A DNA stretch of 64,000 nt from Bacteroidia bacterium 43-41 (lineage in GTDB: Bacteria; Bacteroidota; Bacteroidia; Bacteroidales; Dysgonomonadaceae), in assembly GCA_001898165.1 (NCBI GenBank), contig MKTD01000011.1, forward strand, positions 186,001-250,000, given 5' to 3'. Within the stretch, counting starts at the first letter, position 1; each line of letters starts with the position of its first letter. This document shows, in pieces, positions 1 to 64,000 of the stretch. Below the pieces are notes generated by a model. The model was not told the DNA's origin and made no database searches. It saw only the letters and a program-made list of their open reading frames with translations. A program made the translations under genes and the position numbers.

Positions 1-1422
1 TTTATAATTACCCCCAGTTCTATCTCCAAAATCATATACTGTATAACCTCTAGAATCTGTTTTTATTGAGCCATCAGGATTACGAACATACATAGGATAT
101 ATAGGAGCTAAGAAATCAGCTACATAAAATAAGTTTGCAGAAGATGTTCCTTCTTGTGTAGCAGGAGAGGACATATCATAATTAGTATATGCAACATTAG
201 CTCTAAATTTCAGCCAATCTTTAGCTTGATAATCTGCATTTAAACGTGTTGTATAACGTTTGAATCCTGAATTAGCGATGATACCAGCATCATCCAAGTA
301 TCCGCCAGACAAGAAATAATTTATTTTGTCTGTACCGCCTGATACACTCACGTTGTACTCTTGCCTTAAATTTCCTTTGTCAAATAATTCATTATACCAG
401 TTGTCTGGCTTATAAAAGAATTCTCCGTCACTATAACCTAAGGTTGCACTTGGATTTAATTTACCATCCATACCAATCATACTTTGTCCTTGAGGCACAG
501 TGTATATTTGATATCCAACTCCCCCGTTTTGATTTGTAGGTAAATATTGATTAGCCAATGCATTAGCTTCATTAGGCCCGCGCACATTTCCTGCGGCGTC
601 TTTTGTGTTGATGAATTCGTTGTAAATAGATTGATAGGCCTTTTCCAAATACATAGCAGGATCTGTCATTACATCATAATTAGATAATCCTCTTGAGTTA
701 GTTCCCCATTTCGCATCTACATTTACAATCGCCTGTTTGCTTTTTCCACTTTTGGTGGTGATCAAAATTACACCATTGGCACCACGTGCCCCATATAGAG
801 CATTGGAAGCAGCGTCCTTCAGAACTGTCGTACTTTCGATATCTGCTGTATTTATTGACGAAATATCTCCATCAAAAGGTACTCCATCAACTACATATAA
901 AGGAGAATTACCTGCGGCCATTGAACCGATCCCCCTTATACGTACTGTTGATGTGGTTCCTGGCTGTCCGTTAGTTCTGGTAACTTGTACACCAGCAACC
1001 TGACCTGATAATGCATTGGTTACGTTGGCAACTTGTCTTTTGGAAATTGCTTCACTATCAATTACAGCCGCTGATCCGGTAAATGAAGATCTTTTTGCTG
1101 TGCCATAAGCCACGACCATTACTTCTTCGAGTAATTGAGTGTCGGGAACCAGAATAATTCTTAAACTAGTGTTCGCGGGTATTTCTTGTGTAACATAGCC
1201 AACATAGGAAACAATCAGTATGCTACCACTGGGCGCAGATAGGTTAAAACTACCATCTACATCAGTAATGGTCCCTTGTGACGTTCCTTTGATTTGGATA
1301 GTGGCCCCAATCACCGGCTCGCCCGCTTCATCCACCACGGTACCTCGCACTTGTGTTTGAGCCATTGCAAACCCTATTCCTATAAAGAAAAGGGCTAAGA
1401 ACATAGTTAATTTTCTTTTCAT
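1..1422 (-). CDS. SusC/RagA-family TonB-linked outer membrane protein, N-terminal part (runs off the left edge)
   Basis: Open frame of 474 codons from ATG at 1422 to the window edge; signal peptide, carboxypeptidase-like 'VRGTVVDEAGEPVIGATIQIKGTSQGT' domain and plug domain like the neighbouring SusC proteins. Missing from the ORF track because it has no stop in the window. Confidence 0.93.
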   Translation of the reverse strand, partial: MKRKLTMFLALFFIGIGFAMAQTQVRGTVVDEAGEPVIGATIQIKGTSQGTITDVDGSFNLSAPSGSILIVSYVGYVTQEIPANTSLRIILVPDTQLLEEVMVVAYGTAKRSSFTGSAAVIDSEAISKRQVANVTNALSGQVAGVQVTRTNGQPGTTSTVRIRGIGSMAAGNSPLYVVDGVPFDGDISSINTADIESTTVLKDAASNALYGARGANGVILITTKSGKSKQAIVNVDAKWGTNSRGLSNYDVMTDPAMYLEKAYQSIYNEFINTKDAAGNVRGPNEANALANQYLPTNQNGGVGYQIYTVPQGQSMIGMDGKLNPSATLGYSDGEFFYKPDNWYNELFDKGNLRQEYNVSVSGGTDKINYFLSGGYLDDAGIIANSGFKRYTTRLNADYQAKDWLKFRANVAYTNYDMSSPATQEGTSSANLFYVADFLAPIYPMYVRNPDGSIKTDSRGYTVYDFGDRTGGNYK

Positions 1423-1690
1423 AAACTCTACTTTTAAATTAAACAATTATAGTATCTAAATTATCTTTTTATTATAGTAATCGCCATGATTATTTGAAAA
1501 CACAAGTTTTTGGGTGGAAATAGAGGATATGGTTTTCCCGTTCATAAGCGATTAACATGAAATAAGTTTACTTATATGTTTGCAAATATAAATTAAATTT
1601 TTAATATCAACTTCTTTTTTTGAAATGTTCTTTAACATAAAAAAGCCAATAAACCTGATTGCATTATAAAAAATAAGAGTAGTTTCTGTT

Positions 1691-1876
1691 CATAAACTCT
1701 ACTTTTAAGTTATTTTCAACTAAATTCAAACAACAATATAAAAAGTCAAAAAGCATTCAGAAATCTTCTTTTGTACGAATAAAAAGCATGAAATACCTTC
1801 AGAAAAGAGCGTGGCTCTCTATTCATAACTAATTAACATACATTTTCAACTCAAAATTAACGCAAATATAAACTAA
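1691..1876 (-). repeat. Leader/promoter repeat copy A upstream of the first susC
   Basis: About 185 bp nearly identical to 7011-7196; contains TATATTTG (revcomp of 1863-1870, matches Bacteroidetes -7 TAnnTTTG) and a 26-codon ORF (1746-1826, minus). Confidence 0.85.
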
Positions 1877-2049
1877 ATTTTTTATTATAAAACAACTTTT
1901 TGATGTTTATTTACTATTATTCTAATAAATGAGTGGATAATTGAATGTAATAGTTACACTTTATCACTTAATGCAATGCAACTATTTGTGGTTATTGGTT
2001 GTGGCGTAGGGGAGAGGATTTTTCGCCTTTGTTATAGCAGGGAATATAT

Positions 2050-2078
2050 AAAAAAACCGCTCAGATAGAGCGGTTTTT
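2050..2078 (-). terminator. Rho-independent-type hairpin after susD
   Basis: aaaaaaccgctc-agata-gagcggttttt just downstream of the SusD stop at 2100. Confidence 0.75.
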
Positions 2079-2099
2079 AGAAAATGAAGTCAGATTTTA

Positions 2100-3719
2100 T
2101 TACCAACCGGCATTTTGCTGTTCTGCTATTTTGGGATTTGATGTGATTTCGGAAAGAGGAATCGGAAAGATATACCTTCTGTCCTCAAAATTGAATCCGG
2201 CTGTTTTAATAATGTTGGCATCTACAACTCCCGATGCGGGATTGTATGATTCGGTTTTCATGCTGCCCCATGAAGCTTTATCGGGTATTCCCGACTTTCC
2301 ATCTTTACTTTTTACCGCATATTTGCTGTCATACGTCAACCTGTGAATATCGGGCCAACGCCTTCCTTCCGCGAGAAATTCGATTTCGCGTTCCTGCAAA
2401 ATAGCTGTCATAAGTGCATCTACGTTGGCAAATGAAGCGGTGGTGAACTGTAAAGCGTGATCTGTAACTGCTCTGTTACGTACGGCGTTTAACAGATCAA
2501 CAGCCTTTTGTGTTACTCCGTTTTTGCGGGCTTCGGCTTCGGCATAATTCAATAAAACTTCGGCATAACGCAAAATAGGAGTCCAATCGTTCATAACTGT
2601 TCCGGTACGGTATTTCCACGACCAGAAGGCATTAATACCACCATATTCAGCTCTCTTTAATAGTTGTGCACGCCTTAAATCATCTTTCAACCAAAAGCCG
2701 GCATTGATGATGATTGGGCTGACACATACCAAGCTGCGAACAGTAAAATAAAATTGAGAAAGCGAGCCGTTATTGGTGGCATTGTCCAATGCGCTGTTTT
2801 CAATTGAGAAAATAGATTCGGTATTGCTTTTGTTATTTGCAAAAGGACCTTCGGGTGTAGCAGTTAATGCGTATGCACCAATAGGGCTAGTGAAGGGAGC
2901 AGTTGGGCTTACAATTTTATTGGATTCGGTGATAACTTCTGTCCATTTTCCCATGTGCTGATATACACGCGTTTTCAGAGCTACAGCGGCTCCTTTGGTA
3001 GCACGTGAAATCTTTAATCCGCCGGCTCTGGTGGCTGCCAAGTTCTGTTCGGCAAAGTTCAAGTCATCCAATATCTGTTTGTATGTTTCTTCAACAGTTG
3101 CTCTTCCGGCTTCTTTTGCCTCTTCCACTTTATCGATGGTGTTGATGGGAACAGTGCTAACCGGAACGCCGTAATGAGAAGCATTGGGGGTTGCTGCGTA
3201 GGGTAATGCAAAGAATACCAACAGTTCGTGCAATCCCAGGGCTCTGAGGAAACGAACTTCGGCTTCACCGTCTATAGCTTTTTCTTGCGTAATAACACCG
3301 TTTTCAGCTGCTGTCCTTAAACCTTCAATTACAATATTTATCTTGTTTATCATTTGATAGGTGCATTCCCAGTGAGCTTGTCCATTAGGAGAAGCTACGG
3401 TATAGTCTCCGTTGTAAGTAACAGCAAAGAACTGCTGCACATTTAGCATGTTTTCGCCTTTCATGTCTCCTTGTTGTACGGTTGCCGCACCAAAAGGATA
3501 ACCGCGTCGCTGATTATTTCCCGGGTAATAACCGCTTTGAGCAGCATCATAACAACCCACAATGGCTAACTCGCAACGTTCGGGGGTAGAGAAAGCAACG
3601 CCATACGTTATCGCATCTTTCTGTTCAAGATTTATTGCCTGATCAGTGCAACTGAAAAACAATGCGACGCCGAATAGGATAGATAATATTTTTTTCATAC
3701 TTTGATATTTATATTTCAT
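2100..3719 (-). CDS. RagB/SusD-family nutrient uptake outer membrane lipoprotein
   Basis: 539 aa; lipoprotein signal (LFFSCTDQ), SusD features (RYAEVLLNYAEAEARKNG, EREIEFLAEGRRWPDIHR); paired with upstream SusC. Confidence 0.93.
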   Translation of the reverse strand: MKYKYQSMKKILSILFGVALFFSCTDQAINLEQKDAITYGVAFSTPERCELAIVGCYDAAQSGYYPGNNQRRGYPFGAATVQQGDMKGENMLNVQQFFAVTYNGDYTVASPNGQAHWECTYQMINKINIVIEGLRTAAENGVITQEKAIDGEAEVRFLRALGLHELLVFFALPYAATPNASHYGVPVSTVPINTIDKVEEAKEAGRATVEETYKQILDDLNFAEQNLAATRAGGLKISRATKGAAVALKTRVYQHMGKWTEVITESNKIVSPTAPFTSPIGAYALTATPEGPFANNKSNTESIFSIENSALDNATNNGSLSQFYFTVRSLVCVSPIIINAGFWLKDDLRRAQLLKRAEYGGINAFWSWKYRTGTVMNDWTPILRYAEVLLNYAEAEARKNGVTQKAVDLLNAVRNRAVTDHALQFTTASFANVDALMTAILQEREIEFLAEGRRWPDIHRLTYDSKYAVKSKDGKSGIPDKASWGSMKTESYNPASGVVDANIIKTAGFNFEDRRYIFPIPLSEITSNPKIAEQQNAGW

Positions 3720-3732
3720 TTAATGTTTTTAC

Positions 3733-6700
3733 TTAAAAACCGATATTCAATCCAATCAGGAATGTTCGCTGTTGCGGATTACCGTTCCAGTCAACTCCTG
3801 GAACTACTGTATAACCTTCAGGATCTAATCCGCTATATTTGGTGAAAGTGGCTAAGTTTTGTCCTTGAACATAAATTCTTACTTTTTCAACCCACAACTG
3901 ACTACAAAGTCCTTTCGGAAAATTGTATCCGACCGAGAGGTTTTGGAGCTTCAGAAAGTCTCCGCTTTCAATCCAACGGGAAGAACCTTCTCCGGTGAGA
4001 TTGATAAAACCGCCTCTTCCATAGTACAACTTAGGTACATTACCATCGCCCGGATTACTTTCGCTTTGCCATCTGCCCAATATTTCGGTGCTGCTGTTTG
4101 TAAATCCTTGGTCCAGCATATCTCTGCGAGTGACATTTGCTATTTTGTTTCCTCCCGAAAAGCGGAAGAAGATATTGAAATCGAAATTCTTCAACGTTAC
4201 CGTATTGTCCCATCCTCCAAACCAGGTAGGTAAAGAGTTGCCCAGAATTTCCTTGTCGTCCTGAACCAGATTAGATGCCTTGCTTAAGTCGGCGGGATCG
4301 CTTGGGTTATATACGTAATATTTGGTATTTGCAATATTCCCTTGAATAATGGATCCGTCCTTTTTGTAATACATCGGGTTTCCGTTTTTCATATTTACAC
4401 CAGCATATCGATAACCCCACAGAGCATTCATAGATTCGCCTTCACGTAAAATATAATGTTCATACGGAATGTCATTTACCAATGTAACTACTTTGCTTTG
4501 TTGGGTTGAAAAGTTAAAAGCAGTTTTCCAGATTAACCCTTTATTTTGAATAATATTCCCCCCCAATTCAAGTTCAATGCCATTGTTATTAATTTTTCCA
4601 TAATTTTGAGCGATTACATTCCAGGGAATACCCAACGACGGAGGAGTGGGTACATCCAACACAATATCGCTGTTGTCTTTTTGCCAATAAGCGAAAACAA
4701 GATTGAACCGATTATGAAGGAAAGCCGCATCAAAACCGAAGTCGAGAATTTTCTGTTTTTCCCATTTCAACGCTGGATTTCCCGCCTGATAATAAGCAAT
4801 ACCGGCCTGATCTCCGTATTTCTGTCCGGCAAAAATGTCGTTGTACATAAAGTCTCCCGATAACCTGTCGTTACCTACTTCAGCAAAACTACCTCTGAGG
4901 CGGAAGTCACTTACAATGTCGTTAATAGAACTATTTTTCCAGAAATCCAGACCCGAAATGCGGACAGCCGCGGAGCCTCCATAGAATGTTCCCCAGCGAT
5001 TATCTTTGTGTAGATTAGAGATGCCATCGCGTCGAACAGATCCCCCTATGTAGAAGATGCTGTTGTAATTGTAGTTGGCGCGAAAGATATAAGATGCCAA
5101 TCCGTTTGTTGTTACACTACCGCCTGAACTTTGTGTAACGTATGTATCTGAAATTATTTCGTCTACAAAAAATGGATCGGAGAAGTCGCGTGCTCCGGCG
5201 GTAAAACGGTTATAAACATAATTTGTCCATTCCGCAACGGCTGTTGCGTCCAGATTATGTAACCCAAAAGATTTATTAGCGGATAGAATGTTTTGAAAAT
5301 TCCAACGTTGTCTTTTTATAGACGATCTGTTGATAAGACCTTTGTAGCCAAAACCATCACCCGACTCGGGCATCCAAACATAACTATCGTCAATCAGATT
5401 GACATCGGCTCCCACCAAAGACCTGAACATAAGCCAGCTAACAGGCCTTATGTCAATATTGGCAGTAGGTAGAATTCTGTAAGAGGAGTTTTTTTGTCTG
5501 TTGTTTTTCAGTACCCACACTATGTTGGGAATGGTGTTTTCGATGGTTCGCAGATTGGCCCCTTTTGCTAACGATTTACGGTCGTTTGGATCAATATTGA
5601 ATCCGGTTGGGTCGTCGGGATTATAAACAGCCACATTTGGCAACATCCTCGAACTCGCATACATGTTATCGCTAATGGAATTTGTCCCTTTTACCGGACC
5701 GGTATTCACTTGGTTTGATGCATTAAGCGAGAAACCGGCGGTTACGTAATCTCGTAGAAATTTATGCTCTGCTTTTGCGTAAAAAGTATACCGGTTGTAG
5801 CTGTTGTTGATGGACAATCCTTTTTGGTCCGTATAACCTGCCGACATAAAGTACTGTGTTTGAGGAGAAGCTCCTGAAATAGATACTGTATGGCTGTGTT
5901 GGAATCCAGTTCTGAATACATAGTCGTACCAGTTAGTGTCGGTACCTTTATCATCCATTTTAGCCTGCGGGTTGCCTCCACTGTTTGTGTACTTTTCGTT
6001 AGCGATTGTTACAAACTGCTCGGCATTCAGAAGGTCGTACAATTTAGCAGCCGAAGACCACCCCATCCATGAATCATAAGTTATTTTTGCTGCTCCTTGT
6101 TTTCCCTGCTTTGTAGTAATCAAAACCACGCCATTTGCAGCGCGTGAACCATAGATAGCTGTTGCAGCCCCGTCTTTTAAGATTTCAAATGATTCGATGT
6201 CCGAAGGGTTGATATCTGCAAGAGCATTGTTATTAGAATACGAGTAACCTACGTTGCCCGAAGTTACCGGTACACCATTGATCACATAGAGTGGGGCATT
6301 CGATGAAGAAATAGTGCCGACCCCGCGAATAATAACTCGTGGAGGTTGTGTGACATCGCCGGAAGGTGCAATTACTTGAACTCCGGAAGCTCTTCCTGCC
6401 ATTTGTTGCATAAAACTGGGGGATGCTTTTGAAGCTAAATCTTCACCTCTGATTTGAGATATTGAACTTGTTACGTCTCTTTTACGCTGTGTTCCGTATC
6501 CAACCACCACTATTTCTTCTAGTAGTTCCGTGTCGGGCATGAGAACTACATTCACAGTTGGGGCAACAGCTACTTCCTGCGTGATCAAACCCACAAAAGA
6601 GACTACGAGCGTAGCTTCTGCCGGAGCAACCAATGAGAAGTTACCATCCAGATTGGTAACGGTGCCTTGTGTGGTGCCTTTTATCTGTATGGTAGCTCCG

Positions 6701-6813
6701 ATTATCGGTACTCCCGCCTCATCCACAACTGTACCGCGTACTTGTGTTTGGGCAGTCACAATCCCTATTCCTACTAAGAAAAGGGTTAAAAATAAGAATA
6801 ATTTTCTTTTCAT
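3733..6813 (-). CDS. SusC/RagA-family TonB-linked outer membrane protein
   Basis: 1026 aa; signal peptide, TonB-box-proximal 'EEIVVVGYGTQRKRDVTSSIS', plug domain, beta-barrel. Confidence 0.95.
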   Translation of the reverse strand: MKRKLFLFLTLFLVGIGIVTAQTQVRGTVVDEAGVPIIGATIQIKGTTQGTVTNLDGNFSLVAPAEATLVVSFVGLITQEVAVAPTVNVVLMPDTELLEEIVVVGYGTQRKRDVTSSISQIRGEDLASKASPSFMQQMAGRASGVQVIAPSGDVTQPPRVIIRGVGTISSSNAPLYVINGVPVTSGNVGYSYSNNNALADINPSDIESFEILKDGAATAIYGSRAANGVVLITTKQGKQGAAKITYDSWMGWSSAAKLYDLLNAEQFVTIANEKYTNSGGNPQAKMDDKGTDTNWYDYVFRTGFQHSHTVSISGASPQTQYFMSAGYTDQKGLSINNSYNRYTFYAKAEHKFLRDYVTAGFSLNASNQVNTGPVKGTNSISDNMYASSRMLPNVAVYNPDDPTGFNIDPNDRKSLAKGANLRTIENTIPNIVWVLKNNRQKNSSYRILPTANIDIRPVSWLMFRSLVGADVNLIDDSYVWMPESGDGFGYKGLINRSSIKRQRWNFQNILSANKSFGLHNLDATAVAEWTNYVYNRFTAGARDFSDPFFVDEIISDTYVTQSSGGSVTTNGLASYIFRANYNYNSIFYIGGSVRRDGISNLHKDNRWGTFYGGSAAVRISGLDFWKNSSINDIVSDFRLRGSFAEVGNDRLSGDFMYNDIFAGQKYGDQAGIAYYQAGNPALKWEKQKILDFGFDAAFLHNRFNLVFAYWQKDNSDIVLDVPTPPSLGIPWNVIAQNYGKINNNGIELELGGNIIQNKGLIWKTAFNFSTQQSKVVTLVNDIPYEHYILREGESMNALWGYRYAGVNMKNGNPMYYKKDGSIIQGNIANTKYYVYNPSDPADLSKASNLVQDDKEILGNSLPTWFGGWDNTVTLKNFDFNIFFRFSGGNKIANVTRRDMLDQGFTNSSTEILGRWQSESNPGDGNVPKLYYGRGGFINLTGEGSSRWIESGDFLKLQNLSVGYNFPKGLCSQLWVEKVRIYVQGQNLATFTKYSGLDPEGYTVVPGVDWNGNPQQRTFLIGLNIGF

Positions 6814-7010
6814 AAACTCTACTTTTAAATTAAACTCATTACTAAATCTCTATTATTTTAAAGGGGTTATTGGGCTTTTTGTCAACTATCTACTCAAGGG
6901 TGGTAGTTGGTGTGATAAAATATATAAAAGGAACTGGAGAGCATTATCCATAAGCGATTAACATAACATAAGTTTCCTCACCTGATTATACCATAAGTAG
7001 TGTTTCTCCT

Positions 7011-7196
7011 CATAAATTTTACTTTTAAGTTTTTTTAATTAAATTCAGACAACAATAGAAAAAGTCAAAAAGCATTCAAAAATCTTCTTTTGTACGAATA
7101 AAAAGCATGAAATACCTTCAGAAAAGAGCGTGGCTCTCTATTCATAACTAATTAACATACATTTTTAACTCAAAGTTAACGCAAATATACATTAAA
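7011..7196 (-). repeat. Leader/promoter repeat copy B upstream of the second susC
   Basis: Near-identical to 1691-1876; includes TATATTTG (revcomp of 7182-7189) and the same 26-codon ORF (7065-7145, minus). Confidence 0.85.
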
Positions 7197-7307
7197 TTTT
7201 TAATACAAAATTGTTTTTTTTCATTTATTTCAATTTTTTTGTAATATTCTTTCACTAATATTGGTGTTTACATTACACTTTAAAAGAAGAAATGCACTGG
7301 GCAAAAC

Positions 7308-7336
7308 AAAAAAGGTGTCCCGAAAGACACCTTTTT
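7308..7336 (-). terminator. Hairpin terminator downstream of the SusD-like gene
   Basis: aaaaaggtgtc-ccgaaa-gacaccttttt. Confidence 0.75.
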
Positions 7337-7378
7337 AATAAAGTTTTAACAGAATTAGAGACTGTTTAAATTTGTTTC

Positions 7379-8839
7379 TTAATTTACTCCGCTGCGTGTA
7401 TCCCACCACATGCGTTTTCCCCAAAATTCATCTACCACTTCGCTGGCAAACGGTTGAATATTTGCTCCGTTGAGTGTAAACTCATTTTGTGGATATGGAT
7501 AACGGAATGGGGGACTGTTATGTCCCGGGTATATAGAGCCCGGAGCAACATAATGCGTTTTGGGAATTCCTGTTCTGCGATACAATGACCACGCTTCAAG
7601 ACCTTGTTTAAACAAGGCTATCCATTCTTGAAGATAGAGTTGATCGAGTGTACCATTAAATTTTCCTTTTCCAGCGAGATAAGCGGTTATATCTTCTTCG
7701 CTGACCCCGTTTTCGAGCAATGATGCTTCCACTGCCGCATTATATGCTTGTGCTTCCGTAATCCCACCAGTAGCAAAACCTTTATGAGCAGCTTCGGCAA
7801 TAAGAAACATTACTTCGGCATAGCGCATATAAGGACTGAATCCTTTGGGGTCTTTTCTAAAACGTTCTCCGACTCTGGAAATAGATGCCAAGGCTGGTTG
7901 AGCGGTAGCTCCAATAATAAATCCCCTGTATTTGCCATCGCTTGCGGCAGGATAAGCATATTCAGAAATGCGAGGATCGTTCAGCTCAAGAAGAGCGTTG
8001 ATAAGGACATCGCTCACGCCATGGTCATCACGGCCTTTGGAATCTACGAACCAGGGTTCTTCATAAGGTGATGTGCCTTGCCACCAGAAAAAGGCGTTAT
8101 CGTCATTTGAATCCATAATCGGGTATTTGGAAGGATTTTTAAGTACTTCTTCGACTGTAGATTTTGCTAAATCTTTACTCACTTCCGATATTCTCATAGC
8201 TAAACGGAGACGTAGCGAATTGGTGAATTTTTGCCATTTTTCAATATCACCTTTAAATAACAGATCACCTTCGTCAAGAGCATCGGTGTGCTTTGCGGCA
8301 AAAATATCAGCGGCTTCTTTCAACTCCTTTAAAAGATCGGGATAGATATCTTCTTGCTTGTCGTATTTGGGTAGGAGCACTCCGTCTTTGATTTTAATCG
8401 CATCGGAATAAGGTATATCCCGCCATGTATCGGTTGCACATTGAAAGACATATGCTCTAAATACTTTTGAAACAGCCAGCATATTCTGATTATCATCTTG
8501 TTCGGCTTTCGTGCGTATTTCATTTACGTTGTTTAAAACCCTGTACACATAGTACCATTTGTTTTCCACAACTCCGGGTCTGAAGTTATACCGGGCTTCA
8601 TCGATATACTGAATTTTTGTCAAATGCCCTGCATAAGTACTCGTTTCATTCATTTCTGCCCACACATCATAAAAGGTGCTCGACCAATACCTAATTGAGA
8701 AAGCCAGTACATTAGTGGCCGGCGCGTCTTTTGCTCTGTCGGGGTCAGTATTAATTTTTTCAAAATCGCCGGTGCAATTCGTTATCAATAAGATGACGAA
8801 TAAAAACAATACGGAGAATTTTATAATATTTTTTTTCAT
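7379..8839 (-). CDS. SusD/RagB-like outer membrane lipoprotein
   Basis: 486 aa; lipobox (LLITNCTGD), 'YMRYAEVMFLIAEAAHKG', adjacent SusC. Confidence 0.9.
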   Translation of the reverse strand: MKKNIIKFSVLFLFVILLITNCTGDFEKINTDPDRAKDAPATNVLAFSIRYWSSTFYDVWAEMNETSTYAGHLTKIQYIDEARYNFRPGVVENKWYYVYRVLNNVNEIRTKAEQDDNQNMLAVSKVFRAYVFQCATDTWRDIPYSDAIKIKDGVLLPKYDKQEDIYPDLLKELKEAADIFAAKHTDALDEGDLLFKGDIEKWQKFTNSLRLRLAMRISEVSKDLAKSTVEEVLKNPSKYPIMDSNDDNAFFWWQGTSPYEEPWFVDSKGRDDHGVSDVLINALLELNDPRISEYAYPAASDGKYRGFIIGATAQPALASISRVGERFRKDPKGFSPYMRYAEVMFLIAEAAHKGFATGGITEAQAYNAAVEASLLENGVSEEDITAYLAGKGKFNGTLDQLYLQEWIALFKQGLEAWSLYRRTGIPKTHYVAPGSIYPGHNSPPFRYPYPQNEFTLNGANIQPFASEVVDEFWGKRMWWDTRSGVN

Positions 8840-8864
8840 ATTTCAAAAAATTATTCGTTTACAC

Positions 8865-11800
8865 TTAGAATTTCAAATTCAATTTAATTCCTATACTGCG
8901 AGATGGAGGATAACTGGTTGTTTCTAAACCAACTCCGCCGTTATCACTTGTAACCGTGTTTTCAGGATCTAAACCGGACATGTTGGACTTATGACGCCAC
9001 AATATTGCTAAATTCGTACCTACCAGCGAAATGGACCCGCCTTTCACAAAGTTTGATGCGCCAAACAATGTTTTGGGTAATTGATAAGTAATGTATGCTT
9101 CACGCAGCTTTAAGTATGAACCATCGTAGATGGAGAGTTCGCGGTTTCCATAATACGATTCAAAGAAATCTTGTGCGCTTGTTGTAATATCGTTTTCTGC
9201 AAATTCTGAATTTTGAATATCCTTAGAGTCAGCCTTAACTACTTTTACAAAAGTTTTATCGGTCATGAAATCTTTACCCAAAATTAATCCTTTCTCACGC
9301 ATCTCTCCTAACGCTGTGTATTCAAGCAATCCCGAATAAGCTCCGAACATATTGGACACACTAAAAATATCGCCGCCTTTTCGCATGTCGAGTAGAAATC
9401 CAAAACTAATGCCTTTGTAACTGAATTCGTTACGTAATCCTCCCAGCCAATCGGGAGTTACATTACCTAATTTCATATTGGTTTGAGTTCGTGGACGTCC
9501 ACCAGCATTTACAATAATCGCTCCATCCGATTTTCTACGCAGCATACCTGTTCCGTAAATATCACCCCATGGGGAACCCGGGCGTGCCTGAACTTTGGTG
9601 CTCCATTGGTTCCCAATCTCATACGAAGCCAATGGCTCGTTGGTCACCGGATCAGTGTATAGTTCGTTTATAATGCTCTTGTCCTTTGCCCAGTTGAGAG
9701 TTACATTCCATTGAAATCCGGTTTGAGTTTTTACGGGCGTTCCGTATAGCTGAACTTCTATACCTTTGTTATTGAAATTACCTGCATTGATCAACATTTC
9801 GTTGTATCCCGTAGCTTTTGATACAGCAACTTTCAGAATCTGATTGGTTGTTGTTTTATTGTATAAAGCGATGTCAAAGCCAAGCCTTCCTTTAAACATG
9901 CTTGCTTCTAATCCGATTTCTGTTGTTTCAACTTTTTCGGGTTGCAACGATGAGGGAGGAAAAACTTCTGCCTGATAATATTGCGTTACACCATTAAATG
10001 TAGATGCGGCGGCCGTGAAATATGGATCAATTTCGTAGGATCCCGTGGCAGAGCCTACTTGCGCCCAACCTCCACGTAATTTCAGAAAAGTGAAAATATC
10101 TGATGTGAGATTGAAGGCTTCCAATGGCAAGAAGCTGGCGCTGATAGAAGGATACGAAAAGGGGGTGCGCAGCGTTGACGACCAGTCTTTTCGCAAGGTG
10201 CCATCTATATAAGCGAAATTGCGGTATCCCAACGATAATGACGTGTATAAGCTGTTGGAGCGTATCCATACGTTGTCCATTGCTGTAACCGGAGAGCCTT
10301 TTACATTACTTATGGTAAACAAGTCGGGAACCGTTAATAAATCGGCGCCTAACGTAGAACTTGACCATCGCAGGTTTCTATAGTTTGCTCCTGCAAAAGC
10401 ATGTACAGAAATATCATCGAAATTTTTGTTGAAATATGCAATAAAATCGGCATTCAATTCCGTGTTTTTCAAATTATTCAACCTAAACCAACCACCATCC
10501 CATTTTGCTTCGCCTGCAGAAGCAACTACCTCATTAGAACGATATGTTACGATTGGATTCGACATGGAATCGTAATAATCGAGCCCAAGGCGTCCTTCAA
10601 ATTTTAAGTATTCGGTAGGCATGATAAATAATGATGTTTTGCCGAATACTCTATTTTTTTGAAAAGAGTTTGTGTTTTTATTCAAACTCCAAAAGGGATT
10701 ATTGTGATAACTACTGTTCCAGTTGTATGGATAACCGTTTGGCATGGTTTCCTGCCAACGAGCTTTCAGATCCTTCATATCAACCTGACGACCAAACCAT
10801 TGACCCATGGACTGCATTATATTGCTTGCGTTATATTCGGTCAAGGGCATATTGGGACTTTCAGTACGGGTATAATTCATTACAACATTCACATCAACAA
10901 GTTTGGTTAAACTCATGGTAGAGTTAACGCCAGCATTATAACGTTTTAATGTCGTGTTGGGAAGAACACCCTTTTGGTCACGGTATCCGATAGACAAACG
11001 AGTATTGGAATGATCGGTGCGTGAGGTAAGCGAAATATTATGGTTGGTTGTGGTTCCTGTTCGAAACGCATCTCTTGTATTGCTCGGATGAGAGATCCAG
11101 GGTGTGGGCATATAGTTGCCATTAGCATCGACTGGGCTGCTGTATTGAGGAATCATTAATCCTATATCAAGCCGGGGACCCCAGCTTGCATCCATGTTGT
11201 CGTTTACGCCATTTCCTAAGCCATCAATATATTTAAAACCGTAAGTCAAATCATCAGCATCCGTATAACCGCCCATAGCGAAATCTTGATAACTACCCGT
11301 ATATCCGTCTTCTTTGGCAATGAAGTTATAACTGTATTCATCTCCATAGTAACCTTGACCATATTTATTTTGCATTTTCTGGAAACTGTAAACCTGATCA
11401 ACATTGAAGTTTCCATCATAATCGATTTCCACACCTTTACTCCTGTTCGATCCCGATTTGGTAGTAATAAGTATTACTCCGTGGCCTGCACGCATTCCGT
11501 AAAGAGCTGCAGCAGCCCCACCTTTCAAAACTGATACGGATTCAATATCTTGTGGATTGATGTCGTTCAGTCCGCTTCCATAATCCACAGAATTTTGCCT
11601 GGTAGAACTATTGGAAATGGGAATACCATCGATGACAATTAGCGGCTGGTTGTCTCCCAGCGAACTATTCCCACGTAGAACGATACGCGATGAAGCCCCG
11701 ATTTGGCCTCCGGCCTGATTTACCTGCATACCTGCTATCTTGCCGCTCAACGATGAAATTACGTTAGGTGATGCTGCCTTTACAAGTTCATCGGCATTTA

Positions 11801-12164
11801 CATTTTGAACGGCAGAACCAAGAGATTTTTTCTCGCGCGTGATCCCTAATGCCGTTACAACCACCTCTTGTAATAACTCTGTGTCCGGCACAAGAGTGAC
11901 GTTTACTCTTGGACTAACGGGTACTTCCTGCGTAACCAAGCCTACATAAGAAATAACGAGTGTAGCATTTGCAGGAGCGGTTAAAGTGAATTGTCCGTCA
12001 AGATCCGTAACCGTGCCTTGTGCGGTGCCCTTTACCTGGATGGTGGCACCGATGATCGGTATCCCTGCTTCATCCACCACAGTGCCCCGCACTTGTGTTT
12101 GAGCGGTTAAAACCCCTATTCCCGCCAGGAACAGGGCTAAAAACATAAAAAACTTTTTTTTCAT
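8865..12164 (-). CDS. SusC/RagA-family TonB-linked outer membrane protein
   Basis: 1099 aa; same N-terminal signal/CarboxypepD_reg-like/plug architecture ('LQEVVVTALGITREKKSLG'). Confidence 0.95.
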   Translation of the reverse strand: MKKKFFMFLALFLAGIGVLTAQTQVRGTVVDEAGIPIIGATIQVKGTAQGTVTDLDGQFTLTAPANATLVISYVGLVTQEVPVSPRVNVTLVPDTELLQEVVVTALGITREKKSLGSAVQNVNADELVKAASPNVISSLSGKIAGMQVNQAGGQIGASSRIVLRGNSSLGDNQPLIVIDGIPISNSSTRQNSVDYGSGLNDINPQDIESVSVLKGGAAAALYGMRAGHGVILITTKSGSNRSKGVEIDYDGNFNVDQVYSFQKMQNKYGQGYYGDEYSYNFIAKEDGYTGSYQDFAMGGYTDADDLTYGFKYIDGLGNGVNDNMDASWGPRLDIGLMIPQYSSPVDANGNYMPTPWISHPSNTRDAFRTGTTTNHNISLTSRTDHSNTRLSIGYRDQKGVLPNTTLKRYNAGVNSTMSLTKLVDVNVVMNYTRTESPNMPLTEYNASNIMQSMGQWFGRQVDMKDLKARWQETMPNGYPYNWNSSYHNNPFWSLNKNTNSFQKNRVFGKTSLFIMPTEYLKFEGRLGLDYYDSMSNPIVTYRSNEVVASAGEAKWDGGWFRLNNLKNTELNADFIAYFNKNFDDISVHAFAGANYRNLRWSSSTLGADLLTVPDLFTISNVKGSPVTAMDNVWIRSNSLYTSLSLGYRNFAYIDGTLRKDWSSTLRTPFSYPSISASFLPLEAFNLTSDIFTFLKLRGGWAQVGSATGSYEIDPYFTAAASTFNGVTQYYQAEVFPPSSLQPEKVETTEIGLEASMFKGRLGFDIALYNKTTTNQILKVAVSKATGYNEMLINAGNFNNKGIEVQLYGTPVKTQTGFQWNVTLNWAKDKSIINELYTDPVTNEPLASYEIGNQWSTKVQARPGSPWGDIYGTGMLRRKSDGAIIVNAGGRPRTQTNMKLGNVTPDWLGGLRNEFSYKGISFGFLLDMRKGGDIFSVSNMFGAYSGLLEYTALGEMREKGLILGKDFMTDKTFVKVVKADSKDIQNSEFAENDITTSAQDFFESYYGNRELSIYDGSYLKLREAYITYQLPKTLFGASNFVKGGSISLVGTNLAILWRHKSNMSGLDPENTVTSDNGGVGLETTSYPPSRSIGIKLNLKF

Positions 12165-12682
12165 AAATTCTACTTTTAAATTAAACTCTTTGATGTATCT
12201 GAAAATATTATCGATTTTCGAATGAGCCGGCTACGTGTGTATAGATAAACTTGCTGTTTTTAGTTGGAGTGCGCCAGTCGGTTTTTTCGATAAACCAGAA
12301 ATCACACAAATATATGTGAAAATAAAATAATATAATACATATTGTGATGAATTTAACATACTATATTTTATAAAATACTGATGTATTATTTACACTTTAT
12401 TGAATTTTACATGAAATAACCTTTAAAAATAATCAAATATTGACTTTTAAGTTACAGTTCAGCTTTTCTCAAAACAGTAACATATTAAAATAACCTAAAT
12501 TATCGCAAAATTAATCTTAAAATTGATATTATGCAATAATTATATGTTAAATTCAATATTTTGGCAAGTAAATGTTGAGAAAAAAAAGAATAATGATGGT
12601 GTTGGTGGAGATTGTATGGCATACGGTTAAACAAAAAAAAGGCGACTGATAGCCGCCCCGTGAGTAAATATTGAATCGTTGG

Positions 12683-13705
12683 TTACTTCTCTATCCCCAG
12701 CAATTCTACATCAAAAATCAATGTAGAGAAAGGTTTGATGGTCCCGCGGTCTTGTGCGCCATAAGCCAAATTATAAGGAACATAGAGTTTCCATTTCGAA
12801 CCGACAGGCATAAGTTTGAGTGCTTCTGTCCATCCCGGAATGACTTGTTTTACACCGAAAGTAGCCGGCTCTTTTCTGTCAACACTGCTATCGAAGACGG
12901 TTCCGTTGATAAGGGTTCCGTGATAATGCACTTTCACTGTATTGGTATCCGTGGGAATCGGGCCGTTTCCTTTGCGAATAACTTCGTACTGCAATCCACT
13001 GGGAAGAGTAACTACGCCTTCGCGCTTACTGTTTTCGGCCAGGAATTTTTCACCGGCGGCAATGCTGTCTTTGTACTGAACTTTCAGGTTTTCTTCTTGT
13101 TTAACCTGTTCTTTGGCTTGTGCCTCTTCTACTTTGTGCTGGATTAACCCGTTGGCGTCTAGTTTAGAGATAGCGGTGCTTTGATTTTTCAATGTGCTGA
13201 TTAAGCCGGCCAACATCTGATCGTTGTTGATTTTTTTGGTTGAATCCTCGCCAAACAGCATCTTCCCAAATTGAGGAAGCATCTGTTGGGAAATCTGATG
13301 CCCAATGCTTAAACCTTGAATGTAAGCAGATTTTTCTTCTCCGCCTTTAAGTGATTCTTTCAATCCCTTGATGAAGTCGTTCAGTTTTGGAGCATTTACC
13401 TTATTCAGGGAGTCGATTTTTGCATTCATCTCTTTCTGCAATGCCTGTTTCTGAGTGGAATCGGCAGAAGCAATGCGCATTTGATAATCATACTCAATAT
13501 TGGATGCGCTCTGGATGATTCCCAATTGCTCCAGGTATTGCGCCAATCCGCCCTGATCGGCCAGATTTACGCCGTAAGCATAAGAAATACTATCTACATC
13601 GTTTTTCAACGATGCGGCAGGAGCAGAACTGCCGCTACTGCAAGATGACAGCATAATCGAAAATGCTGCAAGTGCACCAAGTACAACAAAGTTTTTTTGT
13701 TTCAT
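12683..13705 (-). CDS. FKBP-type peptidyl-prolyl cis-trans isomerase, lipoprotein
   Basis: 340 aa; lipobox (MLSSCSSG), C-terminal FKBP core (VKVHYHGTLINGTVFDSS...LIFDVELL). Confidence 0.92.
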   Translation of the reverse strand: MKQKNFVVLGALAAFSIMLSSCSSGSSAPAASLKNDVDSISYAYGVNLADQGGLAQYLEQLGIIQSASNIEYDYQMRIASADSTQKQALQKEMNAKIDSLNKVNAPKLNDFIKGLKESLKGGEEKSAYIQGLSIGHQISQQMLPQFGKMLFGEDSTKKINNDQMLAGLISTLKNQSTAISKLDANGLIQHKVEEAQAKEQVKQEENLKVQYKDSIAAGEKFLAENSKREGVVTLPSGLQYEVIRKGNGPIPTDTNTVKVHYHGTLINGTVFDSSVDRKEPATFGVKQVIPGWTEALKLMPVGSKWKLYVPYNLAYGAQDRGTIKPFSTLIFDVELLGIEK

Positions 13706-13774
13706 TTTTCCTTTTTTTGTTTAAATTAGTCCTGTTTATTTTATATTGTTGGTTATCGTTGTGATATCCTCCGC

Positions 13775-14359
13775 TCACTCTATCCCTAATAATTCAACGT
13801 CAAAAATTAAAGTTGAGTTGGGCTCGATTGAACTTCCGGCGCCCTGGCTTCCGTAAGCTAACTCCGAAGGGATGTATAATTTCCATTTAGAGCCGACGTT
13901 CATCAGTTGCAATGCTTCTACCCAGCCTTTTATCACTTGGTTCACACCAAATATGGCGGGTTGTCCCCTCTCTACAGAGCTGTCGAAAACCTTACCGTTT
14001 ATTAGTGTCCCGTGGTAATGGCATTTCACCTTTTCGGTTGCTTTGGGTTTTGGGCCCGATCCTTCTTTCAGAATCTTGTATTGTAACCCGCTGGAGAGTG
14101 TAACCACACCTTCTTTCTTCTTGTTCTCTTCCAGGAATTCACGGCCGATCCTGAGGTTTTCACCCAGCATCTCGTTTTGTCTTTTGCCCAGGTATTCCTG
14201 AATATATTGATTGGCTTCCTGTGGGCTCATCTCTGCAGCGCCGTTGTTTATAACTTCGACGAACGCTTTCACAAACGAATCTGTATCAATTTGATTTAAT
14301 CCGGAATTAACAAGGCTCGACGCCATACTCATTCCCAACGCGTAACTTAATTTATCCAT
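13775..14359 (-). CDS. FKBP-type peptidyl-prolyl cis-trans isomerase
   Basis: FKBP core present; start re-assigned from 14455 to the internal Met (MDKLSYALGMSMASS), because the upstream extension reads through a promoter-like repeat. Confidence 0.88.
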   Translation of the reverse strand: MDKLSYALGMSMASSLVNSGLNQIDTDSFVKAFVEVINNGAAEMSPQEANQYIQEYLGKRQNEMLGENLRIGREFLEENKKKEGVVTLSSGLQYKILKEGSGPKPKATEKVKCHYHGTLINGKVFDSSVERGQPAIFGVNQVIKGWVEALQLMNVGSKWKLYIPSELAYGSQGAGSSIEPNSTLIFDVELLGIE

Positions 14360-14378
14360 TAAACTTTTTTCTTTTTCA

Positions 14379-14412
14379 ATTTGGAGACAAAAGTACGAAT
14401 TTAATACGGAAT
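14379..14412. repeat. 34-bp direct repeat, copy 1 (left flank of the HEPN-MNT module)
   Basis: atttggagacaaaagtacgaatttaatacggaat; 33/34 identical to 15033-15066. Confidence 0.9.
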
Positions 14413-14432
14413 TCTCGATGAAACTTAAATTA

Positions 14433-14714
14433 TTATTTGTTGATTTCTTGTTCAATAATGGAAATTAGCTCCTTAACAGGTCCGAAATAAGGCAGTACTT
14501 TTTCTTCTGTAAAGTCAAATAAATCATCATAATCGCCTTTTTGTCTCCATGTAAAAAGTTGAGAATAAATCTTTCCCATATCTTTTCGAATGACATTGTT
14601 TTTTATAAAATTTTCCGAAAAAACAGATTTAACTCCATTGTGAGTAATGGCTTTGAAGTCAGTCTCTTTTGCTCTCCGAAGACGGTATATAATCAAATCT
14701 TTTTTGGATTCCAT
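14433..14714 (-). CDS. HEPN-domain protein (likely internally shortened), partner of the MNT protein
   Basis: 93 aa; 'THNGVKSVFSENF...LFTWRQKGDYDDLFDF' typical of MNT-associated HEPN (R-x4-Y variant); overlaps the MNT stop. Confidence 0.75.
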   Translation of the reverse strand: MESKKDLIIYRLRRAKETDFKAITHNGVKSVFSENFIKNNVIRKDMGKIYSQLFTWRQKGDYDDLFDFTEEKVLPYFGPVKELISIIEQEINK

Positions 14715-15034
14715 TATTTTATTCTGATTCCTTCGTTTTGGATGTTTTCATACAAAGGTGTAAAAAAGTGTTTGTTTTCCCAGTCGGATTTAGTGTAAAT
14801 CAGGGGTGAAAAAATTTCTCCGCTTTCTAATTCCAATTCATAGAAATCATCTAAAATTTGTTGTTCATTACTGAAGGGCAACAGGGTGGTATTGAGTAAT
14901 ATCAATAAATCCCAATCTGAATCTTTCCTACTGTCATTTCTTGCTCTGGAACCGTATAAAAAAATCTCCGAATTAGGGAAATTGGCCTGAGCTAACTTCA
15001 CAATCTTATTTATAATGAGTTGTTTCCTATTCAT
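14714..15034 (-). CDS. MNT-type nucleotidyltransferase (type VII TA component)
   Basis: 106 aa with GSRARNDSRKDSDWDLLI nucleotidyltransferase signature. Confidence 0.9.
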   Translation of the reverse strand: MNRKQLIINKIVKLAQANFPNSEIFLYGSRARNDSRKDSDWDLLILLNTTLLPFSNEQQILDDFYELELESGEIFSPLIYTKSDWENKHFFTPLYENIQNEGIRIK

Positions 15035-15066
15035 TTGGAAACAAAAGTACGAATTTAATACGGAAT
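15033..15066. repeat. 34-bp direct repeat, copy 2 (right flank of the HEPN-MNT module)
   Basis: atttggaaacaaaagtacgaatttaatacggaat; contains TACTTTTG (-7-like) on the minus strand. Confidence 0.9.
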
Positions 15067-15145
15067 AATTCTTATTTTGAGGATAAAAAACTATATTTGT
15101 AGAAGGGCAGGGGATGAAAGCTAACTAAATAAATGATCAAAGAAA

Positions 15146-15832
15146 ATGAAAAAGAAACTTGTTGTACTTACCGGAGCAGGAATGAGCGCTGAAAGCGGAA
15201 TATCAACATTCCGCGATTCGGGCGGATTGTGGGATAAGTATCCCGTGGAAGATGTGGCTACCCCCGAAGGGTTTGAGAGGAATCCGGAATTGGTGTTGGA
15301 GTTTTACAATACCCGCCGCCGTGAGCTGCTGAATGCAAAGCCCAATGAAGGACATAAAGGAATTGCAGAGTTGGAAAAGTATTTTGATGTCCAGGTAATT
15401 ACGCAAAATATAGACAATTTGCACGAACAGGCGGGAAGCACTAAGGTGTTGCACTTGCATGGTGAGTTGATGAAAGCAAGGTCCACCGGCGACGAATCAT
15501 TGATTTATGAATTGCCAGCGGATAAACCGGAGATAAAACTGGGCGATAAATGTGAGAAGGGTTATCAGCTGCGTCCGCATATCGTATGGTTCGGAGAAGC
15601 TGTGCCGATGATATCCGAAGCTGCAAAAATGGTCGAAAAAGCAGATATCTTTGTTATAATCGGCACTTCGATGAATGTCTATCCGGCAGCGGGATTATTG
15701 GATGATGTGAGAAAAAACGTTCCCGTTTATCTTATCGATCCCAAAGAGGTGAGAACCGGCCGGCACGATGTGCACCACATAAAAAAAGGGGCATCGGAGG
15801 GAGTGAAGGAGTTGAAGCGGCTGCTCTTGTAA
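15146..15832 (+). CDS. cobB: Sir2-family NAD-dependent protein deacylase
   Basis: 228 aa; GAGMSAESGISTFR, TQNIDNLHEQAG, HGE motifs. Confidence 0.93.
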   Translation: MKKKLVVLTGAGMSAESGISTFRDSGGLWDKYPVEDVATPEGFERNPELVLEFYNTRRRELLNAKPNEGHKGIAELEKYFDVQVITQNIDNLHEQAGSTKVLHLHGELMKARSTGDESLIYELPADKPEIKLGDKCEKGYQLRPHIVWFGEAVPMISEAAKMVEKADIFVIIGTSMNVYPAAGLLDDVRKNVPVYLIDPKEVRTGRHDVHHIKKGASEGVKELKRLLL

Positions 15833-15851
15833 ATAATAAACCAAAAAATAG

Positions 15852-15859
15852 TATCTTTG
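15852..15859 (+). promoter_or_regulatory. -7-like box upstream of mutS
   Basis: TATCTTTG, 22 bp before the ATG; matches TAnnTTTG. Confidence 0.5.
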
Positions 15860-15881
15860 CTATTCTTTTTTTGATTCTTTT

Positions 15882-18497
15882 ATGAGCAAGCAGATAGTTG
15901 AAACCCCAATGATGAAGCAGTACAACGAGATTAAACAACAACATCCCGACGCTGTTTTACTCTTCAGGGTAGGTGATTTTTACGAAACTTTTTCAGATGA
16001 CGCCATCACCGCTTCTGAGATCTTAGGAATTACACTGACACGCCGTGCCAATGGTACGGCTCAATTTGTGGAATTGGCCGGATTCCCGCATCACGCTCTT
16101 GACACGTACCTGCCTAAACTGGTTCGTGCAGGAAAACGTGTGGCTATCTGCGACCAGCTGGAAGACCCGAAACTTACCAAAACTATTGTTAAGCGGGGTA
16201 TCACCGAATTGGTTACACCGGGTGTTTCTATCAATGATAATGTGTTGAATCACAAGGAAAATAATTTCCTTGGAGCCGTTTATTCAGCAAACGGAAAGTT
16301 GTTCGGCATCTCTTTTCTCGATATCTCAACCGGTGAATTTCTCACAACCGAAGGTGACAAAGACGAAATTGACAAACTGCTTTCCAACTTTTCACCCAAG
16401 GAAATCCTGATCGAGCGGGGCAGTAAACGTAAATTTGAAGAATATTTCGGGACGGACTACTTCGTTTTTGAACTCGACGATTGGATATTTACCGAGAACG
16501 CCGCCCGCGACCGTTTATTAAACCATTTCAATACAAAAAACTTAAAGGGGTTTGGTGTGCAAAACCTGACCCTTGGAATAATTGCTTCCGGATCCGTGTT
16601 GTATTACTTGGATATAACGCAACACACGCAGATCAGCCACATTGCTTCGCTCAGGCAAATTGATGAAAGCCGTTACGTACGCCTGGATAAATTCACGGTA
16701 CGCAGCCTGGAACTGGTTTCCACAATGAACGAAGGCGGACGAAGCTTACTCGAAGTACTCGATAAAACCATCTCTCCCATGGGATCACGCATGATGCGCC
16801 GGTGGATGGTGTTTCCACTCAAAGAGGCCAAACTCATCGAAAATCGCCTGGATGTGGTGGAAAACTTTTTTCGAGAAACAGAATTGAAACAATTGCTCGA
16901 AGAAAAATTCTCACTTATCGGTGATCTGGAGCGAATTATATCCAAAGCTGCCGTTGGCAGGATCTCTCCGCGCGAAGTGGTGCAACTCAAGGTGGCGCTG
17001 ACGGCAATAGAACCCGTGCGGGAAGCATTCCTGGCGTCCGAAAATACCAACCTCAACGAGATGGGCAGGCAATTAAACCCTTGCCCCGTGATTCGCGACC
17101 GGATTGAACGCGAAATTCTTCCCGATCCGCCTGCCCTGTTAAATAAAGGGGGGGTGATTAAAAAAGGAGTGCATGCGCAGCTGGACGAACTTCGTGAAAT
17201 TGCCTACTCGGGCAAAGATTACCTGTTGCAGTTGCAGCAGCGGAAAAGCGCCGAGACCGGTATCCCGTCTTTGAAAATTGCGTTCAATAATGTCTTCGGA
17301 TATTATATTGAAGTACGGAATGCACACAAGGACAAGGTCCCCGAAACGTGGATACGAAAACAAACGCTGGTAAACGCGGAGCGGTACATTACCGAGGAGC
17401 TGAAAGAGTATGAAGAGAAAATATTGGGCGCTGAAGAAAAAATTGTATCGCTCGAGACGGAGCTTTACAACTCTCTTGTGGAGAGCCTGATAGAATATAT
17501 TCCTGCCATTCAGGGTAACGCGAATGTTATTGCGCGGGCCGACTGCTTGTTGTCTTTTGCAAAAACGGCGCGGGAGAATAAATACATCCGCCCCGAAATA
17601 AACGAGTCGGATGTCCTTGATATTAAAGGCGGACGCCACCCCGTAATCGAAAAACAACTCCCGCACGATGAACCGTATATTGCTAATGATGTATATCTCG
17701 ACAGGGATTCACAGCAGATCATGATCATTACCGGGCCCAACATGGCGGGAAAATCTGCCTTGCTGCGCCAAACGGCGCTGATAACGATTATGGCGCAGAT
17801 CGGGAGCTTTGTCCCGGCAGAATCGGCAAAGATAGGGCTGGTGGACAAGATCTTTACCCGCGTTGGCGCATCGGATAATATATCCATGGGCGAATCAACG
17901 TTTATGGTGGAAATGAACGAAGCAGCCAATATTATCAACAATATTTCGGAGCGAAGCCTCGTGCTTTTTGATGAATTGGGAAGGGGAACAAGCACGTACG
18001 ATGGAATTTCTATCGCGTGGTCGATAGTGGAATACATTCACGAGCATCCCAAGGCAAGGGCAAAAACACTTTTTGCCACACATTATCACGAGTTGAACGA
18101 GATGGAAAAAACGTTTAAGCGAATCAAAAACTATAACGTTGCCGTTAAGGAAATTGACAATAAGGTCATTTTCCTGCGAAAACTCGTTCCGGGAGGAAGC
18201 GAACACAGCTTCGGCATTCACGTTGCCAAAATGGCCGGGATGCCGCAAAGTATCACCAAACGGTCGGAAGCGATCCTTGAGCAGATGGAAGCTGCCAACC
18301 GTAAACAGGGCATTAAAAAGCCGATAAAAGATATTATCGAAAAACGCGAGGGATATCAGTTGAGTTTCTTTCAACTGGACGATCCGGTTTTAAGCCAGGT
18401 CCGTGATGAAATCCTTAACCTGGATGTCAACAATCTCACCCCCATTGAGGCATTGAATAAATTGAATGAAATTAAAAAAATAGTGAAAGGGAAATGA
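15882..18497 (+). CDS. mutS: DNA mismatch repair protein MutS
   Basis: 871 aa; [17 protein letters not shown] Walker [26 protein letters not shown]. Confidence 0.98.
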
Positions 18498-18512
18498 CCC
18501 CGCATCCCGATT

Positions 18513-19088
18513 ATGTACAACGAAAACAACCCCAACGAAACCCAACGTAAAGGGCGTATCGAAGTCATTTGCGGCTCAATGTTCTCCGGAAAGACGGAAG
18601 AGCTGCTCCGAAGGCTTCGCCGGGCGAAGATTGCCCGTCAGAAAGTGGAAATATTTAAACCGTTGATCGATGTTAGGTATTCGCAGGAGGAGGTGGTGTC
18701 GCACGACAAAAACTCTATTCCCTCAACACCCGTCGAGCACTCCAGCAACATCCTGCTGCTCTCGTCCGAAGTGGAAGTGGTGGGAATAGATGAGGCGCAG
18801 TTTTTCGACGAAGGCCTTGCCGATGTTTGCCAGCAACTTGCCGACCAAGGTGTGCGGGTGATAGTTGCCGGGCTCGACATGGATTTTAAGCGGGTTCCGT
18901 TCGGGCCGATGCCCGGCCTTTGCGCTATTGCCGATGAGGTTACCAAAGTACATGCCATTTGTGTTGGCTGCGGTTCGCTTGCCAGCTATTCGCACCGGCT
19001 GGTTGCCAATGACAAACAGGTGATGTTGGGCGAAATGCAGGAATATCAGCCGCTTTGCAGGATATGTTATATGAAAATGCAACTATAA
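18513..19088 (+). CDS. tdk: Thymidine kinase
   Basis: 191 aa; [24 protein letters not shown], Cys zinc site. Confidence 0.97.
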
Positions 19089-19194
19089 TTCGTAAAATTC
19101 AAAACAGTTTCTAAACAAATTTCAAAGAGGGGTGTTAATTATAGACAAAAGTGCTAAATACACTGGAGTAAATATTTATTTTAAACATTAACTT

Positions 19195-19665
19195 ATGAAA
19201 TTTAGAAACTTATTTATCGTTACATTGCTGGCTGTTGCAGCCATTACCACAACTGCAAGCGCACAGAGTTACAAAACCGCTTTCGGTGCCAGAATAGGGT
19301 ATGACAGCGGTATCACCTTGAAGCATTTCTTTGCTCCGGCAAACGCGCTTGAAGGTATTTTAAGCGCTTCTCCGCATTATTTTCAATTAACAGGATTGTA
19401 TGAATATCAGCAACCGCTTCCGGGAGCGCCCGGTTTGGACTGGTATGTCGGCTTGGGGGCTCACATTGGAAATGTCTATCATAAGGATCATCATGGAGGC
19501 AGTTTTTTGTTGGGAGCGGATTTGCTTGCCGGGCTTGAATACGCATTCCCTACGGCTCCTTTTGCCATCTCACTGGACTGGAAACCATCGTTCAACTTCA
19601 CCAACGACTACAACGATTACTGGTTTGCCGGCTTAGCGCTTAGCTTGCGCTACACCTTCAGGTAA
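19195..19665 (+). CDS. Small outer membrane beta-barrel-like protein of unknown function
   Basis: 156 aa; signal peptide, glycine/aromatic-rich alternating strands, C-terminal aromatic 'LSLRYTFR'. Confidence 0.7.
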   Translation: MKFRNLFIVTLLAVAAITTTASAQSYKTAFGARIGYDSGITLKHFFAPANALEGILSASPHYFQLTGLYEYQQPLPGAPGLDWYVGLGAHIGNVYHKDHHGGSFLLGADLLAGLEYAFPTAPFAISLDWKPSFNFTNDYNDYWFAGLALSLRYTFR

Positions 19666-19671
19666 GAATCA

Positions 19672-19718
19672 GATCCGGGTACTTTATAAGACCGCTTTCA
19701 GCAGAGAGCGGTTTTTTT
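19672..19718 (+). terminator. Terminator repeat copy 1
   Basis: gatccgggtactttataagaccgctttcagcagagagcggttttttt; identical to 20388-20434. Confidence 0.85.
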
Positions 19719-19725
19719 CTCGGAT

Positions 19726-19761
19726 AAAAGTTGTATTATATTATAACTTTTCATATTTTTG
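19726..19761 (+). promoter_or_regulatory. Candidate promoter/operator of higBA
   Basis: Inverted repeat aaaagttgta-N6-tataactttt (1 mismatch) between TTG (19731-19733) and TATTTTTG (19754-19761); 20-nt spacing. Confidence 0.6.
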
Positions 19762-19765
19762 TGAA

Positions 19766-20098
19766 ATGAGGCGAAGAATAGTGGCTTATGGAGGATATTA
19801 TGAAGCGTTTATGAAGACTCTAAGTAGAAATGAACGTTTAAAAATACGAAAAGCTCTGTTACTGTTTGGTGAAGAGGAAAAAATTCCTTATCACTATATT
19901 AAATATATACGCGATTCTATTTTCGAATTTAGAGTAAGTTATGGAAATAATGAATTTAGAATTTTCTTTATTTACGATGGAAATACAATTGTTGTATTAC
20001 TTAATTGTTTCAAAAAGAAAACGCAAAAAACGCCACAAAATGAAATAGAGAAAGCAATCAAATTAAAAAATGAATATTATGAACGGAAAGGAGATTGA
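19766..20098 (+). CDS. higB: HigB/RelE-type (Gp49-like) toxin
   Basis: 110 aa; 'KYIRDSIFEFRVSYGNNEFRIFFIYDGNTIVVLLNCFKKKTQKTP' typical of phage-derived Gp49-like/HigB toxins; overlaps an XRE gene. Confidence 0.88.
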   Translation: MRRRIVAYGGYYEAFMKTLSRNERLKIRKALLLFGEEEKIPYHYIKYIRDSIFEFRVSYGNNEFRIFFIYDGNTIVVLLNCFKKKTQKTPQNEIEKAIKLKNEYYERKGD

Positions 20099-20381
20099 AC
20101 TTTACGATATTAGTGCCGAATTAGAAAGAGAATTTGGTACACCCGGTTCACCCGAAAGAAGAAAGGCTGAGCAAGAAGCGTGGGAAGATTATAATGCTCA
20201 AATACTTATGAATGCCCGAAAAAATGCCCACCTTACCCAAGCTCAACTGGCAGAACGTGTGGGGGTTGACAAAGGGTATATTTCGCGTGTTGAACGTGGT
20301 TTGATAGTACCTACTATCGGTACTTTTTACAAAATTGTAGCTGCTATGGGGCTCTCGGTCGAATTACGCCCGTACACTTAA
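20070..20381 (+). CDS. higA: XRE-family antitoxin
   Basis: 103 aa; HTH 'LTQAQLAERVGVDKGYISRVERGLIVPTIGTFYKI'. Confidence 0.9.
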   Translation: MNIMNGKEIELYDISAELEREFGTPGSPERRKAEQEAWEDYNAQILMNARKNAHLTQAQLAERVGVDKGYISRVERGLIVPTIGTFYKIVAAMGLSVELRPYT

Positions 20382-20387
20382 GCGAAA

Positions 20388-20434
20388 GATCCGGGTACTT
20401 TATAAGACCGCTTTCAGCAGAGAGCGGTTTTTTT
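20388..20434 (+). terminator. Terminator repeat copy 2
   Basis: 47 bp identical to 19672-19718. Confidence 0.85.
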
Positions 20435-20650
20435 ATGATGCTTGGGCAAGTGAGGACTGTACGCTATCTTGTACCGTTGAGGGACTGAAAATCTATCCCG
20501 ACTACTACGGTTTGGAGATGATTATCGCCGTTGCTTTTCGGCTAAGCGCGGAAAGATTTCAGAAGTGGCTGATAAGGAAATGTGTAGCTTAATAAAATTC
20601 CCCAAACTTCGGGTATTCCATAAGTTGGGGGAATTTTGTTTCTTGCCCGG

Positions 20651-21427
20651 TTACAGCATCTTCAAAATCGTAGCTGCCGGCATATCCATCTTTGAGAAAG
20701 CGAACAGTTTCTTACCCAAGTCTTTGAGCGAAGCGCCAATATGATAGACTTCTGTATTGTCTATTATCACAAATCTATCGTGAGCCTGCCGGTATGTTCG
20801 GATGTTGATAGGGGCGTATTGATTGTTGTGCTTGGTCAAATCAAGGTTGAGTTGAGGGGTTATTTGCTTGGTATAGATGGTTGCCGTTACGCTGGCTTTC
20901 CTTTTACTGAGTATAAGCAACACGCTTTCATCTATATAGTTATCAATGACCACAAGCGATTTCTTTGCTGACTTTATCAGATTGGTAGCGAAAGTGTAGG
21001 CATCGAATATCTGTCCGTCGAAGAAGATACCCTCTACCGGGGGCAACGATGTGCGAACAAAAAAGTCAATCTTTTCGCTGTGTGTCGCCACTGTCCGTTC
21101 CAGCTGCTCCACACGCTTGTGAATGGCATAGCCTTTGAGCAGGTATTCTTTCAATATTTTTGTCGCCCAAATACGAAAATCCGTACCCCTTTGGCTCTTT
21201 ACACGATAGCCGACAGAAATAATAACATCCAGATTGAAATATGTTACGTTCCTTCTTACGGAACGATTTCCCTCAATTTGAACTGTCAAGGATTCCTTGA
21301 CAGTTGCTTCTCTCCGAAGTTCGCCCTCTTTAAATATGTTACTAACGTGCAGACTTATATTTTGCTTGCTCGTTTGGAACAGTTCTACCATTTGCGCCTG
21401 CGTAAGCCAAACCGTTTCATCCTCCAA
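20651..21427 (-). CDS. RhuM-family virulence-like protein, probably 5'-truncated
   Basis: 258 aa; 'EDETVWLTQAQMVELFQTSKQNISLHVSNIFKEGEL', 'YFNLDVIISVGYRVKSQRGTDFRIWA'. Homologous-looking frame extends upstream (EAVRLEVRLEDETVW) without a clear Met. Confidence 0.75.
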   Translation of the reverse strand: MEDETVWLTQAQMVELFQTSKQNISLHVSNIFKEGELRREATVKESLTVQIEGNRSVRRNVTYFNLDVIISVGYRVKSQRGTDFRIWATKILKEYLLKGYAIHKRVEQLERTVATHSEKIDFFVRTSLPPVEGIFFDGQIFDAYTFATNLIKSAKKSLVVIDNYIDESVLLILSKRKASVTATIYTKQITPQLNLDLTKHNNQYAPINIRTYRQAHDRFVIIDNTEVYHIGASLKDLGKKLFAFSKMDMPAATILKML

Positions 21428-21559
21428 ACGAACCTCTAACCGTACCGCTTCTTCGGGTTTTCTTCGACAATCTCCACCCTGCAGGCAGTATTCTCTCGAA
21501 AAAGGTTGTCTTATTTATTCTCCTTCCATTAGCCCACATTGCGCACTATGAGCTGTTAA

Positions 21560-21754
21560 ATGTCTGGTAATCAATATCAGTTTTTTTCGAAAGAGCAAGA
21601 AGCGTGGAAAGACTATAATGCTCAAATACTTATGAATGCCCGAAAAAATGCCCACCTTACCCAAGCTCAACTGGCAGAACGTGTGGGGGTTGACAAAGGG
21701 TATATTTCGCGTGTTGAACGTGGTTTGATAGTACCTACTATCGGTACTTTATAA
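21560..21754 (+). pseudogene. Truncated duplicate of the higA antitoxin
   Basis: 21593-21750 nearly identical to 20169-20326, then fused into a terminator repeat; lacks both ends of the antitoxin. Confidence 0.85.
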
Positions 21755-21783
21755 GACCGCTTTCAGCAGAGAGCGGTTTTTTT
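21743..21783 (+). terminator. Terminator repeat copy 3 (41 bp)
   Basis: ggtactttataagaccgctttcagcagagagcggttttttt. Confidence 0.85.
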
Positions 21784-21833
21784 ATGATTATACGCGTAAA
21801 AATCGTATTTTTGTACTTATATTATTCGAAAAA

Positions 21834-24074
21834 ATGGAGCAACTCCTCAATCAATTAAATTCCAAACAACGCGAAGCCGTTGAGTTCTGTGATGGCCCGT
21901 CGTTGATTATTGCCGGTGCCGGATCGGGAAAAACCCGCGTCCTTACCTATAAAATTGCTTATTTGCTGGAACAGGGTCTCCCGCCGTATTATATACTGGC
22001 GCTGACTTTTACCAACAAAGCCGCACGGGAAATGAAGTCGCGAATTGCCGATTTGGTGGGGGAGAAGAAAGCGCGCCAGTTGTGGATGGGAACGTTTCAC
22101 TCCATCTTTTCACGTATTCTGCGCAACGAAGCCGAAAAAATAGGGTTTACTTCAAATTTTACGATTTTCGACTCTTCCGATTCTACCAACCTGATACGCC
22201 TCATCATTAAAGAAATGCAACTGGACGATAAGATTTATAAACCCGGGGGTGTCCACAACCAGATATCGAGAGCGAAAAACGGACTGGTGACGCCCGGGAT
22301 GTACGCGCAGAACAAAGAGATCATTGAGTACGACCGCGCCTCTAAACGGCCGAGGCTCTCCGAGATCTACCAGCGTTACCAGAATCGCCTGAAGGCCGCC
22401 AACAGTATGGATTTTGACGATCTACTGATGTACACCAATATCCTGCTGCGCGATAACCCCGATGTGCTGGAAAACTATCGTAATCGTTTCCAGTTCGTGC
22501 TCGTTGACGAGTACCAGGATACCAACTTTGCGCAGCATCTTATCGTGAAGCAATTGGCCGGGCTGCATCATCGGGTCTGTGTGGTGGGCGATGACGCGCA
22601 AAGCATTTATTCGTTCCGTGGAGCCAATATCGATAATATTCTGAAATTTAAATCCACCTTTCCCCAAACACAGATATTTAAGTTAGAACAAAATTACCGG
22701 TCAACCAAGAATATTGTAAATGCGGCCAACAGCCTTATAAAGAAAAATAAAGAACAGATCTTTAAAGATGTTTTTTCGGAGAACGAGGAGGGCGACAAAA
22801 TAGAGGTGCTTAGCGCTTTTTCCGATTTTGAGGAGGGGCTTATTGTCGCTAATAAAATAGCGCGGATGCGCTACGAAGGACATGCCGGATTTTCGGATTT
22901 TGCTATCCTCTACCGCACCAACGCTCAATCGCGGATTTTTGAAGAGTCGCTGCGAAAAAAAAATATCCCCTATATCATTTATGGCGGCCTCTCTTTCTAT
23001 CAGCGGAAGGAGATTAAAGACATCATCAGCTATTTCAGGCTAATCGTGAATCCCGGCGATGAGGAGGCGTTCCGCCGCATCGTAAATTACCCGGCGCGGG
23101 GAATTGGCGATGTTACGGTGGGCAAAATAAGCGAAAGCGCCCGCCTGCATAATGTCAGCCTGTGGCAGGTGTTGTCGTCGCCGCTGCAATATAACCTGGA
23201 TGTGAATTCGGGTACGGCCAAGAGGCTCGCACTGTTTCACGAATTGATAGACGGATTCATTGCCGCTAACGAAATACAGGACGCCTGCGAACTGGCTCAA
23301 ACGGTGCTGAAAAGCACGGGTATCGTTAAGGAGGCTTACGAAGATTTAACCCCCGAAGGGATGAGCCGCGCGCAAAATATTCAGGAATTACTGAATGCAA
23401 TAAACGTGTTTGTTTCCGAAAGGCAGGAACAGGGTGACGAGAACATCCGCTTAGCGGACTTCCTTTCGGAAGTTTCACTCCTTACCGATCAGGATATGGG
23501 AGACGATGCCGATAACGAGAGAGTCACGTTGATGACGGTGCATTCTGCCAAAGGACTGGAATTTAATCATGTTTTTGTGGTGGGGATGGAAGAAGGCCTC
23601 TTCCCGTCGGATATGGCAAAATTCGAACCGCGCGGACTGGAAGAAGAAAGGCGCCTGTTTTATGTGGCTATCACCCGTGCAAAAAAAACATGTACCATTA
23701 CCTTTGCAAAGAGCCGTTTCAGAAACGGAACTACGAACATCACGCGTGAAAGCCAGTTCCTCAAGGATATCGATTCCAGATTCCTGCTGATGGAACAAAA
23801 CACATTGCCGCTTTCCGGGAGAGGAACACCCGACGGCTTTTGGGAATCGTTGCGCCGGACCCCCGTCAACCGGCCGGTCAATACTTCATTGCCACTCTCT
23901 GAAGAAGCGGAGCAGCTGAAAGAAGGAAATGTGATTGAACACGAACGATTCGGCAGGGGAGTGGTTACGGCTATTGAACAATCGGGAGGAGATAAGCGGG
24001 CTTTTGTTGAGTTCGACTCCGCCGGGCAGAAACAACTGCTGCTGAAGTTTGCCAAATTTAAAATTGTTGAATGA
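21834..24074 (+). CDS. UvrD/PcrA-type superfamily 1 DNA helicase
   Basis: 746 aa; AGAGSGKTRVLTYK, VDEYQDTN, GDDAQSIYSFRGA, TVHSAKGLEF. Confidence 0.95.
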   Translation: MEQLLNQLNSKQREAVEFCDGPSLIIAGAGSGKTRVLTYKIAYLLEQGLPPYYILALTFTNKAAREMKSRIADLVGEKKARQLWMGTFHSIFSRILRNEAEKIGFTSNFTIFDSSDSTNLIRLIIKEMQLDDKIYKPGGVHNQISRAKNGLVTPGMYAQNKEIIEYDRASKRPRLSEIYQRYQNRLKAANSMDFDDLLMYTNILLRDNPDVLENYRNRFQFVLVDEYQDTNFAQHLIVKQLAGLHHRVCVVGDDAQSIYSFRGANIDNILKFKSTFPQTQIFKLEQNYRSTKNIVNAANSLIKKNKEQIFKDVFSENEEGDKIEVLSAFSDFEEGLIVANKIARMRYEGHAGFSDFAILYRTNAQSRIFEESLRKKNIPYIIYGGLSFYQRKEIKDIISYFRLIVNPGDEEAFRRIVNYPARGIGDVTVGKISESARLHNVSLWQVLSSPLQYNLDVNSGTAKRLALFHELIDGFIAANEIQDACELAQTVLKSTGIVKEAYEDLTPEGMSRAQNIQELLNAINVFVSERQEQGDENIRLADFLSEVSLLTDQDMGDDADNERVTLMTVHSAKGLEFNHVFVVGMEEGLFPSDMAKFEPRGLEEERRLFYVAITRAKKTCTITFAKSRFRNGTTNITRESQFLKDIDSRFLLMEQNTLPLSGRGTPDGFWESLRRTPVNRPVNTSLPLSEEAEQLKEGNVIEHERFGRGVVTAIEQSGGDKRAFVEFDSAGQKQLLLKFAKFKIVE

Positions 24075-24196
24075 TTAGAAACTGTTTTGGTAAGTTCTTA
24101 CTAATCGCTTGAGTATCTCAAAAAAAATTACTAAATTTGAACTCTTTTTTAGGTGAACTGTCAATAAGAAATTAATCCATTAAATATTACAACAGA

Positions 24197-25843
24197 ATGT
24201 CAAAGAGTGCTTTACAAATTGCAAGAGCAAGCTATGTTCCTAAGATGCCTCATGTACTGAACGGCAATGTGCAACCCAAAGTGGGGGCTGTTACTACATC
24301 GGCGGGCAACCAGGAGGAGATTAAAAAACTATTTCCCAACACGTACGGAATGCCCATCATTACTTTTGAACAATCCTCAGGTGAGATGGGATTGGAAAAT
24401 CCCGTAAATGTTGGTGTAATCCTATCGGGCGGACAAGCTCCGGGCGGACACAACGTGATTGCCGGAATTTTCGATGGAATTAAGCGATTAAATCCGGATA
24501 GCCGGCTTTACGGATTTATTTTGGGACCTGCGGGGCTGATAAACCACGAGTATAAAGAACTTACCGCCGATATTATCGACGAATACCGTAATACGGGAGG
24601 TTTTGACATCATCGGCTCGGGACGTACCAAACTCGAAGATAAAGATCAGTTTGACAAAGGATTGGAGATTTTGAAGAAACTTCATATCCGGGCGCTGGTC
24701 ATTATTGGTGGAGATGATTCCAATACCAACGCATGCGTGCTGGCCGAATATTACCAATCTATCGGCGCCGGTGTGCAGGTAATCGGCTGTCCTAAAACCA
24801 TCGACGGGGATCTTAAAAATGGGCAGATTGAAACATCGTTCGGATTCGATACTGCTTGTAAGGTCTATTCGGAAGTGATCGGAAACATCCAGCGCGACTG
24901 TAATTCAGCACGTAAATACTGGCACTTCATTAAACTGATGGGGCGTTCTGCTTCGCATATTGCTTTGGAATGTGCTTTACAAACCCAACCCAATATTTGC
25001 ATTATATCGGAAGAAGTGGAAGCCAAACAACAATCGCTCGACGATATTATCAACGATATTGCTGCTGTTGTTGTTAATCGTGCTGAGAAAGGAATGAATT
25101 TCGGAACAGTTTTGATCCCGGAGGGATTGGTTGAATTTATTCCGGCGATGAAGGCGTTGATTGCCGAGCTGAATGACTTTTTGGCTCATAACCAGGCCGA
25201 GTTTGATCTGGTACGCCGTTCGGGAAAACGTGATTATATCATCGGCAAACTTTCGCCGGAAAATTCCGAGATTTACGCCAGCCTCCCCGAAGCGGTTGCC
25301 CGTCAGTTAACGCTCGACCGCGACCCGCACGGAAACGTGCAGGTTTCATTGATAGAGACTGAAAAACTGTTGGCGGAAATGGTGAAAACACGGCTCGAAG
25401 AGTGGAAAAAAGAGGGAAAGTACTCCGGTAAATTCGCTACCATAACCCACTTTTTCGGCTATGAAGGGCGTTGTGCCGCACCATCGAATTACGATGCCGA
25501 TTACTGCTATTCGCTGGGATATACCGCTTCAATGCTGATTGCTGCGGGCAAAACCGGATATATGTCATCGGTACGCAACACTACAGCCCCTGCGTCTGAA
25601 TGGATTGCAGGCGGGACTCCCATCACGATGATGATGAACATGGAGCGCCGTCACGGAGAAATGAAGCCGGTTATACAAAAGGCATTGGTCAAATTGGATG
25701 GCAAGCCGTTCAGGTACTTCGCCGGCCAGCGGGATAAATGGGCGATTGAAACCGATTACGTTTATCCGGGGCCAATTCAGTATTTCGGGCCAACCGAAGT
25801 CTGTGACCAGCCGAGCAAAACGTTGAAGTTGGAACAACAATAA
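24197..25843 (+). CDS. pfp: Diphosphate--fructose-6-phosphate 1-phosphotransferase
   Basis: 548 aa; [35 protein letters not shown]. Confidence 0.95.
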
Positions 25844-25885
25844 AAAAACAGGAGAAAACAATTTTTGTTTTCTCCTGTTTTTTTT
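25842..25885. terminator. Bidirectional terminator between convergent pfp and rpoC
   Basis: aaaaaaacaggagaaaaca-atttt-tgttttctcctgttttttt. Confidence 0.85.
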
Positions 25886-25888
25886 CAT

Positions 25889-28800
25889 TTACGCCTCTTC
25901 CACTTCCTGGTACAAGGGTGAACGCCTACCGGCATTCATTTTGTCGAAATCTTCTTTTGAGCCTACAATTATTTTATCGTATTCTCTCAAGCCTGTTCCA
26001 GCCGGAATCAGGTGCCCGCAAATCACGTTTTCTTTCAATCCTTCCAACGTATCTACTTTTCCGTTGATGGCTGCGTCGTTCAGCACCTTGGTGGTCTCCT
26101 GGAACGAAGCGGCAGACATGAAGCTGGTGGTTTGCAGCGCGGCGCGCGTGATACCCTGCAACACCTGATTGGCGGTTGCGGGAATAGCGTCGCGGCTCTC
26201 AACCAATTTCAGGTCGCGGCGTTTCAGCGAACTGTTCTCATCGCGCAATTTGCGCACGGTAACAATTTGTCCCGGCTCAAAAATCTGGGAATCTCCCGCG
26301 TCGATGATCACTTTTTTACCCCATATGCGGTCGTTCTCTTCCATCATTTCGTGCTTGTCAACCAATTGTTGTTCCAGGAACCGGGTATCGCCCGGTTCAA
26401 CTACCTCTACCTTACGCATCATCTGGCGGACGATTACTTCGAAGTGCTTATCGTTAATCTTCACACCCTGAAGTCGATACACGTCCTGAACTTCGTTCAC
26501 GATATATTCCTGAACGGCAGTAGGACCCATGATCGCTAAAATGTCCGCCGGGGTGATTGCTCCGTCGGATAACGGCATGCCGGCACGCACAAAGTCGTTT
26601 TCCTGCACAAGTATCTGTTTCGATAGCGGAACAAGATATTTTTTGATTTCTCCGGTTTTTGACGTGATGGAGATCTCTTGATTACCGCGTTTGATCTTGC
26701 CGAACGAAACTTCGCCGTCAATCTCGGAAACAACGGCGGGATTAGACGGATTACGCGCTTCGAACAATTCGGTGACGCGCGGAAGGCCTCCCGTGATGTC
26801 GCCCGATTTTCCTATTGCCCGGGGAATCTTCACCAATACGTCGCCCACTTTAATTTCGTCGTCTTCGTTTTTCACAATGTGAGCGCCAAGCGGCAGAGAG
26901 TAAGTGCGAAGCACGTCATCATCCTCGTTTACGATATGGGCCGATGGAGCCTTTGTTTTATCACGTGATTCGATGATGACTTTTTCTTTCAATCCGGTTT
27001 GTTCGTCCGATTCAACCTTGTAGGTAATCCCTTCAATGAAATTCTCGAACTTGATCTTACCGGTTGCTTCGGAGATAATGACCGCATTGAACGGATCCCA
27101 TTCGCAGATCAGATCGCCTTTCTTAACCTTGTCGTTATCGTTGAAATACAACTTGGATCCATAAGGAATGTTGTGCGACAACAGGATGATCCGGGTGTTG
27201 GGGTCAATAATCCGCATTTCAACCAACCGGCTTACTACAACTTTGTACGCTTTGCCTTCAGCATCCCGGGTCTCAACGTAGCGTAGCTCGTCGAACTCCA
27301 AAATACCATCGTATTTGGTGATGATCCTGCTTTCGGCAGCAATGTTAGAAGCGATACCTCCCACGTGGAACGTACGGAGCGTAAGCTGTGTACCCGGCTC
27401 ACCAATGGATTGTGCGGCAATTACGCCTACGGCTTCTCCTTTTTGTACCATTTGCCCGCTAGCCAGATTCCTTCCGTAGCATTTTGCACAGACACCGTGG
27501 CGGGATTCGCAAGTGAGCACTGAACGGATTTCTACGCGTTCGATGGGTGATTTGTCTATTTTTTCGGCGATCTCTTCCGTAATTTCTTCTCCGGCGCTTA
27601 CCAATATTTCTCCGGTGGTAGGATGTGGAACATCGTGTACGGAAACCCGGCCTAAGATGCGTTCGTAAAGCGAAGCAATTACCTCGTCGTTGTTCTTGAT
27701 GGCTGTGGCGGCCAATCCGCGCAATGTGCCGCAGTCAACTTCGTTGATAATGACGTCTTGCGAAACGTCCACCAGACGACGGGTCAGGTAACCGGCATCG
27801 GCTGTTTTCAGAGCCGTGTCGGCAAGCCCTTTACGCGCACCGTGGGTGGAGATAAAGTATTCCAATACCGAAAGCCCTTCCTTGAAGTTCGAAAGAATGG
27901 GGTTCTCGATGATTTGTGCCCCTTCGGCACCGCTCTTCTGCGGTTTAGCCATCAGACCACGCATGCCGGAAAGCTGGCGGATTTGCTCGCGTGAACCACG
28001 GGCGCCCGAATCGAGCATCATGTACACGGAATTAAATCCTTTATCGTCTTCGGCAAGCTGCTTCATGAGAATATTCGACAGCTTGGAGTTGATGTGCGTC
28101 CAAGTATCGATAATCTGGTTGTAGCGCTCGTTGTACGTGATAAATCCCATGTTGTAATTTTCTATGATCTGCTCCACTTCTTCGTAACCTTGCTGGATCA
28201 GATCCTCCTTTTCTTTCGGGATGATCACATCTTCGAGATTGAAAGACAATCCGCCCTTGAACGCCATTTTGTAACCCAGGTCTTTGATGTCGTCCAGGTA
28301 TTGGGCTGTACGTGCCACTCCGCAGGTTTTAATTACTTTCCCGATAATCTCGCGAAGCGATTTTTTCGAGAGCAGCTCATTGATGTATCCGACTTCTTTC
28401 GGTATGTACTCGTTTGTGATTACACGGCCAATGCTGGTTTGGTGCATTTTGCGTATGGGATCCCCGTTTTCATCAATATCATCGACCAAAACATTCACTA
28501 GCGCGTGGATATCCACTTTGCCTTCGTTGTATGCGATAATGGCCTCTTCTTCGCCGTAGAAAGTCATGCCTTCGCCCCGTGCTTCCGGACGTATTTTTGT
28601 AATGTAATACAATCCCAGTACCATGTCCTGCGACGGAACGGTAATAGGTGCGCCGTTGGCGGGATTAAGGATGTTGTGCGAAGCCAGCATCAGGATTTGC
28701 GCCTCCAGAATAGCCTCGTTGCCAAGGGGCAGGTGAACGGCCATCTGGTCGCCATCGAAGTCGGCGTTGAATGCCGTACATGCCAGCGGATGAAGCTGAA

Positions 28801-30172
28801 TGGCTTTCCCTTCGATGAGCTTAGGCTGGAAAGCCTGAATACCCAAACGGTGAAGGGTAGGGGCACGGTTCAGGAGGACGGGGTGCCCTTTCATCACGTA
28901 CTCCAGAATGTCGTAAACTACGGGTTCTTTTCGGTCAACGATCTTCTTGGCCGATTTTACCGTTTTTACAATACCCCTCTCAATGAGTTTGCGGATGATG
29001 AACGGTTTATAAAGTTCGGCGGCCATATCTTTTGGAATGCCGCATTCGTGCATTTTAAGCTCGGGGCCGACAACGATAACCGAACGGGCGGAGTAATCCA
29101 CACGCTTACCGAGCAGGTTCTGGCGGAAACGTCCCTGCTTCCCTTTCAGGCTGTCGGAAAGAGATTTCAACGGACGGTTCGAGTCGGTTTTAATAGCGCT
29201 CGATTTGCGTGAGTTGTCGAACAATGAGTCAACAGCTTCCTGCAACATGCGTTTTTCGTTGCGCAGAATCACGTCGGGAGCTTTAATATCTATCAGCCTT
29301 TTCAGGCGGTTGTTGCGGATAATTACCCTGCGATACAGGTCGTTGAGGTCTGACGTGGCGAAACGTCCGCCGTCTAACGGAACCAGCGGGCGCAAATCGG
29401 GCGGGATTACGGGGATCACTTTCATGATCATCCAGTCCGGTTTATTCACGCTTTTGGATCCCCTGAACGCTTCCACCACCTGAAGTTGTTTCAAGGCCTC
29501 GTTCTTGCGTTGCTGGGAAGTGTCGGTGCTTGCGCGGTGACGCAGTTGATTGGCCAGTTTATCCAGATTGATGCGTTCCAGCATATCCAGGATAGCTTCG
29601 GCTCCCATCTTGGCAATGAATTTGTTGGGATCGGTATCTTCCAGCAGGTGATTATCCTTTGGAAGGGTATCCAGCAAACCAAGATATTCTTCTTCACTCA
29701 GTAGATCTTTTTCAGCTACTTTGTCTTCGAGCACACCCGGCTGTATGACCACATATCTTTCGTAATAGATGATGGAATCCAGCTTTTTGGTAGGGATACC
29801 CAACAGATAACCTATTTTATTGGGTAACGACCTGAAATACCAGATGTGCGCCACAGGAACCACTAAGTGGATATGCCCGGTGCGCTCACGGCGTACTTTC
29901 TTTTCCGTAACTTCCACACCGCAACGGTCGCAGACAATACCCTTGTAACGAATCCTTTTATATTTGCCGCAATGGCATTCGTAATCTTTTACGGGGCCGA
30001 AAATGCGTTCGCAAAATAAACCGTCGCGTTCCGGTTTGTAGGTGCGGTAGTTAATGGTTTCAGGTTTTAACACTTCGCCGAATGAACTTTCCAGTATTTG
30101 TTCGGGAGATGCCAAACTGATGGTTATTTTTGAAAAGTTACTCTTTATTTTATTTTCTTTTCTAAATGCCAT
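25889..30172 (-). CDS. rpoC: RNA polymerase subunit beta'
   Basis: 1427 aa; [12 protein letters not shown], zinc-finger cysteines, [13 protein letters not shown]. Confidence 0.99.
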
Positions 30173-30222
30173 ATTGTTGTTTTATAAAGAGTTATTGTTT
30201 TAATAATGTGCCAATGATTTAA

Positions 30223-33200
30223 TTAGTCGAGTTCTACACTCAACCCCAGACCTTTAAGCTCGTGAAGCAGTACGTTCAGCGATTCGGGAATGCCGGGTTG
30301 CGGCATCGGTTCACCTTTCACGATGGCTTCGTAAGCTTTTGAACGTCCGACAACGTCGTCGGATTTAACGGTCAGGATTTCCTGCAGGATGTGCGACGCG
30401 CCGAAGGCTTCGAGCGCCCAAACCTCCATCTCTCCAAAACGCTGTCCTCCAAACTGTGCTTTACCGCCGAGAGGCTGCTGCGTAATGAGCGAGTACGGAC
30501 CGATGGAGCGGGCATGCATCTTGTCTTCCACCATATGTCCGAGTTTCAACATATAGATGATGCCCACGGTGGCCGGTTGATCAAAACGATCGCCTGTTCC
30601 GCCATCGTACAGGTATGTTTTCCCGTAACGGGGAACACCGGCCTTGTCTGTCCATTCATTGAGATCGTCTAATGACGCGCCGTCGAAAATGGGTGTCGCA
30701 AATTTCACGTTCAGGTTTTTCCCTGCCCAACCTAGAACGGTTTCAAAGATCTGCCCCAGGTTCATACGCGACGGTACGCCCAGCGGGTTGAGAACAATGT
30801 CAACCGGAGTTCCGTCGGCAAGGAAAGGCATATCTTCAGGACGGACGATTTTTGATACGATACCTTTGTTACCGTGGCGCCCGGCCATTTTATCACCCAC
30901 CTGGATTTTGCGTTTCTTAGCTACATAAACTTTGGCAATCTGCATGATTCCCGAAGGAAGCTCGTCGCCGATAGTCAGGTCGAAACGTTTACGTTTCAGC
31001 TCTGCATCCAGCTCCTTGTGTTTGCGTAAATAGTTGATCACCGTTGTGCGGATCAATTGGTTCTTGTGAGCGTCGGCTGTCCATTTGCTCAGTTGAACCG
31101 ATTGGTAATCAATGTCTGAAAGGACCTTCAACGTAAATTTCGCCCCTTTGGGAACGATATCCATATTGGTGTAATCCTTCACTCCGGCAGATGTTTTACC
31201 TTCGGTGATATGTAAGAGTTTATCGATAAGCAACTTTCGCAGGTCTTCCATCTTATTTTCATACTCTTCGTCGAGTTTGGGAAGAAGCGCCTTGTTCGAC
31301 AATTTGCTTTTGCCCTTCTTGGCAGCTTTTGAGAACAGGTTTGTATTGATAACCACGCCCTTGAGTGACGGTGAAGCTTTCAACGAAGCATCCTTCACGT
31401 CGCCTGCTTTGTCGCCAAAGATGGCGCGAAGCAGCTTCTCTTCGGGTGAAGGGTCGGATTCGCCTTTTGGCGTAATCTTTCCGATCAGGATATCACCCGG
31501 TTTAACGCGGGCGCCCACGCGGATAATTCCGTGTTCATCCAGATCTTTGGTGGCCTCTTCACTTACGTTGGGAATGTCGGAGGTAAGCTCTTCCAACCCG
31601 CGTTTAGTCTCACGCACTTCGAGGGAGAACTCTTCCACGTGAACCGAGGTGAATATATCTTCACTTACCAGCCTTTCGTTCAAGACGATAGCATCCTCAA
31701 AGTTGTAACCTTTCCAAGGCATGAACGCCACTTTAAGGTTACGGCCCAGCGCGAGCTCGCCGTTTTCGGTGGCAAAACCTTCGGTCAGGATATCGCCTTT
31801 GGAGACCTTTTGCCCTAATTTACAGATCGGGCGCAAGTCGATGGTTGTATTTTGATTGGTCTTGCGGAATTTAGGAATTTCGTAGGTTTTGACGGAATCT
31901 TCAAAACTGGTAAATTCTTCTTCCTCTGTCCTGTCGTATTTTACCTTGATTGTGGTTGCGTCCGCGTAAATAATTTCACCGTTCCCTTCAGCCATCAATT
32001 GCGTGCGGGAATCTTTAACCAGCCGGCCTTCAATACCGGTGGCTACGATGGGGGCTTCACTTTTAATGAGCGGAACCGCCTGGCGCATCATGTTCGAACC
32101 CATAAGGGCGCGGTTAGCGTCATCGTGCTCGAGGAACGGGATAAGCGCCGCGGCAATAGAAGCGATTTGCATGGGCGAAACGTCCATCAGGTCCACCTCA
32201 TCGGGTGTTGCAAGCGGATAATCCGCTTCCAATCTCGATTTTACGCGCGGCAAAATAAACCCGCCCTTTTCGTCCAGTGGAGCGTTTCCTTGTGCAACCA
32301 CTTTATCTTCTTCTTCTTCTGCAGAAAGATAGACCACTTCGTCGTTCCGGGTGTTTACCACGCCGTCTTCAACTTTGCGGTAAGGCGTTTCGATAAAGCC
32401 CAGATCGTTGATCTTGGCATAAACGCAGAGCGAAGAGATAAGGCCGATATTAGGCCCTTCGGGTGTCTCAATCGGACAGAGGCGCCCATAATGCGTGTAG
32501 TGAACGTCGCGCACCTCGAAACCGGCGCGTTCGCGCGAAAGGCCTCCGGGACCCAGTGCCGAAAGGCGGCGCTTATTGGTGATCTCAGCCAACGGATTAG
32601 TCTGGTCCATGAACTGCGACAGCGCATGGGTGCCGAAGAAAGTATTGATAACGGAAGAGATGGTCTTCGCGTTGATCAGGTCGATCGGGGTGAAGACTTC
32701 GTTGTCGCGCACGTTCATTCTTTCACGGATGATGCGCGCCATGCGGTTCAAGCCAACTCCGAACTGAGAATATAGTTGTTCCCCAACGGTGCGGACACGC
32801 CTGTTGCTTAAATGGTCGATATCATCAACCACAGCTTTGGAGTTCACCAGTTCGATGAGGTATTTAATGATCTCGATGATGTCTTCTTTCGTTAACACAC
32901 GAATGTTTTCATCTATATCGAGACCCAGCTTTTTGTTCATCCTGTAACGCCCTACGTCGCCCAAATCGTATCTCTTCTCTGAGAAGAAGAGGTTGTTGAT
33001 CACTTCGCGCGCGCTGGCATCGTCTGCCGGTTCTGCACTGCGGAGCTGGCGGTAAATGTGCCGGATGGCATCAATTTCCGTGTTACTGGGGTCCTTCTGT
33101 AGCGTATTGTATATGATGGAGTAATCAGAAGAGTTGGGGGTCTCTTTGTGAATAAGGATGGAAGGAATATCAGATTCTATAATTTCATCGATATGCTCTT

Positions 33201-34035
33201 GATCCAGAATGGTCTCCCTCTCAATGATTACTTCGTTTCTTTCTATGGAAGTTACTTCGCCGGTGTCTTCGTCCACGAAGTCTTCCATCCACGATTTCAA
33301 CACGCGAGCTGCCAGTTTTCTTCCTACAACCTTTTTCAGGTTGGCTTTGCTTACTTTCACCTCTTCGGCAAGGTCGAATATTTCCAGGATATCCTTATCG
33401 CTTTCGAAGCCGATGGAGCGAAGCAAGGTGGTTACGGGCAATTTCTTTTTACGGTCGATGTATGCGTACATCACATTGTTGATGTCTGTGGCAAATTCAA
33501 TCCATGAACCTTTGAACGGTATGATCCGGGCAGAGTAGAGGAGCGTGCCGTTGGCATGTACGCTTTGACCGAAGAACACGCCGGGTGAACGGTGCAATTG
33601 CGATACGATAACGCGCTCTGCCCCGTTGATGATAAAAGTACCTTTATCGGTCATGTACGGAATGGTGCCCAGATAAACATCCTGAATGACGGGCGCAAAA
33701 TCTTCGTGATCGGGATCGGTGCAATACAGATAAAGCTTAGCCTTTAGCGGAACACTGTAGGTAAGTCCTCTCTCTATGCACTCTTCAATAGTGTAGCGTG
33801 GCGGATCGACAAAGTAATCTAAAAATTCAAGGACGAAGTTGTTACGGGTATCCGCAATAGGGAAATTTTCCGTGAAAACCTTATACAATCCTTCATTTTT
33901 TCTGCTTTCGGGGGGGGCGTCAAGTTGTAAAAAATCCTGAAACGATTTGAGTTGAATTTCCAGAAAATCCGGAAAATCGAGTGGGTTTTTTATAGACGCA
34001 AAATTTATTCTTTGGTTGGTGTTATTTGAAGACAT
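30223..34035 (-). CDS. rpoB: RNA polymerase subunit beta
   Basis: 1270 aa; canonical RpoB motifs ([28 protein letters not shown]). Confidence 0.99.
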
Positions 34036-34132
34036 GAGTGTGAGTTTTTGAACCTAATATGTATTGACACAAAAGGTTAAGAATCTTCCGGTCGAAGATT
34101 CCTAACCAAATTAACCTGTTTAAAGGCAAATC

Positions 34133-34513
34133 TTATTTAAGTTCAACTTCTGCTCCTGCCTCTTCAAGTTGTTTTTTCAAAGCGTCAGCTTCGTCTTTTG
34201 TTACACCTTTTTTGATTTCGCTGGGAGCACCGTCAACTAAATCCTTAGATTCCTTGAGCCCAAGTCCGGTAAGTTCTTTAACTGCTTTAACAACAGCCAG
34301 CTTAGCCTGTCCTGCGCTTTTAAGAACAACATCGAAAGATGTTTTTTCTTCCACTGCAGCAGCAGCTTCGCCGGCAGCAGGACCGGCAGCAACAGCAACA
34401 GCTGCAGCAGCGGGTTCAATACCGTACTCTGTTTTTAATATTTCAGCAAGTTCGTTAACTTCTTTTACTGTTAAGTTAACTAATTGTTCAGCAAATGCTT
34501 TTAAGTCTGCCAT
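34133..34513 (-). CDS. rplL: 50S ribosomal protein L7/L12
   Basis: 126 aa; Ala-rich hinge, [14 protein letters not shown]. Confidence 0.99.
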
Positions 34514-34560
34514 TTTTGTATTTATTAAATTGATTACTAATTCTGTTTGTTGTATGAAAA

Positions 34561-35085
34561 TTAATTTTGCTTTTCCGATAACGTTTTCAAAACTCCATGG
34601 AGAATTGTACCGCCGGATTGGAGAGCCGAAATAACATTCTTTGCAGGTGATTGCAAAAGGGTAATGACTTCTCCGATAAGTTCTGTTTTGCTCTTGATAC
34701 TTACAAGGTCTTTCAGCGTATTGGCCCCGATAAAGAAGCTTTCCTGAACATAAGCGCCTTTAAGTGCAGGCACCTTTTCCTTGTTTTTGTTGTATTTCTC
34801 AATGAGCTTAGCAGGAGCATTGGCGTCGTTGGAGAACATAACAGCCGTATTCCCTTTCAATATAGGATACAGTTCTTCATAATTCCCGCCTGTTTTTTCC
34901 AATGCTTTACGCAATAAGGTATTCTTCACCACCAGCAGCTTGATGTCCTGTTTGGAACACTCTCTTCTCAAGTTGCTTGTCTTTGCCGCGTTGAGCGTGG
35001 CAATATCAGCCAGGTAGAAGTTCTCGTATTCCTGCAGGTTAGCTGCGATCTTGTCTATAATAATGCTTTTATCTTCCTTTTTCAT
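34561..35085 (-). CDS. rplJ: 50S ribosomal protein L10
   Basis: 174 aa, upstream of rplL; L10 motifs. Confidence 0.97.
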
Positions 35086-35098
35086 GCGATTACAACTT

Positions 35099-35800
35099 TT
35101 ATTTCTGTTCTTCTAACGATTTGGTGTCCAGTTTTAAACCCGGGCTCATCGTGCTCGAAAGATAAATACTCTTAATATAGGTACCTTTTGCCGCCGTCGG
35201 TTTCAATTTGATCAACGTTTGAATAAATTCTCTTGCGTTTTCAACAATTTTTTCGGGCTCAAAAGATACTTTTCCAATAGAGGCGTGAATGATACCTGCT
35301 TTATCTACTTTAAAGTCGATTTTTCCCTGCTTTACTTCCTGAACAGCTTTAGCCACATCGGGAGTAACGGTCCCGCTCTTGGGGTTCGGCATCAGTCCGC
35401 GTGGCCCTAAAATACGGCCAAGGGCACCGATCTTACCCATGATCTGGGGCTGTGTGATGATCACATCCACATCAGTCCAACCTCCTTTAATTTTCTCGAT
35501 ATATTCATCAAGTCCCACATGGTCTGCTCCTGCTTCTTTAGCAGCAGCTTCCATTTCAGGGGAACACAATACAAGAACTCTTACTTGTTTTCCGGTTCCA
35601 TGTGGCAGAGACACAACGCCTCTTACCATCTGGTTAGCTTTTCGCGGATCTACGCCAAGGCGTACATCTATATCTATGGAAGCGTCGAATTTTGTGGTGG
35701 TAATTTCTTTTACCAGTTTCGCCGCTTCTTTCAGCGTGTAGGTCTTCCCCGCTTCAATCTTGCTCAAAGCCAACTTTTGATTTTTTGTAAGTTTACCCAT
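35099..35800 (-). CDS. rplA: 50S ribosomal protein L1
   Basis: 233 aa; [24 protein letters not shown]. Confidence 0.99.
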
Positions 35801-35820
35801 CTCTTAATTGAAGTTTATAA

Positions 35821-36264
35821 TTAATTATTTGCGGGAAAGTCCCCCTTTACTGAGATACCCATGCTCCGAGCCGTTCCGGCAACCATCTTCATTGCAGATT
35901 CAACGGTGAAGCAGTTTAAGTCGGCCATCTTCTCTTCGGCAATAGTCTTCACCTGTTCCCAGGTGATTTCCGCAACTTTTTTACGGTTGGGTTCTGCCGA
36001 GCCGCTTTTTTGTTTGCTGGCTTCTAACAATTGAATAGCAACGGGTGGTGTCTTAACAATAAAATCAAAAGACTTGTCGGTATAGTAGGTGATTACCACA
36101 GGCAACACCTTCCCGCCTTTGTCTTGAGTTCTGGCATTGAATTGCTTGCAAAACTCCATGATGTTGATCCCCTTGGAACCCAATGCGGGTCCTACGGGTG
36201 GAGAGGGGTTCGCAGCTCCTCCTTTGATTTGTAATTTTAGTTGTCCGGCAACTTCTTTAGCCAT
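35821..36264 (-). CDS. rplK: 50S ribosomal protein L11
   Basis: 147 aa; [30 protein letters not shown]. Confidence 0.99.
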
Positions 36265-36337
36265 TTTCTTGATTTTAATAATTACTGTTTTCGAAACACT
36301 TGAAGAATTTACAGAATCTGCGTAACCAAATTTCTGA

Positions 36338-36880
36338 TTATTCTTTCTCTACTTGCATATATCCCAACTCGAGAAGTTGGGCACGTCCGAAGATTTTAAC
36401 CATCACTTTGAGCTTCTTCCGCTCATCGTTAACTTCTTCAACCACGCCGGAGAAACTGCTGAAAGGACCACTGGTCACTTTCACGTTTTCGCCCACGTAG
36501 TATTTAACATCCAACTCATCGCCGGCTTCTTCCAGTTCATCCATTGTTCCCAGAATGCGTTTTACTTCAATTTCGCTCAACGGTTGCGGGTTGGTGGTGT
36601 TGGGAAGAAATCCTGCGACATAATTGATGTTCTTAAGCTGATGAATGACCTCACCCACCAGTTCAGCCTCAATAAGTACGTATCCGGGAAGATAAGCGCG
36701 TTCTTTCATCACTTTCTTTCCGTTGCGTACGGTATAAGTCTTTTCTGTTGGGATGAGAACCTGTGAAACGTACTTTCCTAAATCGGTTTTTTTAATCTCT
36801 GACTCAAGATATTCTTTGACTTTATTCTCTTTTCCACTAACGGAACGTAAAACGTACCATTTTTTTTCGCTTTCAGCCAT
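36338..36880 (-). CDS. nusG: Transcription termination/antitermination factor NusG
   Basis: 180 aa; NGN domain and KOW motif. Confidence 0.98.
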
Positions 36881-36899
36881 TTTCTCTTAATTCAGAATT

Positions 36900-37091
36900 T
36901 TATAAAATACCGTAAAGAAACTTTACTATCCACTCAAAGGCAGAATCTATGCCAAATACAATTATAGCGATGATTATGGAAGCTATCATCACAATGGTTG
37001 TACTTCCGGCTAATTCTTTGCTGGATGGCCAGGATACTTTATGAACAAGTTCATTATAAGCATCTTTAATATATGCAACTATTTTTTTCAT
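36900..37091 (-). CDS. secE: Preprotein translocase subunit SecE
   Basis: 63 aa; 'ELVHKVSWPSSKEL', single TM, between tRNA-Trp and nusG. Confidence 0.96.
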   Translation of the reverse strand: MKKIVAYIKDAYNELVHKVSWPSSKELAGSTTIVMIASIIIAIIVFGIDSAFEWIVKFLYGIL

Positions 37092-37111
37092 TGATTATTT
37101 GGATCGTTTCG

Positions 37112-37184
37112 CACGGGTCGAGAGACTCGAACTCCCGACACCTGGTTTTGGAGACCAGTGCTCTACCAACTGAGCTAGACCCGT
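37112..37184 (-). tRNA. tRNA-Trp (CCA)
   Basis: Complete cloverleaf by eye; acceptor ACGGGTC/GACCCGT, anticodon loop CTCCAAA. Confidence 0.97.
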
Positions 37185-37190
37185 AAAGGC

Positions 37191-37272
37191 CCTCCTCAAT
37201 CCTCCGTGAAGGGAGGAGATTGGAGGATAATATTTTATAGATAAACCCAAGTCCCCTTTCGGGGACTTAGGG
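37191..37272. repeat. Two GC-rich palindromes between tuf and tRNA-Trp
   Basis: Imperfect hairpin 37191-37226 and near-perfect hairpin 37246-37272 (aagtcccc-tttc-ggggactt core). Confidence 0.7.
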
Positions 37273-37278
37273 ATTGTT

Positions 37279-38466
37279 TTAGTCAATCAACTCAGTGATC
37301 TGGCCTGCACCGACTGTGCGCCCGCCTTCGCGGATAGCGAAACGAAGACCCACGTTGCATGCTACAGGATAGATAAGATCTACTTCGATGGTAACGTTAT
37401 CTCCGGGCATAACCATTTCTACACCTTCGGGCAACTGAATTTCTCCGGTTACGTCCAAGGTACGGATATAGAACTGAGGACGATATTTGTTGTGGAACGG
37501 AGTGTGACGGCCGCCTTCTTCTTTCTTCAGGATATAAACCTCTGCTTTGAATTTGGAGTGAGGTTTAACTTTTCCGGGGTGAGAGATAACCATACCGCGT
37601 TTGATCTCGTCTTTGTCGATGCCGCGGAGCAACAAACCTACGTTATCGCCGGCTTCGCCCCTGTCCAGGATCTTACGGAACATTTCAACTCCGGTAACAA
37701 CTGATTTCTTGCCTTCTGCACCTAAGCCGATAATCTGAATTTCTTCGCCGGTTTTGATAACTCCGGTTTCGATACGGCCTGTGGCAACTGTTCCACGTCC
37801 GGTGATGGAGAATACGTCTTCAACCGGCATAAGGAAGGGTTTGTCTATATCGCGGGGAGGCAGAGGAATCCATGAGTCAACAGCATCCATCAGCTCCATG
37901 ATTTTTTCTTCCCATTTAGGTTCGCCGTTCAAGCCGCCAAGAGCCGATCCGCGAATCACCGGGGTGTTGTCGCCGTCAAAATTGTAGAACGAAAGCAATT
38001 CGCGCATTTCCATCTCTACCAGTTCCAACATCTCTTCGTCGTCAACCAAGTCAACCTTATTCATGAAAACAACTAATCTTGGTACGTTTACCTGACGAGC
38101 CAAAAGGATGTGCTCGCGGGTTTGCGGCATAGGCCCGTCAGTGGCGGCAACAACGATGATGGCACCGTCCATTTGAGCAGCACCGGTAACCATGTTCTTC
38201 ACATAGTCAGCGTGCCCGGGACAGTCAACGTGTGCGTAGTGACGTTTCTCTGTTTGGTATTCAACGTGTGATGTGTTGATGGTGATACCTCTTTCTTTTT
38301 CTTCCGGAGCATTGTCGATAGAATCGAATGATTTCACTTCAGAAAGGCCTTTTTTTGCTAAAACTGTGGTTATAGCTGCTGTTAAGGTAGTTTTACCGTG
38401 GTCAACGTGACCGATTGTACCGATGTTGACATGCGGCTTCGTCCGCTGAAAATGTTCTTTTGCCAT
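37279..38466 (-). CDS. tuf: Elongation factor Tu
   Basis: 395 aa; [37 protein letters not shown]. Confidence 0.99.
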
Positions 38467-38577
38467 AAAATATACTATTAATTAGTTTAATAAAATGTTG
38501 AATTTTCTATTTTGTACGTTTTAAAGTAGCTGAGACGAGGTGCCGGAATGCGACATCTTCATCTTCTTCGTTTCATG

Positions 38578-38649
<72 letters not shown>

Positions 38650-38722
38650 AAAATGAGCCTGTATGGGACCCTCAGGCTTTGCCTGATCTATTGCCCTTGT
38701 GCTCTGATTCTTCATTTCTTAG

Positions 38723-38795
38723 AGCGGAAGACGGGACTCAAACCCGCGACCCTCAGCTTGGAAGGCTAATGCTCTATCGACTGAGCTACTTCCGC
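38723..38795 (-). tRNA. tRNA-Gly (TCC)
   Basis: Cloverleaf, anticodon loop CTTCCAA. Confidence 0.96.
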
Positions 38796-38858
38796 AAAAA
38801 AATAATTTATAATTAATAATTCTGCATTATGCATTCTTATATTATGCATTATTTTGTG

Positions 38859-38941
38859 TGGGCAGTGATGGATTCGAACCACCGAAGGCGTAAGCCAGCT
38901 GAGTTACAGTCAGCCCCATTTGGCCACTCTGGTAACTGCCC
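38859..38941 (-). tRNA. tRNA-Tyr (GTA)
   Basis: Class II cloverleaf with long variable arm, anticodon GTA. Confidence 0.96.
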
Positions 38942-38954
38942 TTGTCTGTTTTTG

Positions 38955-39028
38955 AGCCTCTTGTCGGATTCGAACCAACGACCCCGAGATTACAAATCAC
39001 GTGCTCTGGCCAACTGAGCTAAAGAGGC
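38955..39028 (-). tRNA. tRNA-Thr (TGT)
   Basis: Cloverleaf, anticodon loop TTTGTAA, acceptor GCCTCTT/AAGAGGC. Confidence 0.96.
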
Positions 39029-39136
39029 TTATTATCTTATAATTAACCGTTCCTCTCCAAAAAATAAGAGAGAAACGGTCGCAAAGGTAGTGATATTTTT
39101 TGGATAACCAAAACTTTCAAATGATTTTTTCTCCGA

Positions 39137-39433
39137 TTATCTTTCCTTTTTTTCTTTCGTTTTCCTGATCTGTTTTTCCAATGCTTCGGCGCATAAATCG
39201 ATGGCCTCTTCAAACGTGTCGGCGATTTTGTTGGCAAAGGCTTCGCCGTTTCTTAAATTCATTTTTACGGACGCTTCCTTGTTTTTTGAGGTCTCCGGTT
39301 TGACCACTTTCAGAATCACTTCGGTTTGGATAATGTTGTCGCTGAACTTTTCGAGTTTCTTGAGCTTTTTCTCTGTAAAGGCTTTCAGTTGTTCTGTCGC
39401 TTCAAAATTGATAGACTGAATACGTAATTCCAT
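39137..39433 (-). CDS. hpf: Ribosome hibernation-promoting factor (HPF/RaiA family)
   Basis: 98 aa; 'MELRIQSINFEATEQLKAFTEKKLKKLEKF' HPF signature. Confidence 0.93.
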   Translation of the reverse strand: MELRIQSINFEATEQLKAFTEKKLKKLEKFSDNIIQTEVILKVVKPETSKNKEASVKMNLRNGEAFANKIADTFEEAIDLCAEALEKQIRKTKEKKER

Positions 39434-39446
39434 AATCTTTCCTCCT

Positions 39447-40337
39447 CTAATTTTTTGCTCTGGGATGAGCGTTATGATATACTTTTTTTAATTCTTCGAA
39501 GGTTACGTGAGTGTAAACTTCGGTAGATGCCAGGCTTGAATGGCCCAGCAGTTCTTTGACGGCATTTATTTCGGCACCGTTATTAAGCATCTCTGTGGCG
39601 AAAGAGTGCCGCAGTACGTGCGGGCTCTTTTTCGATAAGGTAGGAATGCTGTCGAGATGTTTTCGAACGATGTTGTAAATCATTTTAGGATATATGGGGT
39701 CTCCGTCTTTTTTAACAAAAAGGAAGGGCGATTTGTTTTCTACTTCCCGGTCTCTTGACTGCACATAATTTTTTAATTTCTCGAGGGTGTCATCCGATAG
39801 GGGAATGATGCGCTGTTTGTTCCTTTTTCCAGTAACACGGACTGTTTTTGCATAGTAGTCTATGTCTGAGTTTTTTAAACCGATGAGTTCCGATTTTCGC
39901 ATGCCGGTCACATAAAACAGTTCAATGATAAACTGGTCGCGTTGTCCTTCAAAATTATCGGGATACGCCTGTTCATCATCGATAATGCGGACCATCTCTT
40001 CGTGATTGACGAAAGCGGGCAGTCTTTTGGGCGTTTTGGGCCCCCTGACTTTTTCAGCAGGATTCCCTTTGACGGCTTCTATTTTATTCAGGTAGTTGAA
40101 AAAGGTTTTTACGGCGCTTAGTTTCCGGTTTACCGACCGGGGCTTAATGCCTTCTTCAACCAGATGGGCGATCCATATCCTGATGAGGTCGGCATCGATT
40201 TGCTCCGGATCGAACTCGCCGCACTCTTTCTCGATAAATTGCTGGAATTGCGTAAGGTCTGTTAAATAAGAAATCTCCGTATGAGAGGAATAATTTTTCT
40301 CATTACGGAGATATTGTATCAGCTTTTCCTTCCACAT
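39447..40337 (-). CDS. Tyrosine recombinase, XerC/XerD type
   Basis: 296 aa; N-terminal SAM-like domain, catalytic R..HxLRHSFATEMLNNG..LGHSSLASTEVYTHV. Confidence 0.95.
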   Translation of the reverse strand: MWKEKLIQYLRNEKNYSSHTEISYLTDLTQFQQFIEKECGEFDPEQIDADLIRIWIAHLVEEGIKPRSVNRKLSAVKTFFNYLNKIEAVKGNPAEKVRGPKTPKRLPAFVNHEEMVRIIDDEQAYPDNFEGQRDQFIIELFYVTGMRKSELIGLKNSDIDYYAKTVRVTGKRNKQRIIPLSDDTLEKLKNYVQSRDREVENKSPFLFVKKDGDPIYPKMIYNIVRKHLDSIPTLSKKSPHVLRHSFATEMLNNGAEINAVKELLGHSSLASTEVYTHVTFEELKKVYHNAHPRAKN

Positions 40338-40395
40338 ATCGTAACTCAGATAGTTTGATGTGCGAAGTTAGGAAAAATAATTTTAAATATGAAAA

Positions 40396-40587
40396 TTAAT
40401 CTTCGTTTTCTTGCATTTTTTGAACATAAACGGCGTGTTGTTTTTGTTTGCGTTTCACCACCGAAGGCTTGGCGAAAGCCTGACGCCCGCGAAGCTCTTT
40501 TACAATGCCTGTTCTTTCGTATTTACGTTTGAATTTCTTCAAGGCTCTTTCAATGTTTTCGCCTTCTTTTAATTGTACTATGATCAT
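40396..40587 (-). CDS. rpsU: 30S ribosomal protein S21
   Basis: 63 aa from internal Met (MIIVQLKEGENIERALKKFKRKYERTG); upstream ORF extension is not S21-like. Confidence 0.95.
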   Translation of the reverse strand: MIIVQLKEGENIERALKKFKRKYERTGIVKELRGRQAFAKPSVVKRKQKQHAVYVQKMQENED

Positions 40588-40811
40588 GTTTTTGTTTTTA
40601 AAATTGAGATTATTGTTTTTTGAAAAATTGCATATATAACTACTTTCGGCCAAGTTAAGTATAAACTTGCCTTATGCTTGAAATAAATTGATATTTTTAC
40701 TCTATGCTGTTTTATTTCTGAGTGTTACAATAACCTCCCTTCTGTTTTGCGGGTGCAAAGGTACAAAATAAAATATAAATATCAATATAACAGGGCATCT
40801 ATTTTATTTTT

Positions 40812-42236
40812 TTACCAGTCGTCTGTGCGGAAAGAAGAGAGCGGAAGGTCGCCTTCTACCGTAAAGATCTCCGTTGCTTCGGTGTCGTTAAAACAGTAAC
40901 GGACAGCTGCCGGTTTTTCTACGTTCGGCGAGAAAACAAAAATCCGGTTACCGTCAACAGCTGCTTTGGCCGGATAGAATCTTTTGTCGTTACCGGCAAC
41001 TTGGAACTGTAAAATCTCTTTTCCGTGCGTGGTGAACCCCGGGTTGGAGGGGATATCCATTGTGAGGACGGCTACGCGTCCCTCCATGGTTACGGATTGA
41101 ACTTCCGGGCTGCGGTAGTGTATTTTGTCCATACCGTATGTTTTTGCCAATGCCCAAAGCGCCATGCGTTCACCGGCCTGTTTTTTCTTGGGCGGGTGGA
41201 TGCAGCCGGGGCTATCCGAATCCATCAAAACGGCCATTCCCGTGTTGGGCGTTGTTTGCATTCCTTTGGCCTGTGCCTCGCGAATAAATCCGGAGTTAAG
41301 ACCGCCTCCGTAGTTATAGGGGGCAATCTGGCAGTAATAAAAGGGGAACTCACCCACTTCCCAGATCGTACGCCATTCGCGCACCATCTTGTCGAACAGT
41401 TCCACATACCGCCCCGGCTCATCCCGGTTGGATTCGCCCTGGTACCAGATAGCGCCGCGAATGCCATATCCTACGATGGGATGCAGCATCCCATTATATA
41501 ATACGGTGGGTGTTCCGTTCTGTGATTTTATATCGGCGTCTGTTGCGGGAATCTGGGCATCGGGAATTACGCTCTTCACGGAGGAAGGCGTCATCCAGGC
41601 TTCGATGCGCGAACCGCCCCAGCTGGTGTGAATCAGTCCGACAGGAACATCCAGCACCTGATTCAGCATACGGCCGAAGTAATAACCTGTTGCCGTGAAA
41701 TCCGGTGTGGTCTCCGGTCCGGCTACCTCCCAGGCGCCTTCGCCGTCTGCCTGGGGGGCCGACTTGGAAGCTTTTTTCATGGTGAAGCAACGGAGGCCGG
41801 GGTTCCTGGAGGTGGCGATCGCTTCCGGCCCTCCCTCGATCGGCTGGTTCCAAAACCCTTTCATCGGCATCTCCATGTTGGATTGTCCCGAACAAACCCA
41901 TACTTCCCCAATCAGGATATTATTCAACGTAACCGCTTTTCCATCGCTTATGGTGATGGTATATGGGGTATAACCGGCTGCCGGTGTTTTTACTTTCAGT
42001 TTCCAATACCCTTGTCCGTCGCTTTTCGCCGAATAGTTTTTCCTGTCCCAGGAAGTGGTTACCCGCACGGAGGTGTTTGCTTTTGCCCAGCCCCAGATTG
42101 CCGCCTCCGATTGTTGTTGCAATACCATGTTATTGCCAAAAATGGCGGGCATTCTGATTTCCGCATTCAATGAGAACAGGGCGGAGGAGAGGAATAAAAT
42201 GAATCCAAGACACGCTGACTTTGTAATTTTTTTCAT
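40812..42236 (-). CDS. Sialate O-acetylesterase family protein
   Basis: 474 aa; SGNH-like 'WVCSGQSNMEMPM', 'IWYQGESNRDE'. Confidence 0.93.
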   Translation of the reverse strand: MKKITKSACLGFILFLSSALFSLNAEIRMPAIFGNNMVLQQQSEAAIWGWAKANTSVRVTTSWDRKNYSAKSDGQGYWKLKVKTPAAGYTPYTITISDGKAVTLNNILIGEVWVCSGQSNMEMPMKGFWNQPIEGGPEAIATSRNPGLRCFTMKKASKSAPQADGEGAWEVAGPETTPDFTATGYYFGRMLNQVLDVPVGLIHTSWGGSRIEAWMTPSSVKSVIPDAQIPATDADIKSQNGTPTVLYNGMLHPIVGYGIRGAIWYQGESNRDEPGRYVELFDKMVREWRTIWEVGEFPFYYCQIAPYNYGGGLNSGFIREAQAKGMQTTPNTGMAVLMDSDSPGCIHPPKKKQAGERMALWALAKTYGMDKIHYRSPEVQSVTMEGRVAVLTMDIPSNPGFTTHGKEILQFQVAGNDKRFYPAKAAVDGNRIFVFSPNVEKPAAVRYCFNDTEATEIFTVEGDLPLSSFRTDDW

Positions 42237-42334
42237 GACATATACTGTTTTTTACCTATATTATCTGCAAAAATAGTGATAATTATTCAGATTTTCTTAA
42301 CTCTTCCGGGAAAATAACGCCTGAAAGCGGCAGA

Positions 42335-43510
42335 TTAATGCTGTCTTTTTATGGAATGCGAGTCTACAATTTTCCCGGATAAGTCTTTTCGGAAGACGTC
42401 TATCTTTTTGTCGTCTGCCGTTACGTCAAGGTATGTTTCATCATCATTGACCAGAATTGGAAAGTTCACGTTCTTGTCGTCCCCTTTATTAATCAATTGG
42501 TAATTATGTAAATGGCCACAGAGCATAATATCTATGCCTGCTTCATTTAATAAGGGTAAAAACTTTTCCGCAATCTCTTTCGTGCCGTGCCAGGTTGACC
42601 CGACAGGCGGAATATGTAAAACGGCCACTCTGAAAGGAGCTGACTGAAAATCGGGTTCCCTTACTGCTTTCCGGAGCCAATTTTTCTCTTCTGTCCTGTA
42701 GTTGTCAAATTGCGCCAGTTCGGAGTATTCAATATCGGAATCGGGTTTATCTTCCCCTCCGTCCAATACAAGGAACTGTATAGGCCCGTGCCTGAATGTG
42801 TAATAAAAGTGCCCGTTATTTGTTGGAAAATAATCGTATAGCCTGCTGCTTGCCTTGCCGCGGGTTTCATGATTCCCCCTGGCGTAAAAAACAGGTACTT
42901 CTTTGGCAAATAATCTGACGGCAGTATCCATAAAGCCGGTGAAAATTTCTTTTTCCTCGTTAAATATAGAGACCATATCTCCATTAAAGAGAACTAAATC
43001 GGTGTTCTCTTTTGTCACTTTCGAAAGCATGGATTCCAAATTCTCATTCTTACTGTGGATATCGTTCACAACCTTAAAAGCGATGCTGCTCTTTGCCGGA
43101 TCCAATGTCTTGAAAGAAAATGGTCTATCCCTGTAAACATCGGAAGATGCAATGTCGCCGTACATCACGCGATGCCCTTCATAATTAAGGACTTCTTTCG
43201 AAAAGATGCGGTAACGATATTCGGTGCCGGCGGCAAGGCCCGAAACCGTAATGCGGTGTAGCTTACCTGTTTTTTTACTGCCATGCGGCGCTTCAAAGAA
43301 ACGGGTACGCTCACCCGCATAAAAACTGTCGTCCCCCGCAGGAGCCAGTTCAAGCCAGGATACGGCATCCTTATCGGTTGTCCAGATGATGGTGACATTA
43401 TCTTGTTCCATATTCTGAAGATAGGGGCCGTTTGTTATTTTCAATTGTTGGGCCGAAACTGCGAAAGATATAAAAACGGCAAACAGTGCGAATTGTATTC
43501 TCATGATCAA
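42335..43510 (-). CDS. Metallophosphoesterase with purple-acid-phosphatase-like N-terminal domain
   Basis: 391 aa; 'NGDMVS', 'ARGNHETRG', 'MLCGHLHNYQ'. Confidence 0.9.
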   Translation of the reverse strand: MIMRIQFALFAVFISFAVSAQQLKITNGPYLQNMEQDNVTIIWTTDKDAVSWLELAPAGDDSFYAGERTRFFEAPHGSKKTGKLHRITVSGLAAGTEYRYRIFSKEVLNYEGHRVMYGDIASSDVYRDRPFSFKTLDPAKSSIAFKVVNDIHSKNENLESMLSKVTKENTDLVLFNGDMVSIFNEEKEIFTGFMDTAVRLFAKEVPVFYARGNHETRGKASSRLYDYFPTNNGHFYYTFRHGPIQFLVLDGGEDKPDSDIEYSELAQFDNYRTEEKNWLRKAVREPDFQSAPFRVAVLHIPPVGSTWHGTKEIAEKFLPLLNEAGIDIMLCGHLHNYQLINKGDDKNVNFPILVNDDETYLDVTADDKKIDVFRKDLSGKIVDSHSIKRQH

Positions 43511-44302
43511 TCAGTTATTTTTAGTCAGTTTAATGTGAACCCACACAGGAAGATGGTCGGAAGCCAACGGCTCTTTTTCTACTTTTGTTTCCAGAACGTT
43601 GAACGAGAATTTCGGATTTTTAGCTGCCAACACATAATCGATACATTCTGTAGGATTGCCTGCGGGAATAGTTAGTTGAAAGGTATCGTTAAGGATGGTC
43701 CACTTTTCCGATAATTTTTGAATTGCATCCGAAGAGGGGTCAGCATTTAAATCACCCGCCAGGAATACCGGCTTTTGCGTATATTTCTCAAGAAACCAGT
43801 TTATTTGATCGATCGACGCAACCCTGTCTTCCTGTGTGAGCGACAAGTGCGTGCAACAAATCACGTAATCGGGCATTTCAACAACCAGCAGGCTTCGCCT
43901 CTCTTCCCTTCCGGGGAGCGGAATCGCTTCCCGGCGAACGGGTTTTTCTTTGGTGAGGACGCCGATCCCGTAGCCGCCACCCTGATAATCGATGGATTTG
44001 TTGTAGGTTGCGTGCATGCCGGTACGTTTTGCCAGTTCGTCCAGTACCACGGCGCCATTGCTCCGCTCTGTGGCGCTATCCAATTCCTGCAATGCAACGC
44101 AATCGGCATTGATCCTTTTTATCACATTCGCCACACGGCCGTAATCCGTTATATCATCCATCCCCCGTGCATTACGGATATTGTAAGAAAGGATTTTAAA
44201 TTCGCCGCCTTTGTCGATTTTCGATAAAGAATGACTTGAAGAACAGTTGCCTAAGAGTACAACTGTTGACACAAGAAGTAATAGTTGAGTAATTAATTTC
44301 AT
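43511..44302 (-). CDS. Endonuclease/exonuclease/phosphatase family lipoprotein
   Basis: 263 aa; lipobox, 'LSYNIRNARG', 'LQELD', 'LAGDLNADP', 'ASDHLPVWV'. Confidence 0.93.
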   Translation of the reverse strand: MKLITQLLLLVSTVVLLGNCSSSHSLSKIDKGGEFKILSYNIRNARGMDDITDYGRVANVIKRINADCVALQELDSATERSNGAVVLDELAKRTGMHATYNKSIDYQGGGYGIGVLTKEKPVRREAIPLPGREERRSLLVVEMPDYVICCTHLSLTQEDRVASIDQINWFLEKYTQKPVFLAGDLNADPSSDAIQKLSEKWTILNDTFQLTIPAGNPTECIDYVLAAKNPKFSFNVLETKVEKEPLASDHLPVWVHIKLTKNN

Positions 44303-44442
44303 CTGTATATTATTTGTTTAGTTGATTGATTGTTCGTTTTTTGGCTGTGCCGCCCCTTTTATGATTACGAATGTTTTACCTAATACAAGTTTACAAAAAA
44401 TAATGGAAGCCCTAAATTACAATTTTTCTCAATAAGAATAAA

Positions 44443-44475
44443 ATGGGCCTGTCGTTTTTTAACAGACCCATCTCA
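44443..44475 (-). terminator. Hairpin terminator after susD
   Basis: aatgggcctgtcg-ttttt-taacagacccat (imperfect stem) 3' of the SusD stop. Confidence 0.6.
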
Positions 44476-44483
44476 TTTTTGAT

Positions 44484-46232
44484 CTATAATCCGTCATCCC
44501 ATCCGGGATTTTGAGTAAGGTTTGGATTGAGTAGCCGTTCACTGATGGGTATTGGGTAGAGGTAATCTTTGTTTTCATCAAATTTTTTATGAATATGCGA
44601 GTTAATTAAGATATTTCCTCCTTTATTGCCATTCTCCAAAACTATATCTCCATTCAGTTTAAGCAATTGAACATCTTTAACGTTGGGTTTGGTGTCTCCT
44701 TCGTATAGGATGACATCTACTGTGCCGTCCCGGTCTAGGTCAAACTCACCGAGTCCGGGAAAATAGATTCCCTTGAATTGTTTCGTTAAAGTAGGTCCTT
44801 CTTTCCACCTTATAATATCATCCCAACGAAAATTCTCCATAACTAACTCTATTCGGCGTTCTCTTCTAATTTCAAGAATCACTCCTTTGTTTGAGCCTTG
44901 AACTTTCGGATAGATTTCTGCCAGATAGGGATCAGGATTTGCATTTGCATGTTCGAGATTAATGTTGGGCATGCCAATCCTATCCCTGATAAGTTTTGTC
45001 GATCTGTCTAGATCTGCTTGTGTCAACGTTCCTCTTTCTGCTTTAGCTTCTGCAAAATTTAAAAGTACTTCTGCAAATCGGTATATGGGCATATCATTTG
45101 CAGATTTGGCATAGGTATCCCATTTTCTTTCAGTGACGAATTTAATCAACTGATAACCTGTAACCGTAGCCCCAAATTCCGGAACAAGATGTACGTTTTC
45201 CCCTATGCGTGTATATCCTGGGGTGCGTATTGTTTGCGATAAACGGGGATCCCGGTTTTGAGTTTCTTCATAAAAGTCCATTTTTTCATATCCGGGAATA
45301 TCTGTAAATCTTGATCCGTCTTTCATCAGATAACTGTTTACTAACTTCTTTTCCAGGCCAGGACGTCCATACGATGCTGTCATTGTATAGTAGTTTAAAT
45401 TGTGGTAAACCTGCAATCCGTCATCAAAATTACGTGCAAGAATTATTTCCGTCGGAATTGCATCCATCGAGGAAAATAGGTTTTGATATGCTTTTCCTGT
45501 GTTATCGGTAAAAATTTTGTATGGCCCTGTTCGCATCAGTTCGTCAGAAGCAGCGATTGCGCCATCCAGGAATTTATCTGCATCGGGTAAATTAAACTCT
45601 GTGTGATACTTTCTAAATGTCCCTTCATAGAGACATATTTGCGATTTCAATGCTAAGGCCGTCCATTTTGTCACGGCATTAATTTTAGCAGATGTTTCCA
45701 GATTTGCGACAGCAAAATTTATATCTGCTAAAACCGAATCCATGACAACTGTCCTTGGATCTCTTTTTTTTGTTAATAAGGTTTCGTCATTAGCTTCAAT
45801 GGGGGTTGAATACCAAGGCACATCGCCAAAACGTTTTACTTTTTCGAAATAGAAATATGCTCGAAAAAAACGTGCAACCCCATTATATTTGGCTACAGCT
45901 TTAGTGTCAGGACATTTATGAGAATTTACCAGGAAGTAATTGATATTTCTTAAATCGTTCCAAGACCATCCACCTCCCGAAGTAGGAACGATGCGGGTAC
46001 CCCTTAGCTCGTCAGATAGGTCGGTTGATACGATATTGTCTATCTTTTCATTATATACACCTTCGGCACTCGGCAACATGTTGTAAAATGAGTTGGTATA
46101 TAATTTCAAATCGTTTTCTGTATTGAAAAACGTGTTAGGGGATATAGAATCTAAAGGCAGGTTATTTAAATCGCACGAGGTCATAAGTATCCCTATTCCC
46201 CAGATTAAAATGAATAAATAATTCTTTTTCAT
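44484..46232 (-). CDS. RagB/SusD-family nutrient uptake lipoprotein
   Basis: 582 aa; lipobox (MTSCDLNN), 'YRFAEVLLNFAEAKAERG', 'RRERRIELVMENFRWDDIIRW'. Confidence 0.95.
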   Translation of the reverse strand: MKKNYLFILIWGIGILMTSCDLNNLPLDSISPNTFFNTENDLKLYTNSFYNMLPSAEGVYNEKIDNIVSTDLSDELRGTRIVPTSGGGWSWNDLRNINYFLVNSHKCPDTKAVAKYNGVARFFRAYFYFEKVKRFGDVPWYSTPIEANDETLLTKKRDPRTVVMDSVLADINFAVANLETSAKINAVTKWTALALKSQICLYEGTFRKYHTEFNLPDADKFLDGAIAASDELMRTGPYKIFTDNTGKAYQNLFSSMDAIPTEIILARNFDDGLQVYHNLNYYTMTASYGRPGLEKKLVNSYLMKDGSRFTDIPGYEKMDFYEETQNRDPRLSQTIRTPGYTRIGENVHLVPEFGATVTGYQLIKFVTERKWDTYAKSANDMPIYRFAEVLLNFAEAKAERGTLTQADLDRSTKLIRDRIGMPNINLEHANANPDPYLAEIYPKVQGSNKGVILEIRRERRIELVMENFRWDDIIRWKEGPTLTKQFKGIYFPGLGEFDLDRDGTVDVILYEGDTKPNVKDVQLLKLNGDIVLENGNKGGNILINSHIHKKFDENKDYLYPIPISERLLNPNLTQNPGWDDGL

Positions 46233-46255
46233 TATTGAGTAGTTTTTATTACGGT

Positions 46256-49200
46256 TTATAATGTTATATCAAATCCGAATGAAACGACTTTGGACATCGG
46301 ATAAGTTCTTCCGTTTGTTTCATCTCCGTCAAGCTGCTCAGGATCAATGTATTTTGTGTGCATGGGAGTATAATACCCGAGGTTTTCCCCGCTCACATAT
46401 ATCCTGAATTTTTCAAGGTTCATTTTCCTTGTTATAGAGGCAGGCAATGAGTATCCCAAAATTAAGTTTTTAAGCCTTATATAACCGGCATTTTGAATGT
46501 ATCTGTCATTGGCTTCTCGCAAGTCGTTGTCTGCGTTTAATGCAGTATATCCTCTTAGAAGCGGGAAGTACGCATCTCTATTTTCGGGCGTCCATACATC
46601 CTCTTCGAAGTTGCGTGGAATAAAGGAATAATAAGGACGGGAATAAGGGCCCCAAAATTTGTCGGCATTGTTTCCCGGATACCAATCTCTTTTACCTATA
46701 CCCTGAATGAACGTCGAAAAATCGATTCCATTCCAATTGAAACCAAGATTTAATCCGAAACGATATCTTGGAGTTGTATTTCCAATAATCCGCCTATCTC
46801 CGGGATCATCCAATGTGTTTTTCCCCGGAGATATTTTTTTGTCGCCGTCTAGATCTTTAAATTTAAGATCCCCGGCTTGTAATCGGCTCCAAACGCCCGG
46901 TGAATTTAACCGTTGCCTGTTTATAAGGCTTTGATCGATATCGAAAGATTGCGCTTCCTCATCGCTTTTGAAGATTCCTTCTATTGAATAGCCCCAGATT
47001 TCTCCTAATGTTTGTCCTACGTAGTAATTGGACAATAGGTTCGTAGGATTATCATATTTAGTAATTTTAGCTACATAATCGGATAGCCCAAAAGTTGCCG
47101 AATAACTGAAAGGTTTATTCATTAAATGGAATTGGTCTCTCCACGATATGGAAAGTTCAAAACCTTTAGTTTCAAGATCACCCGCATTCTCTGTAGGAAC
47201 TGATGCTCCAAAAACAGCAGGTAAAACCTTGCCTGGGATCAACATATCAAAAGTCCTTCGTTTGTAAGCATCTCCAGAAATATTTAATTTATTATTCACA
47301 AAACCGAGATCAATTCCCAAGTTTGTAGTCGTTGATTTTTCCCATGTCAGATCGGGTGAGATTGGGCGAGGGCTGTTGATATATTGAATTTTCTGTCCAT
47401 CCGTTATCCAGTTTGATAAACTGGGAGACATCAACGAAATATAAGGATAAAAACTTGACGGGTTTGTATTAGACGGAAGTTGGTTACCTAGAGTTCCGTA
47501 TGATGCTCTTATTTTCATATTGGTAAAAATATTTTTTATCGGTTCCCAGAACGATTCTTCGCTTATTCTGTAGCCGACAGAAAAAGAGGGGAAGAACCCG
47601 TATCTACTACCGCTGCCGAATCTTGAAGTTCCATCGTATCTTCCGTTCATTTCAAATAAATATTTACCGGCATAGTCATAGTTTGCCCTGAAAAAAGCTC
47701 CGAAAAGGGTATATTCGTATGATCCTCCACTTGTTTCCTGATCACCCGTTCCCAGGTTCAAGTCGTTCAATGTCTCACTTAGTAAATTCCTGCGTGAACC
47801 GAAAAGCCGGCTGTACTTTGTGTATTCATAATTAATACCTGCCGTTGCGGCGACATTATGATTGCTAAAACTTTGATTGTAATTAGTATAAATATTGAAA
47901 ACATTCATCGGTTTTAATGTGCGTGTCTGCTTTAATTGGTCAGAATTGTAATTGGGAACTTCCTGTAAAATACCCGGTTCAATGGAGTATCTTGTAACCG
48001 TTGTCCTATACCAATTGTCAGTGGAGTAAAGCGTGTATGAGTAATCTCCAAACAAACTAATATTGTCATTTATTTTTGCTTTCAGAGAAGTCGTATTTAC
48101 CAGTTCATAAATTGAATTTTTTCCTCCGGCTTTCCCCTCTAATAAAAGAGCATATAATCCGTCGCCGATTGAATAGTTGTTTTTTAGGGTGTTGTAGGTG
48201 GGTGTTCCATCGGGATTAACCGGAGCATAAGCCGGAAGAGCATGTACGGTGATATTGACAAAGTTTGAATTGCCTCCTCCTTCTCTACCCTGATATTTAT
48301 ACCCTGAATAATAATATTGAGTATTATTGCTTACATTTAGCCAGGGCAGAAGTTGGGCGCTTATTTTACTTCTTAGGGTATATGAATTGAATTTGTCCGT
48401 ATTTATTTTCATTATACCATCTTTGTGGTAATAAGAACCAGATAACATGAAATTTAACTTTTCATTTCCACCCGATAAATTAATGTTGTGCTGCTGGCTT
48501 GCCTGAGAGGGGGTAAAAATGGTATTCCACCAGTCATAATTTCCATAATAATTATATATATCTTTTCCCTTGACATTTTTAACCACGATCCATGGCCTGT
48601 CCGGATGTTCTGTTTTATCGTATCTTCTTGCTTCCAATTCTCTGTAATCTTCTTCGGAATAGCGGGTATATGTATTTCCGGTAGATCTCAGGAATGCCTC
48701 GTCATTGAGTTTGACATGCTCATATCCGTTGGTTAAAAAATCTGTACTTACTGTTGGAGACGACCACCCAAAATTGTTGTTATAAGAAATAGTCATTTTC
48801 CCTTCTTTGGCACTTTTTGTAGTTACTAAAATAACTCCAAATGCTCCACGCGCTCCATATATGGCTGAGGCCGAGGCATCTTTTAGTACAGAAACAGATT
48901 CAACGTCATAAGGATTAATGCGATTTATATCGCCGGGTACCCCGTCAATTAGGACCAATGGACCTCCACCATTTATAGAGGTGGTTCCTCTAATGTTTAA
49001 ACTTCCGCCAACACCAGGCTGTCCTGAGGAAAAGTGCACATTAAGATTTGGAATCGTACCCTGTAGAATTTGAGACATGTTTGCAACAGGCCGGTCTTCT
49101 AATTCACTTGCAGAAATTTGGCTTACTGCACCCGTTAGATTTACTTTCCTTTGAGTTCCATATCCAACCACCACCACTTCTTCCAGGAGCTCGGAATCTT

Positions 49201-49489
49201 CATGGAGAGTTACATTCAACCGGCTGCTTCCATCCCAGGCAACTTCCTGCTTGGCGAATCCGATGTAGGTAAACACTATGGTTGAATGGGGAGCAGCCTG
49301 GAAGGAGAATTCTCCATCATAGTTTGTGATAGTCCCTTTGGCGGTTCCCTTTTGGACAACGTTTACCCCGATCAGCGGATTGTTGTTCACATCCGTCACA
49401 ACGCCCGAAAGCGTCGCATCTTGTGCATGTGCTGCAAAAACAGAGCACAAGAACCATACAAATAATTTAAATTTTGATAATTTGTTCAT
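46256..49489 (-). CDS. SusC/RagA-family TonB-linked outer membrane protein
   Basis: 1077 aa; signal peptide, CarboxypepD_reg-like domain, 'EEVVVVGYGTQRKVNLTGAVSQI'. Confidence 0.96.
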   Translation of the reverse strand: MNKLSKFKLFVWFLCSVFAAHAQDATLSGVVTDVNNNPLIGVNVVQKGTAKGTITNYDGEFSFQAAPHSTIVFTYIGFAKQEVAWDGSSRLNVTLHEDSELLEEVVVVGYGTQRKVNLTGAVSQISASELEDRPVANMSQILQGTIPNLNVHFSSGQPGVGGSLNIRGTTSINGGGPLVLIDGVPGDINRINPYDVESVSVLKDASASAIYGARGAFGVILVTTKSAKEGKMTISYNNNFGWSSPTVSTDFLTNGYEHVKLNDEAFLRSTGNTYTRYSEEDYRELEARRYDKTEHPDRPWIVVKNVKGKDIYNYYGNYDWWNTIFTPSQASQQHNINLSGGNEKLNFMLSGSYYHKDGIMKINTDKFNSYTLRSKISAQLLPWLNVSNNTQYYYSGYKYQGREGGGNSNFVNITVHALPAYAPVNPDGTPTYNTLKNNYSIGDGLYALLLEGKAGGKNSIYELVNTTSLKAKINDNISLFGDYSYTLYSTDNWYRTTVTRYSIEPGILQEVPNYNSDQLKQTRTLKPMNVFNIYTNYNQSFSNHNVAATAGINYEYTKYSRLFGSRRNLLSETLNDLNLGTGDQETSGGSYEYTLFGAFFRANYDYAGKYLFEMNGRYDGTSRFGSGSRYGFFPSFSVGYRISEESFWEPIKNIFTNMKIRASYGTLGNQLPSNTNPSSFYPYISLMSPSLSNWITDGQKIQYINSPRPISPDLTWEKSTTTNLGIDLGFVNNKLNISGDAYKRRTFDMLIPGKVLPAVFGASVPTENAGDLETKGFELSISWRDQFHLMNKPFSYSATFGLSDYVAKITKYDNPTNLLSNYYVGQTLGEIWGYSIEGIFKSDEEAQSFDIDQSLINRQRLNSPGVWSRLQAGDLKFKDLDGDKKISPGKNTLDDPGDRRIIGNTTPRYRFGLNLGFNWNGIDFSTFIQGIGKRDWYPGNNADKFWGPYSRPYYSFIPRNFEEDVWTPENRDAYFPLLRGYTALNADNDLREANDRYIQNAGYIRLKNLILGYSLPASITRKMNLEKFRIYVSGENLGYYTPMHTKYIDPEQLDGDETNGRTYPMSKVVSFGFDITL

Positions 49490-49875
49490 AATTTTTTTGT
49501 TAAATAAAAATCTGGACTCTCTTCTAAAACTTTCGGTAAAGAAAGAATTTTATTGTTACGAAATAATGACAAAAAAATAAAGAAATTGTTACTTGACATA
49601 AGCCAAATCATTTCCACATACCATTTTTGATGTTTAATCTATTAGTAAATCAAGGTGTTAATTCTCTATTTTGATTAGAAAATCAACAGATTAAGCGGAA
49701 CTTGCCGGACCGGATGGTGTCGCATTTTTTAATAGCAAAATTATAATTTTGTTTGTGCGGCAAACTTAAACGTTAAAATTAATGTATTCTAACATTCGAA
49801 GTTGTTTAACTTCAAATATCGGGGAGTAAAATACAACTATAAAGGAATAAAATGCAATGTTGTATAAATTTTTTG

Positions 49876-49883
49876 TATTTTTG
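49876..49883 (+). promoter_or_regulatory. -7-like box of the XRE gene
   Basis: TATTTTTG, 50 bp upstream of the ATG. Confidence 0.4.
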
Positions 49884-49932
49884 CTGATAAAGAAGTTCTA
49901 TGTTTCATCTTTCAGCATAAAGCAAAATAATT

Positions 49933-50373
49933 ATGGAAACAACTTATGAGGTTAACCGGAAACATCTGGGATATAATGTGAAGCGCCTTCGTGAAATTCT
50001 GGGCGTGAAACAGGAAGATTTGGCGGAACGGCTGAATCTGACACAACAATCGGTATCTAAGATTGAGAATAAAGAAGATCTGGATAATGAAACGCTGGAG
50101 AAGATAGCAAACGCGATGAATATCCCTTCGGAAGCCATAAAGAATTTTACCGATGAAGGAGCGGTGCATATTGTATCGAACACATTCTCTGATAATTCCT
50201 CGGCATTGTACAATAATTACACGATCAATAACCCAATCGAGCGGATCGTGCAGTTGTACGATGAAAAGGTGGAACTTTATGAACGGATGCTTAAATCGGA
50301 GCAGGAAAAGGTTGCCTTGCTGGAAGAGTTGCTCAGGAATGAATCGGCAGCGAGGGCCGGCGGGCTTAAATAA
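49933..50373 (+). CDS. XRE-family helix-turn-helix regulator
   Basis: 146 aa; N-terminal HTH 'KRLREILGVKQEDLAERLNLTQQSVSKIENK', C-terminal coiled coil. Confidence 0.9.
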   Translation: METTYEVNRKHLGYNVKRLREILGVKQEDLAERLNLTQQSVSKIENKEDLDNETLEKIANAMNIPSEAIKNFTDEGAVHIVSNTFSDNSSALYNNYTINNPIERIVQLYDEKVELYERMLKSEQEKVALLEELLRNESAARAGGLK

Positions 50374-50380
50374 AACAAAA

Positions 50381-50409
50381 ACTTCCCAATTGCAATGCAA
50401 TCGGGAAGT
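50381..50409. terminator. Hairpin between convergent XRE and RRM genes
   Basis: acttcccaattgca-a-tgcaatcgggaagt (1 mismatch). Confidence 0.7.
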
Positions 50410-50427
50410 CATTCAGGAGGTTGACGA

Positions 50428-50709
50428 TTAATATTGTCTTCTGTTGTAACCGCCGCTGCTTCTTTCCGTTTTTGGACGGGCAACGTTTACGGTGATTGTT
50501 TTCCCTTCAAACTCGGTGTTATTCAACTCATCGATGGCCTTTTGGCCGTTGGCGTCGTCTGGCATTTCTACAAAGCCGAAACCTCTTGACCGGCCGCTGT
50601 CTCTGTCTTTTATTATGTTGGCAGAAGAGACTTCGCCATATTCTGCGAATAATTCCTGTAAGCTTTCTGTTGTTGTGCTGTAGCTTAAATTTGATACGTA
50701 AATGTTCAT
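50428..50709 (-). CDS. RRM-domain RNA-binding protein
   Basis: 93 aa; RNP2 'IYVSNL', RNP1 'RGFGFVEM'. Confidence 0.97.
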   Translation of the reverse strand: MNIYVSNLSYSTTTESLQELFAEYGEVSSANIIKDRDSGRSRGFGFVEMPDDANGQKAIDELNNTEFEGKTITVNVARPKTERSSGGYNRRQY

Positions 50710-50757
50710 TTTCTTTTTTTTAAAATTGTTGTTTAATAATCGTATGTTGATTATCTT

Positions 50758-51183
50758 TTATTTAATAATGGTTATATTTACCGCGTCCATCCCCATTTTG
50801 CCTCGTTCCAAATCGAAAGTGACCGTGTCTCCTTCTTCGATGGAGGCAAAAGCGTTTTTGATATGAAAAAAATGTTTTTCGCCTGAGTTGGAATTTTTTA
50901 TAAAACCAAATCCCCGGTTTACGTTAAAAAAATCCACTTTGCCTCTTAGCGCTATCTTCTCTTCTTCTTCTTTTTTAGGGGTTGAAATGGCGATGCTTTC
51001 TATTGCTATCTTCTCTCTTTTTTGAAGTTCGGGTGGAGTGTCGGTAATATTTCCGAACTCGTCCACATACGCAATCATCTCTTCAAATGATTTGCTTGTG
51101 TTGTTAATCTTGCGATCTTCTCTGCGTTTTTGTTTTTCCTGTTTTTTTTCTTTTCTTTTTCTTTCGAATTCTTTTTTAATCAT
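50758..51183 (-). CDS. Cold-shock-domain protein with basic N-terminal extension
   Basis: 141 aa; 'GKVDFFNVNRGFGFIKNSNSGEKHFFHIKNA'. Confidence 0.92.
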   Translation of the reverse strand: MIKKEFERKRKEKKQEKQKRREDRKINNTSKSFEEMIAYVDEFGNITDTPPELQKREKIAIESIAISTPKKEEEEKIALRGKVDFFNVNRGFGFIKNSNSGEKHFFHIKNAFASIEEGDTVTFDLERGKMGMDAVNITIIK

Positions 51184-51623
51184 TTTATTTAGTTTGCGAT
51201 TAAGCGAAGCCGGATTACATCTGTCGGTACATTAATTCGCTAATCGATGTTTTTTCAGCTACCCATACTGCCTTGAATAACAGGCAGCTCGATTTCTTTA
51301 TTGGTCCAAACAAGAAAGCTGATGTTGAGATCGATTTAAACGATGAAAAGACTTACCTGGTGAGGGTAGGGCGATGCACTGCCGTGAAGGATATCAATAT
51401 GAACTTGATTGTTTAGGCTACAAAGATATAACTTTTTTATTGATTTTCAGTTATTTTCAATATTTTGTAATTATGGAAAGTTAAAGCTCGATACTTTCGC
51501 TTATTTATCTTCCTCAAAAGAAATGACTACTGAATATTAGCTATTTACAATCTAATGATACAAATGCGATACAGATAAAATGATTATCATCGGTAACATT
51601 ATCATTATTTTATTACTCAATGG

Positions 51624-52508
51624 TTATTCATTCTCTTCGTAATAGTATGAATAGTCGATTCCTTTCATAAACATTTCACGGCTATTGATTTCATCCGTCA
51701 GAGCGTTTTTCAGCAGGTGTTTTATATCTGCGCTGTTTGTAGCACTTTTTATCATAGCATTCATGTACTCGGTCTTACCGATTTTGCTCCAATCAACGCA
51801 CTTTTTCAAGTTCTTTTTCAATATTAAATCCAACCAAATGCGCGTACTTCGCCCGTTGCCTTCCATGAATGGGTGAGCAATATTCATTTCCACATATTTA
51901 TCAACAATCTCGTCAAATGTGTTTTCAGGCATTTCTTCTATTTGCTTTAAAGTATTGCCGAGAAAGTGTGATACTGCAAATTGGAACCCGCCCTTTGAAA
52001 TGTTCTTTTGCCTTATCTGTCCAGCAAAATCGTAAAGCCCACCAAATAGGTAGGCATGGATTTGCTGCAAGCCTTTTGTTGTTCCAACTTCCTCTTCGTT
52101 AATGAGATTGCTCTCAAAAAAAGAATATGCCTTTTTCTTACTTTGTCCGTCAATACTGTTGTCACTATAGGTGAACCAATCAAGGAACTTTACGGCTTTG
52201 TTATTGGGAAAATGTTTGGCAAGAGAAATAACACCATCACTATCAAGTGTGTCGGCTAAACGTTTTTTGCCATCTGGAGCTATAAATTTGAAACCGTGAG
52301 TGGTACTCACAAGTTGATTTTGCTCTTTGGTTAGTTTACGTTTTAACCAACGCCAATAGTTGTTTGCTTTCGTATAATCGTCTTGTCCATAGAGTACAGC
52401 AACGACATCAACAACATTAAACCACCATTTGTTATTCTCTTCATCCCAGACAGCCCGTACCTCACGGTCGTCGAAAAAACGGATTGATATTTTTGTATTG
52501 TTGTTCAT
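51624..52508 (-). CDS. BroN-like N-terminal domain fused to a Fic/DOC AMPylase domain
   Basis: Start at MNNNTKIS; '[12 protein letters not shown]' Fic motif; N-terminus ([26 protein letters not shown]) resembles Bro-N/phage-antirepressor-type domains. Confidence 0.88.
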
Positions 52509-52521
52509 ATTAAGATCCTTA

Positions 52522-52941
52522 TTATCCAGCAGCTTCAATTACTGCATCGGGATGTTCTCGGCACGTATGCAACACCGATTTACAGAAGCTGACGAAAATA
52601 TCATAGTTGCCCCATCCATTGGAAGGATTATAAGCTTTGTATTTCTCGGGATCATTCTCTAACTCTTTAATGGCTTTTTCAAGCGGTGCAATCATTTGTG
52701 AAGCAGAAGTGATACATATCTCCTCAGGAGACCATAAAGCTTTATATAATCCGACAGCCTCTGCCATCTTGTTGAGATTGTGGGTGACGTTATGAGAAGC
52801 TAACCTCGCATCCTCGTAATTGTCCTCAAGGCGTTCTAATTCTTCCTCAATGGCTCGTCGCTTGTTTGTGAGGTCATCAATATTACGCCTGATTTGATCG
52901 AAATCAACATCTTTCTTGAAAAAATACAAATCTAAGCTCAT
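52522..52941 (-). CDS. Conserved-looking hypothetical coiled-coil protein in the BroN-Fic operon
   Basis: 139 aa; 13-bp gaps to both neighbours, same strand; heptad-rich N-terminal half. Confidence 0.7.
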
Positions 52942-52954
52942 GATGCAATGTTAT

Positions 52955-53266
52955 TTATTCTGTTTTGTTGTTTTCTTCTTTCTTATTCTTCTCTTTAATA
53001 GACAGAATGCTTTTCGCATTCAACGGACTTACCACTTTCTTACCTGTTTCTGTGATCATAGCTACCTGGGGACAATTTGTCCCTATGTAGTCTCCAAGTA
53101 AAGAATCTCGCTTTCGCAATTTTTTCAAATAATCCGTAGGATTCGTACTATCTGTTAGAGCCTCGACAATATCAACGATTGAGAAATACCATTCCTCTTC
53201 TTCATCATTCCATGATGAACGTATTTTTCTATTTTCAAAAATCTTTATTGATTTTTCTTTCTCCAT
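52955..53266 (-). CDS. Small BroN-domain protein, probably internally deleted
   Basis: 103 aa; 'KIFENRKIRSSWNDEEEEWYFSIVDIVEALTDSTNPTDYLKKLRKRDSLLGDYIGTNCPQVAMITETGKK' joined directly to a C-terminal-type 'VVSPLNAKSILSIKEKNKK'. Confidence 0.7.
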   Translation of the reverse strand: MEKEKSIKIFENRKIRSSWNDEEEEWYFSIVDIVEALTDSTNPTDYLKKLRKRDSLLGDYIGTNCPQVAMITETGKKVVSPLNAKSILSIKEKNKKEENNKTE

Positions 53267-53307
53267 GATTATCCTATTTTTGTGTGAAAAATCTCATTTT
53301 TTATTTG

Positions 53308-53400
53308 CTATTCATTTTCTTCATAATAATATGAATAATCAATTCCCTTCATGAACATTTCACGGCTGTTGATTTCATCCGTCAGGGCGTTTTTTAGCAA
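53308..53400 (-). pseudogene. C-terminal fragment of a second fic gene
   Basis: Encodes [30 protein letters not shown], matching the intact Fic C-terminus. Confidence 0.9.
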
Positions 53401-53407
53401 TTTCTTT

Positions 53408-53569
53408 AGTTCTGATTTTAAAACTGTTTAACTCGGCTTGATTTCTAATTATGGCGAATTCGCCATAATTAGAATAGGGATTGTATAATTTCTTTCAAAT
53501 ACTAATATATTCAAGTGTGTTCCTGTTTCTGAGCCAATCGGAAATAAAGAAATCACCGTCTTTTGCCAT
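53408..53569 (-). pseudogene. KilA-N-domain gene fragment with internal stop
   Basis: MAKDGDFFISDWLRNRNTLEYISI*KKLYNPYSNYGEFAIIRNQAELNSFKI; resembles KilA-N proteins with a TGA where a Trp (W-E/K) is expected. Confidence 0.7.
53443..53474. repeat. 32-bp perfect palindrome
   Basis: ttctaattatggcgaattcgccataattagaa. Confidence 0.95.
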
Positions 53570-53616
53570 AATTATTTAGTTTTTAAAATTATACTCTTTC
53601 CACTTCCTCTGCCCAA

Positions 53617-53781
53617 TTATTGCCCAATAGCCAATTCATAAAAACTTCCAGCTCCAAAACCAGTATTATTTGCCAATCTATATTTAGTTACAAGCTCAGT
53701 CAAGTCATAAGTAGCGGTTCTTTTAGACACCTCATTTATCTCTTGATACTCTTTATTCGTAATTTTTCCCTTTTCTTTCAT
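53617..53781 (-). pseudogene. C-terminal winged-helix fragment of an AlbA_2/ATP-binding-type protein
   Basis: MKEKGKITNKEYQEINEVSKRTATYDLTELVTKYRLANNTGFGAGSFYELAIGQ*, homologous in arrangement to the end of 56717-58024 and to 59667-59864. Confidence 0.75.
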
Positions 53782-54742
53782 GTACACAACTAATTATTTT
53801 TTCAAAAGATTGCGCAACTTCTTTTTCTTCCGGTATTGGCATAAAAGCTAATTGAGCCAATTCATTTTGATAAGTTGTTCGTAAACTCTCCCATAAAACC
53901 GGAAGACTAACGATCAATGGTGATTCCAGAATGTCTTTCATTCGCCAGCCGTCAGGCGTGTCAAAAGCCGCCTTATCATGTTCTAATAATTTCCAAAAAT
54001 CGGTCTTAAATTGATCTGTTCGTATATATTCAGCACACCCAGCATCTTGTGCTAAGTAATATAGGTCATAGAAATGACGTATTTTAGATTGTATGGCTTG
54101 TATTGGATTTTCCGAGAAGGAGAATCGGACAAGTGAAACAAGTTTCTCTATCATCGTGCGACGCTTATCAAGGACATTCAACGAAAAACCTTGCAAATTA
54201 TACGTCTCTATTGTTTCTTGCTTGTTCGTCTCCGATAGAAACTCTGTAATAAATGACGAAATGTCCTGCTTCACATAAGGGTAAGGATTCGCAAATGAAT
54301 TGATTTCAACAATAATTCGCCTTGCTGTATTTCCCAATAAAATGCCGGATATAGAGGACGGATACTCAAAAACTGATTTGCGAAACATAGAGCCTTTGCT
54401 GGTTATATTTGGCTCTACAGTCTCTGTAAATCCAACTGTAATTTCTTTTTCAATATTCCGTATTTTTGTTTTCAAAGCATTACCGCTCAAATTTTCCTCA
54501 ATCATAGCAATGTCAATATCTTCAGAAAATCGGTTGATCAACCGATACCCTTTAGACAAGGAGGTTCCGCCCTTAAAAACTACACTATCTGCATAAGGAG
54601 AGTTTGCCAAATTGTAGAGTATTAATGTAATCCAATAATCCTTTTCCACAAATGCCGGTGTTATTCGCAACGATTTTGCAGCCAATGTTGCAAGAGTTGA
54701 AAATAGTTCTTTATCGTTGTGTAGTTTCATTTGATATACCAC
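53753..54742 (-). CDS. AbiEii-type nucleotidyltransferase toxin
   Basis: 329 aa; 'VFKGGTSLSKGYRLINRFSEDIDIAM' nucleotidyltransferase motif of AbiEii. Confidence 0.92.
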   Translation of the reverse strand: MVYQMKLHNDKELFSTLATLAAKSLRITPAFVEKDYWITLILYNLANSPYADSVVFKGGTSLSKGYRLINRFSEDIDIAMIEENLSGNALKTKIRNIEKEITVGFTETVEPNITSKGSMFRKSVFEYPSSISGILLGNTARRIIVEINSFANPYPYVKQDISSFITEFLSETNKQETIETYNLQGFSLNVLDKRRTMIEKLVSLVRFSFSENPIQAIQSKIRHFYDLYYLAQDAGCAEYIRTDQFKTDFWKLLEHDKAAFDTPDGWRMKDILESPLIVSLPVLWESLRTTYQNELAQLAFMPIPEEKEVAQSFEKIISCVHERKGKNYE

Positions 54743-55446
54743 CTTTCTTGATTATGAAGTATTTTTTTCGAAATTCCTAATTTGTATGAGGTTTGAGGAT
54801 TGAGTTTGTTTAGTAGCATATTTGTATCTTCATTTTCATCGAGCGTTTGTAGTAGAGCACCCAGTAATGCTATTGTTGAAGGATTATACTTCAATGCCAG
54901 TTTCTTAACTTTAACGATCTGAGTCTTATCTAACTGTGAAAACAAATACAACAAACGCTTACAAGTTTCATCCGGCATTGCATCAGGTATGTTCTTAAAG
55001 AAACGTAAGCAATCAAGTAGTCGAAGCAATGGGATATTTTCTTTGGTTATAGCGTTTTGCTGTTTGATGAAGCTAATTCGGTAAACATCACGACGGATTG
55101 CTTTTTTTTCGTTTCTCACACCTATTTGCAAAGAAAAAGGGATTTGAGTTGTTAATCCTAATTCGTTAAACACAGAATACCCCGTGATATAACCCGTAAT
55201 TTTCCCATTCTTTTCTATCAAATCCTTTACGATTTGATAGGTATCAGGAGGTAATTCTCCAAACTGTGTAATTTGGGGTTTATAGAAACGACCTTTGGAT
55301 AAACGACGAATTTCTCCAGCCGCGACCATATTATTTAGTATTCTATTGACAGAGGCTTGTTTGTCCAGATCAATAGGAAAGTCACCCGGCGTAAAGACGA
55401 AGCCGAATGGAAATTTGCTAATGGTTGTTCTTATCTTGTCAGTCAT
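54727..55446 (-). CDS. AbiEi-like antitoxin (DUF6088-type winged helix)
   Basis: 239 aa; overlaps the AbiEii start; N-terminal wHTH 'KQASVNRILNNMVAAGEIRRLSKGRFYKP'. Confidence 0.85.
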   Translation of the reverse strand: MTDKIRTTISKFPFGFVFTPGDFPIDLDKQASVNRILNNMVAAGEIRRLSKGRFYKPQITQFGELPPDTYQIVKDLIEKNGKITGYITGYSVFNELGLTTQIPFSLQIGVRNEKKAIRRDVYRISFIKQQNAITKENIPLLRLLDCLRFFKNIPDAMPDETCKRLLYLFSQLDKTQIVKVKKLALKYNPSTIALLGALLQTLDENEDTNMLLNKLNPQTSYKLGISKKILHNQERWYIK

Positions 55447-55470
55447 TCTTCTCTAAATTGCATTTGCAAA

Positions 55471-55513
55471 GATAATACAATTCTTGTTTTTACGGGCAAA
55501 AACAAGAATTATC
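55471..55513 (-). promoter_or_regulatory. Candidate AbiEi operator
   Basis: Perfect 13-bp inverted repeat aattcttgttttt-acgggc-aaaaacaagaatt (55479-55510), 33 bp upstream of the abiEi start; flanked by gataa/ttatc. Confidence 0.6.
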
Positions 55514-55645
55514 CCAGTTAAACTCCGCTCTTGCAAGATATGGAGTGTTATGTTATGATGCAGAAAAACAACGCTATACAGACAGACATCTGCATGTTTT
55601 TTCCCTTTTTCATTTTGTAAACGCCTCCTCTATGGAAAGAATAAA

Positions 55646-55756
55646 TTAGGCAATACTTTTGCGGGAAATACTACCTTTGTTGTTTTCTTCATCCCAAACG
55701 GCACGAACTTCACGGTCGTCGAAAAAACGGATTGATATTTTTGTATTATCGCTCAT
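55646..55756 (-). pseudogene. N-terminal fragment of a second fic (BroN-Fic) gene
   Basis: [27 protein letters not shown] then divergent GSISRKSIA*; near-identical to 52508 downward. Confidence 0.9.
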
Positions 55757-56716
55757 TGTTTTATAACTTGAATTTCGTCCGTTGATAGCGGACGGATTTC
55801 GCCAGTTGCTGGCTGCCGATTTATGAAAATCGGCTCCAAATACGGATAAAGCGATAATCATCGGAATTATCCGCCACTTATCCGCCAAATTAAAATTACC
55901 AGTGAGTCTATTGAAGCAATTCATGTTTGCCTGCTTTTTACGTGATTGATGCGAGATTTGCGTGATTATTGCGTGATTATATAAACTCATAAAAAGTTCA
56001 AACAAGCTTGACTACGCTCTCTCTTAACGTGTGTAATTGATTTAATTAGAAGCCTTATCGGGAATTTGCAATTTGGCCGCTTTTTCATATTCAAGTCGTT
56101 TTTTACAAAAATACAGAATTTTATCCAACTTTACGGCAAAACTAAATGATTTGCTGTAATCAACATCTATTTCCACTCGTAATATTCCAGTGAAAGTGTC
56201 AAGCGTTTGCAGGCTTTTACACAATCCTTTTGCATTTGAAATGAGCAAATAAAAATATCGATTACTTAAAAAGGGGTTGGATTAAAAAACAAAAAGCCAC
56301 AGTAAATCAATTGTTTACTGCGGCTTTATACTGTTTGATTATCGTTTCTAATCGGTGATTACTTCACTTATTCAAAATTGAACATGTAAGAATATCAGGA
56401 GATTATGGTTTTATGGTACAAATACGGTACTGATATTGTGTATGCAAAACATCGGTTAGATTGTCGTTTCTAATTGTTTATGTTCATTTTGAAGTGTTGT
56501 TCATTGTCAATGAACACGCAAAGATAGTGAACGTTTTTCAACAAGGCATAATACTAACCACTTTGACTGCCCAATAGTTGCCCCTTTTGCATATTTTTGC
56601 GTGATTAATGTGCGATATGCGTGTTCTTTGCATGATTACATGATTACAGAAACTCATAAAAGCTATCCGCCATTTAACCGCCATTTCCGCCACGTTTCCG
56701 CCATTTAACCGCCAAG

Positions 56717-58024
56717 CTATATTTCATAGTAAGCACTTTTTTTATCTCCAACTCGCTTCAGCACTCCTTTGGCTACTAAATCTTCCAAATCTCTAGAAGA
56801 AGTTCTGTCAGATATTTCGTTTAGTGCTTGATAATCGCTGTTAGTAATTCGACCTTTTTCTTTTACATATGATACTGCCTTCACTTGTCTTGCGTTAAGA
56901 CCAAGCTTCACCAACTGTTCTTCTGTAAGATTATCTTTAAAAAGAGTTACCAAAAAACCTCCATCACGTTCTGTTAGCTCTGGTTCGGGAAGTCCTGCTT
57001 CTTTGCAAGTCTCAATGATCCGAACCGTTCCACGCCCCCAAGAATCGATAAGCCCACCTTTAAAACAGACATCGGCAATCAATGGATTACGGGGATGGGA
57101 AGAGTGAACGTGTTTAAGTGACTCCAAAGTGATTTCTTCAGGTAATCGCCCATCGTTCCAAATAGTTATCTTATCGTCATATACTCGTATTTGAATAAAT
57201 GATCCCATATATTTACGGTGTACCAATGCATTGAGAAGCATTTCACGCAACGCCGGAATAGGATATTCACTATGCTCCAAACGAAGCATGCCCTTAAACT
57301 CAATGGAGCGAGTTAGATACTTATGGTCTAATCGTTCCAATACGTTTTTCAGCAAAACGATTAAATTGCCTTCTTCAACATCTTGAAAACGTAAGTCGGC
57401 ATCTCCTTTAAAACGCCCAATCTTTACAAAGGCATTTGTAGAGAAGCGTCTTGGATCTTTACCGAATAGGATTATGGCCGCACGTGTAAGTTCTCCGTTT
57501 TTAGTCAAACGTAACTTCTCGAAAATCTCTTCCATTGTCAGCCCTTCCACATCCGGTAAACGATCTTTTTCTTTTGACATCTCCAAATACATTCGGAAAG
57601 ATCTTTCATCAATATCATCAAAGGTTGCTCTCGGCTCAGTAACTTCATCCCACGTCAGACCAGAGCGTTTTAAAAGGAATTCATTGAGTGAGTTTCCGGT
57701 TAGTTCCATCTTCACACTTCCACTACGATAAAAATACTGTCCATGCAGCGAGATAGGCACTGAATATGGTTGGACGACGATCTCAATATAGTATTTATCA
57801 TCTTCCTGCAAAAGATTAACATCAGCGGAAATTCCCATATGATTCCTGATTTTGTTGGGAATATCCTCCATCAGTTTTTTATAGTCTTCCACTCCCGTGA
57901 CTTTCCCGGAATCTTCCTTACCTATATAAATTTCACCACCTTGTGCGTTCGCGAAACCGCAAACCCATTCCAGATACTTGTCGTGCCAAGAGGACTTGTA
58001 TTCTATGTTTTGTTTTTCGGGCAT
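56717..58024 (-). CDS. AlbA_2-domain ATP-binding transcriptional-regulator-like protein (Schlafen-AlbA_2 type)
   Basis: 435 aa; 'MPEKQNIEYKSSWHDKYLEWVCGFANAQGGEIYIGKEDSG', 'LREMLLNALVHRKY', C-terminal wHTH. Confidence 0.92.
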   Translation of the reverse strand: MPEKQNIEYKSSWHDKYLEWVCGFANAQGGEIYIGKEDSGKVTGVEDYKKLMEDIPNKIRNHMGISADVNLLQEDDKYYIEIVVQPYSVPISLHGQYFYRSGSVKMELTGNSLNEFLLKRSGLTWDEVTEPRATFDDIDERSFRMYLEMSKEKDRLPDVEGLTMEEIFEKLRLTKNGELTRAAIILFGKDPRRFSTNAFVKIGRFKGDADLRFQDVEEGNLIVLLKNVLERLDHKYLTRSIEFKGMLRLEHSEYPIPALREMLLNALVHRKYMGSFIQIRVYDDKITIWNDGRLPEEITLESLKHVHSSHPRNPLIADVCFKGGLIDSWGRGTVRIIETCKEAGLPEPELTERDGGFLVTLFKDNLTEEQLVKLGLNARQVKAVSYVKEKGRITNSDYQALNEISDRTSSRDLEDLVAKGVLKRVGDKKSAYYEI

Positions 58025-58026
58025 AA

Positions 58027-58666
58027 TTATTTTATATTTTGTAAGATTCGTTTGAAGTTTAAATCAATAATTTGCTCAACTTTCGGAATAGGTTCTTCCC
58101 ATAATTGAGCAAGATACTTATGCACAGAAGTTATATCGCTATTTTCAATAAAAGGACAGTCTGTTTCTGTTAGTATCTGTTTTTTTGGAATTTCGGCAAT
58201 AATCTTTTTACCATTGTCTGACTGTACCATTGCTGAATTAATCGAGAAATAATATCCTAAATCTACAATTTTATGCAGTGTGCTCAAAGAGCCTGAATAC
58301 CAGTGAAAAATAGCTTTGTTTATATTTTTGTCAATTAACATATCCAAAACATCTTTTTTCTGCTCGTCTGGAATGTAAACTTATTATCTTAGATTTATTT
58401 TTTGTGCAATCAAGCACAAATTCAAAAGTTTTGATTTGGATTTCTTTAGTAGAATATCCTTCTCTTGAAAAATCTAATCCCACTTCTTCAATATAAGAAG
58501 TCCTATCTATCGTAGTAATACAACGATTCAAATATTCACGAACACGCTGTGGGGTTTGCTTGCCGGGAACATAAACCGGATAGCTTTCAATATAAACATA
58601 CCACTCTTTACAGTCTTCCGCCTTGCGAAGCCGAACAGTTACTTTTGTACTGGCGAGTTGTTTCAT
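58027..58666 (-). pseudogene. Fusion/remnant: integrase Arm-DNA-binding N-terminus joined to a frameshifted TatD-family (QatD-like) hydrolase C-terminal part
   Basis: ORF 58331-58666: VTVRLRKAEDCKEWYVYIESYPVYVPGKQTPQRVREYLNRCITTI (integrase Arm domain) then EEVGLDFSREGYSTKEIQIKTFEFVLDCTKNKSKIISLHSRRAEK (TatD-like); the frame continues in 58027-58347 (VLDMLIDKNINKAIFHWYSGSLSTL...ILTETDCPF) after a +1 shift at a 6-A run (58354-58359). Confidence 0.8.
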
Positions 58667-58677
58667 GTGGTATATTG

Positions 58678-59217
58678 TTATTGATTATACAAATTATCTA
58701 TTTCAGTTTTTGGAGCGTAAACATAGTTACCAATCTGTCGAGTTGGAATAGAATATTTACGAATATGCTTATAGACCGAACTATCCGATATGCCAAACTT
58801 TTTAGCAATCTCGCCAATTGTATAACAATCTTGTGGTTCAAGACTATAAAGCTTTGCTGTCGGCTTCTCTTTTTTAAGGGGTGTTTGGCGAATAGGAAAC
58901 ATTTCTTCTATCGCTGCTCGGTCTATCCGAACAAGGCGAGTACCTAAATTGATAGCCGGAATTCGCTTTTGCCGAACAAGGCGATAAAGTGTACTCTTGG
59001 CAACACCGAAAAGGGCTATTGCTTCTGGCACTGAAATATATAAACGGTCGGCAGAAATCTTATCAATAATTGCTTGTTGTTCCTCTTTCTTTTTCTCTTG
59101 GGTTTTCTTTTTCCGATACGCTGCTCCACTACATTTTTTAGAGCAATAAACAGAATCGACTGTTTTGGGAACGAAAGACAGCCCACAGACTTCACATTGT
59201 TTCTGAATCTTATTCAT
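58678..59217 (-). CDS. Zinc-ribbon + two excisionase/MerR-like helix-turn-helix domains; integrase-associated DNA-binding protein
   Basis: 179 aa; CEVCGLSF..VYCSKKCS, 'YISVPEAIALFGVAKSTLYRLVRQKRIPAINLGTRLVRI', second HTH 'YTIGEIAKKFGISDSSVYKHIRKYSIPTRQIGNYVY'. Confidence 0.88.
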   Translation of the reverse strand: MNKIQKQCEVCGLSFVPKTVDSVYCSKKCSGAAYRKKKTQEKKKEEQQAIIDKISADRLYISVPEAIALFGVAKSTLYRLVRQKRIPAINLGTRLVRIDRAAIEEMFPIRQTPLKKEKPTAKLYSLEPQDCYTIGEIAKKFGISDSSVYKHIRKYSIPTRQIGNYVYAPKTEIDNLYNQ

Positions 59218-59666
59218 CGGTATCCTTATCGCTATTTAAGTACTCATTAGTATTCATAAGCGCTCATAAGTTCCACTTCATCACTAATTAAGTTCCGGTA
59301 CAATAATGGTACAAATGTATAATAAAAAACCATCAAAAACAACAGCTATCTACAAATTTATAAAAACAAAAATCCCCGTAAACCATTTGTTTACAGGGAT
59401 TTTCTGTTATTTATTGATTATTCCTAATCGTCTTTTACTTCACTTCTTCAAAATCCACATCGGTTATTTTGTCGTTTTTTTATCTGACCACCCTTTATAC
59501 TGCCAAAACCATCTTTCTGACATCTCCAACTTTGATCAATAATACCATTATCTGCAAAAGCTACTTTATCGGACATTTATCGGACATATGCAAGTTGTAT
59601 CGGACATTCACTATACCAATTCCTCTTTAAGCTAATCATGAGTCAATTGTGCCCATTATGATGCGA

Positions 59667-59945
59667 TTATTTTAATGCATAGTTCACACCTGCCCCTGCA
59701 ACATCATTAAACAGTAAAATACCTTTTGACACTAATTCCGTCAAATCTCTATTAGTTGTTGCTCTTGAGCAATCATTTATTCCCTGATACTCTTTCTTCG
59801 TAATCTTCCCTTTCTCTTTCACGTACAGAACCGCCTTTACTTGCCGTGGATTCGATTGAACCAAACGTCGGCGATAAGCGGATTGCGGGGAAAGGAAGAA
59901 TAGAGTTTAGTCCGCTTGTCCAGCGTTATACTTTCAGGCAATGGA
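59667..59945 (-). pseudogene. Internally deleted remnant of an AlbA_2 ATP-binding protein
   Basis: LPESITLDKRTKLYSSFPRNPLIADVWF joined with a frameshift to NPRQVKAVLYVKEKGKITKKEYQGINDCSRATTNRDLTELVSKGILLFNDVAGAGVNYALK*; the intact copy has about 75 more residues between these blocks. Confidence 0.85.
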
Positions 59946-59956
59946 TAGACCGGTCG

Positions 59957-62812
59957 TTATTGTGTGGTCGTACTATTCTGAGGATCAAAGATAAAAGTCA
60001 TTTTATTCCCGGAGCCAAACAATTGCTTAGTCAGATTATGTACACTTGCTACATTAACCTGATCGAATAGTTCAGGGTCATTAGTATCCAGAAATTCTTC
60101 ATTTAATATCGATTGAGTGATGATAGTAGCCCAAGGAATACTCTTATTATCCAGAGTTTTCTTCCGATATTTCTTTACTTCATCAATCTCTTGTACGGTT
60201 ACGCCTTTTTTCAACAGTAGGTCTGCCTCACGCTGGGCAACATCCAATAATTCAGTGATCATTGATGGATTAGTATCAAATTCAATTTTTACAACAAGTT
60301 GCGACTGAGGATGTTTGTCAAGTGACGCAGTTACCGCAACGTGATATGTGCCGCCTTTGTCTTCACGGATGCTTTTATAACATCTTCTGGATAATATATC
60401 ACGTAAAAACAGAGCACTGGCATAATTCTTTGAATTATACTCAATATCTGTATGGTAAGTAATAGACACTGATGCTTTTGAAGTTATTGTGTTCTTTGCA
60501 TTATAATAGAGCTCCACATTCCCCTTGTTTAATTCAGGTTCTTTAAAAACCAATTCTTTTTCTTGTGAGTCGTTTGTGGCAGCAATAGACGCAATATACT
60601 TTTCGATCAATGGAACAGCATCTTTAACGGGCATAGGGCCAGTAAAGATGAACGTAAACTCATTCGGGTTGCCAAAATGACGTAGATATAGTTTGTTTAA
60701 TTTTTCCGGATTAATCGTCCGGATATAAAGGGTGTCGAAGTTTGTTTTCAATGGATTACTGGAGTATGTAAGCGTCTTAACCGAATCCTCAAACAATTTT
60801 GTTTCATTTTTGTCTTCCCCTATGGCTTTTAAAAATAGCTGTTGAAACTTACCGAGCTCCGTTTGGTCTGCAGAAACACCTGTGAAATAGGAATAGAGCA
60901 GTTTGAAGAAATTTTCACTGTTTTGTGGATAAAATTCCCCTGAATAATTATCAGTTCTTCTGTTTACTGCCTGGCTCAATCTGATACCGTTAGCCTGTTT
61001 CCATTCCCTCAATTCATTCCAGTTTAAGTTGGCTACATTATAGTACCTCAAGTAATTTTTCAGGATCACAATCTCTTCTATGGAATGCGAGCGGGCGTAA
61101 CCTCCAGAGGTAAAAGCTGATAGGCTGATCTTTTTACCATTTCCGTATGATTCTTTCCATATGACTCTTGTTCCATTTTGAAGCCTGAATTCGGTGGTTG
61201 AATCAAGTGGTACTTTATACTTAATGCTAAGGTCATCTGCTCTTACTTGGCGAGATTCTGAAATTTTACCTGGATTTATTGGCTCTGACAGGGTAAGTTC
61301 TTTTTTCGCGCTAGGAGCATACTGTTCTAAAGCTTTATTTTGAATTGATTTAACCAGTGATAATACCTTTTCGGTTGAGGGAAGCGATTCTTTGTCACTT
61401 TCCGGTGCTGCAAAGATGATTATCCTGTTATTTTCATTTAAGATGATTTCGATGTTATCATTGATATTTTCAATCTTTATTTCATCTAACATGGAATACG
61501 CCGAACCTATCAACTCCGACCGGTTCACGAGTACCTTGTCACGTGTGAAATTTTCCACTGCAAGATTTACTAAATCTTTGTTTGTCGATTTTTGCATTTG
61601 GTCGGATTGTTGTTTTCTTAGATTTGCCCTTACGATACTTTTAGCGTTATCCAATTCTAACTCGGTCATCCCATGTTGCTTTATACGCTCAACTTCTTCT
61701 AAAATACCTTTGAGAGCGGTGTACAAATCTTTGCCGTGTGCAGGCATAGCAGTTGCAGTAAAAGTTTTACAGGCATAATCAATTTCACCGAATACCGGAA
61801 CAATTACGCGAAAATCAGCGCCGGGTTTCTCGGCTCTTTCCGCACATCTTGATTTGAACATCTCTAAGAATAAATCTTCCACTAGTTTATCATAGACAAA
61901 TGCATATGTTTGTCTTTCGATAACAGGACGATGCGGTATTTTTACCGTCATCCTTACTGAGCTTGCTTTTGTTTCAGGATCAGTGAAGAACCCAACAATA
62001 GGTTCGTTGTTATCGGGAACCGTATAGTATATCTTCTTCGTTTCATTCTTAGGGTTTGGAATAGCGGAGAATCTCTTTATGATCCTCGCTTCGATGTCCT
62101 CGGCATCAATGTCTCCTACTACAATTACAGCTTGCAGGTTAGGTCTGTACCATTTGTGATAGAAGTCGATTAAGTCTTGATGATCAAAGTTTTCTATTAC
62201 TTCTGCCAATCCGATCGGAGTCCTTTCGGCAAAACGCGAACCGGTTCGTTGAATTTTTGATACGGTCTGCATTGTTCTTGTCAACGGGTCATCGCCTCTT
62301 CGCATTTCTTCACGTACCACTCCACGTTCACTTTCGATCTCTTCGGGCAAACAATTGATGTAGTGTGACCAGTCATGTAGTGCCAAAAGAGCAGTATCAA
62401 CGACAGAGCTCACGGTCACAGGTACTTCCGATATGTTATATACAGTTCGGCTCATGGAGGTGTATGCATTTACATTTGCCCCAAATCGTACGCCAATACT
62501 TTCGAAATAGTTGAGCAACTGTTTATCGGGGAAGTGTTTTGTACCGTTAAATGCCATATGTTCTAAGAAATGAGCTAATCCGCGTTGGTTTTCTTCTTCT
62601 TGCAAAGAGCCTACATTGTGGACAATAAAAAAATCAGCCCTGTTTTTACTTAACTTGCTTTCTCTGATATAATAAGTAAGCCCATTTTTTAGCTGGCCTA
62701 CAATAAACTCTTTATCAACCGGTAATGTTTCTGTTGTATCGAACGGCTGTGCAGCTAAGAATGCAGCCTGGACAAAAAACGAACAAATGAGAAGAATCGT
62801 TTTCTTATTCAT
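59957..62812 (-). CDS. M16-family (pitrilysin/PqqL-type) zinc peptidase
   Basis: 951 aa; inverted zinc motif HFLEH (GLAHFLEHMAFNGT), signal peptide, duplicated M16 architecture. Confidence 0.96.
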   Translation of the reverse strand: MNKKTILLICSFFVQAAFLAAQPFDTTETLPVDKEFIVGQLKNGLTYYIRESKLSKNRADFFIVHNVGSLQEEENQRGLAHFLEHMAFNGTKHFPDKQLLNYFESIGVRFGANVNAYTSMSRTVYNISEVPVTVSSVVDTALLALHDWSHYINCLPEEIESERGVVREEMRRGDDPLTRTMQTVSKIQRTGSRFAERTPIGLAEVIENFDHQDLIDFYHKWYRPNLQAVIVVGDIDAEDIEARIIKRFSAIPNPKNETKKIYYTVPDNNEPIVGFFTDPETKASSVRMTVKIPHRPVIERQTYAFVYDKLVEDLFLEMFKSRCAERAEKPGADFRVIVPVFGEIDYACKTFTATAMPAHGKDLYTALKGILEEVERIKQHGMTELELDNAKSIVRANLRKQQSDQMQKSTNKDLVNLAVENFTRDKVLVNRSELIGSAYSMLDEIKIENINDNIEIILNENNRIIIFAAPESDKESLPSTEKVLSLVKSIQNKALEQYAPSAKKELTLSEPINPGKISESRQVRADDLSIKYKVPLDSTTEFRLQNGTRVIWKESYGNGKKISLSAFTSGGYARSHSIEEIVILKNYLRYYNVANLNWNELREWKQANGIRLSQAVNRRTDNYSGEFYPQNSENFFKLLYSYFTGVSADQTELGKFQQLFLKAIGEDKNETKLFEDSVKTLTYSSNPLKTNFDTLYIRTINPEKLNKLYLRHFGNPNEFTFIFTGPMPVKDAVPLIEKYIASIAATNDSQEKELVFKEPELNKGNVELYYNAKNTITSKASVSITYHTDIEYNSKNYASALFLRDILSRRCYKSIREDKGGTYHVAVTASLDKHPQSQLVVKIEFDTNPSMITELLDVAQREADLLLKKGVTVQEIDEVKKYRKKTLDNKSIPWATIITQSILNEEFLDTNDPELFDQVNVASVHNLTKQLFGSGNKMTFIFDPQNSTTTQ

Positions 62813-62845
62813 ATTTATAATGTTGTATTTTTAGTGATATAATTC

Positions 62846-63562
62846 TTATTCTATATTAAAACCTAATGTAAAAGCAAGATAAGACCTGTTCTTGTAAATC
62901 CAGCTATGCCTGTCTTTACCTAATAGATTATCCATCCCTAGAGCAATACCAGCCTTTAGATTGTTGTAACCCAGATAAACAGCAATCCCTTTTTGCAGTA
63001 CTACCCCGTCGTATTCATCATCTATAGCGTGATTTGTTGTGGTTGGGGATACAAGTGTATTCCCTATCCCCAAGAAAATGCCGTAAGAGAATTCGTAGTT
63101 CGAGATATTTCTTACATAGAGATCAGTCTTATGGTTTGAATAATCAATATTATATCTGTTTTTTGAAAATCCCGCATAAATTGATCCGTTAAAATCACAA
63201 TTGATTTGTGAGGGGACTCCCTGTGCAGCAGGTCTGAATTTAAGCGGAAGCATAATGAAATTTATTACGAATCCCTTTTCATGAAAACTTTTTTGTGGGA
63301 GAATGTTTTTTTCGCATATTATCAATGGAAAAATTTCGACAGTTGAGCTATCTAGTTCACATGTGAAACTCTCACTGTTTACCCAATATATTTTCACTTC
63401 ATCATCCTCGCTCTTAACAAACAGATCTTTCGAGTCAGACTGTCTGGCCTGTTTGAAAAATCTGTTGTTAATACTTTGAGTCGAAGTGTTTTCTAAGATG
63501 CAGCATCCCGATAATAGAATTAGTGCTGTCAGAAGAAAAAGGGGAAACAGCCTTGAATACAT
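62846..63562 (-). CDS. Hypothetical lipoprotein
   Basis: 238 aa; lipobox ALILLSGCC, C-terminal beta-strand-rich. Confidence 0.7.
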   Translation of the reverse strand: MYSRLFPLFLLTALILLSGCCILENTSTQSINNRFFKQARQSDSKDLFVKSEDDEVKIYWVNSESFTCELDSSTVEIFPLIICEKNILPQKSFHEKGFVINFIMLPLKFRPAAQGVPSQINCDFNGSIYAGFSKNRYNIDYSNHKTDLYVRNISNYEFSYGIFLGIGNTLVSPTTTNHAIDDEYDGVVLQKGIAVYLGYNNLKAGIALGMDNLLGKDRHSWIYKNRSYLAFTLGFNIE

Positions 63563-63582
63563 GTTGCAACTATTGATTTACT

Positions 63583-64000
63583 CTACTTGGTTGCAATTTC
63601 ATCAAAAAGATATTCTGCACCTGAACAATTGTCAATATACCAAAGTACATACCGGATATCAACCGATACACAGTTTGTCATTTCATCCTGATAATAGTAC
63701 TTTGATGCTAAGGACTCTTTGTTCCCGTCGAACGCCAATCCAATAAGCTCGCCTTTACCGTTCATAACGGGGCTTCCCGAATTCCCGCCTGTAATATCAT
63801 TGTTTGTAAGGAAGTTTACATACAATTTTCCATCTTTCCCATACTTTCCCCAATCCGCACTTTTAATTAAATTGAGGGTGTTTTCAGGATACGCAAAATC
63901 ATAATCATAAGGATTATATTTGTCGATAATGCCCTGTGTGGTTGATAAATGGTTATAATTGATAGCATCAGACGGTTGCATTTTGCACACATTTCCATAG
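63583..64000 (-). CDS. S46-family dipeptidyl-peptidase, C-terminal part (5' end beyond the window)
   Basis: 'NNDITGGNSGSPVMNGKGELIGLAFDGN' S46 catalytic serine region; frame stays open to 64000. Confidence 0.92.
   Translation of the reverse strand, partial: YGNVCKMQPSDAINYNHLSTTQGIIDKYNPYDYDFAYPENTLNLIKSADWGKYGKDGKLYVNFLTNNDITGGNSGSPVMNGKGELIGLAFDGNKESLASKYYYQDEMTNCVSVDIRYVLWYIDNCSGAEYLFDEIATK

Follow-up and report, generated by a model that had tools for sequence, protein, structure and literature searches.

A higBA toxin-antitoxin cassette between two copies of a resident terminator suggests insertion with long target duplication in Bacteroidales

Stand-alone chromosomal toxin-antitoxin (TA) modules usually lack the hallmarks of mobile elements, and the route by which they enter and leave genomes is an open question. 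This question is raised by a 64,000-nucleotide stretch of the Bacteroidia bacterium 43-41 genome (contig MKTD01000011.1, positions 186,001 to 250,000; hereafter the window), in which a higBA module lies between two copies of one transcription terminator. How did the module get there, and why is the terminator present on both of its sides?

Duplicated segments in the window

The features of the higBA site were as follows.

19195-19665, plus strand: beta-barrel-like gene (156 aa), resident, upstream of the site (open reading frame; adjoins a single terminator and pcrA in relatives with an empty site)
19671-19718, plus strand: terminator copy T1 (48 bp), resident terminator of the beta-barrel gene (identity to T2, single copy in relatives, fold)
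19726-19751, plus strand: palindrome AAAAGTTGTATTATATTATAACTTTT, beginning 7 nt past T1
19766-20098, plus strand: higB toxin gene, 110 aa, Gp49/HigB family (PF05973, 2e-19)
20070-20381, plus strand: higA antitoxin gene, 103 aa, HTH_3 (PF01381, 4e-14)
20387-20434, plus strand: terminator copy T2 (48 bp), 5 nt past the higA stop (the homologous T2 directly precedes pcrA in the relatives G009 and G008)
21834-24074, plus strand: pcrA/uvrD-like helicase gene, the right flank in the relatives compared (open reading frame list, relatives)

The toxin gene comes first and the antitoxin gene second, and the listed reading frames overlap by 29 bp. HigBA (Gp49-like) type II TA modules are defined by a gene for a Gp49/HigB domain protein and, overlapping its end, a gene for an HTH_3 antitoxin; the predicted domains assign this locus to them. 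As the preliminary description had it, higB and higA sit exactly between T1 and T2, and together with their promoter they make up a cassette of ~670 bp. The palindrome is likely to be the operator/promoter of higBA; it is equally placed after T1 in the three other genomes with higBA at this site (G009, G008 and G104). The product of the beta-barrel-like gene gave no Pfam match.

T1 and T2 are copies of a 48-bp repeat (AGATCCGGGTACTTTATAAGACCGCTTTCAGCAGAGAGCGGTTTTTTT) that agree in 48/48 bases, so that the identity reported earlier stands while the reported length of 47 bp grows by one base in each copy. The fold of the repeat is that of an intrinsic terminator, with a hairpin of ~-16 kcal/mol followed by T7, and the identity of the copies extends over 17 bases outside the hairpin. 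No match with 3 or fewer mismatches appeared in any dinucleotide shuffle of the window, which puts the repeat well outside chance expectation. A search of the bacterium's own genome (3.6 Mb) found no copies beyond this locus. Genome-wide dispersal was therefore rejected, as the repeat occupies only three places in that genome, and with it a widespread repeat lacking locus specificity in the case of this terminator. An assembly artefact was likewise rejected for higBA, since the same architecture is present in the single-contig genome G009 and in two other assemblies.

The third place is a partial terminator copy that the preliminary description had missed. It belongs to a second insert at the same site.

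20169-20439, plus strand: segment of the higA 3' part, T2 and ATGAT, with a second copy at 21593-21788, the two bracketing the RhuM insert (repeat finder, sequence reading)
20438-20590, plus strand: gene remnant (51 codons; weak PF13310 match only, E 0.044)
20591-20640, no strand assigned: inverted repeat with 19-nt arms, 89% complementary
20651-21427, minus strand: RhuM-family gene (PF13310, 4e-24; PADLOC candidate defence family PDC-S05, 9e-122, full-length match)
21593-21753, plus strand: truncated second higA copy (161 bp, middle of higA), 98% identical to 20169-20329
21743-21783, plus strand: terminator copy T3 (41 bp), fused to the truncated higA at GGTACTTT (repeat finder, sequence reading)

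Because T2 and T3 both run on into ATGAT, the duplication around RhuM spans the region from mid-higA to just beyond the terminator, ~271 bp. The truncated higA and T3 are fused at the 8-mer GGTACTTT, which is present in both higA and the terminator; the second higA-terminator copy thus carries an internal deletion of 75 bp, located at this 8-bp microhomology. The remnant at 20438-20590 is possibly a truncated RhuM-like end left over from an earlier insert, and the inverted repeat is likely to serve as terminator of the RhuM gene. In G009 and G008 the RhuM gene is missing at this place and the higA-terminator segment occurs once before pcrA; the RhuM insert is known from this one assembly.

A further TA module is found 5 kb away.

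14379-14412, no strand assigned: 34-bp repeat, left copy (33/34 identical to the right copy)
14433-14714, minus strand: HEPN-like gene (weak PF05168 match only, E 0.16)
14714-15034, minus strand: MNT nucleotidyltransferase gene (PF18765, 3.8e-9; PADLOC PDC-S09, 1.6e-18)
15033-15066, no strand assigned: 34-bp repeat, right copy (repeat finder, relatives)

In several relatives, four of which were read at the sequence level, the 34-mer is present once and the HEPN-MNT module is absent. At these empty sites the 34-mer bridges the left and right flanks, and the blast matches of the two flanks overlap by 34 bp in G009 and G002 and by similar lengths in other relatives. Among the relatives compared, only the window genome carries the module, and a gain of HEPN-MNT is therefore likely. 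Read on the minus strand, the repeat runs up to the start codon of MNT and is also situated upstream of an FKBP-type gene, which means that both transcription units own a copy. The parallel that had been drawn between the two TA modules thus holds for their architecture, the empty sites of HEPN-MNT having a single 34-bp copy; that the repeat contains a promoter is suggested by its position and by a TACTTTTG motif. As to the shared acquisition mechanism proposed for both modules, the shared outcome suggests it and goes no further.

The window holds one more direct repeat pair, 91 bp long and 89% identical, at 51625-51715 and 53309-53399.

The higBA site in relatives

To follow the site beyond the window, 60 relatives were searched and the intergenic sequences were then read. 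Six relatives from three genera have a single terminator after the 156-aa gene and no higBA: G002, G004 and G001 of the same genus, and G019, G036 and G018 of two other genera of the family. In G002 and G004 the gene order is barrel gene, one terminator, pcrA. Since a single terminator stands at the barrel gene where higBA is absent, the terminator is resident, as had been claimed from the window alone, and the possibility that it is part of the TA module was rejected.

Four genomes in two genera carry higBA at this site, namely the window genome, G009, G008 and G104. G009 and G008 show terminator, higBA and terminator, directly followed by pcrA and without RhuM, and G104 (Proteiniphilum, Dysgonomonadaceae) has higBA between two terminators that differ in their loop. 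HigBA identity is 90% between the window and G009 and 77% between the window and G104, and for the barrel protein the corresponding values are ~90% and 77%. The four cassettes are moreover mutual best hits among the 167 cassettes of the survey described below. HigBA divergence in step with that of the barrel protein, together with the mutual best hits, points to an old insertion plus repeated loss. The carriers do not group together in a MutS tree, where the empty G002 is sister to the carrier G009 and the empty G019 sister to the carrier G104. Most neighbouring genes of G002 and G009 are 98-99.8% identical, yet the cassette is precisely missing in G002.

By these comparisons, higBA at this site is probably an old insertion that has been precisely lost several times and whose terminator copies have been kept alike. 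This is the simplest reading, and precise losses are what recombination of T1 with T2 would yield. Some of the empty sites, at least that of G002, are more likely to be losses than states from before the insertion. A parsimonious reading turns several of the empty sites into losses, so that pre-insertion states at the higBA site are putative.

Nor is the identity of T1 and T2 proof of a recent event. The terminator loops differ by lineage (CTTTCAGCAGAGAG in the window, TTCTCAACCGAGAG in G009 and G008), but the copies of any one genome are alike or almost alike, which argues that they have been homogenised per genome by concerted evolution. The barrel gene and higBA are 99.4-99.8% identical between G008 and G009, whereas identity falls to 92-94% in mutS and pcrA. 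We conclude from this near-identical stretch in a more diverged background that ordinary recombination also carries the region from one lineage to another.

A variant of this history, compatible with the explanation that we favour below, is that several lineages acquired related higBA cassettes independently, each by insertion into this terminator. The scattered presence over the MutS tree would agree with this, as would the repeat length of 48 bp in the window against 36 bp in G009. However, cassette divergence follows host gene divergence, and all four carriers have the same left boundary and are mutual best hits, and we regard the variant as possible, if doubtful.

Repeats around HigBA cassettes in Bacteroidales

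HigB loci from the family, the order and a GTDB-based collection were reduced to 167 distinct higB-higA cassettes, and the 450-bp left flank of each was compared with its right flank, a match score of at least 20 being counted as positive. Bracketing direct repeats were present in 36 of the 167 cassettes (21.6%), as opposed to 7 of 925 matched control segments, which kept the same geometry and were slid over other stretches of these loci (Fisher p ~2e-24). Mismatched flank pairs, in which a left flank was paired with the right flank of other cassettes, were positive in 19 of 27,722 cases. The flanking repeats for which the preliminary description proposed a survey are thus strongly enriched around HigBA modules. 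When only the 16 locus-specific cassettes were considered, the enrichment gave p ~4e-9, or ~4e-7 if the four from the window's site are treated as a single case.

Locus-specificity was judged by searching each repeat in its own genome, which was done for 21 repeats. Eleven consisted essentially of the two bracketing copies only (L348, L306, L125, L179, L283, L323, L320, L351, L298, L296 and L120), with the qualification that the L120 repeat includes a 25-bp motif that recurs and that the tRNA-Gly part of the L296 repeat matches once more. The other ten were dispersed or not cleanly specific: nine dispersed or array-like ones were excluded, and L315, with one further diverged copy, was left uncounted. 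The unfiltered 21.6% therefore overstates the phenomenon. Locus-specificity of a further locus, L114, was judged from the comparison of relatives, apart from these 21 checks. Locus-specific repeats vary in length from 28 to ~270 bp, and those of the window measure 48 bp (higBA), 34 bp (HEPN-MNT) and ~271 bp (RhuM).

Candidates rejected as further cases because their repeats have other genomic copies were L074, L090, L061, L093, L166, L352, L156, L147 and L310; L094, L103 and L102 were rejected because they resemble integron arrays. In the latter three (with G372 contigs) HigBA lies between attC-like palindromic repeats, the L102 repeat having many genomic copies, and they appear as integron-type TA cassettes. 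The ~200-bp repeat of L074 has at least 10 copies in its genome, G070, is diverged in genomes of the same genus and may represent a dispersed repeat element family. The flanks of L177, L320 and L179 were not conserved in the relatives searched for empty sites. A cruder flank test was positive for 2 of 28 MNT loci, a small sample, and for 0 of 29 GNAT control loci, which are mostly long-resident genes and so no yardstick for TA genes versus other newly acquired small genes.

The duplicated DNA had been taken to be specifically an expression signal, and the survey contradicts this. Locus-specific duplications contain or adjoin the 3' ends of tRNA-Asn, tRNA-Gly, tRNA-Lys and tRNA-Ser genes or their terminators, the 3' ends of co-directional protein genes (L348, L114, L125 and L120) and, at one locus (L306), a gene 5' end. 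A tRNA was the nearest upstream feature in 4/16 locus-specific cases versus 1/116 cassettes without repeats. At L114 higBA is flanked on both sides by the 3' end of an acyl-CoA dehydrogenase gene, of which another copy follows ~1.4 kb further on; relatives such as G387, G388 and G188 have this gene end once. Three such gene ends are seen in G272:C1:215888-218501, with higBA between copies 1 and 2 and another gene region between copies 2 and 3, and G389 has two copies. The cassettes are short, mostly 670-850 bp, and their left boundary often lies slightly upstream of the operator palindrome. In the junctions read by eye we found no common end sequence or inverted repeats.

Insertion models and known systems

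We consider it probable that a stand-alone cassette was inserted with a long target duplication of variable length, followed by conversion and loss between the repeats. Several elements of this explanation are observations: the target is resident and duplicated, the duplications vary in length and are associated with TA modules, and the cassette is precisely absent from near-identical relatives. As to the steps, the higBA cassette would enter just past the U-tract of the resident terminator, and the target stretch, here the terminator, would be duplicated so that one copy stands on each side. We infer that the joining is illegitimate and probably coupled to replication: an end that has stalled or broken at a hairpin or where a gene stops may copy or join the TA fragment, after which replication would restart upstream on the original template and re-copy the target. 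Such events might survive because the host gene retains its signal and the newcomer gains one, a terminator in the case of higBA and probably a promoter in that of MNT-HEPN. Later recombination or conversion between the direct repeats would keep the copies alike in each genome and make precise loss of the cassette possible.

Chief among the rivals, on account of the tRNA ends, is site-specific recombination in trans, in which the tyrosine recombinase of a larger element would integrate a circular TA cassette at an att site in a terminator or tRNA 3' end and so give att-TA-att arrays resembling those of integron cassettes. The targets among tRNA-Asn, -Gly, -Lys and -Ser 3' ends or their terminators and the over-representation of tRNA 3' ends would fit such an enzyme, as would the third copy that an extra insert leaves at the same place in both the window and L114, and some other HigBA cassettes (L094, L103 and L102) are integron-like with attC-like repeats. 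It accords poorly, however, with repeats ranging from 28 to ~270 bp and with targets of unrelated sequence, including the gene 5' end in L306; the junctions read have no common ends or inverted repeats and the inserts encode no recombinase, and we think this rival rather unlikely. Quite improbable, in our judgement, is Campbell-type homologous integration, by which a terminator-higBA circle, formed by recombination between the two copies, would spread between strains. It would account for the identical copies, and the contrast between G008 and G009 does indicate movement between lineages, but recombination in the flanking genes accounts for that contrast equally well, and the first event at each locus is left unexplained. 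That the repeat is accidental, with the TA module's own terminator or a convergent strong one standing on both sides by chance, draws on the recurrence of AACCGCTCTC-loop-GAGAGCGGTTTTTTT terminators with variants at this locus across genera and is extremely unlikely in view of the 48 identical bases, 17 of them outside the hairpin, the single copy that genomes lacking higBA have at the barrel gene, and the tRNA and coding sequence duplicated at other HigBA loci.

Insertion of the cassette with target duplication, as we favour it, can be set against known systems. Group IIC introns insert after intrinsic terminators, and the insertion point in the window likewise lies directly past a U-tract; unlike these introns, the insert holds only higB and higA, has no reverse transcriptase and is accompanied by duplication of the terminator itself. 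Integron TA gene cassettes in attC arrays are likewise small TA units framed by direct repeats, and there too additional inserts share the site. Instead of an attC-type imperfect palindrome common to unrelated cassettes, the window repeat is a resident terminator with a simple hairpin and T-run, found nowhere else in its genome. Integrative elements that use tRNA 3' ends resemble the several HigBA cassettes elsewhere around which tRNA 3' ends are duplicated, but the inserts described here are ~0.7 kb long, have no integrase and use many non-tRNA targets; in the window the target is the terminator of a protein gene, and higB and higA are the only genes of the insert.

The closest precedent is that of restriction-modification genes. 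Insertion of such genes with long target duplication in Helicobacter pylori goes back to Nobusato, Uchiyama, Ohashi and Kobayashi (2000), according to PMC3874152, PMC3031569 and PMC1643837, and a later review (PMC3874152) puts the long and variable target duplications of restriction-modification systems at around 100 bp in order of magnitude. Both cases have a stand-alone addictive gene complex between long target repeats of variable length, and in both the pattern comes from comparison of related genomes and the movement is not linked to a known mobile element (PMC3874152, PMC3031569, PMC1643837). In the present loci, too, the repeats are far longer than transposon target duplications and vary in length, and there are empty relatives with one copy. 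The differences are that TA and RhuM modules of Bacteroidales are concerned, that the duplicated target commonly consists of a gene 3' end together with a terminator, tRNA genes included, and that the copies appear long homogenised. For TA modules with long target duplication we found no report in the literature searched, which was mostly outside subscription journals, the restriction-modification case being the only precedent. What is new here is, on the best reading, the extension to toxin-antitoxin modules of a mode of insertion known for restriction-modification genes.

A measurable scar, consisting of a long locus-specific target duplication, a single-copy empty site and precise loss, ties TA modules to restriction-modification genes and offers a systematic way of finding recent insertions. 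It also suggests why an insertion can be harmless, as a terminator or promoter is kept on each side. More tentatively, and with odds that we put on the low side, minimal TA operons may have their own mobility route without transposase or integrase, one that favours hairpins and gene 3' ends, duplicates its target and is followed by gene conversion and precise loss. If this is true, the turnover of chromosomal TA modules would be a defined process and not hitch-hiking on larger elements.
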